Shown in pieces: positions 1 through 64,000 of a stretch of DNA of 64,000 bases. The stretch covers positions 1 through 64,000 of the forward strand of contig NZ_JAEQ01000011.1 of NCBI RefSeq assembly GCF_000518985.1, read 5' to 3'. Position 1 is the stretch's first letter, and every line of letters starts with the position of its first letter. Source of the DNA: Chelativorans sp. J32. Lineage in GTDB: Bacteria > Pseudomonadota > Alphaproteobacteria > Rhizobiales > Rhizobiaceae. The translations under genes and the position numbers were made by a program. The notes beneath the pieces were generated by a model. It worked only from the letters and a program-made list of their open reading frames with translations. It was not told the origin of the DNA and searched no databases.

Positions 1-10
1 TTGTGATTCA

Positions 11-40
11 AGATGCTGGCTGGAGTGGAGGCCAGCATCT
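11..40. repeat. 10-bp inverted repeat at the left edge, beside the IS630 remnant
   Basis: AGATGCTGGC at 11-20 is followed by a 10-base spacer and its exact complement GCCAGCATCT at 31-40. It lies immediately before the first transposase start codon. It may belong to the insertion sequence end, to a transcription-blocking hairpin in front of the transposase, or to an older terminator. The left end of the element may lie outside the window, so terminal repeats could not be matched. Confidence 0.55.
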
Positions 41-41
41 G

Positions 42-959
42 ATGACAGCACCTCTATCCAATGATCTTCGAGCACGTGTGGTCGGTGCGATCGAGGCCGG
101 CGAGAGCTGCCGGTCGGCTGCCAGCCGCTTCGGGGTTGCCGTTTCCTCGGCAGTGAAGTGGCACCAGCGCTACCGGGACAACCGGCTCGGTGGCGCCGGC
201 CAAGATGGGTGGCCATCGCAAGCGCGTTCTGGAGCTGCACCGGGCGTTCATCGTCGAACGCATCAACCAGACATCGCATCTGACATTGCATGGCCTGAAG
301 GATGAACAGGCGGCGCGCGGCGTGAAGGTGTCGTACGACACGGAAGTTCCTGCGCCGCGAGGGGCTTCGGTTCAAAAAAACGCTGTTCGCCCTTGAGCAG
401 GCCCGCCGTTATCGCCCACAGGCGGCGGCGCTGGCGGTCCTTTCAGGTGGATCTCGATCCACGGCGGCTGGTGTTCATCGACGAGACGTGGATCAAGACC
501 AACATGGCGCCGCTGCGGGGCTGGGGGCCAAAGGGCAAACGCCTGCGCGGCTACGCACGGCCACTGGCGCACGTTGACCTTCCTCGGCGCGCTGCGCTGC
601 GACCGGCTGACGGCACCTTGCGTGTTCGACGGGCCGATCAATGGCCAGTGCTTCCGCGCCTATGTCGAGGCAGCAGCTCGTACCGGTACTCGAACCCGGC
701 GACATCGTCGTCATGGACAAATCTCGCCTCCCACAAGGCCGCTGCCATTCGCCAGATGATCCGCGCCGCCAATGCCAGGCTCTGGTATCCGCCGCCTTAC
801 TCGCCCGACCTCAATCCCATCGAGCAGGCCTTGGCCAAGATCAAGCACTGGATGCGCCAGGCCCAGAGGCGAACCATCGAGGACACCTGGCGACACATCG
901 GCCATCTCGTCTCCTCGATCCAGCCAACCGAATGCAGAAACTACTTCAATGCCGGATAG
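42..959 (+). pseudogene. IS630-family transposase, degraded by multiple frameshifts
   Basis: This is a remnant of an IS630-type DDE transposase. The N-terminal helix-turn-helix part (starting MTAPLSNDLRARVV) is in one frame. The reading then moves through about six frameshifts, near 178, 342, 430, 570, 670 and 720. All three catalytic blocks are still recognisable: FIDETW near 480, VVMDK near 710 in one frame continuing as NLASHK in another, and DLNPIEQALAKIK near 815-845. The total length fits a complete roughly 310-residue IS630 transposase, so it is nearly full length but cannot make a working protein. It ends 35 bp beyond the 3' end of parB, which itself looks intact. Programmed frameshifting cannot explain so many frame changes. 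Confidence 0.85.
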
Positions 960-994
960 GCTTCCGTCAAAACCTGAAAGGCTCGAGACAGATA

Positions 995-1861
995 TCAGCG
1001 CTGCAGAAGACGGCAGAGCTCGTCCAGTTGCTCAAGCGAGCGATAGGAAATGCGCATCTCACCGCCCTTTTCCTTGTGATTGATCGACACCTTCAATCCC
1101 GTGTGATCGCTGAGGAGTTTCTCGAGAGAAAGCGTATCGGCGTCCTTCTCCCTCCGCTCCTTTGCCCTCGCCACCTCTGCTTCCGGTGCACTTGCCAGCG
1201 CTTCCGCCTGACGGACGGAGAGCCCCTCTTCAATGATGAGTTTGGCAAGGCCCGCGGGGTCCGCTGCCGTCACCAAGGTGCGTGCATGGCCCGCCGTTAA
1301 CGAGCCGTCGACGATCAGATCCAAAACCGCATCCGGCAGCTTGAGGAGCCGCAAGGTATTCGCGACATGACTGCGGCTCTTGCCGATCACCTGTGCGAGA
1401 TCCGCCTGGGTGTAATTGTGCTCATCCATGAGCTGTTGATAGCCGCGCGCTTCTTCCACCGGATTCAGATCCGCACGCTGCACGTTTTCAATAATTGCAA
1501 GTTCGAGTGCTGCCTTATCATCCACCTCGCGGATGATAACAGGGATGTCGGTGAGCCCCGCCTTTTGTGCCGCGCGCCAGCGGCGTTCCCCCGCTATGAT
1601 TTCATAGCGCCCCTGGGCCGCAGCCGGTCTGACCACCACCGGCTGCACGATCCCATGTTCCCGGATCGAATGGGCCAATTCGGCCAGATCCCCTTCCGCA
1701 AAATTGCGTCGGGGATTGCGTGGATTGGGCGAAACGAATTCGATCGGAATCATACGATCCGCACGAACAGCCTCCTGCTCGCGAACCACAGGCTTATCGA
1801 TTTCCCCAATGAGAGCTGCGAGGCCACGGCCGAGGCGCTTGCGCGAGAGATCTTCAGTCAT
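995..1861 (-). CDS. parB: Chromosome-partitioning protein ParB
   Basis: This is the CTP-dependent DNA clamp that loads at parS sites and, with the ATPase ParA, segregates newly replicated origins. The N-terminus has the ParA-interacting segment with LGRGLAALIG. The CTP-binding core shows the classical AGERRWRAAQ box. It is followed by a central helix-turn-helix (YTQADLAQVIGKSRSHVAN) and a C-terminal dimerisation tail. The protein is 288 residues, normal for chromosomal ParB. ATG at 1861 was chosen over an in-frame TTG 12 bp upstream because it matches the usual family N-terminus. The gene lies 28 bp downstream of parA in the same operon. Its target sites are seen at 3298 and 5281-5366. Confidence 0.96.
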   Translation of the reverse strand: MTEDLSRKRLGRGLAALIGEIDKPVVREQEAVRADRMIPIEFVSPNPRNPRRNFAEGDLAELAHSIREHGIVQPVVVRPAAAQGRYEIIAGERRWRAAQKAGLTDIPVIIREVDDKAALELAIIENVQRADLNPVEEARGYQQLMDEHNYTQADLAQVIGKSRSHVANTLRLLKLPDAVLDLIVDGSLTAGHARTLVTAADPAGLAKLIIEEGLSVRQAEALASAPEAEVARAKERREKDADTLSLEKLLSDHTGLKVSINHKEKGGEMRISYRSLEQLDELCRLLQR

Positions 1862-1889
1862 GACGGAGACCAATCCAAGAGGTTCAGGG

Positions 1890-2684
1890 TTAAGCAGCGC
1901 GCAAGCGCCGCTCTCTGCGAATCACTTCCGACGCAAGTTGCAAATATGCCTGGCTACCGGAGCATTTCAGATCGTAAAGGATCGCGGGCTTTCCATAAGA
2001 CGGCGCTTCTGACACCCGAACATTCCGCGGTATTACCGTCTCGTAAACCGTCTCGCCCATATGTGCGCGCACGTCCTCAACCACCTGGTTTGCGAGATTG
2101 TTGCGGCGGTCGAACATAGTAAGAACGATTCCCTGTATGGTTAAGGCAGGGTTAATCGTGCCGCGGATCTGCTCTACCGTCTCAAGGAGCTGGCTCAACC
2201 CTTCCAGCGCAAAGAACTCGCATTGCAGGGGTACCAGGACCGAATCCGCAGCGGCCATCGCATTGAGCGTAAGAAGGTTCAACGAGGGAGGACAATCGAT
2301 CAGAACATAGGAGAAGCCTTTGGCCGAGGGCGCCTCGCGCAACGCCCGGCGCAGCTTCAGCACGCGGTCAGAGGCATTGGAGATCTCCATCTCAATTCCG
2401 AGAAGATCCAGCGTAGAAGGCACAATAGCCAAGCCCGGGACAGCCGTGTCCATGGCTGCGCTGTCGATATCCGTAGCGCCCGTCAGCACATCGTAGGAAG
2501 AAAGATGCCTTATCCGGCGCTCAACACCTAAGCCCGTACTCGCATTGCCCTGCGGGTCCAGATCCACGATCAGCACACGCTCGCCGATTGCAGCCAGCGC
2601 CGTCGCGAGATTAATAGCCGTAGTCGTCTTTCCGACACCGCCCTTTTGGTTTGCGACGGTGATGATACGTGAAGGCTTGCTCAT
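1890..2684 (-). CDS. parA: Chromosome-partitioning ATPase ParA
   Basis: This ParA/Soj-type deviant Walker ATPase forms ATP-dependent dimers on the nucleoid and drags ParB-parS complexes toward the cell pole. Near the N-terminus it has the deviant Walker A motif KGGVGKTTT with its signature lysine. Switch I/Walker A' (VDLDPQGNAS) and Walker B (LIDCPPSLN) follow. The length is 264 residues, typical of chromosomal rather than plasmid ParA because there is no N-terminal helix-turn-helix extension. ATG at 2684 has AGGGG 6-9 bp upstream and gives the standard MSKPSRIITVANQKGG start. It sits between rsmG and parB, the usual gene order beside an alphaproteobacterial origin. Confidence 0.96.
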   Translation of the reverse strand: MSKPSRIITVANQKGGVGKTTTAINLATALAAIGERVLIVDLDPQGNASTGLGVERRIRHLSSYDVLTGATDIDSAAMDTAVPGLAIVPSTLDLLGIEMEISNASDRVLKLRRALREAPSAKGFSYVLIDCPPSLNLLTLNAMAAADSVLVPLQCEFFALEGLSQLLETVEQIRGTINPALTIQGIVLTMFDRRNNLANQVVEDVRAHMGETVYETVIPRNVRVSEAPSYGKPAILYDLKCSGSQAYLQLASEVIRRERRLRAA

Positions 2685-2724
2685 TAGGCCCCTGCCAACC
2701 AAAGACACCAAGAACCAGCAGTCG

Positions 2725-3357
2725 TTAGAGGCGGCGCAAATTGCTTATTTCCAGAATCACGCCGTCGCCCCCGACCTTGTCTCGGTGTTCTAACAGATCG
2801 AATCGCCAGACGTCACCGCTTTCTTCCACTTCCCGCCGGTAATCCCGACCTTTATGCAACAGTGCGCGCGCACCGCTTTGCATCCACGGCTCTATCAGGC
2901 GAAGAAGGGTGGAAAGAGACGCCAAAGCGCGTGCTGTTATTACTTCCGGAGGCCGGATTTCGGCATAGCAGTCTTCGATTCGTCGCGAATAAACCGCCGC
3001 CGGCGCCTGCAAGCTTGCGAGGGTGGTCTTCAGAAAAGCTGCCTTCTTATGGCTGCTTTCGACAAGATCCACGTGAGCGCCATTCCGCTCCTTCATCAAG
3101 ATGGCAATGATGGCACCCGGAAAGCCGCCGCCTGAGCCGAGGTCGAGCCATTGCCTGGCCTCGGGAGCCAGCCCTACGAGCTGTGCACTATCGAGAATAT
3201 GCCGCTGCCAAAGATAAGGAAGAGTGGACGGCGCGGCCAGATTTATACGTGCAGACCACTTCCTGAATGCAGCCTCAAACCGCTCGATATCCTCGAATGT
3301 TTCACGTGAAACGGCTCCTGCCACTGCTTGGATCGCGGAGTACCGATCCGCCGTCAT
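2725..3357 (-). CDS. rsmG: 16S rRNA (guanine-N7) methyltransferase RsmG (GidB)
   Basis: This SAM-dependent methyltransferase modifies G527 (E. coli numbering) of 16S rRNA. The 210-residue protein carries the SAM-binding glycine loop [16 protein letters not shown] and the later segment [12 protein letters not shown], both typical of GidB. Its ATG overlaps the mnmG stop codon (ATGA), so the two are translationally coupled. The N-terminal residues VSRETF are encoded by a parS site at 3298-3313, so this coding sequence also serves as a ParB loading site. Confidence 0.95.
3298..3313. promoter_or_regulatory. parS site inside rsmG
   Basis: TGTTTCACGTGAAACG matches the near-universal bacterial parS 16-mer TGTTTCACGTGAAACA at 15 of 16 positions. 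It is a ParB/Spo0J binding and loading site. It lies within the first codons of rsmG, about 8.5 kb from the proposed origin and 1.4 kb from parB. Confidence 0.92.
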
Positions 3358-5222
3358 GCGGCACCCCGCATTTGCTCATCCCGACGTAGAGCGACCAGGA
3401 TAAGGGCCAATGCTGCCGGCGTCATTCCGTCAATGCGCTTCGCCTCAGCCAAAGTCCGAGGCTGGCGCCGACGAAGCTTGTCCTTCAACTCATTCGAGAT
3501 GCCGGCGATCGAGGCGTAATCTATATCCTCGGGAATGGCCTTACTTTCATCGCGGCGAATCCGCTCCGCATCACTCGCCTGGCGATCGAGATAGACAGCA
3601 TAACGCGCTTCAGTTTCTAATCGCTCAGCCACCTTCGCGCTGATTGCATTCAGCTCGGGCCAAATAGAAGCCAGTCGCTCCACGGTCACATCCCGGTAGG
3701 CGAGAAGATTATAAGCAGAGCGCCGAATACCGTCGCGATTGAGCTGAATTCCATGCCGATCGGCTTCGTTCGGTGTTATGGCGCGCGTAAGCGCAAGTGC
3801 GCGGGCATCAGCAAGCTCTTGCTCAGACCGCAGAAAACAGTCTCGCCGTTCTCTTGACGCCACCCCCCACTTCATAGCTAGCGGCGTCAATCTCTCGTCA
3901 GCATTGTCTGCACGAAGGGAAAGCCGGAATTCCGCTCGAGACGTGAACATGCGATAGGGTTCGGTGACGCCCCTCGAAACGAGATCATCGATCATGACGC
4001 CAATATAGGCCTCGGTGCGACTCAGAGTGACCACACTCGTGCCCGACGCGGCACGGGCGGCGTTAATTCCAGCGATAACGCCTTGCGCTGCCGCTTCCTC
4101 GTAGCCCGTTGTGCCATTGATTTGGCCGGCAAGAAAAAGGCCTCGCACCCGGCGAGTCTCAAGCGAAGGTTCCAGTTCGCGGGGGTCAACATGGTCATAC
4201 TCAATTGCGTAACCAGGCTGCAGAACCCGCGCGTTGGCCAGCCCCGGAATCGTCTTCAGGAAAGCATACTGCACTTCTTCCGGGAGCGAGGTAGAAACGC
4301 CATTGGGATAGACCGTGTCGTCATCCAAACCCTCTGGTTCCAAGAAAATCTGATGGCCGTCCCTTTCACCGAACTTGACGATCTTGTCTTCAATCGAGGG
4401 GCAATAACGCGGACCTATCCCCTCGATCTGCCCTGAGTATAGGGCGGACTTGCCGAGATTCTCCTGGATCACCCGATGGGTCTCAGGAGTGGTTCGCGTG
4501 ATTCCGCATGCGATCTGTGGATTCCCAATCTTATCGGTCAGAAGAGAAAACGGCACGGGATCTGGATCCGCCTCCTGGACCGCTAGGCCTTGCCAATCGA
4601 TCGTGCGCCCGTCAAGCCGTGGAGGGGTGCCTGTCTTCAGTCGTCCCAACTTGAAACCAGCCACTTCCATGGACGCCGACAGCCTGCGCGCAGCCGGCTC
4701 ATTCACGCGACCCGCGGGAATCTTCCGGTCGCCGATATGTATTAGGCCCCGAAGAAAAGTCCCGGTGGTGAGCACGACAGCGCCGCAATCGAGACGCCGC
4801 TCTCCGGAGAGGATGACATGGGTAATCCTACCGTCTTGGATACCAAGTTCATGCGCTTCAGCCTCGATGACCTCAAGATTCTCCTGTTCAGCGATAGCTT
4901 TTTGCATTGCCTGTCGATAGAGCTTGCGATCGGCCTGTGTGCGAGGTCCACGAACCGCGGGTCCCTTGCGCCTGTTAAGAAGCCGAAACTGAATCCCTGC
5001 CGCGTCAGCAATCCGCCCCATGAGGCCATCAAGGGCATCCACTTCTCGAACCAGCTGCCCCTTGCCGATCCCCCCGATAGCGGGATTGCAGGACATGACT
5101 CCGATCGTGTCACGGCGCAGCGTTACGAGAGCTGTTCGCGCTCCCGCGCGCGCCGAGGCAGCGGCCGCCTCGCAACCCGCGTGGCCTCCTCCTATGACAA
5201 CAACGTCGTAGATTTCGCTCAT
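3354..5222 (-). CDS. mnmG: tRNA uridine-5-carboxymethylaminomethyl synthesis enzyme MnmG (GidA)
   Basis: This FAD-dependent enzyme, in complex with MnmE, installs the cmnm5 group on wobble U34 of several tRNAs. The 622-residue protein starts with the FAD-binding loop [14 protein letters not shown]. It carries the two GidA signatures around [13 protein letters not shown] and [17 protein letters not shown], and has the helical C-terminal domain that contacts MnmE and tRNA. The ATG at 5222 has ACGGGA about 7 bp upstream. It is transcribed in the same direction as mnmE, with the parS cluster filling the gap between them. Confidence 0.97.
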
Positions 5223-5280
5223 CTGTATTCCCGTTGGTGATAACTCCAGATGCGCGCACCAGCACCGGCAGTCAAGTCAC

Positions 5281-5296
5281 TGTTTCACGTGAAACC
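5281..5296. promoter_or_regulatory. parS site 1 of the mnmG-mnmE cluster
   Basis: TGTTTCACGTGAAACC matches the parS consensus at 15 of 16 positions. It is the rightmost cluster member relative to mnmG transcription and lies 58 bp upstream of the mnmG start codon, so ParB bound here could also influence mnmG expression. Confidence 0.92.
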
Positions 5297-5309
5297 GACT
5301 CGCCCGGAG

Positions 5310-5325
5310 TGTTTCACGTGAATCA
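5310..5325. promoter_or_regulatory. parS site 2 of the cluster
   Basis: TGTTTCACGTGAATCA differs from the parS consensus at one position (A to T at position 14). The CACGTG core is intact. It is directly abutted by the weaker site at 5326. Confidence 0.88.
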
Positions 5326-5341
5326 TGTTTCACGTGGGTCT
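5326..5341. promoter_or_regulatory. Partial parS-like site (half site)
   Basis: TGTTTCACGTGGGTCT keeps the left arm and CACGTG core of parS but has lost most of the right arm, giving 12 of 16 matches. It abuts site 2 without a gap. It is probably a degenerated repeat unit or a low-affinity site. Confidence 0.6.
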
Positions 5342-5350
5342 TCCTGCGGG

Positions 5351-5366
5351 TGTTTCACGTGAATCA
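5351..5366. promoter_or_regulatory. parS site 4 of the cluster, overlapping the mnmE stop codon
   Basis: TGTTTCACGTGAATCA is identical to the copy at 5310-5325 and matches parS at 15 of 16 positions. Its last three bases are the complement of the mnmE stop codon, so the site overlaps the end of that gene. Confidence 0.88.
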
Positions 5367-6680
5367 TTTGCCGATGCAGAACGTGGAGAAAATCGTATCG
5401 AGCAGGTCTTCGACATCGATCTCACCTGTAATACGTCCTAAAGCATCTGACGCAGCCCGCAGGCTTTCCGCGCTCAACTCCAGCCCTTGCTCCTCCGCTT
5501 GGACTGCTGCTTGCAGCTGGTAAACAGCCTCGTTAAGGAGAGCAACGTGCCGGGCGCGGAAAGGCAGGACGTCGCTTGCGCGATCTAGGTATCCTGCTGA
5601 TGCGCGCTGAATGAGCTCAAGAAGCTCGTCCAAACCTTGCCCTGTCTTGGCAGAGATGAGGCAATCATAATTTAGAGTCTTCGTCCCCGAAGCGAGGTCC
5701 GCTTTGTTCCCCAGCCGGAGGATCGGCCTTTCCGGAAGTCCTTGAACCGGCGAGGGATTGGTTACGTCTTCCAGGAGAAGAATAAGATCTGCTTCCCGGG
5801 CTCGTGCGATCGAACGCTCAATTCCCAATGCCTCCACTCTCCCGCCTGCTTCCCGAATGCCGGCGGTGTCCGCAAGAACGATCTTCATTCCAGCGATATC
5901 GAGGCTCACCTCAAGAATATCCCGGGTCGTTCCGGGCTCATCCGTGACGATCGCGACGTCGCGCTTGGCGAGAGCATTGAGCAGGCTCGATTTCCCTGCA
6001 TTGGGTGCTCCCAGGATGACGACCTGGAAACCGTCCCGGATGATCTCCGCGCTCTTATAGCTCGAAGCGTGATCGCTGATCTCCCTGCTTAAGTTGCTGA
6101 TGTCTTGCCACACGGCCTCTGCAACTGAACCGGGCACGTCTGATTCATCGGCAAAATCGAGTTCAGCTTCGATCATCGCTCGGGCATGGATTAGTCGCCG
6201 TCTCCAGCTCCCATACAAACGCCTATGCGTCTCGCTGCTATTTACCAGCGCAAAGCGCCTCTGCGCTTCCGTTTCGGCAGTGATGAGATCCGAGAGTGCC
6301 TCCGCGCCGGTAAGATCCATCTTCCCGTTAAGGAAGGCCCGTTTGGTGAACTCGCCAGCGTCAGCCATGCGCAGCCTGGGAAAACCAGCGAGCTGATCCA
6401 GGACAGCCGCTACGACCGCGCGTCCGCCATGGAGGTGAAGCTCCGCGCAATCCTCGCCCGTAAAACTCGCTGGGCCAGGAAAGAAAAGGCAGAGGCCGCG
6501 ATCCAGAACCGCGCCATCCTGACCCTTGATATTGGACAGGACCGCATGCCGCGCCTTGGGCACACCACTCGTCATTTGCTGCAGGACTTCGTGCGTAGCG
6601 GAACCAGAGATGCGAATGATGGCCACTCCAGATGGCAAGGCGCCACTCGAAAGCGCAAAGATTGTATCGCGAACTTGCAT
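5364..6680 (-). CDS. mnmE: tRNA modification GTPase MnmE (TrmE)
   Basis: This is the GTPase partner of MnmG in U34 tRNA modification. The 438-residue protein opens with DTIFALSSG, the conserved start of the formyl-THF-binding domain. It has an embedded G domain with the P-loop GAPNAGKSSLLNAL, the DEPGTTRD switch and the NKAD specificity motif. It ends with the invariant C-terminal FCIGK that carries the functional cysteine. ATG at 6680 was preferred to an in-frame TTG at 6713 because the shorter form matches the family; neither has a strong ribosome site. The start codon lies only 55 bp from the divergent DUF255 gene. Confidence 0.96.
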   Translation of the reverse strand: MQVRDTIFALSSGALPSGVAIIRISGSATHEVLQQMTSGVPKARHAVLSNIKGQDGAVLDRGLCLFFPGPASFTGEDCAELHLHGGRAVVAAVLDQLAGFPRLRMADAGEFTKRAFLNGKMDLTGAEALSDLITAETEAQRRFALVNSSETHRRLYGSWRRRLIHARAMIEAELDFADESDVPGSVAEAVWQDISNLSREISDHASSYKSAEIIRDGFQVVILGAPNAGKSSLLNALAKRDVAIVTDEPGTTRDILEVSLDIAGMKIVLADTAGIREAGGRVEALGIERSIARAREADLILLLEDVTNPSPVQGLPERPILRLGNKADLASGTKTLNYDCLISAKTGQGLDELLELIQRASAGYLDRASDVLPFRARHVALLNEAVYQLQAAVQAEEQGLELSAESLRAASDALGRITGEIDVEDLLDTIFSTFCIGK

Positions 6681-6735
6681 TTGATCAGGCACGGCAGGCG
6701 CTCTAACTTTCAATTGACGGCTGTCATATAGGGAG

Positions 6736-8775
6736 ATGGAAGTGGTCTTATCCGAAAAGAACCTGCTGGGCGAGCAGACAAGTCCCTATCTCGTACAGCA
6801 TAAGGACAATCCCGTTCACTGGCGCCCCTGGTCTCGCGCAGCGTTGGAGGAGGCCCAGTCGCTCAACCGGCCCATTCTCCTTTCCGTCGGTTATGCAGCG
6901 TGCCACTGGTGCCATGTTATGGCCCATGAGTGCTTTGAAGATCCCGAAGTGGCGGAGGTGATGAACAGGTTGTTCGTCAACATCAAGGTCGATCGGGAAG
7001 AGCGGCCGGACATCGATCAGATCTATATGGCGGCGCTCTCAGCCATGGGTGAGCAGGGCGGATGGCCCTTGACCATGTTCCTAACGCCCGACGCCAAGCC
7101 ATTTTGGGGCGGTACATATTTTCCGAAGACGCCGAGATTTGGCCGGCCGGGCTTTATCCAGGTGCTGAATGCGATCCATTCCGCCTGGGAGGACAAGCAA
7201 GAGGAACTCCAGAACAGCGCCAATGCGGTGTCCACCCATATTCATTCAAACCTCGCCCCGTCAATTACGGACAGGGGTGTAGGCGACCCGCCGCTAGGCG
7301 AGCTCGCCGCCAAAATCGCCTCCCTGATGGATCGACAGCTCGGCGGTTTGCGAGGTGCTCCGAAGTTCCCAAATGCGCCTTTTCTCGATCTGCTTTGGCT
7401 CGACTGGCTCGAAAACGGAACGGAACACCACCGCGACTCGGTACTCTTGTCTCTCCGCTACATGCTCTCCGGCGGAATCTACGACCATGTCGGCGGCGGG
7501 CTCTCACGCTATTCGACCGACGCGCAATGGTTGGTCCCTCATTTTGAAAAGATGCTCTACGATAATGCCCAACTCATTCGCCTGTGCTGTTACGCCTATG
7601 CTGAGACGGGAGACTATCTATTTCAGAGGCGAATCGAAGAGACGGTTGGTTGGCTTCTGCGAGAGATGCGCGTCGAGGGAGGCGGTTTCGCATCCAGCCT
7701 CGATGCAGACTCAGAAGGCGAAGAAGGGAAATTTTATCTTTGGTCCGACGAGAAGATCAAAGAGGTTCTGGGTGAGGATGCAGCCCGCGAATTGTTGGCC
7801 ACATACTCGCTGACAAGTCCAGAAGCATGGGAGGGCAATCCGATCCTGCATCGCCTGCTTCACCCGGATTTTCAGCCCCCTGAACAGGAACAACGGCTGC
7901 GTGAACTTCTCGATCATCTCCTGGAAGCCCGCGGAAAGCGGGTCCGCCCCGGACTTGATGATAAGGTACTGGTTGACTGGAATGGACTTACGATCGCAGC
8001 GCTTGCGATCGCTGGCCGCCAGTTCGGCCGCCCGGAATGGTTGGATGCAGCACGGGGCGCGTTTCGTTTCGTGTGCGAATCAATGGAGCGAGGGCGGCTT
8101 CCCCACAGCATCAGGGAGGGGCGACGCCTGTTCCCAGCAATCGCCAGTGATTACGCGGCCATGATCTCCGCGGCCGTCTCACTGCATGGTGCACTACAAG
8201 AGGAAAACCTTATCTCGCAGGCCATGCAATGGGTAGAAATGCTGGAACGGTACCACGCTGGCGATGCTCGCGAGGGGTACTATCTTACGGCATCGGACAA
8301 CAACGATGTGCCCATCCGCATACGCGGAGATGTTGATGATGCTGTACCTTCGGCCACCGCCCAAATCATAACCGCGCTGACGCAACTCGCGACAGTTTCC
8401 GGTGACCACAAGATCTACGAGAAAGCTGTACGCGTGGCGGAAACGGCGCTCGCCCGCACGCGCAACCAGCCCTATGGTCAGCTAGGCATTGTCACGGCCT
8501 CTGCTCTCGCGCAACGCCCCATCAAGCTTCTTCTAAACGATCCCACCCGCACTGAGTTTGTTCCGGTAGCGAATCGAATACCTGACCCCAGACGAAGCGA
8601 CATCATCCTGGGGCCGGAAAAGGCTGCCGCAGAACTTGCTTCTGAAATAGAAGTCGATCGTTCTTTTCCCGGCGCGTGGCTTTGCATCGGTCAGATCTGT
8701 CTGCCCCCAATCCGCACCGGAACAGACTTGGAGGCAGACCTAAAAGCCGCACGGAGAAGATCGGCCGGCTGGTGA
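6736..8775 (+). CDS. Thioredoxin-domain (DUF255, YyaL/SSP411-type) protein
   Basis: The 679-residue protein has an N-terminal thioredoxin-like DUF255 domain followed by a six-hairpin-glycosidase-like alpha-helical region. Diagnostic blocks are NPVHWRPWS, a CxxC-type motif in AACHWCHVMAHE, the DREERPDID segment and GGWPLTMFLTPD. The middle carries VPHFEKMLYDNAQL, also typical of the family. Human SSP411 and bacterial YyaL belong here, but the biochemical role is not established. No signal peptide is visible, so it is probably cytoplasmic. It is transcribed divergently from mnmE and converges on rho. Confidence 0.9.
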   Translation: MEVVLSEKNLLGEQTSPYLVQHKDNPVHWRPWSRAALEEAQSLNRPILLSVGYAACHWCHVMAHECFEDPEVAEVMNRLFVNIKVDREERPDIDQIYMAALSAMGEQGGWPLTMFLTPDAKPFWGGTYFPKTPRFGRPGFIQVLNAIHSAWEDKQEELQNSANAVSTHIHSNLAPSITDRGVGDPPLGELAAKIASLMDRQLGGLRGAPKFPNAPFLDLLWLDWLENGTEHHRDSVLLSLRYMLSGGIYDHVGGGLSRYSTDAQWLVPHFEKMLYDNAQLIRLCCYAYAETGDYLFQRRIEETVGWLLREMRVEGGGFASSLDADSEGEEGKFYLWSDEKIKEVLGEDAARELLATYSLTSPEAWEGNPILHRLLHPDFQPPEQEQRLRELLDHLLEARGKRVRPGLDDKVLVDWNGLTIAALAIAGRQFGRPEWLDAARGAFRFVCESMERGRLPHSIREGRRLFPAIASDYAAMISAAVSLHGALQEENLISQAMQWVEMLERYHAGDAREGYYLTASDNNDVPIRIRGDVDDAVPSATAQIITALTQLATVSGDHKIYEKAVRVAETALARTRNQPYGQLGIVTASALAQRPIKLLLNDPTRTEFVPVANRIPDPRRSDIILGPEKAAAELASEIEVDRSFPGAWLCIGQICLPPIRTGTDLEADLKAARRRSAGW

Positions 8776-8793
8776 AGGCGCAGCAGAGACCTT

Positions 8794-10059
8794 TCAGGTG
8801 TTCATCGAGTCGAAGAACTCGGCATTGCCCTTGGTCTGCTTGAGCTTGTCGATGAGGAACTCGATGGCATCGGTCGTGCCCATCGGCGCCAAAATTCGGC
8901 GAAGAACGAAGATCTTCTGCAGATCCTGCCGCGGCACAAGAAGGTCCTCCTTGCGGGTACCCGACTTCAAAATGTCCATAGCCGGGTAGATGCGCTTGTC
9001 AGCCACCTTACGGTCAAGCACAATCTCGGAATTGCCCGTGCCCTTGAACTCTTCGAAAATCACCTCGTCCATACGGCTGCCGGTATCGATCAGCGCTGTT
9101 GCGATGATTGTGAGCGAACCGCCCTCCTCGATGTTTCGCGCAGCACCGAAGAAGCGCTTCGGCCGCTGCAGGGCATTCGCATCCACGCCGCCGGTCAGCA
9201 CTTTGCCCGAGGAAGGCACAACCGTGTTGTAGGCGCGGCCGAGACGGGTGATCGAATCGAGCAGAATGACGACGTCTCGCCCGTGCTCGACCAATCGCTT
9301 TGCCTTCTCGATCACCATCTCCGCTACCTGGACGTGGCGGGAGGCCGGCTCGTCGAAGGTGGAGGATATGACCTCGCCCTTTACCGAACGCTGCATGTCC
9401 GTCACTTCCTCCGGCCGCTCGTCGATGAGCAGCACGATGAGATAGCACTCGGGATGATTGGTGGTGATCGAATGGGCGATGTTCTGAAGAAGAACGGTCT
9501 TACCCGTCCGCGGCGGCGCCACGATGAGCCCGCGCTGGCCTTTTCCGAGCGGCGCCACAAGATCGATAACCCGCGGCGAGAGATCCTTCGTCGTCGGATT
9601 CTCGATCTCCATCCTCAACCGCTCGTCTGGATAGAGGGGCGTCAGGTTGTCGAAATGGATCTTGTGACGGATCTTCTCGGGATCTTCGAAATTGATGGTA
9701 TTGACCTTGAGAAGAGCGAAATAGCGCTCTCCCTCTTTAGGGCTGCGAATCGGACCCTCGACGGTATCGCCCGTCTTGAGCGAAAAGCGACGAATTTGAG
9801 AGGGAGAAATATAGATATCGTCCGGGCCGGGCAGATAATTTGCCGTTGCCGAGCGCAAGAAGCCGAAACCATCCTGCAGAACTTCAACGACACCATCGCC
9901 GATGATCTCGATATCCTGCATCGAGAGCTTCTTGAGGATCGCAAACATCAGCTCCTGCTTTCGCATGATGCTGGCGTTCTCGACCTCGAGCGATTCCGCA
10001 AACGCGATCAGGTCAGTCGGCGATTTGCTCTTCAGCTCCTGAAGCTTCATTTCCTGCAT
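8794..10059 (-). CDS. rho: Transcription termination factor Rho
   Basis: This hexameric RNA-dependent ATPase terminates transcription. The N-terminal helical region ([19 protein letters not shown]) is followed by the cold-shock-like RNA-binding domain with [13 protein letters not shown]. The ATPase core has the Walker A motif [12 protein letters not shown], the Walker B region [11 protein letters not shown] and the Q-loop/R-loop region near GGVDANAL. The ATG at 10059 gives 421 residues and the standard N-terminus; an in-frame ATG at 10083 is possible. About 220 bp of untranslated sequence precedes it before hemJ, a plausible long leader for the autoregulation commonly seen for rho. I saw no specific element in it. 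Confidence 0.97.
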
Positions 10060-10283
10060 AGGGGCGGACTCTGTTTGTAGCATTTGGATACCAGGAAAGA
10101 TTGCTGGGCGCTCTTGCGGGCCTGCAGCGTCCGAGACTTCGGTAAGAACGGTACCGGACTTAAGGGAGGGAGAACTCTTTTATCGCTCCAGGACGGAAAG
10201 AGCAAGGTGGCTTTTTACGTCTTGCTCAGTCCGGCAGAAAACCCGCAGACAGCTTCACCTTTAGATAGGAACGCTGAACGAGC

Positions 10284-10820
10284 CTAAAAAGGCTTCACGA
10301 CCACCAAAATCACGATCACGATCATGAGAAGGGTGGGTATTTCGTTCATCAGGCGCCAGTGACGAGACGATTTCGTATTTCGATCGGCCTGAAACTGCCT
10401 TTGAGAACGGGAGAGATAACCGTGGAAAGCTGAGAGCAGGATCACAAGCGCGATTTTGGCATGCAACCAGCCCCCAGTAAAGTCGAACCCCTTCCATGCA
10501 AGCCACAGGCCGAAAACCCATGTCGCGATCATCGCGGGGTTGATGATGAGCCGCAACAGACGCGATTCCATCATTTTGAAGGTTTCGCTTTGCGCCGATC
10601 CAATCTCGACTTCCGAGTGATAAACGAACAGTCGCGGCAGGTAGAGCATCCCCGCCATCCAAGAGATCACCGCGACGACGTGGAAGGCCTTTATCCACAG
10701 ATAAAGCCCATCAGGCGCGGCGACGAAAAGAAGGATTGCCAGGAGGGCGAAGATGGCGAGCGAGATCATCGCTCGTCGCGCTGCCGTGCTGCCCGCGGTT
10801 CTGCTGTCGACCGTTGTCAT
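10284..10820 (-). CDS. hemJ: Protoporphyrinogen IX oxidase HemJ
   Basis: HemJ is the quinone-linked membrane enzyme that oxidises protoporphyrinogen IX to protoporphyrin IX in heme synthesis. The 178-residue protein has four or five hydrophobic segments. The conserved His occurs in [26 protein letters not shown] and the conserved C-terminal region has LLIINP-like [10 protein letters not shown] and [10 protein letters not shown]. Its ATG overlaps the stop codon of hemE (ATGA), so two heme enzymes are translationally coupled. The neighbourhood rho-hemJ-hemE is conserved in Hyphomicrobiales. Confidence 0.9.
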
Positions 10821-11842
10821 TTTCCCTCGCGCACCTGCCGAATCATAGCCTCCACATGCTCAATGGGAGTCTCGGGCGTAATACCATGGCCGAGATTGAA
10901 AATAAGAGGGCCGCTGCCCAGGCCGCCAAGGATATTCTCGATGCCTTCCGAAAGCGCCCTTCCTCCTGCGATCAGGCGTGTCGGATCGAGATTCCCTTGG
11001 ACCGCGCCTCCCGCCTGGAGTTCGCGTGCCGCATCCAAGGGAACGGTCCAGTCGAGGCCGAGGCCCGTCACACCGGTTTTCTGCCGATATTCGCGATAAA
11101 ACCACCCCGCACCCTTCGGAAAGCCGATGATAGGGACATCAGGATATTTCTGCCGCACGCGGCGGACGATCTCCGCAACGGGCCTGACGCACCAGTTCTC
11201 GAAAGTTGCCTGATCAAGCACACCGGACCATGAGTCGAATATCTGCACGACATCGGCACCCTCTTCGATCTGCCGGATGAGATAATCGGCAGATGCGGCC
11301 GCGAGAATTTCGAGGAGGCTGGCAAACGCTTCTGGATGCCTGTGCCCGAACAACCGCGCGGGAGCCTGGTCGGGCGTGCCCCGGCCGGCAATCATATAGG
11401 TGGCGACGGTCCAGGGTGCGCCGCAAAATCCGATCAGTGCCGTTTCCGCCGGCAAGTCTCTCCTTAGCCGGTGAACGGTTTCATAGACCGGCTGCAGGTG
11501 GCTGTGCACCGTGCCGATGTCGAGATTTCCTATCTCGTCTGCCCGAAGGGGGGTCATCAGCGGACCAGCACCCTCTTCAAAGCGCAGGTCACGTCCGAGC
11601 GCATGCGGAATGACAAGGATATCGGAAAAGAGAATAGCTGCGTCAAATCCGAACCTGCGGATCGGCTGCAGCGTCACCTCAACGGCGAAATCGGGGTTGT
11701 AGCAGAGATCGAGGAAACTTCCCGCTCTCTTCCGCATTTCCCGATATTCCGGAAGGTATCTCCCCGCCTGGCGCATCATCCAGATCGGAGGGGGGGAAAT
11801 GGTCTTCCCGTCCAGCACGTCCAGGAGTTTCCGTTCCGCCAC
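10817..11842 (-). CDS. hemE: Uroporphyrinogen decarboxylase
   Basis: HemE removes four carboxyl groups from uroporphyrinogen III to give coproporphyrinogen III. The 341-residue protein has the N-terminal signature [18 protein letters not shown] and the second signature region [15 protein letters not shown], with the catalytic aspartate in the conserved [15 protein letters not shown] block. Translation starts at GTG (11842) with AGGAG about ten bases upstream. In alphaproteobacteria hemE directly borders the chromosomal replication origin, and the gap upstream of this gene carries origin-like features. Confidence 0.97.
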
Positions 11843-12232
11843 GTCTCAGGTCTCCTAACCAAATAATTAAAGAACTCTAAAAGGATTCTGATTCTATGAC
11901 TCTGTTTGGAGTGTGGATTAAATCCTGTCCACTGACTCCTGTTCCGTCGCCAGGAGCATATTGCCGCGTGACAAGTTTGCTCGCTGTGGGGAACTCTGGT
12001 GACCAAACGAGAAATTGAAGCATAATCAAATACTTAAGAAACATGACAAGGAAGAGCCTCCACGCGAGGTAATGGGGATATAATCCGTCATCAACATTGT
12101 TCTGCACAGCCGAAAACCAATATCCCATCGGGCCTGGGGTGTGGATGAAGCTCCGGTTTTTCCAACGTTGGAATCTCGCCAAGCGATGTTTGGCAGGCTA
12201 TCAACATTTCTCCACAGACCGGATGTGTATTT
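11843..12232. other. Proposed chromosomal replication origin (oriC)
   Basis: This is a 390-bp non-coding gap between hemE and the divergent ppsR-like gene. DnaA-box-like 9-mers related to TGTGGATAA occur at 11912-11920 (TGTGGATTA), 12140-12148 (TGTGGATGA) and 12208-12216 (TTCTCCACA, minus sense), each with one mismatch. A weaker one is at 11985-11993 (TGTGGGGAA). Five GANTC CcrM methylation sites lie at 11884, 11890, 11898, 11934 and 12171, three of them within 19 bp. AT-rich stretches are near 11861-11900 and 12010-12050. A hemE-adjacent origin is established for Caulobacter and Sinorhizobium. The parS sites within 9 kb and outward-facing flanking genes agree. The boundaries are inferred. 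Confidence 0.75.
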
Positions 12233-13051
12233 GTGCATAAGCCGCAGAGCTTCTTTCATCTCCACCTGATTTCCGACGCTACCGGCGAAACGCTTCTGGC
12301 GGCGGGACGGGCCGCTGCCGCCCAATACAAGAATGCTCGCGCCATCGAGCACATTTACCCGCTGGTACGTACGGAGAAGCAACTGGAGAAGGTTTTCACT
12401 GCGATCGACGAGGAACCCGGTATCGTGCTCTACACGATCGTGGACCAAAAGCTCGCGCGCCAGGTGGACGAGCGGTGCCAGGCAATGGGCTTGCCATGCG
12501 TATCTGTTCTCGAGCCTGTCCTCACCGTGTTCCAGTCCTATCTCGGAACGCCTGCAGGCCGGCGCGTGGGTGCGCAGCACGTGCTAGACGCCGAATATTT
12601 TCGCCGCATCGATGCGCTGAACTTCACGATGGAGCACGATGATGGCCAACTTCCCTACGATGTAGAGGAAGCCGACATTATCCTGGTGGGCGTTTCCCGT
12701 ACCTCAAAGACGCCGACCAGCATCTATCTCGCAAACCGCGGCATCAAGACGGCGAATGTGCCCATCGTCCTGGATGTTCCCTTGCCGGAGCCGCTGCTGA
12801 ATGCGAAGCGGCCTTTGGTGGTAGGGCTCGTAGCCTCGGCGGAGCGCATTTCCCAAGTGCGGCAGAATCGCCTTCTTGGTGCCACAGCGGTGGATTTCGA
12901 TACCTATGTCGATCGGGCGGAGATCGCCCGCGAGTTGGCCTATGCTCGGCAGCTCTGCAATCGGCATAACTGGCCGGTGATAGACGTAACGCGTCGTTCG
13001 ATCGAAGAAACCGCGGCCGCCATTCTGGCTCTGCGGGGAAAGCCCTGGTAA
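12233..13051 (+). CDS. Pyruvate, phosphate/water dikinase regulatory protein (DUF299, PSRP-type)
   Basis: This family consists of bifunctional ADP-dependent kinase/Pi-dependent phosphorylases that switch PEP synthase or pyruvate phosphate dikinase off and on by threonine phosphorylation. The 272-residue protein begins with the conserved [15 protein letters not shown] block. It has the nucleotide-binding [15 protein letters not shown] motif and ends with [19 protein letters not shown] at 12233 is the only usable early start because the ATG ten bases upstream runs into a stop. It starts at the right edge of the proposed origin and is followed 17 bp later by maf. Which dikinase it controls cannot be told from this window. 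Confidence 0.9.
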
Positions 13052-13068
13052 CCGGATTGGAGAAGACA

Positions 13069-13677
13069 ATGCTTATGGAATTTCCCCCGATTGTCCTTGC
13101 CTCCACGAGTCCTTTTCGCAAACATCTCCTGGAGAATGCCGGCCTCTCTATCAGGTCCGAAGCGCCGCAAGTCGACGAGCGCTCGATGGAGGCCCCGCTG
13201 GAGGGAACGGGCGTAACCCCGGACGAGGTCGCTCTCATCCTCGCCGAGGCGAAAGCAGTTGACGTTTCCACACGCGATCCTGGAGCTTGGGTCATCGGTG
13301 GGGATCAGACGCTCTCTCTTGAGGACAGGATCTTCCACAAGCCGAATGACATGGAAGAGGCGCGTCGTGCTCTTCTGGCGCTTTCCGGGAAGACACATCT
13401 CTTGAACAGCGGGATTGTGTTGGCCCACGAAGGAAAAACCGTGTGGCGTCATGTATCGATCGCGCGGATGACCATGCGGCCACTCGCACCCGCCTTTATC
13501 GGTCGATATCTGGCGCGTGTTGGCGACAAGGCGCTCAAGAGCGTTGGAGCCTATCAGATCGAGGGCGAAGGAATTCAACTCTTCGAGCAAATCGAAGGCG
13601 ACTATTTCACCATTGTCGGCGTGCCGCTTCTCCCACTCTTGGCGAAGCTCCGCGAACTGAAGGTCATCGATGGCTGA
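13069..13677 (+). CDS. maf: Maf-like nucleotide pyrophosphatase
   Basis: Maf proteins hydrolyse non-canonical or methylated nucleoside triphosphates, and are linked to septum control. The 202-residue protein carries the N-terminal substrate loop [15 protein letters not shown]. The usual second arginine of the SPRR-type motif is replaced by Phe. The catalytic [10 protein letters not shown] and the [12 protein letters not shown] region are also present. ATG at 13069 has GGAG six bases upstream and was chosen over an in-frame TTG at 13057. The last eight bases overlap aroE. The block maf-aroE-coaE-dnaQ beside the origin is conserved in Hyphomicrobiales. Confidence 0.93.
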
Positions 13678-14509
13678 GTTTCCCCCGCGTGCTTTCGTCT
13701 GCGGTCACCCGATCGCGCATTCCCGTTCGCCGATCATCCACAACTACTGGCTGGGCGAGCTTGGGATCGAAGGGCACTACGAGCGGCGTGATATCGCGCC
13801 GGATGTCTTCGAGGCCTTCGTCCAGGAATTCCCGCGCCTTTATGTAGGCGGCAACGTCACCATTCCCCATAAGGAAAGCGCTTGGCGCCTTGTAGAGGCG
13901 CGCGACGAAGCGGCGGAAATCATTGGTGCGGTGAATACGCTTTGGCTCGACGACGGCCGGGTGATGGGCGGCAATACGGATGCTTACGGCTTCGCCGCCA
14001 ATCTCGATGCTGCAGCGCCTGGTTGGGAAAAGAGCGCCGTCGCGACCGTTCTCGGCGCCGGTGGTGCAGCACTTGCCATCGTCCACGCGTTGCAAAGCCG
14101 CGGCGTGAGCGACATTCGCATCGTCAACCGCACCTTTGCGCGCGCGCAGGCTCTCGCGGACCGGTTCAGAGGGGGCTCCAGTGCCCATGACTGGCCAGCC
14201 TTGCCCGAACTCCTGTCGGACACGACACTTCTCATCAACACGACTTCCCTTGGAATGCATGGCGGTCCTGAAGCGGCAATCGATCTTTCTCCCCTTCCGG
14301 CCTCGGCGACCGTCACGGACATCGTCTATGTCCCTATCCAGACTCCACTTCTCGCATCGGCTGCGGCGCGAGGATTGCGCACGGTGGATGGGCTCGGGAT
14401 GCTCCTGCACCAGGCGGTACCCGGTTTTGAACGATGGTTCGGAGTGCGGCCGGAGGTTACGCCGCGTCTTCGCGAGATCGTTATGGCGGACCTGGAGACC
14501 GAGAAATGA
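13670..14509 (+). CDS. aroE: Shikimate 5-dehydrogenase
   Basis: AroE reduces 3-dehydroshikimate to shikimate with NADPH in aromatic amino acid synthesis. The 279-residue protein has the shikimate-binding [11 protein letters not shown] and GNVTIPHKE motifs. The catalytic Lys is in the latter. The NADP-binding loop is [12 protein letters not shown], and the C-terminal [16 protein letters not shown] is characteristic. It overlaps maf upstream by eight bases and coaE downstream by four (ATGA), so the operon is translationally coupled. Confidence 0.96.
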
Positions 14510-15090
14510 TCGTCCTCGGCCTTACCGGCTCGATCGGCATGGGCAAGTCGACAACGGCCGGGATGTTCGAGGCGGAAGGGGTTCCCGTTCATGATTCCGA
14601 TGCGGCTGTGCATAAGCTTTATGAAGGCGAGGCCGTACCCATCGTGGAAGAGCATTTTCCCGGAACCGCGATAGCGGGCAAGGTGGATCGCGCCCGGCTC
14701 GCCGAGGCGGTGGTTGGAAACCGGGAAGCACTTTCGAAGCTCGAAAGACTTATCCATCCGCTCGTACGCAGGGATGCAGACCGATTCGTCGAGGATCACC
14801 GCAGAAGAGGAACACCGCTGGTCGTGCTCGACATCCCCTTGTTGTTCGAGACAGATGGCACGAGCCGTGTCGACAAGATCGCCGTTGTTACCGCTCCGGC
14901 TCATGTCCAGCGGGAGCGCGTGCTTTCGCGCCCAGGCATGACTGAGGAAAAATACGAAAAAATCCTTGCTCGTCAGGTCCCGGACGAGGAAAAGCGGAAG
15001 CGGGCCGACTTCGTTATCGATACCAGCCGAGGTCTCGAGCCAGCACGCGAGGCCGTGCGAGATATCATAAGTCAGCTGACAAAGGGCTGA
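14506..15090 (+). CDS. coaE: Dephospho-CoA kinase
   Basis: CoaE phosphorylates the 3'-hydroxyl of dephospho-CoA in the last step of CoA synthesis. The 194-residue protein starts with the P-loop [16 protein letters not shown]. It has the conserved [11 protein letters not shown] and LDIPLLFE blocks, and the arginine-rich lid with [21 protein letters not shown] at 14506 overlaps the aroE stop codon. Another CoA gene, coaA, occurs at 27287, but the two are not in one operon. Confidence 0.96.
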
Positions 15091-15161
15091 CAGCTTATTC
15101 TTGGGCTGGACTTGCAACGGTGACGAAGCATGGCCCATGCTGGGTGCGGGGAGTGATTCGG

Positions 15162-15890
15162 ATGCGCGAGATCATCTTCGATACGGAAACGACCGGCCTT
15201 GATCCGCGCGAGGATAGGGTTATCGAGCTCGGCTGCGTGGAACTGGTGAATCGCTTCCCCACAGGGCGGACGATGCATTATTTCATCAATCCACAGGGGC
15301 GTTCCGTTCATCCCGACGCGCAGGCCGTGCACGGCATTTCCGACGCGGATCTGGTCGGAAAACCTGTTTTCGCGGCCATTTTGGATGAGTTTCTCGAATT
15401 CATCGATGGCGCAAAGCTTGTTGCCCACAACGCCAATTTCGATATCGGCTTCATCAATGCCGAGTTTCAGCGGCTGAGCCAGCCCTTTGTCGATCCATCG
15501 CGCGTGGTGGACACATTGGCGATCGCCCGCCGGAAGCATCCGATGGGGCCGAATTCCTTGGATGCGCTGTGCCGGCGCTATGGCATCGACAATTCCCACC
15601 GCACAAAGCACGGCGCGCTTCTCGACGCGGAGCTCCTTGCGGAAGTTTATATTGAACTCGTCGGCGGTAAGCAGGCGAGCTTCGGACTTGAGATCGCCAC
15701 GCAAGGGCTCGCCGAGGAAACCAGCAGCAGCGTTGTCGTCGCGCTTCCTCCTCGCCCCCGGCCCCTTGCTTCCCGGCTTACCGCGGAGGAGCGCCAGGCC
15801 CATGAAGCTCTTGTCGCAGGGCTTGGCGAGAATGCGTTGTGGCGCAAGCTGGCGCCAGCCGAGCCATTGGAGCAGGCTGAAATCGCCTGA
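15162..15890 (+). CDS. dnaQ: DNA polymerase III epsilon subunit (3'-5' proofreading exonuclease)
   Basis: This is the DEDDh exonuclease that proofreads for the replicative polymerase. Exo I is IIFDTETTGLDP, with the metal-binding Asp and Glu. Exo II is in AHNANFDIGFIN, and Exo III lies around HRTKHGALLDAELLAEVY with the catalytic His and Asp. The C-terminal tail after about residue 180 is the polymerase/clamp-interacting region. The start at 15162 (MREIIFDTETTG) fits the family; an in-frame upstream ATG at 15120 would add 14 unusual residues. A strong terminator follows 12 bp downstream. Confidence 0.95.
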   Translation: MREIIFDTETTGLDPREDRVIELGCVELVNRFPTGRTMHYFINPQGRSVHPDAQAVHGISDADLVGKPVFAAILDEFLEFIDGAKLVAHNANFDIGFINAEFQRLSQPFVDPSRVVDTLAIARRKHPMGPNSLDALCRRYGIDNSHRTKHGALLDAELLAEVYIELVGGKQASFGLEIATQGLAEETSSSVVVALPPRPRPLASRLTAEERQAHEALVAGLGENALWRKLAPAEPLEQAEIA

Positions 15891-15902
15891 GCCCAATAAA
15901 AA

Positions 15903-15923
15903 AGCCGGGCATTTTGCCCGGCT
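15903..15923. terminator. Bidirectional intrinsic terminator between dnaQ and secB
   Basis: AGCCGGGC and GCCCGGCT form an 8-bp perfect stem around a five-base ATTTT loop. A run of A on the left supplies the U tract for secB transcription on the minus strand. It separates two convergent genes, dnaQ and secB. Confidence 0.85.
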
Positions 15924-15947
15924 CCCGTCTGGTCTCGAGGTCTCGTA

Positions 15948-16454
15948 TCAGGAGACCTGCACTTTCCGGCGTGCTTCTTCCTCAGCCAGTCGCTGCTGGA
16001 ACATGCGAGCGAAGTCGATCGGGTCGATCATGAGTGGCGGGAAGCCGCCGTTACGCGTAGCGTCGGCGATGATCTGCCTTGCGAACGGGAAGAGCAGGCG
16101 CGGGCACTCGATGAAGAGGAGCGGGAGCATATGCTCCTGCGGGAAGCCCTGGATGCGGAAGACACCGCCATAGACGAGTTCCACATTGAAGAGAACTGAG
16201 CTCTCCGCTTCCGCCTTCGCCGAAAGGGTGAGGAGCACGTCGTAGTCGGTACCGCCCAAGGGATTGGCGTTGACGTTCACATTGATGTTGATCGACGGCG
16301 CCTTGTCACGCGCCCGTAGGGACTGAGGAGCGCCCGGGCTCTCGAACGAGAGGTCCTTGATATACTGCGTCAGCACACTCAAGCTGGCCGGAACGGCATT
16401 GTTGGTCGCTTCCGTCTGCTTTGCGTCGTCTTTTTCGCTGGGCTGGTCAGCCAT
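15948..16454 (-). CDS. secB: Protein-export chaperone SecB
   Basis: SecB is a cytosolic tetrameric chaperone that keeps preproteins unfolded and delivers them to SecA. The 168-residue protein has the conserved [14 protein letters not shown] block that forms the peptide-binding groove. It also shows the [11 protein letters not shown] segment and the [25 protein letters not shown] core. The start at 16454 ([10 protein letters not shown]) has AGGCGA seven bases upstream, and an upstream in-frame ATG at 16499 would add an atypical basic leader. SecB next to fxsA and dnaQ is the usual Hyphomicrobiales order. Confidence 0.96.
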
Positions 16455-16571
16455 TCGCCTGGATCCTCTGGAATGTAGCGCCGCCCGCTTGGGCTGCAAA
16501 AATCGAGGCGTTCGCTAGCACGCTGACCAGGGCAATACAAGTTTGGATTGCCTGCGGAGCTTTCTTCTCGG

Positions 16572-17051
16572 CTATTTGCCCCGCCAGGGAGAATCTTTCC
16601 CTTCAGAACTCGAATAATCTTCCAGGTCCAGATCGATCGTCTTGCCTGGCCGCCGGTCATGGCGGCTCGTGCCGCTCATATCCGTAGGCGACATGACGAC
16701 AACGCGGCTGCGGAGGAAACGCCAGGCCAGATCGCGTATGGGAGGAATAAAAAGGAGCAGGCCCAATATGTCGGTGACAAAGCCTGGCACCACGAGAAGC
16801 AGGCCGGCCAGCAGGATCATTACGCCATGCACGAGCTCCCGGCCTGGCAGGCGACGCTCGGCCAACTCCCGCTGCATGCGCGAGAGAACGCCAAAGCCCT
16901 GCACGCGCAGGAGAATGGATCCTAGAACAGCTGTTCCGATCACGAGCCCCAAGGTGGGAAATAACCCGATTTGTTGCCCGACGATCACAAAAACGGCGAT
17001 TTCAGCAAGCGGAATGCCGAGGAGGAGGAACGGGATGATGGAGAAACGCAC
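16572..17051 (-). CDS. FxsA-family membrane protein
   Basis: This is a small integral membrane protein of the FxsA family. E. coli FxsA (suppressor of phage T7 exclusion) is the named relative; the general function is unknown. The 159-residue protein has two N-terminal membrane segments (SIIPFLLLGIPLAEIAVFVIVG and the following glycine-rich one) and two more around residues 75-110. A hydrophilic tail follows with DLDLEDYS. GTG at 17051 has AGAGGTCAG about nine bases upstream. Longer in-frame forms up to 17195 are possible but add a hydrophilic lead-in before the first membrane segment. Confidence 0.82.
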   Translation of the reverse strand: MRFSIIPFLLLGIPLAEIAVFVIVGQQIGLFPTLGLVIGTAVLGSILLRVQGFGVLSRMQRELAERRLPGRELVHGVMILLAGLLLVVPGFVTDILGLLLFIPPIRDLAWRFLRSRVVVMSPTDMSGTSRHDRRPGKTIDLDLEDYSSSEGKDSPWRGK

Positions 17052-17241
17052 GTTTTGCTCTGACCTCTCTGTACCGGGCTTGCCAGAATCCTTAGCTTTA
17101 AACATAGGAATGCGCGCCGACGATTTGAACCATTGCATCTGGAGTTCTATATGGATGTAATCGCGGCAGCGCCGTGCCCTTGCATTCGGGCTCATCCCTT
17201 ATAGGCTGGCGCAACACGACAGAGCGGCTTTGGCGGACAAT

Positions 17242-17955
17242 ATGGAATTCTTCGATTTTGGCACGATCTTCTTCTTGGTCGCGGCAGTTGTGATCTTCTT
17301 CCAGTTGCGCAACGTGCTCGGCCGGCGGACGGGCAACGAGAGGCCGCCCTTCGACCCTTATACGGCCGGCCGCACCCGCCCAGCGGAAGGGGAAAAGCCA
17401 GCCAAGAACGACACCGTGGTCGCCCTGCCGCGACGCAAGGGATCCGCAGAACCTGCCGAAGAGCGCTATTCTGTTATCGACAAAGTCGCCCAGCCCGGCA
17501 CCGAACTGAACCGAGGCCTGCGTGCGATCAAGGACGCGGACGCTTCTTTCGATCCCAATACATTCGTCGATGGCGCCAAGCTGGCCTATGAAATGATCGT
17601 CATGGCTTTTGCCGACGGCGATAGGCGCACGCTCAAGAACCTCCTGTCGCGCGACGTCTACGAAGGTTTTGTCTCCGCCATCGATGAACGGGAGAGACGG
17701 TCTGAGAAGATCGAGTCCTCTTTCGTCGGGATCGACAAGGCCGCCATAATCGGCGCGGAGATGAAGGGCAGCGAGGCCCACATAACGCTGCGGATCGTGA
17801 GCGAGTTGATCTCGGCTACGCGCGACAGCGCCGGCAGCATTATCGACGGCGACCCGGAAACCGTGGCAGAGGTCAAGGATGTCTGGACCTTCGCGCGCGA
17901 TACACGCTCGCGCGATCCCAACTGGAAATTGGTGGCCACCGAAGCGGAAGAATAG
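17242..17955 (+). CDS. Tim44-domain membrane-anchored protein
   Basis: The 237-residue protein starts with a single N-terminal transmembrane helix (FGTIFFLVAAVVIFFQLRNVL). A hydrophilic linker follows, then a Tim44/TimA-like domain with FDPNTFVDGAKLAYEMIVMAFADGD and LRIVSELISATRD. Mitochondrial Tim44 links the import pore to Hsp70. The bacterial relatives in alphaproteobacteria are inner-membrane-associated proteins of less certain function. ATG at 17242 has GGCGGA seven bases upstream and starts directly before the helix. It is divergent from fxsA and followed 35 bp later by mltA, the standard gene order. Confidence 0.88.
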   Translation: MEFFDFGTIFFLVAAVVIFFQLRNVLGRRTGNERPPFDPYTAGRTRPAEGEKPAKNDTVVALPRRKGSAEPAEERYSVIDKVAQPGTELNRGLRAIKDADASFDPNTFVDGAKLAYEMIVMAFADGDRRTLKNLLSRDVYEGFVSAIDERERRSEKIESSFVGIDKAAIIGAEMKGSEAHITLRIVSELISATRDSAGSIIDGDPETVAEVKDVWTFARDTRSRDPNWKLVATEAEE

Positions 17956-17990
17956 ACTTTGGGCCCCCGTAGCCGGTGTGGAGAGGCGCC

Positions 17991-19097
17991 ATGAGCCTTT
18001 CCGGGAGGTTTCGCGCGGTCTCTTACCGCGATTTGCCCGGCTGGTCGGAGGATGGTGGGCTTTCAGAAGCCCTTGCCGCCTTCGCCCGATCCGGGCTTGT
18101 TGCGGAAGTGCGACCTTACAGAACAGGGAGCCTCGGTGTTGCCGCGGAAGTGTTTTCCGCGGCCTATGCTCAGGCTCGGACCTTGAGGCAGCCGCTTGGC
18201 AGCGCCGAGGCCCGCGACTTCTTTGAAGATCATTTTCTCCCTTTTCACGTCGAGCCGGAGTCCGCTGCGCAGGGTTTGGTCACCGGTTACTACGAGCCTG
18301 AGGTCGAAGCGTCCCTCTGTCGCTCGGACCGCTTCAAAGTGCCCCTTTATCGCCGGCCGGATGATCTTGTCGACGTAGACGATGGAAACCGGCCGCAGGG
18401 GTTTGACCCCTATTTGGCATTTGCCCGCCACACTGCCGACGGGCTTGCTCCCTATTGGGATCGCGAGGCGATCGACAAAGGCGTGCTTGATGACCGCAAC
18501 CTGGAACTTTGCTGGTTGGAAGATCGCGTGGATGCTTTTTTCATTCACGTTCAGGGTGCGGCCCGCCTTCGACTGACCGACGGCCGGCAAATGCGGGTTA
18601 GTTATGCCGCAAAGGCGGGCCACCGCTTTACCGGGATCGGTCGCCTCCTGGCGGATTTGGGCGAAATCCCGCTTGAAGAAGTATCGATGCAGTCTATCCG
18701 CGCATGGCTCGCCCGGAATCCGCAAAGGCAGGACGAAATTCTCTGGCACAACCGGTCCTACATCTTTTTTCGCGAGACTCCCCTCGGCGAAGCGGATCTT
18801 GGGCCGGTCGCGGCAGCCAAGGTGCAGCTCCAGCCGGGGCGATCCATTGCAGTCGACCGGCAGCTCCATACGTTCGGGACTCCGTTTTTCATTCACGCAC
18901 CGGAGTTAAGGCACGTCGATGGTCGGCCCTTCCGTCGGTTGATGATCGCGCAGGATACGGGCTCCGCCATCGTCGGTGCTGCTCGGGGCGATCTCTTCGT
19001 GGGCACAGGCAAGGAGGCCGGTGAAATCGCCGGCACGATCCGCCATCCCGCGGATTTCTATGCTTTTCTGCCACGGTCCCTGGTGTCCTCCACATGA
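17991..19097 (+). CDS. mltA: Membrane-bound lytic murein transglycosylase A (MltA-type)
   Basis: MltA cleaves peptidoglycan glycan strands with formation of 1,6-anhydro-muramic acid. The 368-residue protein shows the MltA domain with GLVTGYYEPEVEASL, and the C-terminal 3D barrel with the catalytic Asp in IAQDTGSAIVGAARGDLFVGTG. GGAG lies eight bases before the ATG at 17991. No clear signal peptide or lipobox is visible at the chosen start, which is odd for an envelope enzyme. Its stop codon overlaps the start of the Smr gene (ATGA). Confidence 0.9.
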   Translation: MSLSGRFRAVSYRDLPGWSEDGGLSEALAAFARSGLVAEVRPYRTGSLGVAAEVFSAAYAQARTLRQPLGSAEARDFFEDHFLPFHVEPESAAQGLVTGYYEPEVEASLCRSDRFKVPLYRRPDDLVDVDDGNRPQGFDPYLAFARHTADGLAPYWDREAIDKGVLDDRNLELCWLEDRVDAFFIHVQGAARLRLTDGRQMRVSYAAKAGHRFTGIGRLLADLGEIPLEEVSMQSIRAWLARNPQRQDEILWHNRSYIFFRETPLGEADLGPVAAAKVQLQPGRSIAVDRQLHTFGTPFFIHAPELRHVDGRPFRRLMIAQDTGSAIVGAARGDLFVGTGKEAGEIAGTIRHPADFYAFLPRSLVSST

Positions 19098-19636
19098 AGC
19101 GGGCTAGGCCAAAGGAACTGTCGGCGGAAGACAGGATTCTGTGGAGCCGTGTCGCCCGCACGGCAAGACCGCTACCCGGGAAAGCGTATCCCGAGGAAGA
19201 GATCTCTTCCCGCGAGCAGGGTTTCCAGGAAGCGCCCGCTCCACCCCTGCAAGAAGCTTCTCCACAAACCGCGCCTCCGGTGCCGCCCTCCCGGCAGAAT
19301 CCCCGCCGTCTCGACGCGCCCACGCGAGAGAAATTGGCGCGCGGCCGCATTGATATTGCGGGGCGTGTGGATCTGCACGGTCTTACCCAGGCCGAGGCCC
19401 ACTCTCTTCTCCTGTCCTTTCTGCGACAGGCCTTCGCCGGAGAGCGTCGCTATGTGCTGGTGATAACAGGCAAAGGTAAGGGCAGCGGCGAAGGTGTCTT
19501 GCGCCGCGCCGTGCCCCAATGGTTCTCCACGCCGCCATTTTCAGACATTGTCGGCGGCTTCGAGGAAGCGGCGCGGAACCATGGCGGCGGGGGCGCGCTT
19601 TATGTGCGTCTGCGCCGGCCGGAGGCTCGGCGGTGA
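19094..19636 (+). CDS. Smr-domain protein
   Basis: The 180-residue protein has a hydrophilic, proline-rich N-terminal half and a C-terminal Smr (small MutS-related) domain. The domain begins at about residue 88 with VDLHGLTQAEAHSLLLSFL. It continues with VLVITGKGKGSGEGVLRRAVPQWF and ends in GGGGALYVRLRR. Smr domains are nucleases or nucleic-acid-binding modules; the substrate here is unknown. It is the middle gene of an mltA-smr-xre cassette with overlapping stop and start codons at both junctions. Confidence 0.88.
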   Translation: MKRARPKELSAEDRILWSRVARTARPLPGKAYPEEEISSREQGFQEAPAPPLQEASPQTAPPVPPSRQNPRRLDAPTREKLARGRIDIAGRVDLHGLTQAEAHSLLLSFLRQAFAGERRYVLVITGKGKGSGEGVLRRAVPQWFSTPPFSDIVGGFEEAARNHGGGGALYVRLRRPEARR

Positions 19637-20013
19637 CACCCTTTGCTGCCAAGATACGGTCGCTCCGACGCGCTCGGGGCCTGAGCCAAAAGGAAATGGC
19701 CGCGGCCTTGGGTGTAAGCCCAGCCTATCTTTCCGCGTTGGAGCACGGCCGTCGCAGCCCGCCCAATTGGGCGATGGTGCAGAAGATCATCGGCTATTTC
19801 AACGTCATCTGGGATGAAGCAGACGAATTGCAGCGTCTCGCTGAATTATCCCACCCACGGATCGTGGTGGACACGGGGGGCCTTCCCGAAAAGGCCACGG
19901 CGATCGCCAACCTCCTGGCACAGAACATCGCGGATTTCGACGAGGACGAACTCGCTCAGCTCTATCGTGCGCTGCGCGACATTCTGGAGCGGAAGCAAGC
20001 TCGCGTCAAATAG
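19633..20013 (+). CDS. XRE-family helix-turn-helix regulator
   Basis: This is a 126-residue Cro/C1-type DNA-binding protein. The helix-turn-helix spans about residues 8-60, with LRRARGLSQKEMAAALGVSP and AYLSALEHGRRSPP. The C-terminal half has the acidic AQNIADFDEDELAQLYRAL segment. It starts at GTG, whose last two bases overlap the Smr stop codon (GTGA), so it is translated in coupling with the upstream gene. The target is unknown; association with mltA-smr is conserved in Hyphomicrobiales. Confidence 0.85.
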   Translation: MTPFAAKIRSLRRARGLSQKEMAAALGVSPAYLSALEHGRRSPPNWAMVQKIIGYFNVIWDEADELQRLAELSHPRIVVDTGGLPEKATAIANLLAQNIADFDEDELAQLYRALRDILERKQARVK

Positions 20014-20037
20014 CTGCCGGTGCCGGTCTCCGGAATG

Positions 20038-21006
20038 TCAGGATTCGGCCGCGAGGGCCTCCAGATCCTTAAGCTTTTCATTGATTAGCCAGCCGTAATA
20101 ATTCTCTTCGGGGAACCGCGGCTGAAGGCCTTGCTGGCGCCGCAGCCTGTTTTCGGCGTCAAGCTTCGCTGCGCGCGTTTCAGGATTTCCCAGATTGTAC
20201 AATGTCGCCGTCAGGCCCGGATTTTTGCTGATATCGAAGCCGGCGATCTCGGCATAGGCCTCGATCGATTTGTCGATCATGGCGGCTACATAGTCGAGCG
20301 AAATGTCGGGATCCATGATTGCACGATAGACCCCTTGGGGGTCGCGGTGATCGAGTTTCTCATGGCCCGATATGCGATGGACCATATCCGTCAGCTGCAA
20401 CGCGGTCAGCGGATTGAGCTGCCCGATCCCAAAAGTCTGCCCAGCGAAGAAGGGTTGCAGGAAGACGGCACTGAAGCGATCGTTCGGAAACGATTTTCCC
20501 TCGACCGCTTTGCCGCGGAAGCTGTGGTCCCAAACTGCCTCCCGGCAGCTCCACAGGCTGTAGCTCTCCGAAAATTTCTTGCAGGAATCGAATTCGGGGC
20601 GACTGATGAAGTCGTCCAGTGACTCGCCCTTGTAGGAAAAGTTGAAGCTGCTCCGCAGATAGGAGACCGCTTTTACATAATATGTCTGGAGCTGGTCGTA
20701 GGCATCGACGTTGTAGGTATGCTCGCCAACGATTGCGCCGACGATGTGAATGGGATCGATTCGGTACTGTGCGGCCGATTCCCGGATCTTGGACCTGAGC
20801 GCGTCATCCCTTTTCAGGAGCTGGTAGACCTTCTGGTATTTCGCTTCGAAGGTTGTCTTGGCGGCACCGGTTCTTCTTGCAGAGGCGCCGGGGATAGGTG
20901 GCTGCTCTTCATTGCGATTGCCCGCGGGCACAAGCGTGGCCGCCTGCACGGTGGTCGCCGTCAGAGCTAAAAAGAGGACAAAAAGGGTGCCGCGCTGAAA
21001 AGCCAT
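20038..21006 (-). CDS. DUF1402 family secreted protein
   Basis: The 322-residue protein has a signal peptide (MAFQRGTLFVLFLALTATTV, cleavage near VQA-AT), so it is exported. Its body matches the DUF1402 family of Hyphomicrobiales: the FEAKYQKVYQLLKRD segment, IDPIHIVGAIVGEHTYNVDAYD and FGIGQLNPLTALQLTD. These last blocks resemble the fold of lytic-transglycosylase/goose-type lysozyme proteins, with a Glu in the GEHTYN motif. A peptidoglycan role would suit the neighbouring mltA, but that is inference. It converges on the xre gene. Confidence 0.82.
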   Translation of the reverse strand: MAFQRGTLFVLFLALTATTVQAATLVPAGNRNEEQPPIPGASARRTGAAKTTFEAKYQKVYQLLKRDDALRSKIRESAAQYRIDPIHIVGAIVGEHTYNVDAYDQLQTYYVKAVSYLRSSFNFSYKGESLDDFISRPEFDSCKKFSESYSLWSCREAVWDHSFRGKAVEGKSFPNDRFSAVFLQPFFAGQTFGIGQLNPLTALQLTDMVHRISGHEKLDHRDPQGVYRAIMDPDISLDYVAAMIDKSIEAYAEIAGFDISKNPGLTATLYNLGNPETRAAKLDAENRLRRQQGLQPRFPEENYYGWLINEKLKDLEALAAES

Positions 21007-21114
21007 CGCCCCACTCGACCATTTCAGATATGGCCGGACCCTACGGAAAGCGGGCGCTCAAGTCGAGCGAATTTAAATCGCCCGGGAGCGCCCGCGTCGT
21101 TCGTGTCATCCATG

Positions 21115-22425
21115 TCACAGGATGAAACGGGAGAGATCCGTATTCTTGGCGAGATCGCCGACATTCTGGTCTACATAGGCAGCGTCGATTACCATCTTGC
21201 TGCCCGAACGATCCGGCGCATTGTAGGAAATCTCATCGAGCACCCGCTCCATGACGGTCTGCAGCCGGCGCGCCCCGATGTTCTCGACATTCGCGTTGAG
21301 ATCGACTGCGATCTCCGCCAAACGGTCGATGGCATCCTCGGTGAATTCCAGCTCCACGCCCTCGGTCTGCATCAGGGCGATGTATTGCTTGATGAGGCTG
21401 GCCTCGGTCTCAGTCAGGATCCTGCGGAAATCCTCCTTCTCCAAAGCCCGTAATTCGACACGGATCGGAAGGCGTCCCTGAAGCTCTGGAAGCAGATCCG
21501 AGGGCTTCGAAACGTGAAAGGCGCCGGAGGCGATAAACAGGATGTGGTCCGTCTTCACCGGCCCGTATTTGGTGGCGACCGTCGTCCCTTCGACGAGCGG
21601 CAGGAGATCGCGCTGCACGCCCTCGCGGGAGACGCCTGCGCCGAGGCCGCCTTCACGGGAGGCGATCTTGTCGATCTCGTCGATGAAGACGATTCCGTCA
21701 TTCTCGGCGGAGGAAAGCGCCCGCCGCACCACCTCGTCCTGGTCGAGCAGCTTGTCCGACTCGTCATTGATCAAGAATTTGTAGGATTCCTTGACGGTTG
21801 TCTTCACTGTCTTGGTTCGGCCGCCGCCCATGGCCTTCTGCAGCATGTCATTGATGTTGAGCACGCCGATATTCGCACCGGGCATGCCGGGAATCTCGAA
21901 ACTGCCCATGCCGCCGCCGGTGTCGGCGACCTGGATTTCGATCTCCTTGTCGTCGAGTTCGCCGTTCCTGAGCTTTTGCCTGAAGCTGTCGCGCGTGGCA
22001 GGGCTCGCTGTGCGCCCGACCAGCGCCTCCAGAACGCGTTCCTCGGCATTGAGATGGGCGCGCGCCTTCACGCTCTCGCGCATCTTTTCGCGCGTAAGGG
22101 CGATCGCCACCTCCACGAGGTCGCGCACGATCTGCTCCACGTCGCGGCCGACATAGCCGACCTCGGTGAACTTGGTAGCCTCGACCTTAACGAAGGGAGC
22201 GCCAGCCAGCTTGGCCAGCCGGCGCGAAATCTCTGTCTTGCCGACGCCTGTCGGGCCGATCATCAGGATGTTCTTCGGCATCACCTCTTCGCGCAGCCCG
22301 GGCTCGAGCTGCTGGCGCCGCCAGCGATTGCGTAGCGCGATCGCGACCGCCCGCTTCGCATCCTTCTGCCCGATGATGAAGCGGTCGAGCTCGGACACGA
22401 TCTCTCTGGGTGAAAAATTGCTCAT
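21115..22425 (-). CDS. hslU: ATP-dependent protease ATPase subunit HslU (ClpY)
   Basis: HslU is the AAA+ unfoldase of the HslUV protease. The 436-residue protein has the N-terminal [25 protein letters not shown] block, the Walker A loop [15 protein letters not shown] and the GYVGRD pore motif. An inserted I domain covers about residues 110-230. Walker B is [11 protein letters not shown], the sensor lies in GRLPIRVEL, and the C-terminal tail ends LSRFIL and activates HslV. It overlaps the upstream GNAT gene by four bases, within an hslV-GNAT-hslU operon. Confidence 0.97.
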
Positions 22426-22961
22426 ATCGTCTTCTCGTCTGTGTTCGGGTCGTATTGCATGATCAGGACGTCGCCGGTGCGTCCTTCGAGCTCGGGAATG
22501 GGGCGGAAGCCTGCCTTTCTATAGGCTCGGACCGCCCGCGCGTTATCGGGGGACGGATCGATGATGATGGTCTCGATACCGTCGTCCCGCAGTTTGCGAA
22601 CGAAGGCCGAAAGGGCTCGCGAGCCGATACCTTGCGAGAGCTTCTCGGGATCCCCGATCGACAGGTCGATACCCACCGCATCCGACGGCAGCTCGGCGAG
22701 CCAAGGATTGTCTTTGATCCAATCGGCATTCTGGTGATGGCCGATGAACCAGTATTGGATGTAACCAACCGGAGCTCCTTCGAGCATGATGAGGAAGGGT
22801 CGCGTCGAATCCTTCCCTTCCACCATGTCCCGGATGAAGCCCAGCTCCTCCTCGGTCTCGCCCCACCATTCCCGCATATGCGGCTTTTCGAGCCAGCGGC
22901 GAAGCATCGGCAGATGTTCCGCTCTCACCGGCTCGAAGCGAATGGCGGGATCATCCGGCAT
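22422..22961 (-). CDS. GNAT-family acetyltransferase (AAC(6')-like)
   Basis: This 179-residue acetyltransferase resembles aminoglycoside 6'-N-acetyltransferase-like GNAT proteins (Acetyltransf_8 group). It has the N-terminal [17 protein letters not shown] and the acetyl-CoA region [20 protein letters not shown], with the later [21 protein letters not shown] typical of GNAT motif A/B. It is sandwiched between hslV and hslU, overlapping both, an arrangement conserved in Hyphomicrobiales. The real substrate is unknown, and an antibiotic-resistance role should not be assumed. Confidence 0.85.
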
Positions 22962-23499
22962 CCAGCGTTTCCACGACGACGTTGCTGTTTGTGTAGACGC
23001 AGATGCTTGCTGCTATCTCCATCGCCTTGCGCGCGATTTCCTCGGCGCTTTTGTCGGTGTCGATGAGTGCGCGCGCCGCAGCGAGCGCATAATTTCCGCC
23101 CGAACCGATTGCCATTACGCCTTCTTCCGGCTCGAGCACGTCACCATTGCCGGTAAGCGCCAGCGTCACATTCTTGTCCGCTACAAGCATCATGGCTTCC
23201 AGCCGGCGCAGATATCGGTCCGTCCGCCAGTCCTTCGCCAGCTCCACGCTGGCGCGCATAAGCTGGTCGGGATATTGCTCGAGCTTCTTCTCCAGCCTTT
23301 CGAGCAGGGTGAAGGCATCGGCGGTCGCCCCAGCGAAGCCCGCTATCACATTGCCCTTGCCGATCCGGCGCACCTTCCTGGCATTCCCCTTCATCACGGT
23401 CTGCCCGAGGCTCACCTGCCCATCGCCGGCGATCACCACCTTTCCGTCCTTGCGGACGGTGACGATGGTGGTTCCATGCATTGTCAGATTATCGCTCAT
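22951..23499 (-). CDS. hslV: ATP-dependent protease peptidase subunit HslV (ClpQ)
   Basis: This is the threonine protease core of HslUV. The 182-residue protein has [20 protein letters not shown], with the catalytic Thr exposed after removal of the short N-terminal propeptide, here MSDNLTMHG. It continues with [19 protein letters not shown] and [18 protein letters not shown] at 23499 has AGGAGC about twelve bases upstream; the in-frame ATG at 23574 is further upstream and less likely. It is divergent from hisB across a 167-bp intergenic region that must hold both promoters. Confidence 0.95.
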
Positions 23500-23666
23500 G
23501 AAATTATTGCTCCTGGGCGCCTCTCGCGGACGCCAATTCGAGCGTTTATGTAAGAGGCTCGTAAGGGAATGCAAATACTGCGAAGGGGCAGTCCGTCCTG
23601 CTTCTGGTATTCGCGACAGACTTGCTCTAAAAGGCGGGCCTCTTCTTGGAAAGCAAAGGGAAAGCC

Positions 23667-24275
23667 ATGGCTGCCAGCAACCCGCGCCAGGCCGAAGTCA
23701 GCCGCAAGACGAACGAGACCGAGATCTCTGTCACCGTGGATCTCGACGGTGGAGGTCGCTCCGAAATCTCCACCGGCGTGGGCTTTTTCGACCATATGCT
23801 GGACCAGCTCTCGCGGCACTCCCTGATCGACATGAAGGTGTCCGCTATAGGTGATCTCCATATCGATGATCACCACACGGTGGAGGATTGCGGCATTGCG
23901 ATCGGCCAGGCCATCGCCAGGGCATTGGGTGACCGCCGCGGCATCACCCGCTATGCATCGCTCGACCTTGCCATGGACGAGGCGCTCACCCGCGCCGCGG
24001 TGGATGTCTCCGGGCGGCCCTTCCTGGTTTGGCAGGTGACGTTCCCCTCGGCCAAGATCGGTACTTTCGACACCGAGCTGGTTCGCGAGTTTTTCCAGGC
24101 GCTGGCGCAGAATGCCGGCATTACCCTGCACGTGACCAATCTTTATGGCGGCAACTCACATCATATCGCCGAGACCTGTTTCAAGGCGGTGGCGCGCGTC
24201 CTTCGCGCGGCCCTGTCGCCCGACCCGCGACAGTTCAACGTGATCCCCTCCAGCAAGGGCACGCTTAACGGTTGA
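23667..24275 (+). CDS. hisB: Imidazoleglycerol-phosphate dehydratase
   Basis: HisB dehydrates imidazoleglycerol phosphate to imidazole acetol phosphate. The 202-residue protein is the monofunctional form without a phosphatase domain. It shows the metal-binding blocks [32 protein letters not shown] and [22 protein letters not shown] at 23667 has GGGA seven bases upstream. It opens a compact operon hisB-DUF2628-hisH-hisA-hisF-hisE-coaA; gaps are six bases or less, or genes overlap. Confidence 0.97.
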
Positions 24276-24281
24276 GGCAAA

Positions 24282-24764
24282 ATGGCCAGCTATCTCGTCC
24301 TTGAGCCGCCCGGCGATCGGACCGACAAGGCGGAAAAAGCACTCGTGATCCGCGACGGCTTTTCGCTCCTCGCGCTGATCATGCCACTGCTCTGGTTTCT
24401 CTGGCACCGCATGTGGCTCGAGGCTCTTGCCTTCGTTGCGGTGGCACTTCTGCTGGCCGGCCTCGGCACCTTGCCCGGTTTCACCATGCTCGCGCCGCTC
24501 CTTTCCTTTTTCCTATATATCTTCATCGGCCTCGAAGCGCAGGCACTCCGCGTGGCCGCTCTCGGCCGAAGGGGTTGGCAGGTCTGGGGTGTTGTGGAAG
24601 GCGCCAACAGCGATGAAGCGGAGCTTCGCTATGCCGCCGAGGTCGGTCAGGAGTCGTCGCGGCGCGCGCCAGCCGCCCCTGCCGTCGCCGGATCCCGCGG
24701 CGGGACCGGCCAGAGGCCGTCGCCCGCGACCTTCGGGCTCATCGACTATCCGCGAAAGGGCTGA
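24282..24764 (+). CDS. DUF2628 membrane protein in the his operon
   Basis: This 160-residue protein of unknown function begins with the conserved [11 protein letters not shown]. It has a basic [13 protein letters not shown] segment, then two or three membrane helices between about residues 29 and 90 ([18 protein letters not shown] and the two following hydrophobic stretches). The C-terminal tail is rich in Ala, Arg and Pro. DUF2628 genes are routinely found between hisB and hisH in Hyphomicrobiales. Position suggests co-expression, but no histidine-pathway role has been shown. Confidence 0.85.
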
Positions 24765-24766
24765 GC

Positions 24767-25417
24767 ATGCGCGTCGCCATCATCGATTACGGCTCCGGCA
24801 ATCTGCGATCCGCCACGAAGGCCTTCGAGCGTGCCGCTCAGGAAGCCGGCATAGCCGCAGAGATCGATCTCACCAATGATGCCGAGCGCGTGCGTTCGGC
24901 CGACCGCATCGTGCTCCCCGGCGTAGGCGCTTATGCTGATTGCCGCGCAGGACTTGATGCCGTACCCGGTATGGCGGAGGCGATCGAAGAGGTTGCCATA
25001 AAGCAGGCGCGCCCCTTTCTCGGCATCTGCGTCGGCATGCAGTTGATGTCGGAGCGGGGGCTGGAAAAGACGACAACCAATGGCTTCGGATGGATTGCCG
25101 GTGATGTGAAGGAGATCACACCGGATGATCCGTCGCTGAAGATCCCGCAGATCGGGTGGAACACGATTCACGTGAAACATTCGCATCCGCTTTTCGACGG
25201 CATCCCGACGGGACCGGACGGGCTGCACGCCTATTTCGTGCACTCCTACCATCTGGATGCAACACGTAAGGAGGATGTCCTCGCCGTTACCGATTATGGC
25301 GGCGAGATCACCGCGGCCGTGGCGCGTGGCAATCTTGCCGGGACGCAGTTCCATCCGGAAAAGAGCCAGACGCTCGGCCTGGCTCTGATCGCAAACTTCC
25401 TGAGGTGGTTGCCGTGA
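24767..25417 (+). CDS. hisH: Imidazole glycerol phosphate synthase, glutaminase subunit
   Basis: HisH hydrolyses glutamine and channels ammonia to HisF. The 216-residue class I amidotransferase has [19 protein letters not shown] at the start. The nucleophile elbow is [10 protein letters not shown], with the catalytic Cys, and the His-Glu pair lies in [11 protein letters not shown] parS-like sequence is embedded near codon 135 (25164-25179). Its stop overlaps the hisA GTG start. Confidence 0.97.
25164..25179. promoter_or_regulatory. Possible additional parS-like site inside hisH
   Basis: CGATTCACGTGAAACA matches the parS consensus TGTTTCACGTGAAACA at 14 of 16 positions, with the full right arm and CACGTG core. 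It is about 13 kb from the proposed origin, on the opposite side from the main parS cluster. It could be a real weaker site or chance within coding sequence. Confidence 0.45.
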
Positions 25418-26148
25418 TCCTTTTTCCTGCCATTGATCTGAAGGACGGCGAATGCGTCAGGCTGAAGCTCGGCGAGATGAGCGAAGCCACCGTCTATAAC
25501 CAAGACCCGGCCGCCCAGGCGAAGGCGTTCGAGGAGCAGGGCTTCGAGTGGCTCCACGTGGTCGACCTCAATGGCGCCTTTGCCGGCACGAGCGTCAACG
25601 GGGCTGCGGTCGAGGCCATTTTGAAGGCTACGCAAAACCCGGTGCAACTTGGCGGCGGCATCCGCTCGCTGCAACAGATCGAGGCATGGCTCGAAAAGGG
25701 CCTTGCGCGCGTGATCCTCGGCACGGTCGCAGTAAGCGACCCCGCCTTGGTGCGGGATGCCTGCAAGAAATTTCCCGGTAAGATCGCTGTCGGCATCGAC
25801 GCAAGGGGCGGCAAGGTTGCAGTTGAAGGCTGGGCGGAGACGTCCGACCTCACTGCCGTCGAGTTGGCAAAGCGTTTCGAAGGTGCGGGCGTGGCGGCGA
25901 TCATTTATACGGATATCGATCGCGATGGCGTTTTGACCGGCATCAACTGGGAAGCGACGATCGCTCTGGCCGACGCCGTGTCGATACCGGTCATCGCTTC
26001 GGGTGGCCTCGCCTCGATGGCGGATATCGAGCGGATGACACAGCCGGACGCAGCCAAGCTCGAAGGCGCAATTTCCGGCCGGGCACTTTATGACGGCCGC
26101 ATCGATCCTAAGGAGGCGCTCGCAATGCTCCGAAAGGCGCGTATATGA
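25414..26148 (+). CDS. hisA: ProFAR isomerase (phosphoribosylformimino-AICAR-phosphate isomerase)
   Basis: HisA catalyses the Amadori rearrangement of ProFAR to PRFAR. The 244-residue (beta-alpha)8 barrel has the catalytic Asp in [16 protein letters not shown], the phosphate-binding loops LGGGIRSL and IASGGLASM, and the second catalytic Asp in [15 protein letters not shown] at 25414 overlaps the hisH stop (GTGA) and gives the standard [10 protein letters not shown]-terminus; an in-frame GTG at 25405 would add three residues. It overlaps hisF by four bases. Confidence 0.96.
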
Positions 26149-26972
26149 CCCTGAAAGCCCGCGTCATCCCCTGCCTTGACGTTAAGGACGGTCGCGTCGT
26201 CAAGGGCGTCCAGTTCGTCGACCTGATCGATGCCGGAGACCCCGTCGAATCTGCGAAGGCATATGATGCTGCCGGGGCGGACGAGCTTTGCTTCCTCGAT
26301 ATCACGGCCAGCCACGAAAATCGGGAGACCATCTTCGACGTGGTCGCCCGCACGGCGGAACAGTGCTTCATGCCGCTTACGGTTGGCGGCGGGGTGCGTG
26401 AGATCTCCGATATCCGCAGGCTGTTGCTTGCCGGGGCGGACAAGGTCTCGATCAACACGGCGGCCGTGAAGAACCCCGAATTCGTGGCCCGCGCTGCAGA
26501 AAAATTCGGCGACCAATGCATCGTCGTGGCGATCGACGCCAAGAAGGTGTCGCAAGCCGGCGAGGTCGACCGGTGGGAGATTTTCACCCATGGCGGCCGT
26601 AATCCGACCGGCATCGATGCGGTGGAGTTCGCTCGCCGCGTGGTCGATCTCGGCGCCGGCGAAATCCTGCTCACCTCCATGGATCGGGATGGCACCAAGG
26701 CCGGCTATGACATCGCGCTCACGCGCGCGGTGGCCGATGCCGTCCGCGCACCCGTCATTGCGTCCGGCGGAGTCGGCACGCTTGACCATTTCGTGGAAGG
26801 CATCCGCGATGGTCACGCGGCCGCGGTGCTCGCCGCCTCGATCTTCCATTTCGGGACCTATACGGTCGCCGAAGCGAAGCGGTATATGGCGGAAGCTGGC
26901 ATTCCCATGCGGCTGGACACACGGGATGGCGAAGGGAGAGCGCATGAGCCGATTCGATCTGTCGAGGCTTGA
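26145..26972 (+). CDS. hisF: Imidazole glycerol phosphate synthase, cyclase subunit
   Basis: HisF uses ammonia from HisH to form imidazole glycerol phosphate and AICAR. The 275-residue barrel has [16 protein letters not shown] with the catalytic Asp, [25 protein letters not shown], and [14 protein letters not shown] with the second Asp. It is about 17 residues longer than usual. The extra C-terminal tail ([15 protein letters not shown]) is the stretch that overlaps hisE by 29 bases. HisA and HisF are adjacent paralogues, as is common. Confidence 0.96.
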
Positions 26973-27282
26973 AGGCATTATCGCCGAACGCGCCCGTTCC
27001 GGGGACACGCAGTCCTGGACCGCGCGGCTTTTCTCGGCAGGCATGGAAAAAGCCGCCAAGAAACTGGGCGAAGAGGCGGTGGAGACTGTTATCGCCGCGG
27101 TCGGGCAGGACAGGAAGGCCCTGGTGGCCGAAAGCGCCGATCTTATCTACCACTGGCTTGTGGTGCTGGCGATAGCAGGGGTGCCCCTTGAAGAGGTATT
27201 GTCGGAGCTTGAATCCCGCACCGGCCAGTCCGGGGTGGCGGAAAAGGCGTCGCGCGGTAAGCCGCCGGAGAGCGCTGCTTGA
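26944..27282 (+). CDS. hisE: Phosphoribosyl-ATP pyrophosphatase
   Basis: HisE hydrolyses PR-ATP to PR-AMP, the second step of histidine synthesis. The 112-residue MazG-like helical protein has [21 protein letters not shown] with the metal-binding Glu cluster, and [21 protein letters not shown] at 26944 lies 29 bp inside hisF. It is a stand-alone HisE, not fused to HisI. hisI, hisG and hisD are not in this window. Confidence 0.95.
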
Positions 27283-27286
27283 TAAG

Positions 27287-28279
27287 ATGAGCCGGAAGGC
27301 AGGCACGGAAAAGACGCTTATGGACCAACTGGTACCCGCCGAACGCTATTCGCCCTATCGCTTCTTTTCGGCGGAGGAATGGGCCAAGTTCCGCGCCGAC
27401 ACCCCGCTGACACTCACCGAGGACGAGGTTCGACGGCTCCGATCCCTCAACGACCCGATCGATCTTGAAGAGGTGCGACGCATTTATCTTTCGCTGTCGC
27501 GCCTGCTTTCCGCCCACGTGGAGGCAAGTCAGCTTCTTTACCGGCAGCGCCAGATCTTCTTCGATTCGGATCATGCGGTGAAGACGCCGTTCATTATCGG
27601 CATCGCTGGCTCGGTTGCGGTGGGGAAATCCACCACTGCCCGCGTGCTGAAGGAACTGCTGGCCAGATGGCCATCCAGTCCCAAAGTCGATCTCGTGACG
27701 ACCGACGGCTTCCTCTATCCCAACGCCGTGTTGCTCCAGGAAGGTTTGATGGAGCGCAAGGGCTTCCCGGAAAGCTACGATGTGGGTGCGATCCTGCGCT
27801 TCCTGTCCGGCATCAAGGCGGGATTGCCCAATATGCGTGCACCGCTTTATTCGCACCTGACTTATGACGTGCGCCCGGGCGAATTCGTCACAATCGATAG
27901 GCCGGATATCCTGATCTTCGAAGGCATCAACGTGCTGCAGTCGCGGGATCTCCCGAAGGATGGCAAGGCGGTACCGTTCGTATCGGATTTCTTCGATTTC
28001 TCTATCTATATCGACGCTCCTGAAGAACTGATCCACCACTGGTACGTGGATCGCTTCATGCGCCTGCGCGAAACGGCGTTCCGCGATCCGAATTCCTTCT
28101 TCCATCGCTATTCGCAGTTTTCCGAAGATGAGGCGAAGGCGATTGCGGAGGAACTCTGGTCCAACATCAACCTGAAGAATTTGCGCGAGAACATTCTCCC
28201 CACGCGCCCCCGAGCAGACCTTATCCTGCGCAAAGGCGCGAACCACCTCGTGCAGGAAGTCGCGCTCAGGAAGATCTGA
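27287..28279 (+). CDS. coaA: Pantothenate kinase (type I, CoaA)
   Basis: CoaA phosphorylates pantothenate, the first committed step of CoA synthesis. The 330-residue protein has the [22 protein letters not shown] start and the P-loop [17 protein letters not shown]. The [12 protein letters not shown] and [13 protein letters not shown] segments and the NVLQSRDL region follow, as in bacterial PanK-I. The start could be 27287 or ATG 27320, which has GGAAAAG upstream. It closes the his operon four bases after hisE and overlaps the convergent alkB gene by 14 bp. Confidence 0.93.
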
Positions 28280-28895
28280 TCGAAGGCGAATTTACCCGGC
28301 GCAGCGTGAGATTGATACGCCCGCCGTTCTTCAAGAGAGTGGATGTGTTCGGATAGATCCGGTCCACGCCGTGAAAGGCAAGCCGGCCCTCCCCGCCGAG
28401 TACCACGACGTCGCCGCTTGAAAGCCGGAACGAAACAGTGCCGCCCTTGCGGCTCGTACCGCCCACCCTGAACAGACAATCATCGCCCAGCGAGACGGAA
28501 ACCACCGGGGCGTCGAAGTCCTTTTCGTCGCGATCCTGATGCAGGCCCATCTTGGCGTCGGGGGAATAGAAGTTGACGAGGCAGGCTTCCGGCGGGTGGG
28601 GGTAGCCGGCGACTTCATTCCAAAGATCGAGCAGGCGCTGCGGAATGGGAGGCCAGGGTTTCCCCGTGACGGGATCGATCGCTTGGTAACGGTATCCCCT
28701 CTCCTTGTCGGTCACCCAGCCGAGCAAACCGCAATTCGTCATGCGCACGCTCATGGGCGTGCCCGTCTTCGGCATGGCCGGGACGTAAAGAGGCGCTTCG
28801 ACGACGACCGCGCGTATGTCGGCCAGCAAGATCTCCTGCTCGCTGGGCGGCAGGAGACCTGGCATGTGCCTTATTCCAGGTGGAAGAGAGAGCAT
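28266..28895 (-). CDS. alkB: AlkB-type alpha-ketoglutarate-dependent DNA demethylase
   Basis: AlkB removes 1-methyladenine and 3-methylcytosine lesions by oxidative demethylation. The 209-residue dioxygenase has [18 protein letters not shown], which recognises the damaged nucleotide. The iron-binding HxD is in [18 protein letters not shown], the distal His in LAFHGVDRI and the 2-oxoglutarate Arg in INLTLRRV. The first ATG (28895) gives [15 protein letters not shown]. It is convergent with coaA. Confidence 0.92.
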
Positions 28896-28956
28896 GTGCT
28901 ACCGCTTGAACCGGTGCGGATACCCAGACCCGGGTAATGAAGCGCCGGGTCTTGGC

Positions 28957-29409
28957 TCAGTCGACGAGCTCGGGGATGCGCAGCACCTGGCCCGGATAGA
29001 TCTTGTCGGGGTGCTTGAGCATCGGCTTGTTTGCCTCGAAGATCACCGTGTGCTTCGCACCCTTCCCTTTCCCGTAATGGGCTTCGGCGATCTTCCAGAG
29101 ATTGTCGCCCTTCTTCACCGTATAGAAGACGGGCTCCTTGGCGGGTGCGCTGGTGACTTTCAATTCCGAAGCTTCGACCTTGGAGATCCCCAAAGTATTG
29201 CCGACTGCGATGACGGCTTTCTCGAAGACCGTCTGGTCCTCCACTTCGCCCTTGAGCACCACTTTATCGCCCTGAACTTCGACATCCACGTTGTCGGTGC
29301 CGAGCTTGTGCGAGTCCAACTCCTTTTTCAATTGGTCCGCTGCCGGCGGCTCGTCGTTTCCAATGCCTAGTTTCTGGCCAACGGATTTGACGAAGTCGAA
29401 AATGCTCAT
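28957..29409 (-). CDS. BON-LysM domain protein (Kbp/YgaU-type)
   Basis: The 150-residue protein has an N-terminal BON domain (about residues 24-80, with VDVEVQGDKVVLKGEVEDQ) and a C-terminal LysM domain (about 95-148, FYTVKKGDNLWKIAEAHYGKG and YPGQVLRIPE). The same two-domain layout occurs in E. coli Kbp (YgaU), a cytoplasmic potassium-binding, osmotically induced protein. No signal peptide is present at the chosen start (MSIFDFVKSVGQKLGIG, 29409), which supports a cytoplasmic location. Whether it binds potassium here is inference. Confidence 0.88.
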   Translation of the reverse strand: MSIFDFVKSVGQKLGIGNDEPPAADQLKKELDSHKLGTDNVDVEVQGDKVVLKGEVEDQTVFEKAVIAVGNTLGISKVEASELKVTSAPAKEPVFYTVKKGDNLWKIAEAHYGKGKGAKHTVIFEANKPMLKHPDKIYPGQVLRIPELVD

Positions 29410-29503
29410 GGGATATGCCTCCAAAATGAAATGTGCGCCTGAGATCGTAGCGCACGAAAATATCAAACAGAAAACGCCGGAAGGCAAACGCCCGAGGATC
29501 GCC

Positions 29504-29935
29504 TCAGTCGAACGAGACTTTCCCTCGCATCTTTTTCACGCTGGAGCGACCCGCCTTCTCCTTCAGCCGGCGCTCCACCGCACCTTTGGAAGGCTTCGTC
29601 TTCTTGCGCGGCTTGGGCGGCGGCTCGGAAGCCTTGAGCAGGAGTTCCGTCAATCGGGCACGTGCGTCGGCGCGGTTCTGCTCCTGGGTGCGGAAGCGCC
29701 CTGCTTCGATGACGATCTCGCCTTCCTTGGTGGCGCGGCTTCCCGCAAGCTTCAGCGCCTGGGTCCGCACGCGCTCCGGCAAGTGCCGCGCGTTGGCAAC
29801 GTGAAAGCGCAGCTGCACCGCCGTCGCCACCTTGTTCACATTCTGCCCGCCCGGACCGGATGCGCGAATGAACTGCTCCTCCAGCTCGTCTTCCTCGACG
29901 AAAATGCCAGGCCGGATGTGGAGCCCGTCGTTCAT
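29504..29935 (-). CDS. arfB: Alternative ribosome-rescue peptidyl-tRNA hydrolase ArfB (YaeJ)
   Basis: ArfB enters the A site of stalled ribosomes and hydrolyses the peptidyl-tRNA. The 143-residue protein has the release-factor GGQ motif in ASGPGGQNVNKVATAVQLRF and a basic C-terminal tail rich in Lys and Arg (from about residue 108) that occupies the mRNA channel. No codon-recognition domain is present, which separates it from RF1/RF2. Confidence 0.93.
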   Translation of the reverse strand: MNDGLHIRPGIFVEEDELEEQFIRASGPGGQNVNKVATAVQLRFHVANARHLPERVRTQALKLAGSRATKEGEIVIEAGRFRTQEQNRADARARLTELLLKASEPPPKPRKKTKPSKGAVERRLKEKAGRSSVKKMRGKVSFD

Positions 29936-30040
29936 AATCGTTCCGCTCTGCAGTGCCGCTTAGCCCGCAAGAAGGCGGCCGGACGGATGCCGGCGCGACT
30001 CACGTCGGAAAGATGGTTCGGGAACGCTGCGGGAGCAAGT

Positions 30041-31651
30041 CTATTCGGCGGCTTGCCGGATCTGCGGCGAGGCGTTCATCACCTCCGCCTCCACGTGATC
30101 CTCGAATTTCTCGAAATTGGTGACGAACATGGAGACGAGCCGCTCTGCCTGCGCATCATAGGCCGCCTTGTCCGTCCACGTAGCGCGCGGATCGAGGATC
30201 GCGCTGTCGACGCCCGGAACGGCCACCGGCACGGCGAAGCCGAAATTGGCGTCGGTCCGGAACTCGGCTGTCCGAAGCGAGCCATCCAGAGCCGCAGAAA
30301 GCAGGGCGCGGGTCACCTTGATCGGCATACGGTGGCCGGTGCCATAGGCGCCGCCTGTCCATCCCGTATTGACGAGCCAGCAGTCCACCTTGTGCTCCGC
30401 AATCAGATCCCTGAGGAGATTGCCGTAAACGGAGGGATGCCTGGGCATGAACGGCGCACCGAAGCAAGTCGAGAAGGTCGCCTCTGGCTCGGTGACGCCT
30501 TTTTCCGTCCCCGCCACTTTCGCGGTGTAGCCGGAAAGGAAATGATACATGGCCTGCGCGGGGGTGAGCTTGGCGATTGGCGGCATCACGCCGAAAGCGT
30601 CGGCCGTCAGCATGATGATGTTTCTGGGCTGCCCTGCCCTGCCTGTCTCGCTGGCATTGGAGATGAAGTGCAACGGATAGGCGCAGCGCGTATTCTCCGT
30701 GAGGCTGCCATCGTCGAAATCGGGCATCCCATGCTCGTCTATGACGACATTCTCCAGCACCGTGCCGAATCGCTCTGTGGTGGCAAAAATCTCCGGTTCC
30801 GCTTCGCGGCTGAGCTTGATGGTTTTTGCGTAGCACCCGCCCTCGAAATTGAAGATGCCATGGGGACCCCATCCATGCTCGTCGTCGCCGATCAGGGTTC
30901 GCGAGGCATCCGCCGAAAGCGTCGTCTTGCCCGTTCCCGACAGGCCGAAGAAAACGGCGACGTCGTCTTGGGGCCCTACATTGGCCGAGCAGTGCATGGG
31001 CATGACGCCCTTTGCGGGCAGCAGGTAATTGAGCGCGGTGAAGACCGATTTCTTCATCTCCCCCGCATAGGACGTCCCGCCGATGAGGACGATCATGCGC
31101 TTCAGATCCATCGCGATGACGGTTTCGCTGCGGCAGCCGTGCCGTTTCGGATCGGCGCGGAAGGATGGCAGGTCGATCACCGTCATCTGCGGCACGAAGC
31201 TTTCAAGCTCTGCGCGCTTCGGGCGGATCAGAAGGTTGCGGATGAAGAGCGAGTGCCAGGCAAATTCCGTCACCACCCGTACCGGCAGCGCATTATCAGG
31301 GTCCGCGCCACCGACGAGATCCTGCACGAACAGGTCGAGCCCTTCGGCGTGACGCTTGAAATCTTCATAGAGTGCTTCGAAATGCTCGCGCGAGATCGGC
31401 TTGTTGTTGTCCCACCAGATCTCGTTTTCGGTATCCGCATCGCGCAGGATGAACTTGTCCTTCGGCGACCGACCCGTGTGCTGCCCCGTCACGGCCACCA
31501 ACGCGCCATGGGCCGTAAGGCGGGCCTCCGCTCTCTGGATAGCCTCCTGGTAGAGCTGGGGCTCGGTGAGATTGAAGAAAACGGTCCCGCTGGTCTTAAG
31601 CCCGCTGGTCTCGATGCCCCTGGTGGGGTTGCGGAGGCCGGTCTCTTGCAT
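30041..31651 (-). CDS. pckA: Phosphoenolpyruvate carboxykinase (ATP)
   Basis: PckA converts oxaloacetate and ATP to PEP in gluconeogenesis. The 536-residue protein has the kinase-1a P-loop [13 protein letters not shown], the upstream [17 protein letters not shown] region and the metal-binding [10 protein letters not shown] block, as well as GRSPKDKFI for oxaloacetate. It is preceded by a 205-bp AT-rich upstream region with two ATCG-TTTAAA direct repeats. In Sinorhizobium it neighbours chvI divergently; here no chvI/chvG is present and an accessory island begins instead. Confidence 0.96.
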
Positions 31652-31739
31652 AAGTCACTCCAGAACAAGTGTTGATCGGAAAAGGCCGGCCAGAGTGACC
31701 GACGGACAGCCTATATAGGCGGGCTTCTTTTCAGGACCA

Positions 31740-31810
31740 GAAAAAGCAAACAATTTCAAATCATTAATCGATTTAAAAAATTTCAAAAAAGACTAAATCG
31801 TTTAAAACCG
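31740..31810. promoter_or_regulatory. AT-rich pckA upstream region with two direct repeats
   Basis: Two similar elements, AATCGATTTAAAA at 31766-31778 and AATCGTTTAAAA at 31796-31807, are spaced about 30 bp apart. They sit in a stretch that is far more AT-rich than the surrounding sequence. They lie about 115-155 bp upstream of the pckA start codon. The first contains the palindrome AATCGATT. They could be operators for a gluconeogenesis regulator or an AT-rich promoter element. Confidence 0.45.
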
Positions 31811-31856
31811 GCAGTTTTTGTCAGAGAGGCGTAAGACTCTGCCGATATGGGGCAAG

Positions 31857-32846
31857 TCAACCCGATCCCTTCAGCACATCGGCAGCGATCTCGAACGATT
31901 TCAATCGGGCGGCATGATCGTGAATTTGGCCCGTGATGATGAGCTCATCCGGCCTGAAACGTTCGATGAAGCCTTGCAGTTGCCGGCGTACCGTCTCGGG
32001 GGAACCGGCCGCGGTACAAGCGAGCGCATGATCGATATGCGGCATCATCGCCGGATCGACATGCTCGGAGATGTCCTTTACGGGCCTCGGCAAGGGCCCG
32101 GGCTGGCCGGTGCGCAATCTGGCGAAGGCAAGCTGCATCGAAGTCTTGAGGAAGAGGCCTTCTTCATCCGTGTCTGCTGCGAACACGTTAAGCGCCAGCA
32201 TGAAACGTGGCTGCTCCAGGTGTTTCGAGGGGCGGAAGGTCTCTCGATAAACGGCAAGCGCCTGTTCGAGGGCAGCGGGCGCGAAGTGCGAGGCGAAGGC
32301 ATAAGGCAACCCGAGATGGGCGGCGAGTTGTGCTCCATAGAGGCTCGAGCCGAGAATCCAGACGGGCACGTGGGTTCCGGCGCCTGGAATGGCCAGAACC
32401 CGTTGTCCGGGCTCGGGATCGTCTAGATAAGCGATCAGCTCCAGAACGTCCTGCGGAAAACCTTCACCATTGTCGAGGCCTCGCCTCAGTGCCCTCGCGG
32501 TCATCATATCGGTCCCCGGAGCACGGCCAAGCCCCAGGTCAATCCTGTCCGAAAAGAGCGTCGCAAGCGTGCCGAACTGTTCGGCCACCACCAAGGGCGC
32601 GTGATTGGGCAGCATGATCCCGCCCGCGCCGACCCGGATGGTGGAGGTTCGGGATGCCACATGCCCGATCAGCACCGCTGTGGCGGCGCTCGCGATACCC
32701 GGCATATTGTGGTGCTCGGCGAGCCAGAAGCGATGATATCCCCATTGTTCGGCATGCTGGGCAAGATCCACCGTATTTCGCAGAGCCTCCGCAGGCGAAG
32801 CGCCTTCCGGAATAGGGGCGAGATCGAGTACGGAAAAAGGCTTCAT
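31857..32846 (-). CDS. LLM-class flavin-dependent oxidoreductase (luciferase-like)
   Basis: The 329-residue protein belongs to the bacterial luciferase-like monooxygenase superfamily, single-subunit MsnO8-type group. It begins [19 protein letters not shown] and has the FMN-pocket motif [13 protein letters not shown], and [20 protein letters not shown]. The active segment [12 protein letters not shown] follows. Members of this group are common but mostly uncharacterised; long-chain aldehyde luminescence is not implied. Start 32846 ([12 protein letters not shown]) fits the family; the open frame extends upstream without homology. Confidence 0.85.
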
Positions 32847-32982
32847 ATCAAAATGCTCCCGGTAGCAGGTCCTGCTCATATGGTGTGGCGCCGCCCGCGG
32901 CCCAAGGGCGAAATTCTGATGAGGAACCTCCTCTCCGCCGAACGATTGGGAACCGGTGCGCCAGGGCGAAAAGGAGGCAGGC

Positions 32983-33333
32983 ATGCCCGACAAAGCAAGG
33001 GAAAAGCTGGTCGACTTTCTGGAACGGAAAGCTTTCCGCCCGGTGCTCGATGCCGATGCGGATTCCTATCCCCAAAGCAAGCGCGATAGGTTGAAGGACG
33101 TTCAGGAGGCCACGCGGGCTGAGCAGGAACGCTTTCGCAAATACGGCTCGGCCCAGGAGGTCTATCGCATGTTCAAGGACGATCTTTCCTCCGAGCCGGC
33201 GCGGAAGATTCACCGCGAACTCCGCGATTTGGGCTTGCCCACCTTGAACGATTGCAAGGGCGAGTTCGAGAGGCTGGCCGAGGAAGTCGGCCTTCGCCAC
33301 GGACCACAATCTCGGAGCAGCCTCAGCGATTAA
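32983..33333 (+). CDS. Hypothetical protein, charged and helical
   Basis: I do not recognise this 116-residue protein. It is highly charged and predicted helical ([20 protein letters not shown], then [20 protein letters not shown]), with no membrane segment. ATG at 32983 has GGAGG about seven bases upstream, and the codon use resembles its neighbours, so it is probably real. It lies alone between divergent and convergent neighbours, ending four bases from the DUF2905 gene. Confidence 0.65.
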
Positions 33334-33337
33334 GAAG

Positions 33338-33523
33338 TCAGAGGACCAGGCTCAGGACGATGCTGATGAGAATGGATGTGGTGATCGGAATGTAGACCCG
33401 GAAGTGCTCGCTGCCGAAGGCAAGATCTCCAGGCAACCGCCCCAACCCGACCTTCTGAATGAGCGGCCAGAGGAGGCCGGCAGCAACCAGAATGATCCCG
33501 AATGTGATAAGAAGGCGGCTCAT
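33338..33523 (-). CDS. DUF2905 small membrane protein
   Basis: This 61-residue protein has two membrane helices (LLITFGIILVAAGLLWPLI and TSILISIVLSLVL) separated by the conserved cytoplasmic loop GRLPGDLAFG. That loop is diagnostic for DUF2905. The function is unknown. It is the last gene of a five-gene minus-strand operon that starts at 37360. Confidence 0.85.
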   Translation of the reverse strand: MSRLLITFGIILVAAGLLWPLIQKVGLGRLPGDLAFGSEHFRVYIPITTSILISIVLSLVL

Positions 33524-33576
33524 TTCCCTCGATATCCTCTCTACCGAACATAAGAGCCGATGACCCGGCCTCCAAG

Positions 33577-34050
33577 CTACCAGATCTCGGAGGGGCGGGC
33601 GATCATCAGCCAGAAGATGCCGAGCACCGCCGCAAATGCGGGAAAGCCGAACGCGAACCAGAGCCGGAAGAGTTGATGGTAACGTTTGGGCAAGGGCGCC
33701 CCTTCGCTTGCCGCTTTCGTTGCAAGCCGGCGCATCTCCATCTGCATCCATACGACCGGAAGCCAGAAAGCGCCGGTGACGAGGTAGAGCAGGATCGAAA
33801 GAATGATCCAATGCTCGCCGAACGGGTAGCCGACGATCCATATGAGCGCGACCCCGGTTACCGGCTGTGCCACCACGGCCGTGGCGGTAAACAGAAAATC
33901 GGCAATGACCACGATCCGTGCCGTCCCGGCAATTACCGTTGCGTTCCCCGTCCGATGCGCCAAGAGCATGAAGAAGGCGATGCCGGCACCTGTTCCCAGA
34001 AGCACGGAGGCACCGATCACATGCAGGAACTTGAGCAGGAAGTAGAGCAT
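33577..34050 (-). CDS. DUF2269 family integral membrane protein
   Basis: The 157-residue protein is almost wholly hydrophobic, with four membrane segments. It begins LKFLHVIGASVLLGTGAGIAFFML, the conserved DUF2269 opening with the His that may bind a cofactor. The third and fourth helices contain WIILSILLYLVTGAFWLPVV and FGFPAFAAVLGIFWLMI. Function is unknown. It follows the SDR/DoxX gene by six bases in the same operon. Confidence 0.85.
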   Translation of the reverse strand: MLYFLLKFLHVIGASVLLGTGAGIAFFMLLAHRTGNATVIAGTARIVVIADFLFTATAVVAQPVTGVALIWIVGYPFGEHWIILSILLYLVTGAFWLPVVWMQMEMRRLATKAASEGAPLPKRYHQLFRLWFAFGFPAFAAVLGIFWLMIARPSEIW

Positions 34051-34056
34051 CGGTCT

Positions 34057-35346
34057 CTACCGCTCCTTTCGGATTGCGAGCGCCACGAAGTGGAGCACGA
34101 GGATCGGCCAGATCTTTGCCAATGGTCCGAGGGGTTCTGCCCAGAGCGAGGGCAGCAGCACCGAGCCGGCCACGATATAGAAGATCGATAGGGCAATGGC
34201 TGCATAGAGGCCATGACGTGCGGTCCGCCGGTAAGCGATTGCGATGCCCACGAGGAAATCCGCGATCGCGCCTGCTATGACGCTGGGTCCTGCCAGGGAT
34301 CCTGCCCCCGTCCGCAGCATGAGCTCCACTCCTTCGCGATAGCCGATTGAGAGGGAGACGATCCCCGTGCCGATCCAGAACAGCGGCAGCACGATGAAGA
34401 TCACCGGCTTCAGGAAGTAGAGCTGTGCGAACCAGCGGTCCTGCACCGTGACAGGTTCGCGCATCAGGGCACTCGAAAGCGAGGTGGGTACGATCCCGGT
34501 CATCGACCTCCAGGGCCGTGGATTGCCCACGGCGCCGCGTTCTATCTCCTTCCGCGCGGTGCTGCGCACCGGTGGCCGCCAGCCAAGGGCACTCACGAGG
34601 TCGCCGGCGCGATAGAGCAGGTTCGTCGCCCAGCCGGGCAGCGGTTGCCGGCGCGCCGGTGGCCATCCCTGCCATTGGCGATAACGGGCTACTACCTCGT
34701 CCATTGGCAGCTGCTCCGGTCCGGCGAGTTCCAATGCGACCTGCGCTGGTGCGGTGGGCTGGATGAAGAAGGAGACGGTCGCCGCCACGTCGTCGAGCTG
34801 GACCACCTGCAACGGTGCGGTCCGGTCCACTATCAGGGCGATTGGCAGCGCGGAAAGTCCGCGGATCAGCGCGCTGGCCCCGAACACGTTCCTGCCCAGA
34901 ACCACCGAAGGGCGGAGGATCACCCAGTCGAGGTCGCGTTCCATCAGCAAGCGATCCCCTTCCAGCTTGGTGGTGGAGAAGGCCGATGGTTGAGCGCGAT
35001 CCACGCCGATCGCCGAAAAGTGGATGACACGCCTTATGCCCAGCTTCTCGCATGCCCGGAACAGGGCTGCCGCGCCGGTCACATGCACGCCCTCCACATC
35101 CTCTCGGGCACTGTCCTGCAGCGCGCCGACGCAATTGACGACCGCGTTCACGCCGAGAAGATGCTCCGCCCACACCTGCGCGCCGGTGGCCAGAGCCATG
35201 TCGATCTCCACGATCTGGGCGGCGCCGGCCGGCAGCGCGCTGCTGCCGGGCCGCACGACTGCGATTACATGGTGGCCCTCGGCTGCGAGTTGGGCACAAA
35301 GCGTGCTGCCGATGAGCCCCGTCGCGCCTGTAACGAGAACTCTCAT
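34057..35346 (-). CDS. NmrA/SDR-type NAD(P)-binding protein fused to a DoxX-like membrane domain
   Basis: The 429-residue protein has an N-terminal atypical short-chain dehydrogenase domain (LVTGATGLIGSTLCAQL, about residues 1-240). A C-terminal DoxX-like four-helix membrane domain occupies about residues 300-425 (YFLKPVIFIVLPLFWIGTGIVSL and following helices). Such fusions occur in proteobacteria, and the substrate is unknown. The ATG overlaps the stop of the Rieske/FAD gene upstream (ATGA), so it is co-translated with a redox protein. Confidence 0.85.
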   Translation of the reverse strand: MRVLVTGATGLIGSTLCAQLAAEGHHVIAVVRPGSSALPAGAAQIVEIDMALATGAQVWAEHLLGVNAVVNCVGALQDSAREDVEGVHVTGAAALFRACEKLGIRRVIHFSAIGVDRAQPSAFSTTKLEGDRLLMERDLDWVILRPSVVLGRNVFGASALIRGLSALPIALIVDRTAPLQVVQLDDVAATVSFFIQPTAPAQVALELAGPEQLPMDEVVARYRQWQGWPPARRQPLPGWATNLLYRAGDLVSALGWRPPVRSTARKEIERGAVGNPRPWRSMTGIVPTSLSSALMREPVTVQDRWFAQLYFLKPVIFIVLPLFWIGTGIVSLSIGYREGVELMLRTGAGSLAGPSVIAGAIADFLVGIAIAYRRTARHGLYAAIALSIFYIVAGSVLLPSLWAEPLGPLAKIWPILVLHFVALAIRKER

Positions 35347-36869
35347 GAACCTCCTTCTTCGAGCTCCCGGACATCCCGCGGCTCGAGCGCGGAAACGGCG
35401 GGGCCAGCTATAACCTCTCCCCTCTCATCGAAACGTGAACCATGGCATGGGCAATCCCATGTGCGGTCGATCCCGTTCCAGCCGACGATGCAGCCCATAT
35501 GCGTGCAGGTGGCTGATAGGCCAATCAGCGATCCGTCGTCGTGACGGCGCACGGCAAGCTGCTCTCCCTTGTGGGAGATGATGCCGCCCTCTCCCGGCGC
35601 GATGCTGTCCAGGGGAACGGCCGCACGCTTCATCACCCGATCGCCGATCAAATGCCCAGCCGCCTTGATATTCCCCTTCGTGAACTCCGCCGCGCTTGCC
35701 ATCGGTTTGACCCGCGTCGAGTCGAAAAGATCTGCGGCGGGATGCGAGCGCCCCAATATGCGCTCCGCCAGAATCCCTCCGGCGACGACTCCCTGGGTAA
35801 TCCCCCAGGCATCGAAGCCCGTCGCGACGAGGAGGTTTTGATGGCTGTTTGTGGCGGGCCCGATGAAGGCTGCACCGTCCATGGGACGGAAGTCCTCGTT
35901 CGTCCAAAGATGCGTGAATTCATCGATGCCGAAATTGGCTGAAAGGAAGGAGCGCAGGTCCTCCACCATCTCGCGCTCCTTTTCCGGTTCTCCCGTCTTG
36001 AATTCGCCTCCGGCGGCGATGAGATAGGTTTGCCCGTCCTTCACTGCCGTTCGCAGCGAATGGGAAGGCGTTCCCGAGCTAATGAACATCCCTTCCACCC
36101 GTTTTCCGTCCGGCAGCCTTGCGGCTACAACGGCGTGGGCGAAAGGATAGGCTTTCGCGAAGAACTTTCCCTCGTTCACGACGGGCATCTGCGTTGCCAC
36201 GACCGCATGTGCTGCGGTGACCGTTCGGCCATTGACGCTGAGACGGATGGGCTCTCCTGCGGATATTTCCGTTACGCGGCTCTGCTCGTAGATGGGTATT
36301 TCCGACGATATCCGTTCGGCAAGCCCCACCAGATAGAGATATGGATTGAACTGATACTGTCCGTCATATCGAAGCAGCGCTGTCGTGTGGAACGGCAGCC
36401 CGGCGCCGGAAACGATTTCCGCGGGGAGGCCCAAGGTTTTGGCGGCCTCGTATTCCTTTTTCAGCTGTGCGGCCTGTTCATCATCGACCGCGTAGATATA
36501 GGCGGGTCTCGGCTCCAGTCCGGCCTGCGCCTCCATCGCCTGCGCCAGAGCCGCGATCTCGGCAACCGCGTCCTGGTTCGCCCGTGCATAGATGCGCGCT
36601 TGCTCGTCGCCGAATTTTTTCGTCAAGCTTGCATATCTCTGGCCATGCTGAGACGTAACCTTCGCAGTCGACCTTCCGGTGGCCTGCCGACCGATCCGCC
36701 TCGCTTCGAGAAGCACGACTTTGAGCCCTGTGCCCGAGAGCCGATGAGCGCAGTGGAGGCCGACGATTCCGCCGCCCACGATCGCGACATCGACCGTGAG
36801 GTCCTCGGCAAGCGCGGGATAATCCTTGCTCGCCACGCCGTCGAACCAGAAGGGATTGCCCTTGTTCAT
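35343..36869 (-). CDS. FAD-dependent oxidoreductase with C-terminal Rieske domain
   Basis: The 508-residue protein has a DAO-type FAD domain (VDVAIVGGGIVGLHCAHRLS near residue 30) and a C-terminal Rieske [2Fe-2S] domain. The cluster ligands are visible as CTHMGC and CPCHGS (Cys455, His457, Cys473, His476), with Cys460 and Cys475 able to form the usual disulphide. The substrate is an amine or amino acid by homology to DAO, but is unknown. ATG at 36869 has GGAGGAG eight bases upstream. The gene overlaps its neighbours on both sides. Confidence 0.9.
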   Translation of the reverse strand: MNKGNPFWFDGVASKDYPALAEDLTVDVAIVGGGIVGLHCAHRLSGTGLKVVLLEARRIGRQATGRSTAKVTSQHGQRYASLTKKFGDEQARIYARANQDAVAEIAALAQAMEAQAGLEPRPAYIYAVDDEQAAQLKKEYEAAKTLGLPAEIVSGAGLPFHTTALLRYDGQYQFNPYLYLVGLAERISSEIPIYEQSRVTEISAGEPIRLSVNGRTVTAAHAVVATQMPVVNEGKFFAKAYPFAHAVVAARLPDGKRVEGMFISSGTPSHSLRTAVKDGQTYLIAAGGEFKTGEPEKEREMVEDLRSFLSANFGIDEFTHLWTNEDFRPMDGAAFIGPATNSHQNLLVATGFDAWGITQGVVAGGILAERILGRSHPAADLFDSTRVKPMASAAEFTKGNIKAAGHLIGDRVMKRAAVPLDSIAPGEGGIISHKGEQLAVRRHDDGSLIGLSATCTHMGCIVGWNGIDRTWDCPCHGSRFDERGEVIAGPAVSALEPRDVRELEEGGS

Positions 36870-37360
36870 ACCAGTCTCCTCCGGGTGAAGCCATGATCCG
36901 CATCCGCTGGTTGTCCGCCGGCGAAAACGTCTCTCGAAGCGCCTTCGATCTCGCGGAGGCTCATGGCGAGCGCGGCGCCCCAGACGACGTGGACCGCCAG
37001 CATGAGCAAATTTCGCTCTGCAGGGTGCCTTGTCGCGGGCTTCAGAATGGAAAGCGCTGGAATCCAACCGAGATAGCTGCCGGCCCAGACGCCCAATCCA
37101 TAGATCACCCCGTTGGGCCGGCGTTCGGGCCACACCGCATACATCGCGCCGGCCAGAGCGCCGAAGCCGAAATGTGCAAGGATCGTTTGGAGTCGGCTCG
37201 CGCCTTCTCCTCCGGTCGGTTTTACCTGCTCGATGATCTCACGCGGCGGTAGGGGGTATCGTTTCTCCGCGCCGAGCCCTGACCATAAATGCCTCATGGC
37301 CGCCGTCATGACCGTCGTTGCTGACAATCCAGCCAGCGCGCCGTAAACCAGCCTTTCCAT
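36866..37360 (-). CDS. Hypothetical membrane protein heading the Rieske operon
   Basis: This 164-residue protein has three or four hydrophobic segments: LVYGALAGLSATTVMTAA, FGFGALAGAMYAVW, VIYGLGVWAGSYLGWIPAL and LLMLAVHVVWGAALAMSL. A hydrophilic tail follows. I cannot assign a family with confidence; it resembles the small Gly/Ala-rich membrane proteins near YagU/DUF1440. ATG at 37360 has AGGAGG upstream. A GGAAC-N16-TGTT stress-promoter match lies 27-51 bp before it. It is the first gene of the 37360-33338 operon. Confidence 0.7.
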   Translation of the reverse strand: MERLVYGALAGLSATTVMTAAMRHLWSGLGAEKRYPLPPREIIEQVKPTGGEGASRLQTILAHFGFGALAGAMYAVWPERRPNGVIYGLGVWAGSYLGWIPALSILKPATRHPAERNLLMLAVHVVWGAALAMSLREIEGASRDVFAGGQPADADHGFTRRRLV

Positions 37361-37386
37361 CCTGCCTCCTGCCACGATGGTGCACA

Positions 37387-37411
37387 AACATGACGCAGGA
37401 GCGAAAGTTCC
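37387..37411 (-). promoter_or_regulatory. EcfG-type promoter for the Rieske/DoxX operon
   Basis: Read on the minus strand it is GGAAC-N16-TGTT, one mismatch to the consensus GGAAC-N16/17-CGTT. The -10 lies 27 bp before the first start codon of the five-gene operon. Confidence 0.6.
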
Positions 37412-37447
37412 GGCTGAGATTTATCTTTCGCGATGGGAACTTAGCCG

Positions 37448-37888
37448 CTAGCGCGGGATGATGCTGATATTCCCGCCGATCTCCAGCACCGCAAATTTGA
37501 TCTGGTCGAGGCGCTCAAGTCCGTGCTGCTGCCGCGCAGCTTCCATGACCTCGTCCAGGCTCACACGAGTGCGCCTGAGCGCTTCCTTGTCGGCCTTGCC
37601 GAGGCTGATCAGGACGGTGGGAGTGCCGTCGACGAGAACGGCCGTTTTCGGCGACCACTGCTTGACATAAGAAAGCGCGATATCCGTCACAAAGAGGGTC
37701 AGGATAAGAAGGAAGGCGTTGATCAGCGAAAAATCGTCGCCGAGCATCGCCTGCTGCGTTGTTTCTGAAATGATCAGCAGGAGAACGAAGTCGAAGGCGG
37801 TAATTTCGGCGAGGGACCTCCGCCCGGAAAGCCTGATGACAATCAAAAGAAAGAAGTAGACCGCGATTCCGCGAACGACGGAGTCCAT
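37448..37888 (-). CDS. DUF421 (YetF-type) membrane protein, short form
   Basis: The 146-residue protein is the DUF421/YetF core. It has N-terminal helices (AVYFFLLIVIRLSGRRSLAE and the helix after DFSLINAFLLILTLFVTDIALS), then the soluble DUF421 domain with AVLVDGTPTVLISLGKADKEALRRTRVSLDEV. The YetF name is from Bacillus, where its role is not established. Eleven bases separate it from the upstream gene, so the two form an operon. Confidence 0.88.
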   Translation of the reverse strand: MDSVVRGIAVYFFLLIVIRLSGRRSLAEITAFDFVLLLIISETTQQAMLGDDFSLINAFLLILTLFVTDIALSYVKQWSPKTAVLVDGTPTVLISLGKADKEALRRTRVSLDEVMEAARQQHGLERLDQIKFAVLEIGGNISIIPR

Positions 37889-37898
37889 CGCCTTTCTC

Positions 37899-38396
37899 CT
37901 ATGGCAGGATCAGAATCGAGGCTTCGACACCGGCACCATCCAGGGCGACACGGTAATCGATCAAGCCTGAATGAAGCGAGCGCGTATGGATGATCACATT
38001 GACCGGAGCCCCTTCTCCCGCCGCGAATTCCATCACCACACCTTCAGGCAGCGTTAGGGTGCGTTCCGGCTCCGGCTGGATCGCCTCCACCTCGAAATTT
38101 TCGAAGAAGCTGTAGCCGAGGCTCAGGCGATGCGTCTCGGCGCCACCATTGAAGCTTGCCCGGAATTCGTCCGTCGATTCCCAGCGCGTAACTCGGGGAT
38201 ACTCCACCTGTCCGGTGGGAAGCGTTTGCGTGATCCGCGACCAATAGCCTCCCGCCCCGGTGAGGCCGAGGAGCGCGAGCCCGAGGATGAGCGCGAACAC
38301 GATCCACGCCACCCGCTCCGTCGTCCAGAATATGCGGTGAAACTTCCTTTTTTCGCTAAGCTGTAGGCCGTCTTCGCGGATCGGCGGAACCTGCAT
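37899..38396 (-). CDS. Hypothetical membrane-anchored protein, partner of DUF421
   Basis: The 165-residue protein has one strong transmembrane helix (VAWIVFALILGLALLGLTGAG, about residues 30-50). A C-terminal roughly 110-residue extracytoplasmic domain of beta-strand character follows (YWSRITQTLPTGQVEYPRVTRW). I do not recognise a named family. ATG at 38396 has AGCAGG seven bases upstream. It lies eleven bases before the DUF421 gene, and I infer that they work together at the membrane. Confidence 0.7.
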   Translation of the reverse strand: MQVPPIREDGLQLSEKRKFHRIFWTTERVAWIVFALILGLALLGLTGAGGYWSRITQTLPTGQVEYPRVTRWESTDEFRASFNGGAETHRLSLGYSFFENFEVEAIQPEPERTLTLPEGVVMEFAAGEGAPVNVIIHTRSLHSGLIDYRVALDGAGVEASILILP

Positions 38397-38486
38397 TGCA
38401 ACCTGCTTCGCTGTTGAGCGAAATTTCAATCCGCGAGTGCGAGTAAGGTTCCGAGCAGGCGTTGCGGGAAGATGCGCCGTTATTCC

Positions 38487-38942
38487 CTAGCTTCGTCGCT
38501 GGGCGGCCCAGGCGCCGGCTGCAAGTCCGATCGCCATCGCCGCAAAGGCACCGCCCACGGCGCGGTTCGACACGGCGAGCTCCCATCCCGGAGTGATCCT
38601 GCGCGGCACGACGCCATAATCGAAGAGAGCCGCGAAGGCTGAAACCGCTGCTGCTCCACAGAGAAGCCGCGGCAGGCTCTGTGGCGCGCGCCGCGATGCC
38701 CAATATGCAAAGGGCACTGCCCAGAACATTGCCGATGCTGCGTGGGTCACAAGTCCCACCCCGGTGTGGCTTGCATCGGCGCGCTTATATTTGCCGGCCT
38801 TCTGGCCGTGCAGCCAATGGCTTGTGGCGTTGATAGGCTGGAGAGCGCCGCGCCCCTCGGCCGCCGCCGAGCCGATGACTGCAAGGAGCGAGGCAAGACC
38901 TGCCATTGCGCCGCTGTAGAATGCATATCGTTTCGTGTTCAT
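38487..38942 (-). CDS. Hypothetical integral membrane protein
   Basis: I do not recognise this 151-residue protein. Four hydrophobic segments are visible: AGLASLLAVIGSAAA, GLVTHAASAMFWAVPFAYW, LLCGAAAVSAFAALFDYGVV and GAFAAMAIGLAAGAWAA. It has the polar loop NATSHWLHGQKAGKYKRADASHT between the first two. Its upstream region shows a GGAAC-N16-GGTT match, divergent from a perfect EcfG-type promoter for the NADH dehydrogenase. Confidence 0.65.
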   Translation of the reverse strand: MNTKRYAFYSGAMAGLASLLAVIGSAAAEGRGALQPINATSHWLHGQKAGKYKRADASHTGVGLVTHAASAMFWAVPFAYWASRRAPQSLPRLLCGAAAVSAFAALFDYGVVPRRITPGWELAVSNRAVGGAFAAMAIGLAAGAWAAQRRS

Positions 38943-38972
38943 GAGATGCTCCGGCCGATGATTGCCTCAGCG

Positions 38973-38997
38973 AACCGCTCGGATCCGCTGGAGTTCC
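38973..38997 (-). promoter_or_regulatory. EcfG-type promoter for the membrane protein gene at 38487
   Basis: On the minus strand the sequence is GGAAC-N16-GGTT, one mismatch to the consensus. Its -10 lies 31 bp before the start codon at 38942. It faces away from the promoter at 39034. Confidence 0.6.
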
Positions 38998-39033
38998 ATT
39001 GCAAATCGCCGCCTGAATCATCAGTTTAACAGC

Positions 39034-39058
39034 GGAACAAGCGCCATGAGGTCGCGTT
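39034..39058 (+). promoter_or_regulatory. EcfG-type promoter for the type II NADH dehydrogenase
   Basis: GGAAC (39034-39038), 16 bases, then CGTT (39055-39058) is a perfect match to the EcfG consensus. It implies transcription starting near 39066, so translation should begin downstream, at ATG 39094. Confidence 0.85.
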
Positions 39059-39093
39059 TCGTCGGGCAAGTGCCTGCGGCGGTCCGCAGCGGA

Positions 39094-40530
39094 ATGAGAC
39101 CGAAATCAGGGAGCCGTACTGCTTTGAGCGCCAGGGAAGAGCTGCCTCCGGCCGAACCGGTTGTACCGCGCGCATCGCGCATCATCATCCTCGGTGCAGG
39201 CTTCGCCGGCCTCGAGGTGGCGAGGGAATTGGGCAAGGCCGGCATTTCCGTCGTGCTCCTCGACCGGCAGAATCATCATCTCTTTCAGCCGCTCCTCTAT
39301 CAGGTGGCTACGGCGGCGCTTTCGGCGGCGGATATAGCCGAGCCGATCCGGAAAGTGCTCAGGCGATATGAGAGCGTGCAGGTGCTCCTCGGTGAGGTGA
39401 AGAGCATCGACATGTCTGCCCGGCAGCTCCATCTGGTGGACGGCTCGTGCCTCGGATTCGACTACCTTATCCTGGCCACGGGTGCCACCCACAGCTATTT
39501 CGGCAATCCCGGATGGGCCCGTTTTGCGCCGGGGCTGAAGACGATTGCCGACGCACGGCGAATCCGCGCAAGCGCCCTCCTCGCTTTCGAACGCGCCGAG
39601 CGCACGACAGATCCGGAGGAACAGGCGCGCCAGATGACCATTGCCATCGTGGGTGGCGGGCCCACCGGGGTTGAGTTGGCCGGGTCGCTCGCCGAGCTCA
39701 GCCGCTTGACGCTCGCGCGGGATTTCCGCAGCGCCCGACCCGAGGCTGCGAGGATCATGCTCATCGAAGCGGGACCGCGCGTCCTCCCCGCCTTCTCCGA
39801 GAAAATGTCCAAATATGCCCATGATCGTCTCGAACGGCTGGGCGTGGAGGTCTATACGCGCACACCCGTCGAAAACATCGAAAAGGACAGCATCACCTTT
39901 GGCGGCAACACGATACCGGTAGGGCTGGTGCTTTGGGCGGCTGGCGTCGCCGCTTCGCCGCTGGCCGCCCAGCTCGGTGCCCAGACGGACCGGGCGGGTC
40001 GCGTGATCGTGGACGATACGATGCGCGTGAAGGGGCTGACCAATGTGTTCGCCATGGGCGATGCCGCCCATTTCACCGGTGAGGACGGACAGCCTCTCCC
40101 TGGTCTGGCTCAAGTCGCCAAGCAGCAGGGCAGGCATTTCGGGCGCACCTTCGCCCGCCATCTGCGCCAAGGAACGCCGCTCGAACCCTTCGTCTATCAC
40201 GGCCGCGGCAATACCGCGATCGTCGGCCGGCATGCGGCTGTCTTCGAGCAGGGCCGCTTCAAGCTTACCGGATGGATCGCCTGGCTCTCCTGGGCGATCA
40301 TACATGTCTATCTCCTGGTCGGCTTCCAGCACCGCCTCATGGTTTCGTTGCAGTGGCTCTGGCGCTATCTCACCTTTGAACGCGGTGCGCGCCTGATCAC
40401 CGACGAACATCTGGAGCCGTCAGTGCCGGAACCGGCGCAGGCGGTTGCGCGAGCGAACATGGGCCATCGGACCGAGGCGGCCTCCCGGGAGGGCGCCTCT
40501 GTTTCCACCGCCGCGGAACGAGGTTCGTAA
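39094..40530 (+). CDS. Type II NADH dehydrogenase (NDH-2)
   Basis: NDH-2 oxidises NADH and reduces quinone without proton pumping. The 478-residue flavoprotein has the FAD loop IIILGAGFAGLEVARELG, the NAD loop TIAIVGGGPTGVELAGSLAEL, the conserved LLDRQNHHLFQPLLYQVATAALS and GDAAHFTGEDGQPL, and a C-terminal membrane-binding stretch (WLSWAIIHVYLLVGFQHRL). The start is ambiguous: 39046 would place the ATG inside the perfect EcfG-type promoter, so ATG 39094 is preferred. It converges with nothing and is followed by the P450. Confidence 0.9.
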   Translation: MRPKSGSRTALSAREELPPAEPVVPRASRIIILGAGFAGLEVARELGKAGISVVLLDRQNHHLFQPLLYQVATAALSAADIAEPIRKVLRRYESVQVLLGEVKSIDMSARQLHLVDGSCLGFDYLILATGATHSYFGNPGWARFAPGLKTIADARRIRASALLAFERAERTTDPEEQARQMTIAIVGGGPTGVELAGSLAELSRLTLARDFRSARPEAARIMLIEAGPRVLPAFSEKMSKYAHDRLERLGVEVYTRTPVENIEKDSITFGGNTIPVGLVLWAAGVAASPLAAQLGAQTDRAGRVIVDDTMRVKGLTNVFAMGDAAHFTGEDGQPLPGLAQVAKQQGRHFGRTFARHLRQGTPLEPFVYHGRGNTAIVGRHAAVFEQGRFKLTGWIAWLSWAIIHVYLLVGFQHRLMVSLQWLWRYLTFERGARLITDEHLEPSVPEPAQAVARANMGHRTEAASREGASVSTAAERGS

Positions 40531-40540
40531 GCCGCGCGTT
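40515..40540 (+). promoter_or_regulatory. EcfG-type promoter immediately before the P450 gene
   Basis: GGAAC-N17-CGTT matches the EcfG consensus perfectly (GGAAC 40515-40519, CGTT 40537-40540). It ends seven bases before the P450 ATG at 40548, so the transcript would be leaderless or nearly so. It overlaps the last codons of the NADH dehydrogenase. Confidence 0.75.
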
Positions 40541-40547
40541 GTGAGGC

Positions 40548-41792
40548 ATGCTTACCTCCGCCTCCGCCATTCCGCGTGTTCCGGCTTTTGACAGCAGCCT
40601 TGCATTGTGGCGCGAGGGTTATCTGTTCGTGAGCAATCGCTGCAACACGCTCGCCACGGATGCTTTCCGCACCCGCATCATGATGCGCGAGGTGGTTTGC
40701 ATGCGCGGGCCGGCTGCTGCAGAGCAATTTTATCGCCCGGGCCGCTTCACCCGAAGGGGCGCGATCCCCCGCACTGCACTCGCGCTTTTGCAGGATTGGG
40801 GCAGCGTGCAGACCCTGGACGGCGAAGCACACCGCCACCGCAAGCAGATGTTCATGGACATGATGGACGCCGCCGGCATCGGTAGGGCGATCTCGATTTT
40901 CCGGGCAGAATGGCAGGCCGCACTCGCCCGCTCCCCCCGCCGCGTCCGTTTGCACGATCTTGCGCGTGAGGCTCTGGCGCGGATGGCGATTGTCTGGACG
41001 GGCCTGCCATTGGAGCGAGCGGATCCGAAGCGCAGGACGGCCGAGCTTTCGGCCATGATCGAGGGCGCGGGCGGGTTCGGACCGGGACATCTTCGCGCCA
41101 GATTGATGCGCAGGCGCTCTGAACGGTGGGCGCGGCAGATGATAGAACAGATCCGAAACGGTAAACTTTCCGTGGGCGCGGACAGTCCGGCTGCACGCAT
41201 CGCAGATCATCGTGATCTTACGGGCGCACAGCTGCCGTCGGAGGTCGCCGCGGTCGAACTCATAAATCTCCTGCGTCCGCTGGTGGCGGTGGCCCGCTTC
41301 ATCGCCTTCGCCGGCCATGCTCTTCAAGTTCATCGCAATGCGGTGGAGCACCTCGCGCCCGGCCTTCCCGACGCAGATATGGAAGCCTTCGTTCAGGAGG
41401 TGCGCCGCTATTATCCCTTTTTTCCGATGATCGGCGGCCGGGTTCTGCAGCCCTTCTCATGGAGCGGCCACAGCTTCGCGGGCGGCGACTGGGTGCTTCT
41501 CGATCTCTACGGCACCAATCATCATCCAGAGGCTTGGCAAGAGGCTGATCGCTTCGATCCGCAGCGGTTCCGTGGCTGGCAAGGAGACGCATACAGCCTC
41601 ATCCCTCAGGGGGGCGGCGGCTTTATCGCCGGTCACCGCTGCCCCGGCGAGTGGCTGACCATCGCACTGATGATCGAGGCCAGCCGCCGGCTCCTTGCCG
41701 CGAGTTACACGGTTCCCGAGCAGGATCTGACGATTCCGATGAATCGCTTTCCTGCGCTGCCGGTCAGTGGCTTTGTGATCGAGCTGGCATAA
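40548..41792 (+). CDS. CYP152-type cytochrome P450 (fatty acid peroxygenase)
   Basis: This P450 most resembles the CYP152 peroxygenases (P450 BS-beta, SP-alpha), which use hydrogen peroxide to hydroxylate or decarboxylate fatty acids without a redox partner. The heme-thiolate motif is GHRCPGEW (Cys365), and the ExxR pair is at about 284-287. In the I helix the usual acid-Thr pair is replaced by Arg243-Pro244 in NLLRPLVA, the CYP152 hallmark. The protein is 414 residues with no membrane anchor. It lies 18 bp after the NADH dehydrogenase under a near-leaderless EcfG-type promoter. Confidence 0.88.
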   Translation: MLTSASAIPRVPAFDSSLALWREGYLFVSNRCNTLATDAFRTRIMMREVVCMRGPAAAEQFYRPGRFTRRGAIPRTALALLQDWGSVQTLDGEAHRHRKQMFMDMMDAAGIGRAISIFRAEWQAALARSPRRVRLHDLAREALARMAIVWTGLPLERADPKRRTAELSAMIEGAGGFGPGHLRARLMRRRSERWARQMIEQIRNGKLSVGADSPAARIADHRDLTGAQLPSEVAAVELINLLRPLVAVARFIAFAGHALQVHRNAVEHLAPGLPDADMEAFVQEVRRYYPFFPMIGGRVLQPFSWSGHSFAGGDWVLLDLYGTNHHPEAWQEADRFDPQRFRGWQGDAYSLIPQGGGGFIAGHRCPGEWLTIALMIEASRRLLAASYTVPEQDLTIPMNRFPALPVSGFVIELA

Positions 41793-41808
41793 GCGTCCGG
41801 ACCTTGAC

Positions 41809-41833
41809 GGAACATGCGTGCGCTGTCGCTGTT
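41809..41833 (+). promoter_or_regulatory. EcfG-type promoter for the DUF4142 gene
   Basis: GGAAC-N16-TGTT matches the consensus with one mismatch, and lies 38 bp before the ATG at 41872. Confidence 0.6.
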
Positions 41834-41871
41834 CGAGACGCAGAACAAGGCGCATTCCAAGGAGGAATTCC

Positions 41872-42441
41872 ATGCACCGCCATCTTCTGCTGGCTACCGC
41901 GGCCCTCGCGCTCGCGTTTACCGCGCCGGCCTTCTCGCAGCAGTCCAGCCCCACGACGTCCCCAACCCAGCCTCAGACCTCAGAGCAGAACGATCTCCCG
42001 GCGGGCAGCGAGGCCACGGCATCCACCCCGCAGGAATTTGCGACGATGGCCGCTCAATCCAACATGTTCGAGATCGAGTCCAGCCGGCTCGCCCTCGAAA
42101 AGACGAAGAGCGACGACGTCCGTGAATTCGCCCAGCAGATGGTGGACGATCACACCAAGGCTGGTGAAGAGATGACGCAAGCCGCCGCGTCGGACGGGGT
42201 CAACGATGTGCCCAAGACGCTCGACGCAGCGCATAAACAGATGGTTACCCAGCTCGAAAATGCGTCCGCCGATCAGTTCGATAGCGACTACGTCCAGATG
42301 CAGGTCATGGCACATCAGCAGGCCGTGGCGCTCTTCTCGGGTTACTCCAAGCAGCAGGGAGCTCTCGCGGATTTTGCCGAGAAGACACTGCCCACGTTGC
42401 AGCAGCATCTCGAGCACGCGCAGCAGCTCGCCAAGAAATAG
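41872..42441 (+). CDS. DUF4142 periplasmic protein
   Basis: The 189-residue protein has a signal peptide (HLLLATAALALAFTAPAFSQ, cleavage near AFS-QQ) and a DUF4142 helical domain, part of the ferritin-like group. Features are FATMAAQSNMFEIESSRLAL and VREFAQQMVDDHTKAGEEM. AGGAGG lies six bases before the ATG, which is a very strong ribosome site. Function is unknown. It forms an operon with the DUF892 gene 18 bp downstream. Confidence 0.88.
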   Translation: MHRHLLLATAALALAFTAPAFSQQSSPTTSPTQPQTSEQNDLPAGSEATASTPQEFATMAAQSNMFEIESSRLALEKTKSDDVREFAQQMVDDHTKAGEEMTQAAASDGVNDVPKTLDAAHKQMVTQLENASADQFDSDYVQMQVMAHQQAVALFSGYSKQQGALADFAEKTLPTLQQHLEHAQQLAKK

Positions 42442-42458
42442 GGACGGGAGTCGAACGG

Positions 42459-42968
42459 ATGGCGGATATGGATGAAAGACTGAACCAATGGCTGCGCGAT
42501 GCGCACGCGATGGAGCAGCAGGCCGAACAAATGCTCGACGGGCTTTCGAGGCGCATCGAGAACTACCCGGAACTGGCCGCGCGCATCGAGAGCCATATTG
42601 CTGAAACGCGATCTCAGAAACAGCGGCTTGAAGCCTGCATTGAAAGGCGCGGCAGTTCTTGGTCCGGCATGAAGGATCTTGCCGGCCAATTCACCGCACT
42701 CATGCAAACGGCAGGCGGTGTTTTCGCAGGCGACGAAGTAGTGAAGGGCGTGCTCGCAGGCTACACCTTCGAGCATATGGAAATCGCATCATACCGCATC
42801 CTCGTAGCGGGTGCAGAAGCAGCCGGCGACACGGAGACGGCGCGGGTGTGCGAGGAGATCTGCCGCGAGGAGGAGGCCATGGCGTCCTGGCTCGAGGATC
42901 ATATGGCTGAGATCACGCAGGCCTACCTGATTCGTCACGCGTCCGAGTCGGATACGGCAAAGCGTTAA
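42459..42968 (+). CDS. YciE/YciF-type ferritin-like protein (DUF892), copy 1
   Basis: The 169-residue protein is a DUF892 helical-bundle protein like E. coli YciF, a stress-associated ferritin-like fold. Helix segments are LRDAHAMEQQAEQML, NYPELAARIESHIAETRSQ and KGVLAGYTFEHMEIASYRIL. The E/H residues in the last are the usual metal-site positions. It shares an operon with DUF4142, followed by a hairpin terminator. A second copy is at 47108. Confidence 0.85.
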   Translation: MADMDERLNQWLRDAHAMEQQAEQMLDGLSRRIENYPELAARIESHIAETRSQKQRLEACIERRGSSWSGMKDLAGQFTALMQTAGGVFAGDEVVKGVLAGYTFEHMEIASYRILVAGAEAAGDTETARVCEEICREEEAMASWLEDHMAEITQAYLIRHASESDTAKR

Positions 42969-42980
42969 CTGCGCAATCTG

Positions 42981-43010
42981 CCGGGGCGGGTCGCTCGCCC
43001 CGGCTCTTTT
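42981..43010 (+). terminator. Intrinsic terminator after the DUF4142-DUF892 operon
   Basis: CCGGGGCG and CGCCCCGG form an 8-bp perfect GC stem around a seven-base loop, followed by CTCTTTT. It lies just after the stop codon of the DUF892 gene. Confidence 0.8.
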
Positions 43011-43020
43011 GGAATTAGGG

Positions 43021-43386
43021 ATGCCGGAACTTTCGAAGCGATCGACTGCGGAAGTGCTCGACGACCATCTCCGGTTGAGGGCTGCGGGGAATGTCGAGGA
43101 CGATATCGAACGAAATTATGCGCCTGACGTGGTGGTCATGACCGCGCGTGGCATGAAAAAAGGCCACGGCGCGGTTCGCGCTTTTGCGGAGATACTCAAA
43201 GAGCATGTGCCGCACAGCTATGAATTTCCCATCAAACTGATAGAGGGCCCCTTCGCCTTTATTGAATGGCGGGCTCGCGAACCCGGCCGCAGCGTAGAGG
43301 ATGGCGCGGATAGCTTCGTCATTCAGGACGGGAAGATCGTCTTCCAGAGCATCCATTATTCGTTGCAGGAAACCATGCCCGAATAG
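43021..43386 (+). CDS. SnoaL-like/NTF2-fold protein
   Basis: This 121-residue protein has the SnoaL/NTF2-like fold, with HLRLRAAGNVEDDIERNYAPDVVVMT and a C-terminal DSFVIQDGKIVFQSIHYSL block. These proteins bind small ligands or catalyse cyclisation, hydrolysis or isomerisation; the ligand is unknown. ATG at 43021 with AGGG before it was preferred to TTG 43009. It sits beyond a terminator, so it must have its own promoter, not identified. Confidence 0.82.
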   Translation: MPELSKRSTAEVLDDHLRLRAAGNVEDDIERNYAPDVVVMTARGMKKGHGAVRAFAEILKEHVPHSYEFPIKLIEGPFAFIEWRAREPGRSVEDGADSFVIQDGKIVFQSIHYSLQETMPE

Positions 43387-43391
43387 TTGGC

Positions 43392-43910
43392 TTAATATTC
43401 GCGCGGCCGCACGAAGGTCTGAACGGCATAAACCTTGCTGCCGGTCTGTGCGATGCCGAAACCGAAACGATCGAAGCGGGAATCAAGGATGTTCCGCTTG
43501 TGACCGGGGCTGCGCATCCATCCCGTCTGGAATTTTCTCACCTGCTCGGCGTCCGCCCCGCAATTCAAGCAGGTCGAGATATTTTCGCCGATGATCTCCC
43601 AAAGATTTCCCCCTTTTGCCTTGTAGCGGTCGGCTACGTCCTTTCGCTCCGGTGAACGATGGCCGTAGAACCCCCGCCGCGCCATGTCCTCAGCATGGGC
43701 CTGGGCCGCAGCGGTAAGGGTTGGATCAAGCCGCAGCGGCGGTGCGCCGGCTTCCCTGCGCGCCTGGTTGACGAGCGAGAGCGCCTGGCCCCGAAGCTCA
43801 TCCATGCCTTCAATTCGGTCCAGACGATTGTTTTGTATGTCTGTGCTCGCACATGCCGCGCATAAAAAGACGAGCACGAGCAGAACTGCCGCCCGCATCT
43901 TGGCTATCAT
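43392..43910 (-). CDS. CAP/SCP-domain lipoprotein
   Basis: The 172-residue protein has a lipoprotein signal with the lipobox LCAAC (Cys at residue 20), so it is membrane-attached at the periplasmic face. The CAP domain has LVNQARREAGAPPLRLDPTLTAAAQAHAEDMA, with the HSPERKDV motif and the later GENIS and GHKRNIL. Bacterial CAP proteins have unclear roles. Its second Cys pair (CLNC) is unusual. Confidence 0.87.
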   Translation of the reverse strand: MIAKMRAAVLLVLVFLCAACASTDIQNNRLDRIEGMDELRGQALSLVNQARREAGAPPLRLDPTLTAAAQAHAEDMARRGFYGHRSPERKDVADRYKAKGGNLWEIIGENISTCLNCGADAEQVRKFQTGWMRSPGHKRNILDSRFDRFGFGIAQTGSKVYAVQTFVRPREY

Positions 43911-43940
43911 TGAGTAAACCCCATTGCGGGCGGCCTGTTA

Positions 43941-43962
43941 GCATTAAAATGAGGCGTTTCTA
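43941..43962 (-). terminator. Probable short terminator after the gene at 43960
   Basis: On the minus strand GAGGC and GCCTC flank a seven-base loop, followed by ATTTT. The stem is short, but the position just after the stop codon fits. Confidence 0.5.
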
Positions 43963-44295
43963 GCCTCGTCTTGGTTTTTCCGGTTCACGTGGCTCCCCGG
44001 TCCTGCTGGTCTGGCGAGCCAGCGCGTCAGCCTGAGCCTCCGTCCCGTATGGGGAGGATCGCCCCTCGCCCACGTCACCCGCGTCGGCTACCCGACGGGC
44101 GCTGCCGCTGGTCACAGTTTTCGCCTGGTCGGCGCCCGACGGGGTGCGCTCCGCATCCCGCCAAACCTCCTGCGGATCGGTGAGGTCTTCGGTCTCCGGT
44201 TCTGCGTTCATACGCTCATGGGAGCTGTCCGTCCCGTTCGTTTCGGACAGATCGGTCTCGACCTTCACGTGTTTTTTCGCGTCGTTCTCGGCCAT
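43960..44295 (-). CDS. Hypothetical hydrophilic protein
   Basis: I do not recognise this 111-residue protein. It is entirely polar and charged, with no hydrophobic segment, and is probably disordered (e.g. VETDLSETNGTDSSHERM, TSRTGEPREPEKPRRG). The GAGGCGACC start region is normal. A GGAAC-N17-GGTT promoter match lies 26-51 bp upstream. Its nature suits a general-stress or desiccation-type protein, but that is inference. Confidence 0.55.
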   Translation of the reverse strand: MAENDAKKHVKVETDLSETNGTDSSHERMNAEPETEDLTDPQEVWRDAERTPSGADQAKTVTSGSARRVADAGDVGEGRSSPYGTEAQADALARQTSRTGEPREPEKPRRG

Positions 44296-44320
44296 GGTCG
44301 CCTCCTCTGCTCTTCTAGCG

Positions 44321-44346
44321 AACCCGGCGTCGATCGCCATTGTTCC
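44321..44346 (-). promoter_or_regulatory. EcfG-type promoter for the hydrophilic protein gene
   Basis: On the minus strand GGAAC-N17-GGTT, one mismatch to the consensus, ends 26 bp before the start codon. Confidence 0.6.
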
Positions 44347-44357
44347 GGCGGCAGCGG

Positions 44358-46943
44358 CTATTGCGGCAATGCATAAGCGATGATCGAATCCCCCGCTTTC
44401 GTGCCGGTCGAACCATGACCGCCGGCCACCACGACCAGATATTGCCGGCCATCCTCGCCCATATAGGTGGAAGGTGTAGCCTGGCCGCCCGCCGGAAGTC
44501 GGGCGCGCCAGAGCTCCTCTCCCGTGCGCAGGTCATAGCCTCGCACATAATAATCGAGGGTTCCCGAGAGGAACGCCACGCCGCCGGCCGTGACGATCGG
44601 GCCGCCGATGCCTGGAACACCCATCTTGAAGGGCAGCGGGATGGGCGAAAGATCGCGCACCGTGCCGTTCACGAGTTTGTAGACGGTCTCACCGGTGGTT
44701 AGGTCCACGGCAGCGATATAGCCCCATGGCGGTCTTTGACAGGGAAGCTGGATCGGCGAATAGAAGGGTCCCATCTGGGCTGCGTAAGGCGCCCCGAAAT
44801 TCTCGTTGAAGATCGGCTCGCCCTCCTGCGTAACCACACGGGAAAGCTCGTCCTGACGCGGAACCTGCTTCACTTCGAAAGCAAGATAGACCGGCATGGC
44901 GAACATGATGTCTCGATTGGGATCCACTGCAACCGAACCCCAGTTGAAGGTCCCGAAATTGCCCGGATAAACAATGGTGCCCTCAAGCGATGGCGGTGTG
45001 AACAGGCCTTCGTAGCGTAACTGGTGGAAGCGAATCCGGCAGTAGAGCTGGTCGATCGGCGTGGCGCCCCACATATCGGCTTCGGTGAGCGGCTCGGGAG
45101 CAAAGGAGATGGCCGAACGCGGCTGAGTGGGGGCCGTGTGATCGCCTTGCACTGCGCCTTGTGGCACTGGCCGCTCCTCGACCGGGAAGATCGGCTCGCC
45201 GGTCGCCCTGTTGAGGACGAAAATCTCGCCTTGCTTAGTCGCCTGTACCAGCGCCGGCACAACCTGTCCGTCGACCGTGAGGTCGACCAGACTCGGCTGC
45301 GCCGGCACATCATAGTCCCAGATGTCGTGATGTGCCGCCTGGAACACCCATGCTACCTGCCCCGTATCTGCCCGGAGCGCCAGCACGGATGACGAGTAGC
45401 GCTCGGTGTTCTCCCCTCGATTGCCGCCGAACTGGTCAGGGGATTCGTTACCCATAGGAAAATAGACGAGACCGAGATTGGCATCGTAACTCGCCACGCT
45501 CCAGGAATTCGGGGCGTTCTGGGAATAAACTCCGTCCGGTGCGATCGGCTGCGTGGCTTCCGGGTTCTTGCTGTCGAAATTCCATACAAGCGCCCCGGTA
45601 TAGGCATCAAACGCCCGGATCACGCCGGACGGCGAGGTCGTCGCCTCGTTGTCGTTGACGGCTCCGCCCACGATAACGAGCCGTCCAGCGATCACGGGTG
45701 GAGAAGTGGAATAATAGGATCCAGGCGTCACATTCGGCATGTTCGCCCAGAGGTTGATCGTGCCATCCTCGCCGCCGAAGCCCGGGCAAATCTCCCCCGT
45801 GTCGGCGCTGATCGTGATCAGCCTTCCATCAGAGGTGGGCACGAACAGCCGCTTCATGCATTGCTCGGTGAGGGTCACGCTGGATGGCGGCTCTTCGCGT
45901 ATGACGACAGGAACCGGTGCGCCCGCCTCTGCCTGGCCCGTCACGATGTTCTGCGGCACCGGGGCAGCCTGCGTCGTAATTTCTTCGGCGCTCGCCGCGA
46001 GCTCGGCCGCCTCGTTCGGCGTACCGGCTGCTGCATTCGGCGCAGCCGCCTGCCCGGACGGAGCTGCGCCGCCCGGAGCGGCCTGGGCAGTCGGGCTGGT
46101 TGCAGGCAGGTCTCCTGGCGCGGCTTCATGATAGGATACACCCCGGCAGGTCATATGCTGCGTCGTCGGCGTTGGCGGCTGCCTGAGCTCCGGGTCGAAA
46201 CGCCACTTTTCCTGGCCGGTGACGGGATCCAGGGCGATGACGGTGCTGTAGGGTGTGCAGATATAGACGGTGTTGTTCACCATCAGCGGGGTAACCTCAT
46301 AGGTGGTTTCACCGGGATCGTCTTCGCGGCGCACCTCTCCCGTCCGGTATGTCCATGCGACCTCAAGCTGCGCGACGTTTTCCGGCGTGATCTGATCCAG
46401 CGGCGAATAGCGGTCGCCAAAGGAGGTTCGCCCATAGGCTACCCACTCGCCAGGCGGCACATCGTCGGGCTGGGGCGCGGGTGAGACGGCGATCCGGTCC
46501 TCGGGGAAAGCGCCGCGAGTGTCATGTGGGTCCTGAAACATGGAATAGACGCCGACGATTGCCGCAACGGCAATCGACCCGGCGAGTACGCCGCTGCCTA
46601 AGCCATAGCCGGTCCTTCGGCCTTCGGGGCCACGCATAGCCCGAACCATCGGCGGCAGCAGAAGCAAGACACCCAAGACCAGGATCAGGGCGCCGCGAGG
46701 CACGAGTGCCCACCAGTCGAAGCCAACCTCCCAGACGCCCCAGGCGAGGGTGACAAGGATAGTCAGGCCATAGATAAGCAGTCCGCTTGCCCTTCGCACG
46801 AGCAGCAGTGCGCCGGAAATCGCCAAGAGAAGGCCGAGCAGGATGTAGAACCACGAGCCGCCGAGAAAGGCGAGCCAGATGCCGCCGGCAACCAGTGCAA
46901 TTCCGAGAAGAATAATGATGACGGATAATATGATGCGATACAC
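44358..46943 (-). CDS. Membrane-bound PQQ-dependent glucose dehydrogenase-like protein
   Basis: The 861-residue quinoprotein resembles Gcd, which oxidises glucose to gluconolactone in the periplasm and passes electrons to ubiquinone. Five N-terminal membrane helices span about residues 1-135. The PQQ beta-propeller begins near WVAYGRTSFGDRYSPLDQI and includes MTCRGVSYHE and AAHHDIWDYDVPAQP. Between residues 274 and 355 there is an Ala/Pro-rich insertion of about 80 residues (AAPGGAAPSGQAAAPNAAAG) where E. coli Gcd has only some 15. The blades resume at MKRLFVPTSDGRL. The substrate may be another aldose. It is preceded by an EcfG-like promoter. Confidence 0.9.
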   Translation of the reverse strand: MYRIILSVIIILLGIALVAGGIWLAFLGGSWFYILLGLLLAISGALLLVRRASGLLIYGLTILVTLAWGVWEVGFDWWALVPRGALILVLGVLLLLPPMVRAMRGPEGRRTGYGLGSGVLAGSIAVAAIVGVYSMFQDPHDTRGAFPEDRIAVSPAPQPDDVPPGEWVAYGRTSFGDRYSPLDQITPENVAQLEVAWTYRTGEVRREDDPGETTYEVTPLMVNNTVYICTPYSTVIALDPVTGQEKWRFDPELRQPPTPTTQHMTCRGVSYHEAAPGDLPATSPTAQAAPGGAAPSGQAAAPNAAAGTPNEAAELAASAEEITTQAAPVPQNIVTGQAEAGAPVPVVIREEPPSSVTLTEQCMKRLFVPTSDGRLITISADTGEICPGFGGEDGTINLWANMPNVTPGSYYSTSPPVIAGRLVIVGGAVNDNEATTSPSGVIRAFDAYTGALVWNFDSKNPEATQPIAPDGVYSQNAPNSWSVASYDANLGLVYFPMGNESPDQFGGNRGENTERYSSSVLALRADTGQVAWVFQAAHHDIWDYDVPAQPSLVDLTVDGQVVPALVQATKQGEIFVLNRATGEPIFPVEERPVPQGAVQGDHTAPTQPRSAISFAPEPLTEADMWGATPIDQLYCRIRFHQLRYEGLFTPPSLEGTIVYPGNFGTFNWGSVAVDPNRDIMFAMPVYLAFEVKQVPRQDELSRVVTQEGEPIFNENFGAPYAAQMGPFYSPIQLPCQRPPWGYIAAVDLTTGETVYKLVNGTVRDLSPIPLPFKMGVPGIGGPIVTAGGVAFLSGTLDYYVRGYDLRTGEELWRARLPAGGQATPSTYMGEDGRQYLVVVAGGHGSTGTKAGDSIIAYALPQ

Positions 46944-46978
46944 GGAGCACCTCTGAGGATTGGCGGCCGACCGTGCAA

Positions 46979-47003
46979 AACTGCAGTTGCGGGCTAACGT
47001 TCC
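46979..47003 (-). promoter_or_regulatory. EcfG-type promoter for the PQQ dehydrogenase
   Basis: On the minus strand GGAAC-N16-AGTT, one mismatch to the consensus, ends 36 bp before the start codon at 46943. Confidence 0.6.
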
Positions 47004-47059
47004 GTAACAAACACTTTATGAGGACCTGTCGTTACTGAACGGAAGCTTGGCTTGAATGC

Positions 47060-47088
47060 AAAAGAGGCGGCCAAAGACCGCCTCTTTT
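47060..47088 (-). terminator. Terminator between the PQQ dehydrogenase upstream region and the DUF892 gene
   Basis: AAAAGAGGCGG and CCGCCTCTTTT form a perfect 11-bp stem around a seven-base loop CCAAAGA. The flanking A and T runs make it work in either direction. It ends the DUF892 transcript on the minus strand. Confidence 0.85.
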
Positions 47089-47107
47089 GGACCGTCCTAT
47101 GTGTGGA

Positions 47108-47602
47108 TCAGGCTGCCTTCTTGTTGGCTTGCGACTCGGCGAGCTTGGTCAGGAGTTCGTCGGTCCTCTTCTCTTCTTCGAGCGTCTGTTCGAAAAGCTT
47201 CGCAGCTTCTTCCATTCCGAGCTGCCGTGCCCATGTGCGCAGCGTGCCGTAGCGGGAAATCTCGTAATGCTCGATGGACTGGCTTGCGGAAACCAGGCCG
47301 GCATCCAGCGCATCCGAGCCGGCAAACTCTTCCATGATCTCCTGGCCTTCGGCAACCAGCCCCTGCATTGCTTCGCAAGGCTTGCCGCGCGGCGCACGGT
47401 CCATGCTCTCGAACACCTTCTCCAAACGTTCGACTTGCCCTTCGGTTTCGTCGCGGTGCTTCTCCAGCGCCTTCTTCAGCTCATCGGACTTTGCCGCTTT
47501 TGCCATCTTCGGCAGCGCCCGGAGAAGTTGTTTCTCGGCGTGATAGATGTCTTTCAGCGTCTCCAGCATCAGATTTTCAAGGGTGCGATTTTGAGCGGCC
47601 AT
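47108..47602 (-). CDS. YciE/YciF-type ferritin-like protein (DUF892), copy 2
   Basis: The 164-residue DUF892 protein starts LENLMLETLKDIYHAEKQLL, the conserved YciF opening with the Asp/His/Glu metal-site residues. It has the later VSASQSIEHYEISRYGTLRTWA helix, and a Lys-rich tail. It is a better canonical match than the copy at 42459. It is preceded by a perfect GGAAC-N16-CGTT promoter, as is common for yciF-type genes in the alphaproteobacterial general stress regulon. Confidence 0.92.
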   Translation of the reverse strand: MAAQNRTLENLMLETLKDIYHAEKQLLRALPKMAKAAKSDELKKALEKHRDETEGQVERLEKVFESMDRAPRGKPCEAMQGLVAEGQEIMEEFAGSDALDAGLVSASQSIEHYEISRYGTLRTWARQLGMEEAAKLFEQTLEEEKRTDELLTKLAESQANKKAA

Positions 47603-47641
47603 TAAGCTCTCCTGTCAGCTCTCTCGGTAGCAAGCACTTCG

Positions 47642-47666
47642 AACGGCTTTACCGGCCTCTGGTTCC
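47642..47666 (-). promoter_or_regulatory. EcfG-type promoter for the DUF892 copy 2 gene
   Basis: On the minus strand GGAAC-N16-CGTT is a perfect consensus match, ending 40 bp before the start codon at 47602. It diverges from the candidate at 47710. Confidence 0.85.
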
Positions 47667-47709
47667 CGTGCGCGCGAGAAATCCCACCCGGTCTTTTCAC
47701 TGGCCCGCT

Positions 47710-47734
47710 CGAACAATCGACATGTCTTGTCGTT
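47710..47734 (+). promoter_or_regulatory. EcfG-like promoter for the DUF2267/erythromycin-esterase operon
   Basis: CGAAC-N16-CGTT has one mismatch in the -35 element. It lies 59 bp before the DUF2267 start codon, back to back with the perfect promoter at 47642-47666. Confidence 0.55.
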
Positions 47735-47792
47735 AGGTCATGGAGCCGGGCCAAGTGACCCAAAACAGCCAAAAACTAGGAAGGACAGGATC

Positions 47793-48230
47793 ATGAGCTC
47801 CACCGGCCTCGACGTTTTGGACAAGACCATTCAGACCACACATATCTGGCTCAATGAGATCATGGAGGAGCATGGAGACGACCGGCAGGCTGCGTGGCAT
47901 ATCCTCGGCGCGGTGCTGCGCGCCCTGCGAGACCGGCTCCCTGCAGAACTCGCCGCTCATCTGGCCGCCGAACTGCCGCTGGTCGTCCGCGGTCTCTATT
48001 ACGATCAATACGAACCTTCGAAGCAGCCAGATAGGACTCGCTCGCTTGATGAGTTCCTTGAGCGCGTACAAGATGGGCTGAAGATGACCCGGCCCGTGGA
48101 TCCGACGGAGGCCAGCCGGACCGTCTTCAAGGTTATCGCCCATCATGTCGATCTCGGCCAGTCGGCAAAGGTCCGCGATGCGCTTCCCAAGGACGTCCAG
48201 GCGCTCTGGCCTGAGAGCGTAGGCGTCTGA
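47793..48230 (+). CDS. DUF2267 family protein
   Basis: The 145-residue helical protein matches DUF2267: DKTIQTTHIWLNEIMEEHGD at the start, AWHILGAVLRALRDRLPAELAAHLAAELP in the middle and a PLVVRGLYYDQYEP block. Function is unknown; it is common in stress-related clusters. ATG at 47793 has AGGA upstream. It opens an operon of six genes with gaps of 10-35 bp, ending at 51866. Confidence 0.88.
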   Translation: MSSTGLDVLDKTIQTTHIWLNEIMEEHGDDRQAAWHILGAVLRALRDRLPAELAAHLAAELPLVVRGLYYDQYEPSKQPDRTRSLDEFLERVQDGLKMTRPVDPTEASRTVFKVIAHHVDLGQSAKVRDALPKDVQALWPESVGV

Positions 48231-48241
48231 CGGGGCGGCAG

Positions 48242-49582
48242 ATGGCGCAGGCCGACGTCACCGAACGCAGCCGTGCACGCGATGCCGAAGAAGCGGCAGC
48301 GTGGGTGAGGCAGAAATGCGAATCGCTTCCACCGCCGGAAAAGGCGGACGCCTTCGGAGCACTATTCGACCGCTTCGGCGGTGCGCAAGTCGTGCTTCTA
48401 GGAGAGGCTACTCACGGGACATCTGAATTTTACAGATCCCGGGATGCCATCACGAGACGCCTTATTGAGAGACACGGGTTCAACATCGTCGCCATCGAAG
48501 CAGATTGGCCCGATGCAGCCCGGGTCGACCGTTATGTGCGTCACCAGCCGGCGGGCCGTTATGACGAGGAGATTTTTGCCCGGTTTCCCACCTGGATGTG
48601 GCGGAACGAGGAATTCGCCGGCTTCGTTGAGTGGCTGCGTACCCACAACCAGGATCTTCCGCAGGGCCGCCGTGTGGAGTTCCGCGGCCTCGACGTCTAT
48701 TCCCTCGGCTCATCCCTTCAAGCGGTCATCGACTATCTCGATCGGGTCGACCCGGAGGGAGCGAAGGACGCGCGGCGCCGTTATGGGTGCCTTTCGCCCT
48801 GGCAGGACGAGCCCTCCCTCTATGGCCGCGCGGTGCTGCGCGGCGGACAGGACAGTTGCGAAAAGGAGGTGGTTGACCAGCTGAAGGATCTTCTCACCCG
48901 GCGTCTCGATTACCTCGGGCATGATGGGGAAGACTTCTTCGATGCAGCCCAGAACGCGCGGATCGTGCGCTCGGCGGAGCATTATTACCGGATCATGTAT
49001 CACGGGACGACCGAATCCTGGAACCTGCGCGACCGGCATATGTTTGACACGCTCAAGGCGTTGCTGTCGCGACGTCCCGAGGCAAAGGCTGTCGTTTGGG
49101 CTCACAACTCCCACATAGGAAATGCTGCGGCCACGGCGATGGGCTGGCAGGGCGAGTTCAATATCGGCGAACTCTGCCGAACGGCTTTCGGCGACGGAGC
49201 CGTGCTGATCGGCTTCGGCACCGACCGGGGGACAGTTGCTGCCGCCGACGATTGGGGTGGCGAGATGCGCATCATGAACATTGTGCCCTCTCGCCCCGAC
49301 TCCCACGAACGAGTCTTCCGGCAATCGGGCAACGCACGTTGCCTCACCGATCTCCGCGAATCAGTCGGCCGGGAATTGCGCGATGCGCTTTCGTTGCCGC
49401 GCCTGGAGCGCGCGATCGGAGTGGTCTATCGGCCGGAGTCCGAGCTTTACAGCCATTATTTCGAGGCCGTCCTGCCGGAGCAGTTCGACGCCTTCGTCTG
49501 GTTCGAAGATACCCGCGCCGTAACACCCCTGCCGGTCGAGCGGCCGCATGGTGTGCCGGAAACCTATCCCTTCGGAGTATAG
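48242..49582 (+). CDS. Erythromycin esterase-family hydrolase
   Basis: The 446-residue protein belongs to the EreA/EreB superfamily. It has VVLLGEATHGTSEFYRSRDAI with the catalytic His and the general-base Glu, and the FNIVAIEADWPDA and AVVWAHNSHIGNA blocks. The family is broad; many members in environmental bacteria do not act on macrolides. It is often fused to or next to a phosphoribosyltransferase, and one lies two genes downstream here. An antibiotic-resistance role should not be assumed. Confidence 0.88.
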   Translation: MAQADVTERSRARDAEEAAAWVRQKCESLPPPEKADAFGALFDRFGGAQVVLLGEATHGTSEFYRSRDAITRRLIERHGFNIVAIEADWPDAARVDRYVRHQPAGRYDEEIFARFPTWMWRNEEFAGFVEWLRTHNQDLPQGRRVEFRGLDVYSLGSSLQAVIDYLDRVDPEGAKDARRRYGCLSPWQDEPSLYGRAVLRGGQDSCEKEVVDQLKDLLTRRLDYLGHDGEDFFDAAQNARIVRSAEHYYRIMYHGTTESWNLRDRHMFDTLKALLSRRPEAKAVVWAHNSHIGNAAATAMGWQGEFNIGELCRTAFGDGAVLIGFGTDRGTVAAADDWGGEMRIMNIVPSRPDSHERVFRQSGNARCLTDLRESVGRELRDALSLPRLERAIGVVYRPESELYSHYFEAVLPEQFDAFVWFEDTRAVTPLPVERPHGVPETYPFGV

Positions 49583-49600
49583 CCTGAGACGGAGCTGCCC

Positions 49601-50437
49601 ATGTCCACCCAGATTCAGCTTGAGCGGAAAGACGAAGCCGGCGTCGAAACGGCCGAGGGCGTGGTCGAGATTCGGCCGGATCTCGCCTACCGCCGGTTGG
49701 TGATGGTCAACGTGATCTTCTTCGGGTTCCCTGGCAGCAAAGACTGGGTGCTGGTGGATGCCGGGGTGATGGGTTCGGCGTCTGCCATCCGGGATGCGGC
49801 TGCCGTTCGATTCGGAAAGGAAAATCCGCCGTCTGCGATCGTTCTGACGCATGGGCATTTCGATCATATCGGCGCCCTGCAAGCGCTTCTGGAGGATTGG
49901 GATGTTCCCGTCTATGCTCATCCCCTGGAGCATCCATATCTCGACGGAAGCCGCTCCTACCCACCGGCTGATCCCTGGGTGGGCGGCGGATTGATGGCGC
50001 TTCTCTCGCCACTATATCCAACCGATCCCATCGATGTGACGCCGCATCTTCGGGTACTCCCGGACGACGGTACGCTGCCCGGAATGCCCGGCTGGCGCTG
50101 GATCCATACGCCAGGCCATGCACCGGGACATGTCTCCCTCTGGCGCGAGGAGGATTCCACCATCATTGCTGGAGACGCTGTAATCACCACCGGCCAGGAA
50201 TCGGCTTACGACGTTGCCGTTCAATCGCCGCAGATGCACGGACCGCCACGCTATTTTACGCCTGATTGGCAAGAAGCCTGGGCCTCCGCACGCAAGCTTG
50301 CTGCGCTGGAGCCCGAACTGTTGGTGACGGGCCATGGCCATGCGATGGCCGGTGCCAATATGCGTTCGGCACTCCATCAATTGGCTGACAACTTCGACCG
50401 TATAGCCTTCCCCGCCGATATGCGGACAACGCGATAG
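49601..50437 (+). CDS. MBL-fold metallo-hydrolase
   Basis: The 278-residue protein has the metallo-beta-lactamase fold with the zinc motif LTHGHFDHIGAL, the HTPGHAPGHVSLW His, and the AGDAVITT Asp. The HTPGHAPGH region is typical of the glyoxalase II/RNase Z-type superfamily. The N-terminal part has the DLAYRRLVMVNVIFFG block. The substrate is unknown. It lies 18 bp after the erythromycin esterase gene. Confidence 0.88.
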   Translation: MSTQIQLERKDEAGVETAEGVVEIRPDLAYRRLVMVNVIFFGFPGSKDWVLVDAGVMGSASAIRDAAAVRFGKENPPSAIVLTHGHFDHIGALQALLEDWDVPVYAHPLEHPYLDGSRSYPPADPWVGGGLMALLSPLYPTDPIDVTPHLRVLPDDGTLPGMPGWRWIHTPGHAPGHVSLWREEDSTIIAGDAVITTGQESAYDVAVQSPQMHGPPRYFTPDWQEAWASARKLAALEPELLVTGHGHAMAGANMRSALHQLADNFDRIAFPADMRTTR

Positions 50438-50453
50438 ACGAGCCGCTTTGACT

Positions 50454-51143
50454 ATGCCGGGGAGAAAAGCCGAATTCAGCGATCGCCGGGAGGCCGGGCG
50501 GCGGCTCGCTGCGGAACTGGGCCATCTGCAGGATGAGCACCCGGTCGTGTTGGCCCTTCCCCGCGGCGGGGTGCCTGTCGCCTTCGAGGTTGCAAAAGCG
50601 CTCTCTGCACCTCTTGATCTTCTTATGGTGCGCAAGCTCGGTGCGCCCGGCCACGCCGAGTTGGGCATTGGAGCGGTGGTGGACGGAAGCGATCCTCAGA
50701 TCGTGCTTAATGACGAGGCTATGGGGATCATCAAGCCTTCATCCGACTATGTTCACAGTGAAATGGAGCGCCAGCTCGCCGAAATCGATCGCCGCCGGGC
50801 TGCCTACTTTGCCAATCACGATCCCACTCCGATCGCGGGCCGCACCGTTATTCTGGTGGACGACGGCATAGCGACCGGGGGTACCGTGCGCGTCGCACTG
50901 AAGGCTCTGCGCAGGTCGAGCGCGGCGCGCATTGTGCTCGCAGTGCCGGTGGCACCCCGCGACACGCTTGATGCCCTGCATGATGATGCGGACGAGGTCG
51001 TGTGCCTGTCGACACCTGTCGATTTCCACGCCGTCGGTCTGCACTACCAAGATTTCGAGCAGACGACCGATGCTGAAGTGATCCGCTATCTTGGGGAAGC
51101 CCGCGGCTGGCTTCCCAGGGAAAACCACCATTCCGAAGGATAG
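50454..51143 (+). CDS. Type I phosphoribosyltransferase domain protein
   Basis: The 229-residue protein has LALPRGGVPVAFEVAKALSA and the PRPP-binding VILVDDGIATGGTVRVALKAL. The region between has KLGAPGHAELGIGAVVDG, characteristic of the phosphoribosyltransferase often fused to erythromycin-esterase or dienelactone-hydrolase domains. No specific nucleobase can be assigned. ATG at 50454 was chosen over TTG at 50448. No clear ribosome site was seen. Confidence 0.88.
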   Translation: MPGRKAEFSDRREAGRRLAAELGHLQDEHPVVLALPRGGVPVAFEVAKALSAPLDLLMVRKLGAPGHAELGIGAVVDGSDPQIVLNDEAMGIIKPSSDYVHSEMERQLAEIDRRRAAYFANHDPTPIAGRTVILVDDGIATGGTVRVALKALRRSSAARIVLAVPVAPRDTLDALHDDADEVVCLSTPVDFHAVGLHYQDFEQTTDAEVIRYLGEARGWLPRENHHSEG

Positions 51144-51153
51144 GAGAGCCGAC

Positions 51154-51621
51154 ATGCCTCTGAGCCTCCTGAGCCCGTCCTTCGCAGACGGGAAGCGAAT
51201 TCCCGATAAATATACGCGCGACCAGGAAAATCTGTCGCCACCGCTTAGGTGGACCGGCGCACCCGCAGGAGCACAGAGCTTCGTGCTCGTCCTGGACGAT
51301 CCCGATGCACCAAGCGGCACATTCGGCCATTGGGGGCTCTTTAACATTCCTGCGGATTGGGATCGGCTGCCGGAAAGTGTCGAGACTGGCCCCGACAAGG
51401 GTTCGCTTCGCATCTGCCGAAACGATTTCGGCAACAATCACTATGACGGTCCGCAGCCTCCAAGAGGGGGCGGCGTGCATCGCTATCATTTCCGCCTGGC
51501 AGCGCTCAGCCTCCCCTCACTGAACCTGCCCCCGATATCCAGCGTCGAGGATCTGTGGCGTGCGGCGGAGAAGCACCGGCTCGAAGAGGCAATTCTCATC
51601 GGTACCTATTCGCGCGATTGA
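51154..51621 (+). CDS. YbhB/YbcL-type PEBP-family protein
   Basis: The 155-residue protein is a bacterial Raf-kinase-inhibitor-like (PEBP) protein. It has the NLSPPLRWTGAP opening, FVLVLDDPDAPSGTFGHWGLFNIP with the ligand-pocket residues, and the HRYHFRLAALS segment. The GGAGAG ribosome site is seven bases before the ATG. The bacterial role is not known; the family is frequent in stress-induced operons. Confidence 0.9.
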   Translation: MPLSLLSPSFADGKRIPDKYTRDQENLSPPLRWTGAPAGAQSFVLVLDDPDAPSGTFGHWGLFNIPADWDRLPESVETGPDKGSLRICRNDFGNNHYDGPQPPRGGGVHRYHFRLAALSLPSLNLPPISSVEDLWRAAEKHRLEEAILIGTYSRD

Positions 51622-51656
51622 ACGCGGTATTCACGAGCCCATGGTAGGAGAAAAAC

Positions 51657-51866
51657 ATGACTCCCGAAGAACACGATCTGCGGCACCATACCCGCAAGAT
51701 GAAGGTTCGCCTGCAGGAAACCGTGGAGCATCTGCGCGAGGACATCGAGAAGGTGGATGATCCTCAACTCAAGGCGATGTTCGAAACCTCGGCCGAGGTG
51801 CTCATCGGTCTAGCGACGGCTTTCGACCATTACGAGCGGAAGAACGAGAGCGCCTGGCGCACCTGA
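51657..51866 (+). CDS. Small helical hypothetical protein at the operon end
   Basis: The 69-residue protein is charged and helical (HHTRKMKVRLQETVEHLRED, then LKAMFETSAEVLIGLATAFDHYE). I do not recognise a family. ATG at 51657 has TAGGAG seven bases upstream. It ends the DUF2267 operon and stops seven bases before the convergent GST gene. Confidence 0.6.
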   Translation: MTPEEHDLRHHTRKMKVRLQETVEHLREDIEKVDDPQLKAMFETSAEVLIGLATAFDHYERKNESAWRT

Positions 51867-51872
51867 TAGGCC

Positions 51873-52550
51873 TCACAGCCGAAAGCGATCGGGCAGGTTT
51901 TCCTTGAAGGGGAAGAACTGGAAATAGGGACGTGCTTCGCCAAGCGTGCGTTGAACGGAGGGGCGGTTCTCGAGCCTGGTGAAATAAGCCGCCAGATTTG
52001 GGTGAGTGGACGTGAAAGGCTGGACGCACTCTGCATAAAAAAGCGCGGGAGCAGCGGCGCAGTCGGCAATGGAAAAACCCGCGCCTGCGGCCCATGTTCT
52101 CCCGGTCAGGTGACGTTCGGCCACGTCATAGGCGGTCCCAAGCATTGCCCGCGCTTCGGAAACGCCATGCGGGTCGGTTTTTCCTTCTGGGCGGATACGA
52201 TCCGTGACGATCTTTTGCATTGGGACGCTCACGTAGAGGTCGAAAAAGCGATCCCATAGCCGTGCCTCGAGCGCTTCAGAGGGATCTGCAGGAATGAGAG
52301 GGAACGCACCCGGGTAATGCCGATCCAGATACTCGATGATGATGCTGGTCTCGGGGACCGTCCTGTCACGGCTCTCGTCTCTCAGGATCGGGATTTTTCC
52401 AACCGGCCACAGGGCAAAGAAGGCAGCGCTGGCTTCCTCGTCTGCGAGGTCGACGATCTCGCCGGAAAAGGGCGTTTCATTCTCGTAGAGAGCAATCAGC
52501 ACCTTATGGCAGAAGGAAGCCAAGGGGTGGAAGTAGAGCGTGAGCGACAT
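51873..52550 (-). CDS. Glutathione S-transferase
   Basis: The 225-residue protein has the GST N-terminal thioredoxin fold with LYFHPLASFCHKVLIALYENE and GKIPILRDESRD. The C-terminal helical domain has WAAGAGFSIADCAAAPALFY, with the N-capping box Asp. Its class is uncertain. The start at 52550 (MSLTLYFHPL) fits the family; upstream in-frame sequence to 52667 has no GST homology. It is convergent with the small operon-end gene. Confidence 0.9.
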   Translation of the reverse strand: MSLTLYFHPLASFCHKVLIALYENETPFSGEIVDLADEEASAAFFALWPVGKIPILRDESRDRTVPETSIIIEYLDRHYPGAFPLIPADPSEALEARLWDRFFDLYVSVPMQKIVTDRIRPEGKTDPHGVSEARAMLGTAYDVAERHLTGRTWAAGAGFSIADCAAAPALFYAECVQPFTSTHPNLAAYFTRLENRPSVQRTLGEARPYFQFFPFKENLPDRFRL

Positions 52551-52764
52551 GAGGACCTCGGGCGATTGGTTCTGGACGCTACGCGCCTTTCCCGGGCCGC
52601 TCAACCGGATTTCCGCAAAGTGGTCCCGATCGGCGCGGGAGGAAATTGCCAAGCCGCCCTCTTCCAACCGGCGGAGACATACCTAAATCAGAGGCGACCC
52701 CTTCTGGATGGTCGTTTTCCAGCTTCCAAAGTGATGCTTGCTCGCTGTTGAGGAGGTATTGCCT

Positions 52765-53850
52765 ATGAAGATTGCACAGATCGCTCCGTTGGCCGAAAGC
52801 GTTCCCCCGCGTCTTTATGGCGGAACGGAGCGGATCGTCTCCTTTCTTACCGAGGAACTCGTTCGCCAGGGCCATGAAGTGACCTTATTCGCTTCAGCCG
52901 ATTCGCTTACGGCCGCGGAGTTGGTGCCTTGCAGCCAACGCGCGCTGCGCCTCGATACAAACGTGCGGGACCCTATCCCGCATCACCTGATCTTGCTGGA
53001 GGAAGTGCGCCGCCGGGCCGATGAATTCGACCTCCTGCACTTTCATATCGATCTTCTTCATTTTCCGCTGATCCGTCCCATCGCGCATCGCACGGTCACA
53101 ACCGTCCATGGACGGCTGGATTTGCCCGATCTTCTACCCTTTTATCAGAGATTCCCGGAAATCCCGGTTGTTTCCATTTCTGACAGCCAGCGGGCACCGC
53201 TCCCCATGGCGAACTGGATAGCGACCGTCCGGCATGGTCTGCCGCTCGATCTGCTTCCGTTCAGCCCGGTCGCCAAGGGTGGCTATCTCGCATTTCTCGG
53301 CCGCATATCGCCGGAGAAGCGCCCCGACCGCGCAATCGAAATCGCCGCGCGGACGGGCTTGCCTCTCAAAATCGCAGCGAAGGTAGACAAGGCGGATCAG
53401 CAATACTGGGACGGTTTCATCAAACCCATGATCGATCGGCATTCCAATGTCGAATATATCGGCGAGGTGAACGATCGCGGAAAGGCCGAGTTTCTCGGCA
53501 ATGCAGCCGCTCTCCTGTTTCCGATAGACTGGCCGGAACCCTTCGGCCTTGTCATGATTGAGTCCATGGCCTGCGGCACGCCGGTGATCGCCTTCCGATG
53601 CGGCTCGGTGCCGGAGGTGCTGGACCAAGATGTATCCGGATTCATCGTGACCTCGATAGATGAAGCAGTCGCGGCTGTACCGCGCGCGCTGGCAGCCGAC
53701 CGCGCAGGCGTACGCCGCCGCTTTGAGGAACGCTTCAGCGTCGGGCGCATGGCAGCCGACTATCTGGAGGTATATGAACGCTTGCTGCATCACCGGATGC
53801 GCACCGTTCCGTTTCCGGCTGAGGCGGTCGGAGTCCAGACGGTCGCCTAA
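52765..53850 (+). CDS. GT4-family glycosyltransferase
   Basis: The 361-residue GT-B enzyme starts MKIAQIAPLAESVPPRLYGG, with the N-terminal GGTERIVSFLTEELV. The C-terminal donor-binding domain has FLGRISPEKRPDRAIEIAARTG and FPIDWPEPFGLVMIESMACGTPVIAFRCGSVPEV, where the E7 motif is complete. AGGAGG is a strong ribosome site. The acceptor is unknown. It is followed by an amylo-alpha-1,6-glucosidase-like gene 26 bp away, and together they point to glucan or glycoside metabolism. Confidence 0.9.
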   Translation: MKIAQIAPLAESVPPRLYGGTERIVSFLTEELVRQGHEVTLFASADSLTAAELVPCSQRALRLDTNVRDPIPHHLILLEEVRRRADEFDLLHFHIDLLHFPLIRPIAHRTVTTVHGRLDLPDLLPFYQRFPEIPVVSISDSQRAPLPMANWIATVRHGLPLDLLPFSPVAKGGYLAFLGRISPEKRPDRAIEIAARTGLPLKIAAKVDKADQQYWDGFIKPMIDRHSNVEYIGEVNDRGKAEFLGNAAALLFPIDWPEPFGLVMIESMACGTPVIAFRCGSVPEVLDQDVSGFIVTSIDEAVAAVPRALAADRAGVRRRFEERFSVGRMAADYLEVYERLLHHRMRTVPFPAEAVGVQTVA

Positions 53851-53876
53851 GACCCGACTCGTCCAAGGAGGCAGTC

Positions 53877-56081
53877 ATGGACGACCGCAGCAACCCGCTT
53901 GCGCCCAATCCGGACGAATACGTCACGGCGCGTACGCCGCAATTCTTCATCGCCGCCACCGCTCCTCTGCAGGAGCGGCGGCCACGAACGCAGAAGCATG
54001 GCGACACCTTCTCCATGTTCGATCACAACGGAGACGCACTTTCGGGGCCCGCCAGCCCCGAAGGTATTTTTCATCGAGACACGCGATATCTCTCGCATCT
54101 CTTCCTTACCATCGGAGGAGAGCGCCCGCTCCTTTTGAGCTCGATGCTGCGTGACGACAATGCCCTGCTCACCTTCGATCTGGCGAACCCCGATCTCTAT
54201 GAGAATGGCTCCATCAGTCTTCAGCACGACCTCATTCATATCCGCCGAACACGCTTTCTCTGGAACGCAGCATGCTACGAGCGGATCAGCGTCAGGAATT
54301 ACGACGAGGAGACCCGCACCATCCGGCTGGAACTCGCTTTCGCGGCGGATTTCGCGGATCTCTTCGAGGTTCGGGGCGCCCGCCGGAAAAAGAGGGGTCA
54401 GATGCATCCGCCGCAGGTGGAGGCCGGGCGTGTCACCCTTTCCTATACGGGGCTCGACGGCGTTCTTCGCCGCACCATCATCCGTGTCGATCCCGCACCC
54501 GTCACCTTAACCGGCGAACACGCGGTGTTCGAGGTGCAGTTGAAGCCTCGCCAGACACGCCAGATCTTCATCGAGATCCTCTGCGATGCGGAGCCGCAGG
54601 ATTTCACCCCGCGCCGGCTCTTCTTCTCCAACCTTCTGGAGGCGCGCCGTTTCAATCGCGCGGCCGTCAGCAATGCAGCATCGGTGTCGACCTCCAATGA
54701 CGTCTTCAACGAAGCTGTCCGACGGGCCGTTGCCGACCTTTACATGCTCGTCACGGATACGGAGGACGGCCCCTATCCCTATGCCGGCATTCCATGGTTC
54801 AGCACCGTGTTCGGCCGGGATGCGCTCATCACTGCGCTCCAAACCCTCTGGTTGGACCCCTCGATCGCACGGGGCGTTTTGAAGCATCTTGCTGCGAACC
54901 AGGCCACCGAAGTGAATCCCGCAGCGGATGCGGAGCCGGGAAAGATCCTGCACGAGGTCCGCTATGGCGAGATGGCGGAGCTCGGTGAGGTTCCCTTCCG
55001 CCGCTATTACGGAAGCGTGGATGCCACGCCTCTCTTTGTCGTGCTCGCGGGAGCCTATCTCGATCGCACCGGGGATGTGGAAACCCTGAAATCTCTCTGG
55101 CCGAATATCGAGGCGGCGCTTTCCTGGATCGAGGAATATGGCGACAGGGATGGTGACGGCTTCGTGGAATATGGCCGTCGCACGGTGGAGGGGCTCGCCA
55201 ACCAGGGCTGGAAGGACAGTTTCGATGCAATCTTCCATGCCGATGGCAGCCTCGCGATAGGGCCCATCTCGGTCTGCGAGGTGCAAGCTTATGTTTATGG
55301 CGCGTGGAAAGCCGCGGCCAGGATCGCTTCGGCCATGGGGCTGCCCGAGCGGGCGCCCCAATTCGAGGCGAAGGCGGAGGAGCTTCGCGCGCGCTTCGAC
55401 AGGGTCTTTTTCGACGAGGAGTTGGGGACTTATGTTTTGGCGCTCGACGGCAACAACAAGCCTTGCCGGGTACGCGCTTCCAATGCCGGCCACGCGCTTT
55501 TCACGGGCATAGCTTATCCCGATCGTGCGCCGAGCGTCGTCGCGACGCTCATGGAGCGCTCGTCCTTTTCCGGGTGGGGTATCCGCACGGTTGCAACCAC
55601 CGAAGCCCGGTATAATCCCATGAGCTACCATAACGGCTCGGTTTGGCCGCACGACAACGCGTTGATAGCCGCCGGGCTCGCGCGCTACGGCTTCCGGAGC
55701 GAAGCCACGCGCGTGTTCGAGGGGTTGTTCATGGCCTCGACCTATATCGACCTGCGGCGGCTACCTGAGCTTTTTTGCGGTTTCCCCCGCCAAAGAAGCC
55801 GCGGGCCGACCTTTTATCCGGTGGCGTGCGCTCCTCAGGCCTGGGCCGCGGTCACGCCGCTTTCCATGCTGCAGTCCTGCCTTGGAATGGGCTTTGATCC
55901 CGGCGCAGGAACGCTCCTCTTCCATCAGCCCATCCTGCCCGAGTTCCTGGACGAAGTGACGCTGCGCGGGATCAGACTGCCTCAAGGCCGGCTGGATATC
56001 TTCCTGCGGCGGGTCGACGACGAGGTGGTGGTGCAGGTGCTCGACCGTGAAGGCGACACGCGCGTAACCACCACCTATTGA
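53877..56081 (+). CDS. Amylo-alpha-1,6-glucosidase/glycogen debranching-like protein
   Basis: The 734-residue protein has the N-terminal GDE domain (FSMFDHNGDALSGP, FHRDTRYLSHLFLTIGGERP) and a C-terminal six-hairpin glycosidase domain with YAGIPWFSTVFGRDALITAL, YRRYYGSVDATPLFVVLAGA and PHDNALIAAGLARYG. The acid residues in WKDSFDA and the later Asp-rich positions are in the usual catalytic region. Such proteins cut alpha-1,6 branches or act on trehalose-like and glucosyl compounds. It forms an operon with the GT4 gene. Confidence 0.87.
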   Translation: MDDRSNPLAPNPDEYVTARTPQFFIAATAPLQERRPRTQKHGDTFSMFDHNGDALSGPASPEGIFHRDTRYLSHLFLTIGGERPLLLSSMLRDDNALLTFDLANPDLYENGSISLQHDLIHIRRTRFLWNAACYERISVRNYDEETRTIRLELAFAADFADLFEVRGARRKKRGQMHPPQVEAGRVTLSYTGLDGVLRRTIIRVDPAPVTLTGEHAVFEVQLKPRQTRQIFIEILCDAEPQDFTPRRLFFSNLLEARRFNRAAVSNAASVSTSNDVFNEAVRRAVADLYMLVTDTEDGPYPYAGIPWFSTVFGRDALITALQTLWLDPSIARGVLKHLAANQATEVNPAADAEPGKILHEVRYGEMAELGEVPFRRYYGSVDATPLFVVLAGAYLDRTGDVETLKSLWPNIEAALSWIEEYGDRDGDGFVEYGRRTVEGLANQGWKDSFDAIFHADGSLAIGPISVCEVQAYVYGAWKAAARIASAMGLPERAPQFEAKAEELRARFDRVFFDEELGTYVLALDGNNKPCRVRASNAGHALFTGIAYPDRAPSVVATLMERSSFSGWGIRTVATTEARYNPMSYHNGSVWPHDNALIAAGLARYGFRSEATRVFEGLFMASTYIDLRRLPELFCGFPRQRSRGPTFYPVACAPQAWAAVTPLSMLQSCLGMGFDPGAGTLLFHQPILPEFLDEVTLRGIRLPQGRLDIFLRRVDDEVVVQVLDREGDTRVTTTY

Positions 56082-56085
56082 CACA

Positions 56086-56116
56086 CAGCCGCCTTCCTCA
56101 TCCAGGAAGGTGGCTG
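56086..56116. terminator. Long hairpin between convergent GDE and DUF1428 genes
   Basis: CAGCCGCCTTCCT and AGGAAGGTGGCTG form a 13-bp stem with one G-T pair and a five-base loop CATCC. It lies between two convergent genes. There is no clear U run, so it is a hairpin terminator of uncertain strength. Confidence 0.55.
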
Positions 56117-56123
56117 CGCCCTG

Positions 56124-56471
56124 TCAGAGACCGAGAAAAGGTTTGAACCCGCCATAGATCATCCGCTTGCCGTCAAACGGCATGTCTTCTGATTTCATGC
56201 GGGGATCCGCCATGACCTTGGCGAGGACCTGGTCGCGGTGCTCGCGCGATTCATAGATCACATAGGAGAACACAACGATCTCGTCTTCCTTCGCCTGCAC
56301 GGCACGCGGAAAGGACGTGAGTTCTCCATAGGGGACGTCATCGCCGAAGCATTCGACATAGCCGATCGCGCCATGCTCCCGCCAGACCTGCTCGCCGAGC
56401 TGGGCCTGACGCTTGTATTCCTCGATTTTGTCCTTCGGCAGAGGGATGATGAAGCCGTCGACATACGCCAT
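56124..56471 (-). CDS. DUF1428 family protein
   Basis: The 115-residue protein has the family opening MAYVDGFIIPLPKDKIEEYK, the FGDDVPYGELTSFPRAV block and the MPFDGKRMIYGGFKPFL end. DUF1428 proteins have a dimeric alpha-beta barrel (ferredoxin-like) fold with unknown function. GGAGAAT is a good ribosome site. It is probably a stand-alone gene. Confidence 0.9.
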   Translation of the reverse strand: MAYVDGFIIPLPKDKIEEYKRQAQLGEQVWREHGAIGYVECFGDDVPYGELTSFPRAVQAKEDEIVVFSYVIYESREHRDQVLAKVMADPRMKSEDMPFDGKRMIYGGFKPFLGL

Positions 56472-56547
56472 CGCAATTCTCCTTCGCTAGATTGCGGGCC
56501 TAGGACGAATGGAGAAGGCGCCAGCCGACATTCGGCAAGCAGAAAAT

Positions 56548-57459
56548 TCAGCGCTTCAGGCGCAGCAGAGCCGGAGTCGCCTGCTTATATCTCCTCATTG
56601 CCGAGGTCAGGTGGCTCTGGCTCGAGAAGCCACTGAGATACGCCACCTCTGCTATCGTCATATCGGTGTCGAGGAGGAGCTTTTCCGCAAAGCTGATGCG
56701 CAGATTGATGAGATACTTGTGCGGAGGTTCTCCAAAGGTTTTCGTGAATGCCTGGATAAAATACCCCGTGGACAGCTCGCAGAGGGCGGCGAGCTCGTTC
56801 ACCGAAAGCTTTCGGGCAAAATTTCCCTTGAGATACTCCTCGACCCGCTTGGCAGCCGCTACGGACAGACCACCCTTCGGTCGGCTGGCCGAGGTCGAAT
56901 GGCTCGTATAGCTACGCAGAATATGTATACCGAAGAGAGTGACGATCGAATCGACCAAGAGCTCGTTCGGCGGCTCCTCGCGGATCAGCTCCGCCTTGAG
57001 CATTTGCGCAAGTTGTAGCGCTTTCAGATCCACCGTGCCGAAGGGGAGTGGCTGGAGTTCCCACGGTCTACCGCCGAATTCGTGTTCGGCTAGCTCGGTA
57101 AGGCTTTCCGGCGGAAGTGCAACGGATATGTTTTCCCTATGGGAGTTCCATCTGCTCTCGCTTTCCAAGAAAGCCGGGCTGATGACGATCATGCCTACGG
57201 GAGCGTCGTAGGTGACAGGCTTCTCGCCTGCGAAGGCCGCAGTAATGTTTGCCGACGGCGCCAATGTTACGGCCACAAAATGCGTGTCGGACAAGAATCT
57301 CTGCGATCCGGGCGCGCGTACGGAATAGACCGCCCCACCCCTGTAGGTCGTCAGCCGTGGCCCGGCATCTCTCGGTATCGCATCCAATATGCGAGGATCA
57401 GCTGGCGGACGCTCCCAAGAGACACGTTCGCGCGGGCTCGTTCCTAAGTAATGTTGCAC
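56548..57459 (-). CDS. AraC-family transcriptional regulator
   Basis: The 303-residue protein has a divergent N-terminal domain and a C-terminal AraC-type two-HTH domain. The DNA-binding region is AAKRVEEYLKGNFARKLSVNELAAL through FTKTFGEPPHKYLINLRISFAEKLL, ending FSSQSHLTSAMRRYKQATP. The inducer and target genes are unknown. It could regulate DUF1428 or the SAF-domain dehydrogenase, but that is positional inference. Confidence 0.88.
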   Translation of the reverse strand: MQHYLGTSPRERVSWERPPADPRILDAIPRDAGPRLTTYRGGAVYSVRAPGSQRFLSDTHFVAVTLAPSANITAAFAGEKPVTYDAPVGMIVISPAFLESESRWNSHRENISVALPPESLTELAEHEFGGRPWELQPLPFGTVDLKALQLAQMLKAELIREEPPNELLVDSIVTLFGIHILRSYTSHSTSASRPKGGLSVAAAKRVEEYLKGNFARKLSVNELAALCELSTGYFIQAFTKTFGEPPHKYLINLRISFAEKLLLDTDMTIAEVAYLSGFSSQSHLTSAMRRYKQATPALLRLKR

Positions 57460-57712
57460 TGTTAGCCGCCGCCCCGACTAATTGTTTTGGGCACTTTCTT
57501 CTATTTCGCGGCCAATCGCAAGTTATAGCGCTGCCAGATGGGGCTGAAAAAAGCGCGCGGCTTTTTGTCCCAATTTCGGGAGTCTGAATGGGCGCTCGCC
57601 TCCCACGCGCGTTCCACCGCGGTGACACGCGCCTCAGCCTCGCCCTCGACGACTATATTGCCGCGAGCTTCACAACTATTCGTTGCTCCGCCCATTGTCC
57701 GTCAGCTTCGCG

Positions 57713-59032
57713 TCACGCCCCGTAGATCAGCCTGTCCTGTCTCGCTCGCAGTTCGGCGATCTTCGAGTTCTCGGGAGGAGCGGCATTGTCATAGGTAAGA
57801 AGATCGCCCTTGCGGATGGGCTTCAATACCTTGCCGCCTTGCAGCAGTCCGCACGGTATGGCTGCTGCCGCGCGAGCTTCGTCGGCTCTCATGATCCAGG
57901 CGCGGTAGCAATATTCCCCTATCGCATCAAGCCGATCGCCGGGCCTGAGATCCCGCTTCGCAACCGCACACACTTCGGCCACGGGCTTGGGAAGCGGGAC
58001 CATGTCCGCCTTGCGATAGAGAACCACGCGGGCACACGTGAGAGGCACTTCGAGCGAGGTGAGGTGGTATGGCCGGTGGAAAGTGAAATAAGGCCCCTCT
58101 CCCATCTTCAAATCCTCCATCCGCTCGCGGATCCGCGGATGCGACATCTCGGCGATGACGAATACGCCGGGTGCTACGCCCTTTCCGATCGAATAATCCA
58201 CCACGCCGGTGCGGGAGAGAACACCGCCGTCTTCTCTGGGGATCAGCGTCTTGTTGAGCTCAGCCAATGTGGCAGCTGGGCCGTGCATGCCCGGCTTGTC
58301 AGGCACAAGGCCGGTGGCATTTGCGATTGCCGCCATCTCGACCATCGTTTTCGAACCGTCGACGAACTCCACGAGCATGCGGACATTCATGTTCCGCCGC
58401 TCGGCCTCTTCCGCATAGTCGTCCGGGATCGCGTCCGTGTTGAGGGGGTTGTTCTTGCCCTTGCCCGCGGCGACGATGGTGTGGCCCATGGCGGAGACAA
58501 ACTCGATCAGCTCCATGCAGGCGGAGGGCTCATCGCCCGCGCCGAGCGAGTAGGTCACGCCCAACCGGTCGGCTTCGCTTTTGAGATAGGCGCCGATGGT
58601 CACATCCGCCTCGACATTCATCATGACGAGATGTTTGCCGTGCTCCATGGCGCGCAGGCCGATTTCCGCGCCGACCGCAGGAACCCCGGTTGCATCGACA
58701 ACGACATCGATAAGATCGCTTTCGATGATCTGGCCGGCATCTCCCGTCACCGCGATCCGACCGGCCTCGATCGTGCTGGCCATGGCGGCGGCGCTGTCGA
58801 CTATCTTCGCGTGACCCGGCTCCTGATAGGCGATCTCCGCCGCTTTCAGCGCTGATTCGGGCCGGAGTTCAGAGATCGCGCCGACTTCGATGCCGCGCAT
58901 ATGGGAAACCCGGGCCACGATGTCGGTCCCCATTTCGCCGGCTCCGATAAGGCCGATACGAATCGGCTTCCCAGTCTTGGCCCGCTCTTCCAGATCGCGC
59001 GCAAGCCCAACCAGCGCTACGTTGCTTGTCAT
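57713..59032 (-). CDS. NAD(P)-dependent dehydrogenase with C-terminal SAF domain
   Basis: The 439-residue protein has an N-terminal Rossmann fold (IGLIGAGEMGTDIVARVS), a homoserine-dehydrogenase-like catalytic region with VVVDATGVPAVGAEIGLRAME, and a C-terminal SAF-type domain near VCAVAKRDLRPGDRLDAIGEYCY. Members of this group are often annotated as FlgA-like or homoserine dehydrogenase-like; known relatives act on sugar acids. Its substrate cannot be read from the sequence. The CCUCCUCCC-loop RNA lies 155 bp upstream on the other strand. Confidence 0.75.
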   Translation of the reverse strand: MTSNVALVGLARDLEERAKTGKPIRIGLIGAGEMGTDIVARVSHMRGIEVGAISELRPESALKAAEIAYQEPGHAKIVDSAAAMASTIEAGRIAVTGDAGQIIESDLIDVVVDATGVPAVGAEIGLRAMEHGKHLVMMNVEADVTIGAYLKSEADRLGVTYSLGAGDEPSACMELIEFVSAMGHTIVAAGKGKNNPLNTDAIPDDYAEEAERRNMNVRMLVEFVDGSKTMVEMAAIANATGLVPDKPGMHGPAATLAELNKTLIPREDGGVLSRTGVVDYSIGKGVAPGVFVIAEMSHPRIRERMEDLKMGEGPYFTFHRPYHLTSLEVPLTCARVVLYRKADMVPLPKPVAEVCAVAKRDLRPGDRLDAIGEYCYRAWIMRADEARAAAAIPCGLLQGGKVLKPIRKGDLLTYDNAAPPENSKIAELRARQDRLIYGA

Positions 59033-59125
59033 GATATGCCTCCGGCTCAGCTCCTACGAGGGTTAAAGGGCTGGGAGGCACGCCGTCAAGGACGGCCATT
59101 TGCTGCGGTGCGACAGAATTGCACG

Positions 59126-59143
59126 GCTGTTATGCAAAACAGC
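59126..59143. repeat. Short inverted repeat upstream of the small RNA
   Basis: GCTGTT and AACAGC are perfect inverted repeats with a six-base ATGCAA spacer. It may be an operator or part of the small RNA promoter. A TTGCAC hexamer overlaps its left side, but no convincing -10 was found. Confidence 0.3.
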
Positions 59144-59187
59144 TCTTTAAATCCCGCGGCGAGCCCCCTATGTAAGCCGCAAGTTCT

Positions 59188-59305
59188 CGACGGGGCTCCT
59201 CCTCCCTAAAATCCCTGTCGGGTCGCGGTCAGCCTATCCTCCTCCCAGGCTGACCGACTCCAAAGGCACCCGCTGGACCTCCTCCCCCAGCGGGTGCTTT
59301 TTTTT
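59188..59305 (+). ncRNA. Small RNA with three CCUCCUCCC-loop hairpins (cuckoo/alpha-r14/CcsR-type)
   Basis: Three hairpins follow each other, each with CCTCCTCCC in the loop. Hairpin 1 pairs CGACGGGG (59188-59195) with CCCTGTCG (59213-59220), with one G-T pair. Hairpin 2 pairs GGTCAGCCT (59227-59235) with AGGCTGACC (59247-59255). Hairpin 3 pairs GCACCCGCTGG (59266-59276) with CCAGCGGGTGC (59287-59297) and is followed by T8, an intrinsic terminator. The three CCTCCTCCC motifs are at 59198, 59238 and 59278, exactly 40 bases apart. Known RNAs with this design pair with Shine-Dalgarno regions; the family name is by resemblance. The 5' end and promoter are not determined, and the 5' end may lie upstream of hairpin 1. 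Confidence 0.8.
59268..59305 (+). terminator. Intrinsic terminator of the small RNA (hairpin 3 plus T8)
   Basis: The third hairpin has an 11-bp GC-rich stem (59266-59276 with 59287-59297), directly followed by eight T (59298-59305). It ends plus-strand transcription 76 bp before the promoter of the GH13 gene. Confidence 0.85.
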
Positions 59306-59381
59306 GAGATTTCCGCACCCCTACAGCATCGGCCTGAAACCGGAATCGGTTTTCGGAAAGCACGATGCGTCGCCCTGGCTC

Positions 59382-59407
59382 GGAACGCTCTCTCGTATAA
59401 ATGCGTT
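59382..59407 (+). promoter_or_regulatory. EcfG-type promoter for the GH13 gene
   Basis: GGAAC-N17-CGTT (GGAAC 59382-59386, CGTT 59404-59407) is a perfect consensus match. It lies 43 bp before the ATG at 59451, after the small RNA terminator. Confidence 0.85.
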
Positions 59408-59450
59408 GGCTCCTCGAAGGCGCTATGGTTCGAGGGGTATTGCGAGGTTG

Positions 59451-61073
59451 ATGAGCGATTATTGGTGGAAGAACGCGGTAGTTTACGCGGTCGATGTAGA
59501 GCGGTTCTGCGATTCGGATGACGACGGCATAGGGGATTTCAAAGGGCTGACGTCCAAACTGGACTATATCGCCGAGCTCGGCGTCACCTGCATCTGGCTA
59601 CTTCCCTTCTATCCCTCCTTCGGCCAGGACAACGGCTACAGCATCACCGATTATCTACGCGTCGACACCCGCTTCGGCGTGTTCGAGGACTTCCTCGATT
59701 TCATTCATCGGGCCGGCGAGCACGGAATTCGCGTCGTTGTCGATCTCGTGGTGCACCATACATCAACCCATCACCCGTGGTTTCAGGCCGCTCGCTATAA
59801 CGAGAAGTCCCGTTACCGGAATTACTACATTTGGGCCCACAATCCTCCACCGACGCCGCCAGACAAGGGCACAATCTTCCCGGGTGAGGAAGAGACGGTC
59901 TGGACCTACGACGAGGTCGTGCGCGCCTATTACCACCACCGGTTCTATCACTTCGAACCCGGGCTCAATCACGCCAATCCCGATGTGCGCGACGAAATCG
60001 GGAGGATCATCGATTATTGGCTGAGCTTCGGCATTGCCGGGTTTCGCGTGGATGCGGCGTCACACATCCTGGAAAACCCGCTCGCCAAGTCCGGGGAGGA
60101 CGAGCACGCACCGGACATGTTGCGGGAGATGTTTGACAGGGCAACCGGAGCCAAGGCCGACATCGTCATGCTGGGCGAGGTGGACGAAAGCCCGGACAAG
60201 CTCGAGAAGTTCTTCGATGGAACACGGTTGAACATGATGTTCAACTTCCTGCTGAACAACTATCTCATTCTGGGGCTGGCGCAAGAAAAGGTGGAACCGA
60301 TCCAGCGTGGGTTGGCCATGCTTCCCGTGCCACCGGAAAATGGTCAATGGGCCAATTTCCTGCGCAATTTCGACGAAGCGGACCTGGAGCGGCTCACGCC
60401 TGAGGAGTTGGAGAGCGTTCTCCAGATTTTTGCGCCAAAGGAAGAGATGCGCATCTACGGGCGCGGCTTGAGGCGGCGTCTCGCGCCGATGCTGGATGGA
60501 GACGTACGCCGTCTGAAGATGGCGATGAGCCTTCTTTATTCCATGCCGGGCGTACCCGTTGTCGTTTATGGCGACGAAATCGGCATGGGAGAAGATCTTT
60601 CCCAAGAGGGGCGCAATTCCGTCCGCTCGCCGATGCAGTGGGACGGAGGCCGCAACGGCGGCTTTTCATCGGCCCGGAAGGAAAAGCTTGTCCAGCCGAT
60701 GGTCGATAAAGGCCGTTTCGGCTTCGAGCGCATCAATGCGGAGGCGCAGCGCAATGATCCGGATTCCCTCCTCTCCTTTGTCAAGCAACTCTCGATCTTG
60801 CGCCGCGAGCGTACCGAGATAGGCAGTGGTTTTTGCGCGTTCCTCGAGAGCGGTTCCGACCATGTGCTCGTGCATCATTACAAGTCCGAGGCCGCCCCGC
60901 TGGTCATGATACACAATCTCAACGGGCAGTCGGTGGATATCGATATCCAGCTGCCGGCCGGCGTGACCTCGCTGGGCGCTCTCTTCGGCGGCAAGACGCC
61001 GCCCGTCGAAAATGGACGGCTGCGTATGCCACTCGAACCTTACGGCGTGCGCTGGTTGGGTCTGCCGCGCTGA
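59451..61073 (+). CDS. GH13-family alpha-amylase/trehalose-synthase-like enzyme
   Basis: The 540-residue enzyme has the GH13 barrel. The nucleophile Asp201 is in AGFRVDAASH and the acid/base Glu243 in VMLGEVDES. The third Asp308 is in LRNFDEADL. Two usually conserved positions differ: the region I motif reads VVHHTS instead of VVNHTS, and the Asp308 motif has Phe instead of His (NFD instead of NHD). The likely activity is transglycosylation or hydrolysis of alpha-glucosides, and the deviations make the reaction uncertain. Start 59451 is after the promoter; upstream in-frame sequence runs through it. An SDR gene follows 21 bp later. Confidence 0.88.
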   Translation: MSDYWWKNAVVYAVDVERFCDSDDDGIGDFKGLTSKLDYIAELGVTCIWLLPFYPSFGQDNGYSITDYLRVDTRFGVFEDFLDFIHRAGEHGIRVVVDLVVHHTSTHHPWFQAARYNEKSRYRNYYIWAHNPPPTPPDKGTIFPGEEETVWTYDEVVRAYYHHRFYHFEPGLNHANPDVRDEIGRIIDYWLSFGIAGFRVDAASHILENPLAKSGEDEHAPDMLREMFDRATGAKADIVMLGEVDESPDKLEKFFDGTRLNMMFNFLLNNYLILGLAQEKVEPIQRGLAMLPVPPENGQWANFLRNFDEADLERLTPEELESVLQIFAPKEEMRIYGRGLRRRLAPMLDGDVRRLKMAMSLLYSMPGVPVVVYGDEIGMGEDLSQEGRNSVRSPMQWDGGRNGGFSSARKEKLVQPMVDKGRFGFERINAEAQRNDPDSLLSFVKQLSILRRERTEIGSGFCAFLESGSDHVLVHHYKSEAAPLVMIHNLNGQSVDIDIQLPAGVTSLGALFGGKTPPVENGRLRMPLEPYGVRWLGLPR

Positions 61074-61094
61074 TTTGCAGAACTGGAGGAAGCT

Positions 61095-62135
61095 ATGGCA
61101 GGGGAGAGAGGCCGACTGGCGGCCCGCAAAGTGGTGGTGATCACCGGCGCGTCGGCCGGTGTAGGCCGAGCTGTCGCGCATCGCTTTGCCGGGTCCGGTG
61201 CAGCCGTGGCCCTTATTGCGCGCGACCAGACGGCCTTGGAAGAGACAAGGGCGGAAGTGGAAGCGAGAGGCGGGAGTGCCATGGTGATCCCGCTGGATGT
61301 GGCCGATGCCGACGCTGTCTTTGCGGCTGCACGGGACGTGGAAGAAGAGCTCGGGACCATCGACGTCTGGATCAACAATGCGATGGCGACGGTCTTTTCT
61401 CCATTTTCCGAGATGGGGCCGGAAGAATTCCGCCGCGTTACGGAGACCACCTATCTCGGCTATGTTTACGGCACGATGGCCGCGCTCGAGCAAATGCGCA
61501 GGCGCAATCGAGGGGTAATCGTGCAGGTTGGGTCCGCCCTCTCCTATCGCGGGATCCCGCTGCAATCGGCCTATTGTGGCGCAAAGCATGCTATCCGCGG
61601 CTTTACGGACTCGCTGCGTTGCGAACTGATCCATGAAAGAAGCCGGATCAAGCTTACAATGGTGCATCTTCCGGCGATAAATACGCCGCAATTCGAGTGG
61701 GCGCGCACGCATATGTCCAAGGCTCCGCGTCCCGTCGCGCCTGTGTTCCAGCCAGAAGTTGCCGCTGAGGCGATCTACAGTGCCTCCCGAAATCCCCGCC
61801 GGGAAATATGGCTCGGCTCGAGCACGGCCCAGGTGATCCTCGGAAATGCACTCGCGCCATGGCTGCTCGACCGTTACCTGGCGCGCAGATGCTACGACGG
61901 GCAGCAGAGACGGGTGGAAGTGGCGCCGGGCCGCGCCGACAATCTGTTCCATCCCGTGCACAAGCCTCACCGCACTCACGGTACATTCGATAACGAGGCT
62001 TCTTCCTCCGCCGCTGCATTCTCCGGAAGCGGGCTTCGGCTGGGCGTCGCGATGGCAGGATTCGGTGTAGCGGTGATCGCAGGCATGCTGGCGCGAGGCG
62101 CTCTTTCGGCACGTTCCCTGCGCTCCAGACGCTGA
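61095..62135 (+). CDS. SDR-family oxidoreductase with C-terminal membrane segment
   Basis: The 346-residue classical SDR has the cofactor loop VVITGASAGVGRAVAHRFAG and the catalytic Ser/Tyr/Lys in VQVGSALSYRGIPLQSAYCGAKHAIRG. After about residue 240 it has a C-terminal extension with a hydrophobic helix (LGVAMAGFGVAVIAGMLARG) near residues 316-335 that probably anchors it. The GGAGGAAGCT ribosome site is strong. It is in one operon with the GH13 enzyme; the substrate is unknown. Confidence 0.88.
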   Translation: MAGERGRLAARKVVVITGASAGVGRAVAHRFAGSGAAVALIARDQTALEETRAEVEARGGSAMVIPLDVADADAVFAAARDVEEELGTIDVWINNAMATVFSPFSEMGPEEFRRVTETTYLGYVYGTMAALEQMRRRNRGVIVQVGSALSYRGIPLQSAYCGAKHAIRGFTDSLRCELIHERSRIKLTMVHLPAINTPQFEWARTHMSKAPRPVAPVFQPEVAAEAIYSASRNPRREIWLGSSTAQVILGNALAPWLLDRYLARRCYDGQQRRVEVAPGRADNLFHPVHKPHRTHGTFDNEASSSAAAFSGSGLRLGVAMAGFGVAVIAGMLARGALSARSLRSRR

Positions 62136-62157
62136 ACGAGCGGCGCCGAACCCTGCG

Positions 62158-62182
62158 GGAACAATCGACGCGGGCATAGGTT
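62158..62182 (+). promoter_or_regulatory. EcfG-type promoter for the SRPBCC gene
   Basis: GGAAC-N16-GGTT has one mismatch and lies 40 bp before the ATG at 62223. Confidence 0.6.
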
Positions 62183-62222
62183 TGGGCCGCATCGCCTTTG
62201 GCCTTACCCGAGGGAGCATCCG

Positions 62223-62882
62223 ATGCATCATCGACATCACAACCACGGTGCCGGCCGTGCACTTGCGGCCGGTATGTTGGGCGCTGCCGCCGGCGCCATC
62301 GTCTTGATGGCTGCCCGCAGCATGATGAGGGACAACCATCCAATGGGCCCTGAGGACTCACCGCGCCATGCCTGGCGCCGCCGCGCCGGCCGCCGCTGGC
62401 GCGAGGGAGCAGTGGTCGGCCGGAGCATCACGGTGAACGCCCCGCGCGAGGAGGTCTATTCCCGCTGGCGCGACTTCTCGACCTTCCCGAATTTCATGGA
62501 GAATGTCGTCTCCGTCACCCCCCTGGACCAGACAAGATCGCGCTGGGTCATCGAGGGCCCTGCCGGCAGCACGGTCGAATTCGAAACGAGGATCACCGAA
62601 GATCGACCGAATGAGCTGATCGCCTGGGAATCGGACGAGGACGCCGAGGTGCGCAACAGCGGCCGGGTCACCTTCCGCGATGCACCAGGCGGCCGCGGCA
62701 CCGAGATCGAGGCGGTGATCGCCTATGATCCGCCGGGAGGCGCGGTGGGTCGCATGGCTGCCAAGCTCTTCCAGAAGGAGCCCGGCGTTCAGGCCAAGCG
62801 CGAGCTGCGTCGCTTCAAGCAGTTGATGGAGACCGGCGAGATCTCCACGGCCGCTTCCGGTTCAGCGTCTTCGCGCGCTTGA
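62223..62882 (+). CDS. SRPBCC (START/Bet v 1-like) family membrane-associated protein
   Basis: The 219-residue protein has a hydrophobic N-terminal segment (LAAGMLGAAAGAIVLMAA, residues 15-32) and a polyketide-cyclase/SRPBCC domain. The domain opens with ITVNAPREEVYSRWRDFSTFPNFM and has IEGPAGSTVEFETRITEDRPNELIAWES. The C-terminal helix FQKEPGVQAKRELRRFKQLMETGE is typical. Such proteins, often near glutathione-independent formaldehyde dehydrogenases, bind hydrophobic ligands. An EcfG-like promoter precedes it. Confidence 0.88.
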   Translation: MHHRHHNHGAGRALAAGMLGAAAGAIVLMAARSMMRDNHPMGPEDSPRHAWRRRAGRRWREGAVVGRSITVNAPREEVYSRWRDFSTFPNFMENVVSVTPLDQTRSRWVIEGPAGSTVEFETRITEDRPNELIAWESDEDAEVRNSGRVTFRDAPGGRGTEIEAVIAYDPPGGAVGRMAAKLFQKEPGVQAKRELRRFKQLMETGEISTAASGSASSRA

Positions 62883-62894
62883 GGTCGACCAGGC

Positions 62895-64000
62895 ATGCGC
62901 GCTCTCGTCTGGCACGGAAAACACGATGTTCGCGTCGATACGGTTGACGATCCCGAGATCGTCAACCCCCGCGACGCGATCATCAAGATCACCTCGACCG
63001 CAATCTGCGGGTCGGACCTTCACCTCTATGATGGGGTTATTCCAACCATGCGCCCGGGTGACATCCTGGGCCACGAATTCATGGGCGAAGTGGTCGAGGT
63101 GGGGAAAGGAAACACCCGGCTCAAAAAGGGAGACCGCGTCGTGGTCCCCTTCGTGATCGCCTGCGGAAAATGCTTCTTCTGCGAGAAGCAGCAATATTCC
63201 GCCTGCGACAACTCCAATCCGGCTGACAAGGCCGATATGTCCCAGATGCTCTATGGCCACCAGATGGCCGGCCTCTTCGGCTATTCGCATCTGACAGGCG
63301 GTTATGCCGGCGGGCAGGCGGAATATGTCCGCGTGCCCTATTCGGATATTGGCCCGATCGTCGTGCCCGACGACCTTGAGGATGACGAGGTTCTCTTCCT
63401 TTCCGATATCCTGCCGACAGGATGGATGGCGGCGGAAAACTGCGAGATCGAGGAGGGAGACACCGTTGCCGTCTGGGGCTGCGGACCGGTCGGGCTCTTC
63501 GCCATCCAAAGCGCGCTCATCATGGGCGCTGAGCAGGTGATCGCGATCGACCATTATCCGCACCGGCTGGAACTCGCGCGAAAGCTCGGGGCCAAGGTGA
63601 TCAATTACAAGAACGCCCGGGTCTACGAAGCCTTGATGGAAATGACAGGTGGGATCGGCCCGGATGCGGTCATCGATGCGGTCGGGCTGGAGAGCCACGG
63701 ATTCGCTCCGGACAATCTCTACGATTACGCCAAGCAGACGCTGAAATTGGAGACGGATCGTCCCCACGTGCTGCGGCAGGCGATCTATGCTTGCCGCAAG
63801 GGCGGCCGTGTCTCGGTCCCGGGTGTCTATGGCGGATTCGTCGACAAATTTCCCGTCGGCGCCTTTATGCAAAAGGGCCTCACCTTGCGGACGGGGCAGA
63901 CGCATGTGCAGAAATATCTGGCTCCGCTGCTCGAGATGATCCGCGAGCGCAAGATCGACACGACCTTCCTCATCAGTCACCGCCTGCCCCTGGAACAGGG
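62895..64000 (+). CDS. Zinc-dependent alcohol/formaldehyde dehydrogenase-like protein, 3' end cut by the window
   Basis: The open frame runs from ATG 62895 to the window end without a stop (at least 368 residues). It has the catalytic zinc sites [11 protein letters not shown] and ILGHEFMG. The structural zinc cluster is [16 protein letters not shown], and the nucleotide-binding loop is [13 protein letters not shown]. The insertion around [22 protein letters not shown] is typical of the glutathione-independent formaldehyde dehydrogenase-like group. It lies 12 bp after the SRPBCC gene, in the same operon. The substrate is unknown. Confidence 0.88.

Follow-up and report, generated by a model that had tools for sequence, protein, structure and literature searches.

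The window, the whole stretch of 64,000 nucleotides from Chelativorans sp. J32 that was analysed, carries at 59181-59302 on the forward strand what we read, with a probability of about 0.9, as a stand-alone, trans-acting αr14 (NfeR1) RNA with its own promoter, a probable activator dyad and loops that would block Shine-Dalgarno (SD) sequences. The locus looks like a genuine, conserved and ordinary member of the αr14 family, a kind of RNA that has already been described. The evidence from the present analysis consists of family membership, a predicted structure with covariation, conservation of the loops and a conserved promoter-like region. Published work is cited from the available parts of PMC10746234, PMC10253847 and PMC3927594. 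The features of the locus are listed below.

59119..59137, + strand: upstream dyad TTGCACGGCTGTTATGCAA, a possible LysR-type site (conservation)
59145..59173, + strand: putative core promoter CTTTAA-N17-CTATGT (conservation in window-type loci)
59181..59302, + strand: αr14 small RNA gene (Rfam RF02344 ar14), full length (cmscan)
59186..59222, + strand: hairpin 1, 10 pairs, loop CUCCUCCUCCCUAAAAU (fold; 96.2% of cells paired in 13 sequences)
59198..59206, + strand: anti-SD motif a, CCUCCUCCC (motif search, fold)
59226..59256, + strand: hairpin 2, 10 pairs in the window, loop AUCCUCCUCCC (fold)
59238..59246, + strand: anti-SD motif b, CCUCCUCCC (motif search, fold)
59262..59301, + strand: hairpin 3, likely terminator stem, 15 pairs, loop ACCUCCUCCC (fold)
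59278..59286, + strand: anti-SD motif c, CCUCCUCCC (motif search, fold)

Identification and predicted structure

At the Rfam gathering thresholds, ar14 (RF02344) was the sole match across the whole window, at 59181-59302 (+), with a score of 86.0 bits against a gathering cut-off of 58.8, an E-value of 4e-14 and coverage of all model positions (1-123 of 123). Related families scored under their cut-offs at the locus, with 39.1 bits for 6C (cut-off 47), 33.1 bits for ar7 (cut-off 60) and 31.7 bits for CcsR1 (RF02791, cut-off 65.3). A sequence-only reading of the window had filed the RNA with the cuckoo/αr14/CcsR group, and the covariance-model search bears this out.

Exactly three matches to CCTCCTCCC were found in the window, all on the + strand, and they start at 59198, 59238 and 59278, the positions given in the same reading. 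The bare count is weak evidence because the whole window, dinucleotide-shuffled, contains 0.90 matches on average, and three or more turned up in 4 of 100 shuffles. The clustering of the motifs, unlike their bare count, is strong evidence: all three copies lie inside 89 bases, and the chance of finding three within 100 bases is about 3e-7 by a rough single-base estimate.

The minimum-energy fold of 59181-59305 (-60.3 kcal/mol; z -7.38; 0 of 200 shuffles equally low) consists of three hairpins with one motif copy in each loop, as had been proposed from the letters of the sequence. The 15-pair stem of hairpin 3 enters a run of eight T (59298-59305), the first four of which are paired in the stem, and the earlier view that the third stem doubles as the terminator is upheld as a prediction. 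A simple terminator consensus scan gave no match; its loop limit is 8 bases, whereas the loop of hairpin 3 has 10.

Conservation of loops, stems and spacing

Matches to ar14 over the cut-off were obtained in all 16 genomes searched from the GTDB genus of Chelativorans multitrophicus, own genome included. For a sample of the family, stricter filters were applied, and 137 of 151 genomes had a match over the cut-off and 146 of 151 a match at E<=1e-4. The 14 control genomes gave no ar14 match; at a laxer limit they gave one, below the cut-off. The genus matches over the cut-off numbered 40, and 30 of these loci were examined (L001, L002 and L006-L033), L003-L005 being excluded from the loop count as below the cut-off. 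CUCCUCC occurs in all three predicted loops at 29 of the 30, and all nine motif bases occur in all three loops at 20 of the 30, so the CUCCUCC core is nearly fixed and the full nine-mer is not. The exception is L031, with CUCCUCC in two loops and the full nine bases in one.

For the stems, 13 window-type sequences from 12 of the 16 genus genomes were picked by similarity and aligned. Overall 97.9% of cells pair (97.1% for hairpin 2 over 8 consensus pairs, 99.5% for hairpin 3), and pairing falls to 36.6-48.9% when the partners are slid. Changes on both sides were seen at 8 pairs, a number reached by 3 of 500 shuffles, and in 20 cells, reached by none of 500, and the kinship among the 13 sequences limits what these shuffles prove. 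One of the five covariation measures, further standard pair types, did not exceed the shuffles (382 of 500 reached the observed value). The stems thus diverge with pairing kept while the loops stay. The sequence-only reading had named loss of the loop motif with retention of the stems as one outcome that would speak against it; the genus loci show CUCCUCC kept and stem pairs changed.

The exact 40-base period of the motifs, to which that reading drew attention, is present in the window and absent from the other 62 loci with three full motifs. The spacing survey covered 85 over-cut-off loci (30 from the genus, the 30 best-scoring from the family and 25 from six named genomes), with 5 loci excluded as below the cut-off, and 63 of the 85 carry exactly three full motifs. 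A spacing of 40/40 occurs in 1 of these 63, the window itself, and the Rfam ar14 consensus has loop spacings of 38 and 40. The period was therefore rejected as a meaningful feature; it simply follows from how long the stems and loops are. In one related genome, three ar14 matches stand in a row about 260 bases apart (G001:C1:402900-403540).

Upstream region and gene neighbourhood

The core promoter was placed by conservation, the sigma-70 consensus scan having detected no promoter. The pattern CTT[T/C]AA-N17-[C/T]TAT[G/C]T, written after inspection of the alignment, is kept in 13 of 13 window-type loci and puts the transcript start near 59181, the first position of the Rfam match. CTTTAAA...CCCCTATGT could also be read as RpoH-type, but this is not favoured, since the run of C ahead of the -10 element is not conserved throughout the 13 loci. 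Further upstream, the dyad has the form TGCA-N9-TGC in 11 of the 13 loci (it is missing from L030 and L032); 9 of the 13 loci have the T-N11-A form. The promoter of NfeR1 is described as RpoD-type, with the LsrB box TGCA-N6-GCAT at around -72 to -60 (PMC10746234). The window locus shares with it an RpoD-like promoter behind a conserved upstream block, but the LsrB box is absent from 59050-59181, and a longer dyad stands at about -62 to -44 instead, beginning about 10 bases nearer than the box position. A Sinorhizobium medicae copy (L212) has the exact box at -71. LysR-type control of the window RNA through the dyad is plausible from the sequence.

On the upstream side the neighbour is a divergent DRL-type oxidoreductase gene (57713-59032, opposite strand to the RNA). 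This adjacency is only partly kept, being found at 5 of 32 other loci (L001 and L003-L033; flanks of 1.5 kb).

Downstream, on the same strand as the RNA, a GH13 gene (59451-61073) starts 148 bases past the RNA end. It is preceded by a GGAAC-N17-CGTT box at 59382 (59382-59407), which we take to be an EcfG-type general stress promoter; the GH13 orthologues in L034 and L035 have a similar box some 60-70 bases ahead of them. The stress-type promoter is that of GH13 and not of the RNA. In L034 and L035 the motif array is about 1.9 kb upstream of the GH13 orthologue, so direct adjacency of RNA and GH13 is seen solely in the window; in L034 a second GH13-type frame (1136-2890) occupies the gap. Among GH13 relatives (80 kept of 130 found; flanks up to 3 kb, shorter for some), exact motifs are clustered in the flanks of 2 of 80, and both clusters lie about 1.9 kb upstream of GH13. 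A conserved link to GH13 was rejected on the gap in both relatives with the array, and the special weight once given to a neighbouring GH13 gene driven by a stress promoter is not supported, the box being GH13's own. Between the RNA and GH13, at 59320-59373, lies a dispersed repeat of about 50 bases; a query with 59100-59460 gave 28 matches in the own genome, the query region itself and an ar14 site among them, and numerous matches in related genomes.

The own genome has two ar14 matches over the cut-off, the window copy on contig C3 and C9:68182-68304 (95.3 bits), and three weaker ones. A DUF1127 match (C9:68042-68149, Pfam DUF1127) ends 33 bases before the second strong copy (L001, G000:C9:68182-68304) begins. 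Fourteen hand-picked loci of the L001 type look alike upstream, with Pfam run on one only. This layout resembles the CIN1 arrangement named in the available part of PMC10253847. DUF1127 matches in the own genome are two, on C9 and C1 and neither on C3; no DUF1127 gene was found beside the window copy, so the CIN1-type arrangement does not occur there. The two strong copies differ in setting: a conserved promoter-like region precedes the window copy, which stands alone, and a DUF1127 gene precedes the other. One of the matches below the cut-off, L003 (G000:C1:525436-525537, 38.1 bits), has a hairpin with a CUCCUCCUCCUCCC loop followed by a terminator-like hairpin with the loop UUCCUCC, and is perhaps a two-hairpin relative; matches scoring like it were listed in other genomes of the genus.

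Relation to known RNAs

The closest studied relative of the window RNA is NfeR1, also named Smr14C2. NfeR1 of Sinorhizobium meliloti is the founding member of αr14, 123 nt long and Hfq-independent, and αr14 RNAs have three hairpins whose stems differ strongly and each of which holds an identical, unpaired CCUCCUCCC (PMC10746234). Three hairpins, each with CCUCCUCCC unpaired in its loop, are predicted at the window locus, which agrees with NfeR1 also in its length of about 123 nt and in being a stand-alone gene. Three tandem motif hairpins, put forward earlier as a special feature, are the family norm in the same source. The loop spacing of 40/40 differs from the 38/40 of the αr14 consensus.

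Described RNAs with the same loop motif include RFMSmelA075 with three hairpins and RFMSmelA099 with four, and a genome has several copies (PMC3927594). The window RNA shares with them CCUCCUCCC, variable stems and multiple copies per genome; RFMSmelA099 differs by one extra hairpin, and for RFMSmelA075 no difference of plan was seen in the available part of that source. CcsR1 (RF02791; Rhodobacter sphaeroides CcsR1-4, the cuckoo RNAs of the CIN1 locus) has the same loop motif, but its Rfam model has two hairpins where the window RNA has three, and CcsR1-4 are described as co-transcribed with the DUF1127 gene ccaF1 (PMC10253847).

Proposed function and alternatives

The RNA would be transcribed from the housekeeping-type promoter just upstream, probably with an activator at the dyad, and the transcript would end at hairpin 3, the predicted terminator. 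The three loops would expose CCUCCUCCC, which we take to resemble the anti-SD end of 16S rRNA; each loop could therefore pair with the SD region of an mRNA and block translation. By analogy with NfeR1, the window RNA most likely represses mRNAs by covering their ribosome-binding sites, and the three motif copies are probably redundant. Silencing through anti-SD loops and the redundancy of its three motifs are described for NfeR1, which silences ntrB and two transporter mRNAs (PMC10746234), and the earlier suggestion that such loops make the RNA a translational regulator agrees with this mechanism. The mechanism and the loop redundancy are thus drawn from the NfeR1 literature; for this organism we infer that the RNA is expressed, answers to an activator and has mRNA targets.

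For ntrB, which NfeR1 is known to target, a simple duplex calculation gave no support in this genome, its start region being no notable partner of the loop. We took as ntrB the frame that follows dusB (start L224:2484), an assignment made from its position and by visual inspection; GGAGG does not occur in its start region. One simple duplex method was used, 31 bases against 30, and 484 of 5000 random window stretches paired with the loop as well as or better than the ntrB start region. For GH13 the figure was 244 of 5000, which was not counted as evidence. The genus stand-alone copy might form a distinct αr14 sub-branch with its own conserved activator dyad and a target set without ntrB, a suggestion from the sequence that we hold to be rather doubtful. 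If true, it would be the same loop module rewired to another input and output.

It is improbable that the window RNA serves mainly as a platform or sponge for an RNA-binding protein, for instance a DUF1127 protein of the CcaF1 kind, rather than as an antisense RNA. CcaF1, a DUF1127 protein of Rhodobacter sphaeroides, influences many RNAs as well as CcsR maturation (PMC10253847), CcsR1 shares the loop motif and the own genome has its two DUF1127 matches, but no such gene adjoins the window copy, and an NfeR1 mutant in all three loops fails to lower an ntrB reporter (PMC10746234).

The position on the same strand, 148 bases before GH13, could also suggest a role in cis, as terminator or 5' leader of that gene (59451-61073). 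We consider this very improbable: a strong terminator is predicted at the end of the RNA, a GGAAC-N17-CGTT box stands before GH13 itself and a like box before the orthologues in L034 and L035, the array lies about 1.9 kb from the orthologue in both (with a GH13-type frame in the gap of L034), and an exact-motif cluster accompanies just 2 of the 80 relatives kept. That chance alone produced three C-rich repeats here, or that they are a simple repeat with no role as RNA, is hardly credible; three nine-mers were reached in 4 of 100 shuffles, but the clustering, the covariance-model score, the fold and the covariation are all contrary. The preferred reading is an αr14 RNA acting in trans through its loops.

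Implications

The locus adds a clear case to the known αr14 family and alone changes no picture. One genome shows two arrangements: one copy stands alone with a promoter-like region of its own, and another follows a DUF1127 gene. This is useful for the question of what makes alphaproteobacteria maintain several RNAs that share their loops.
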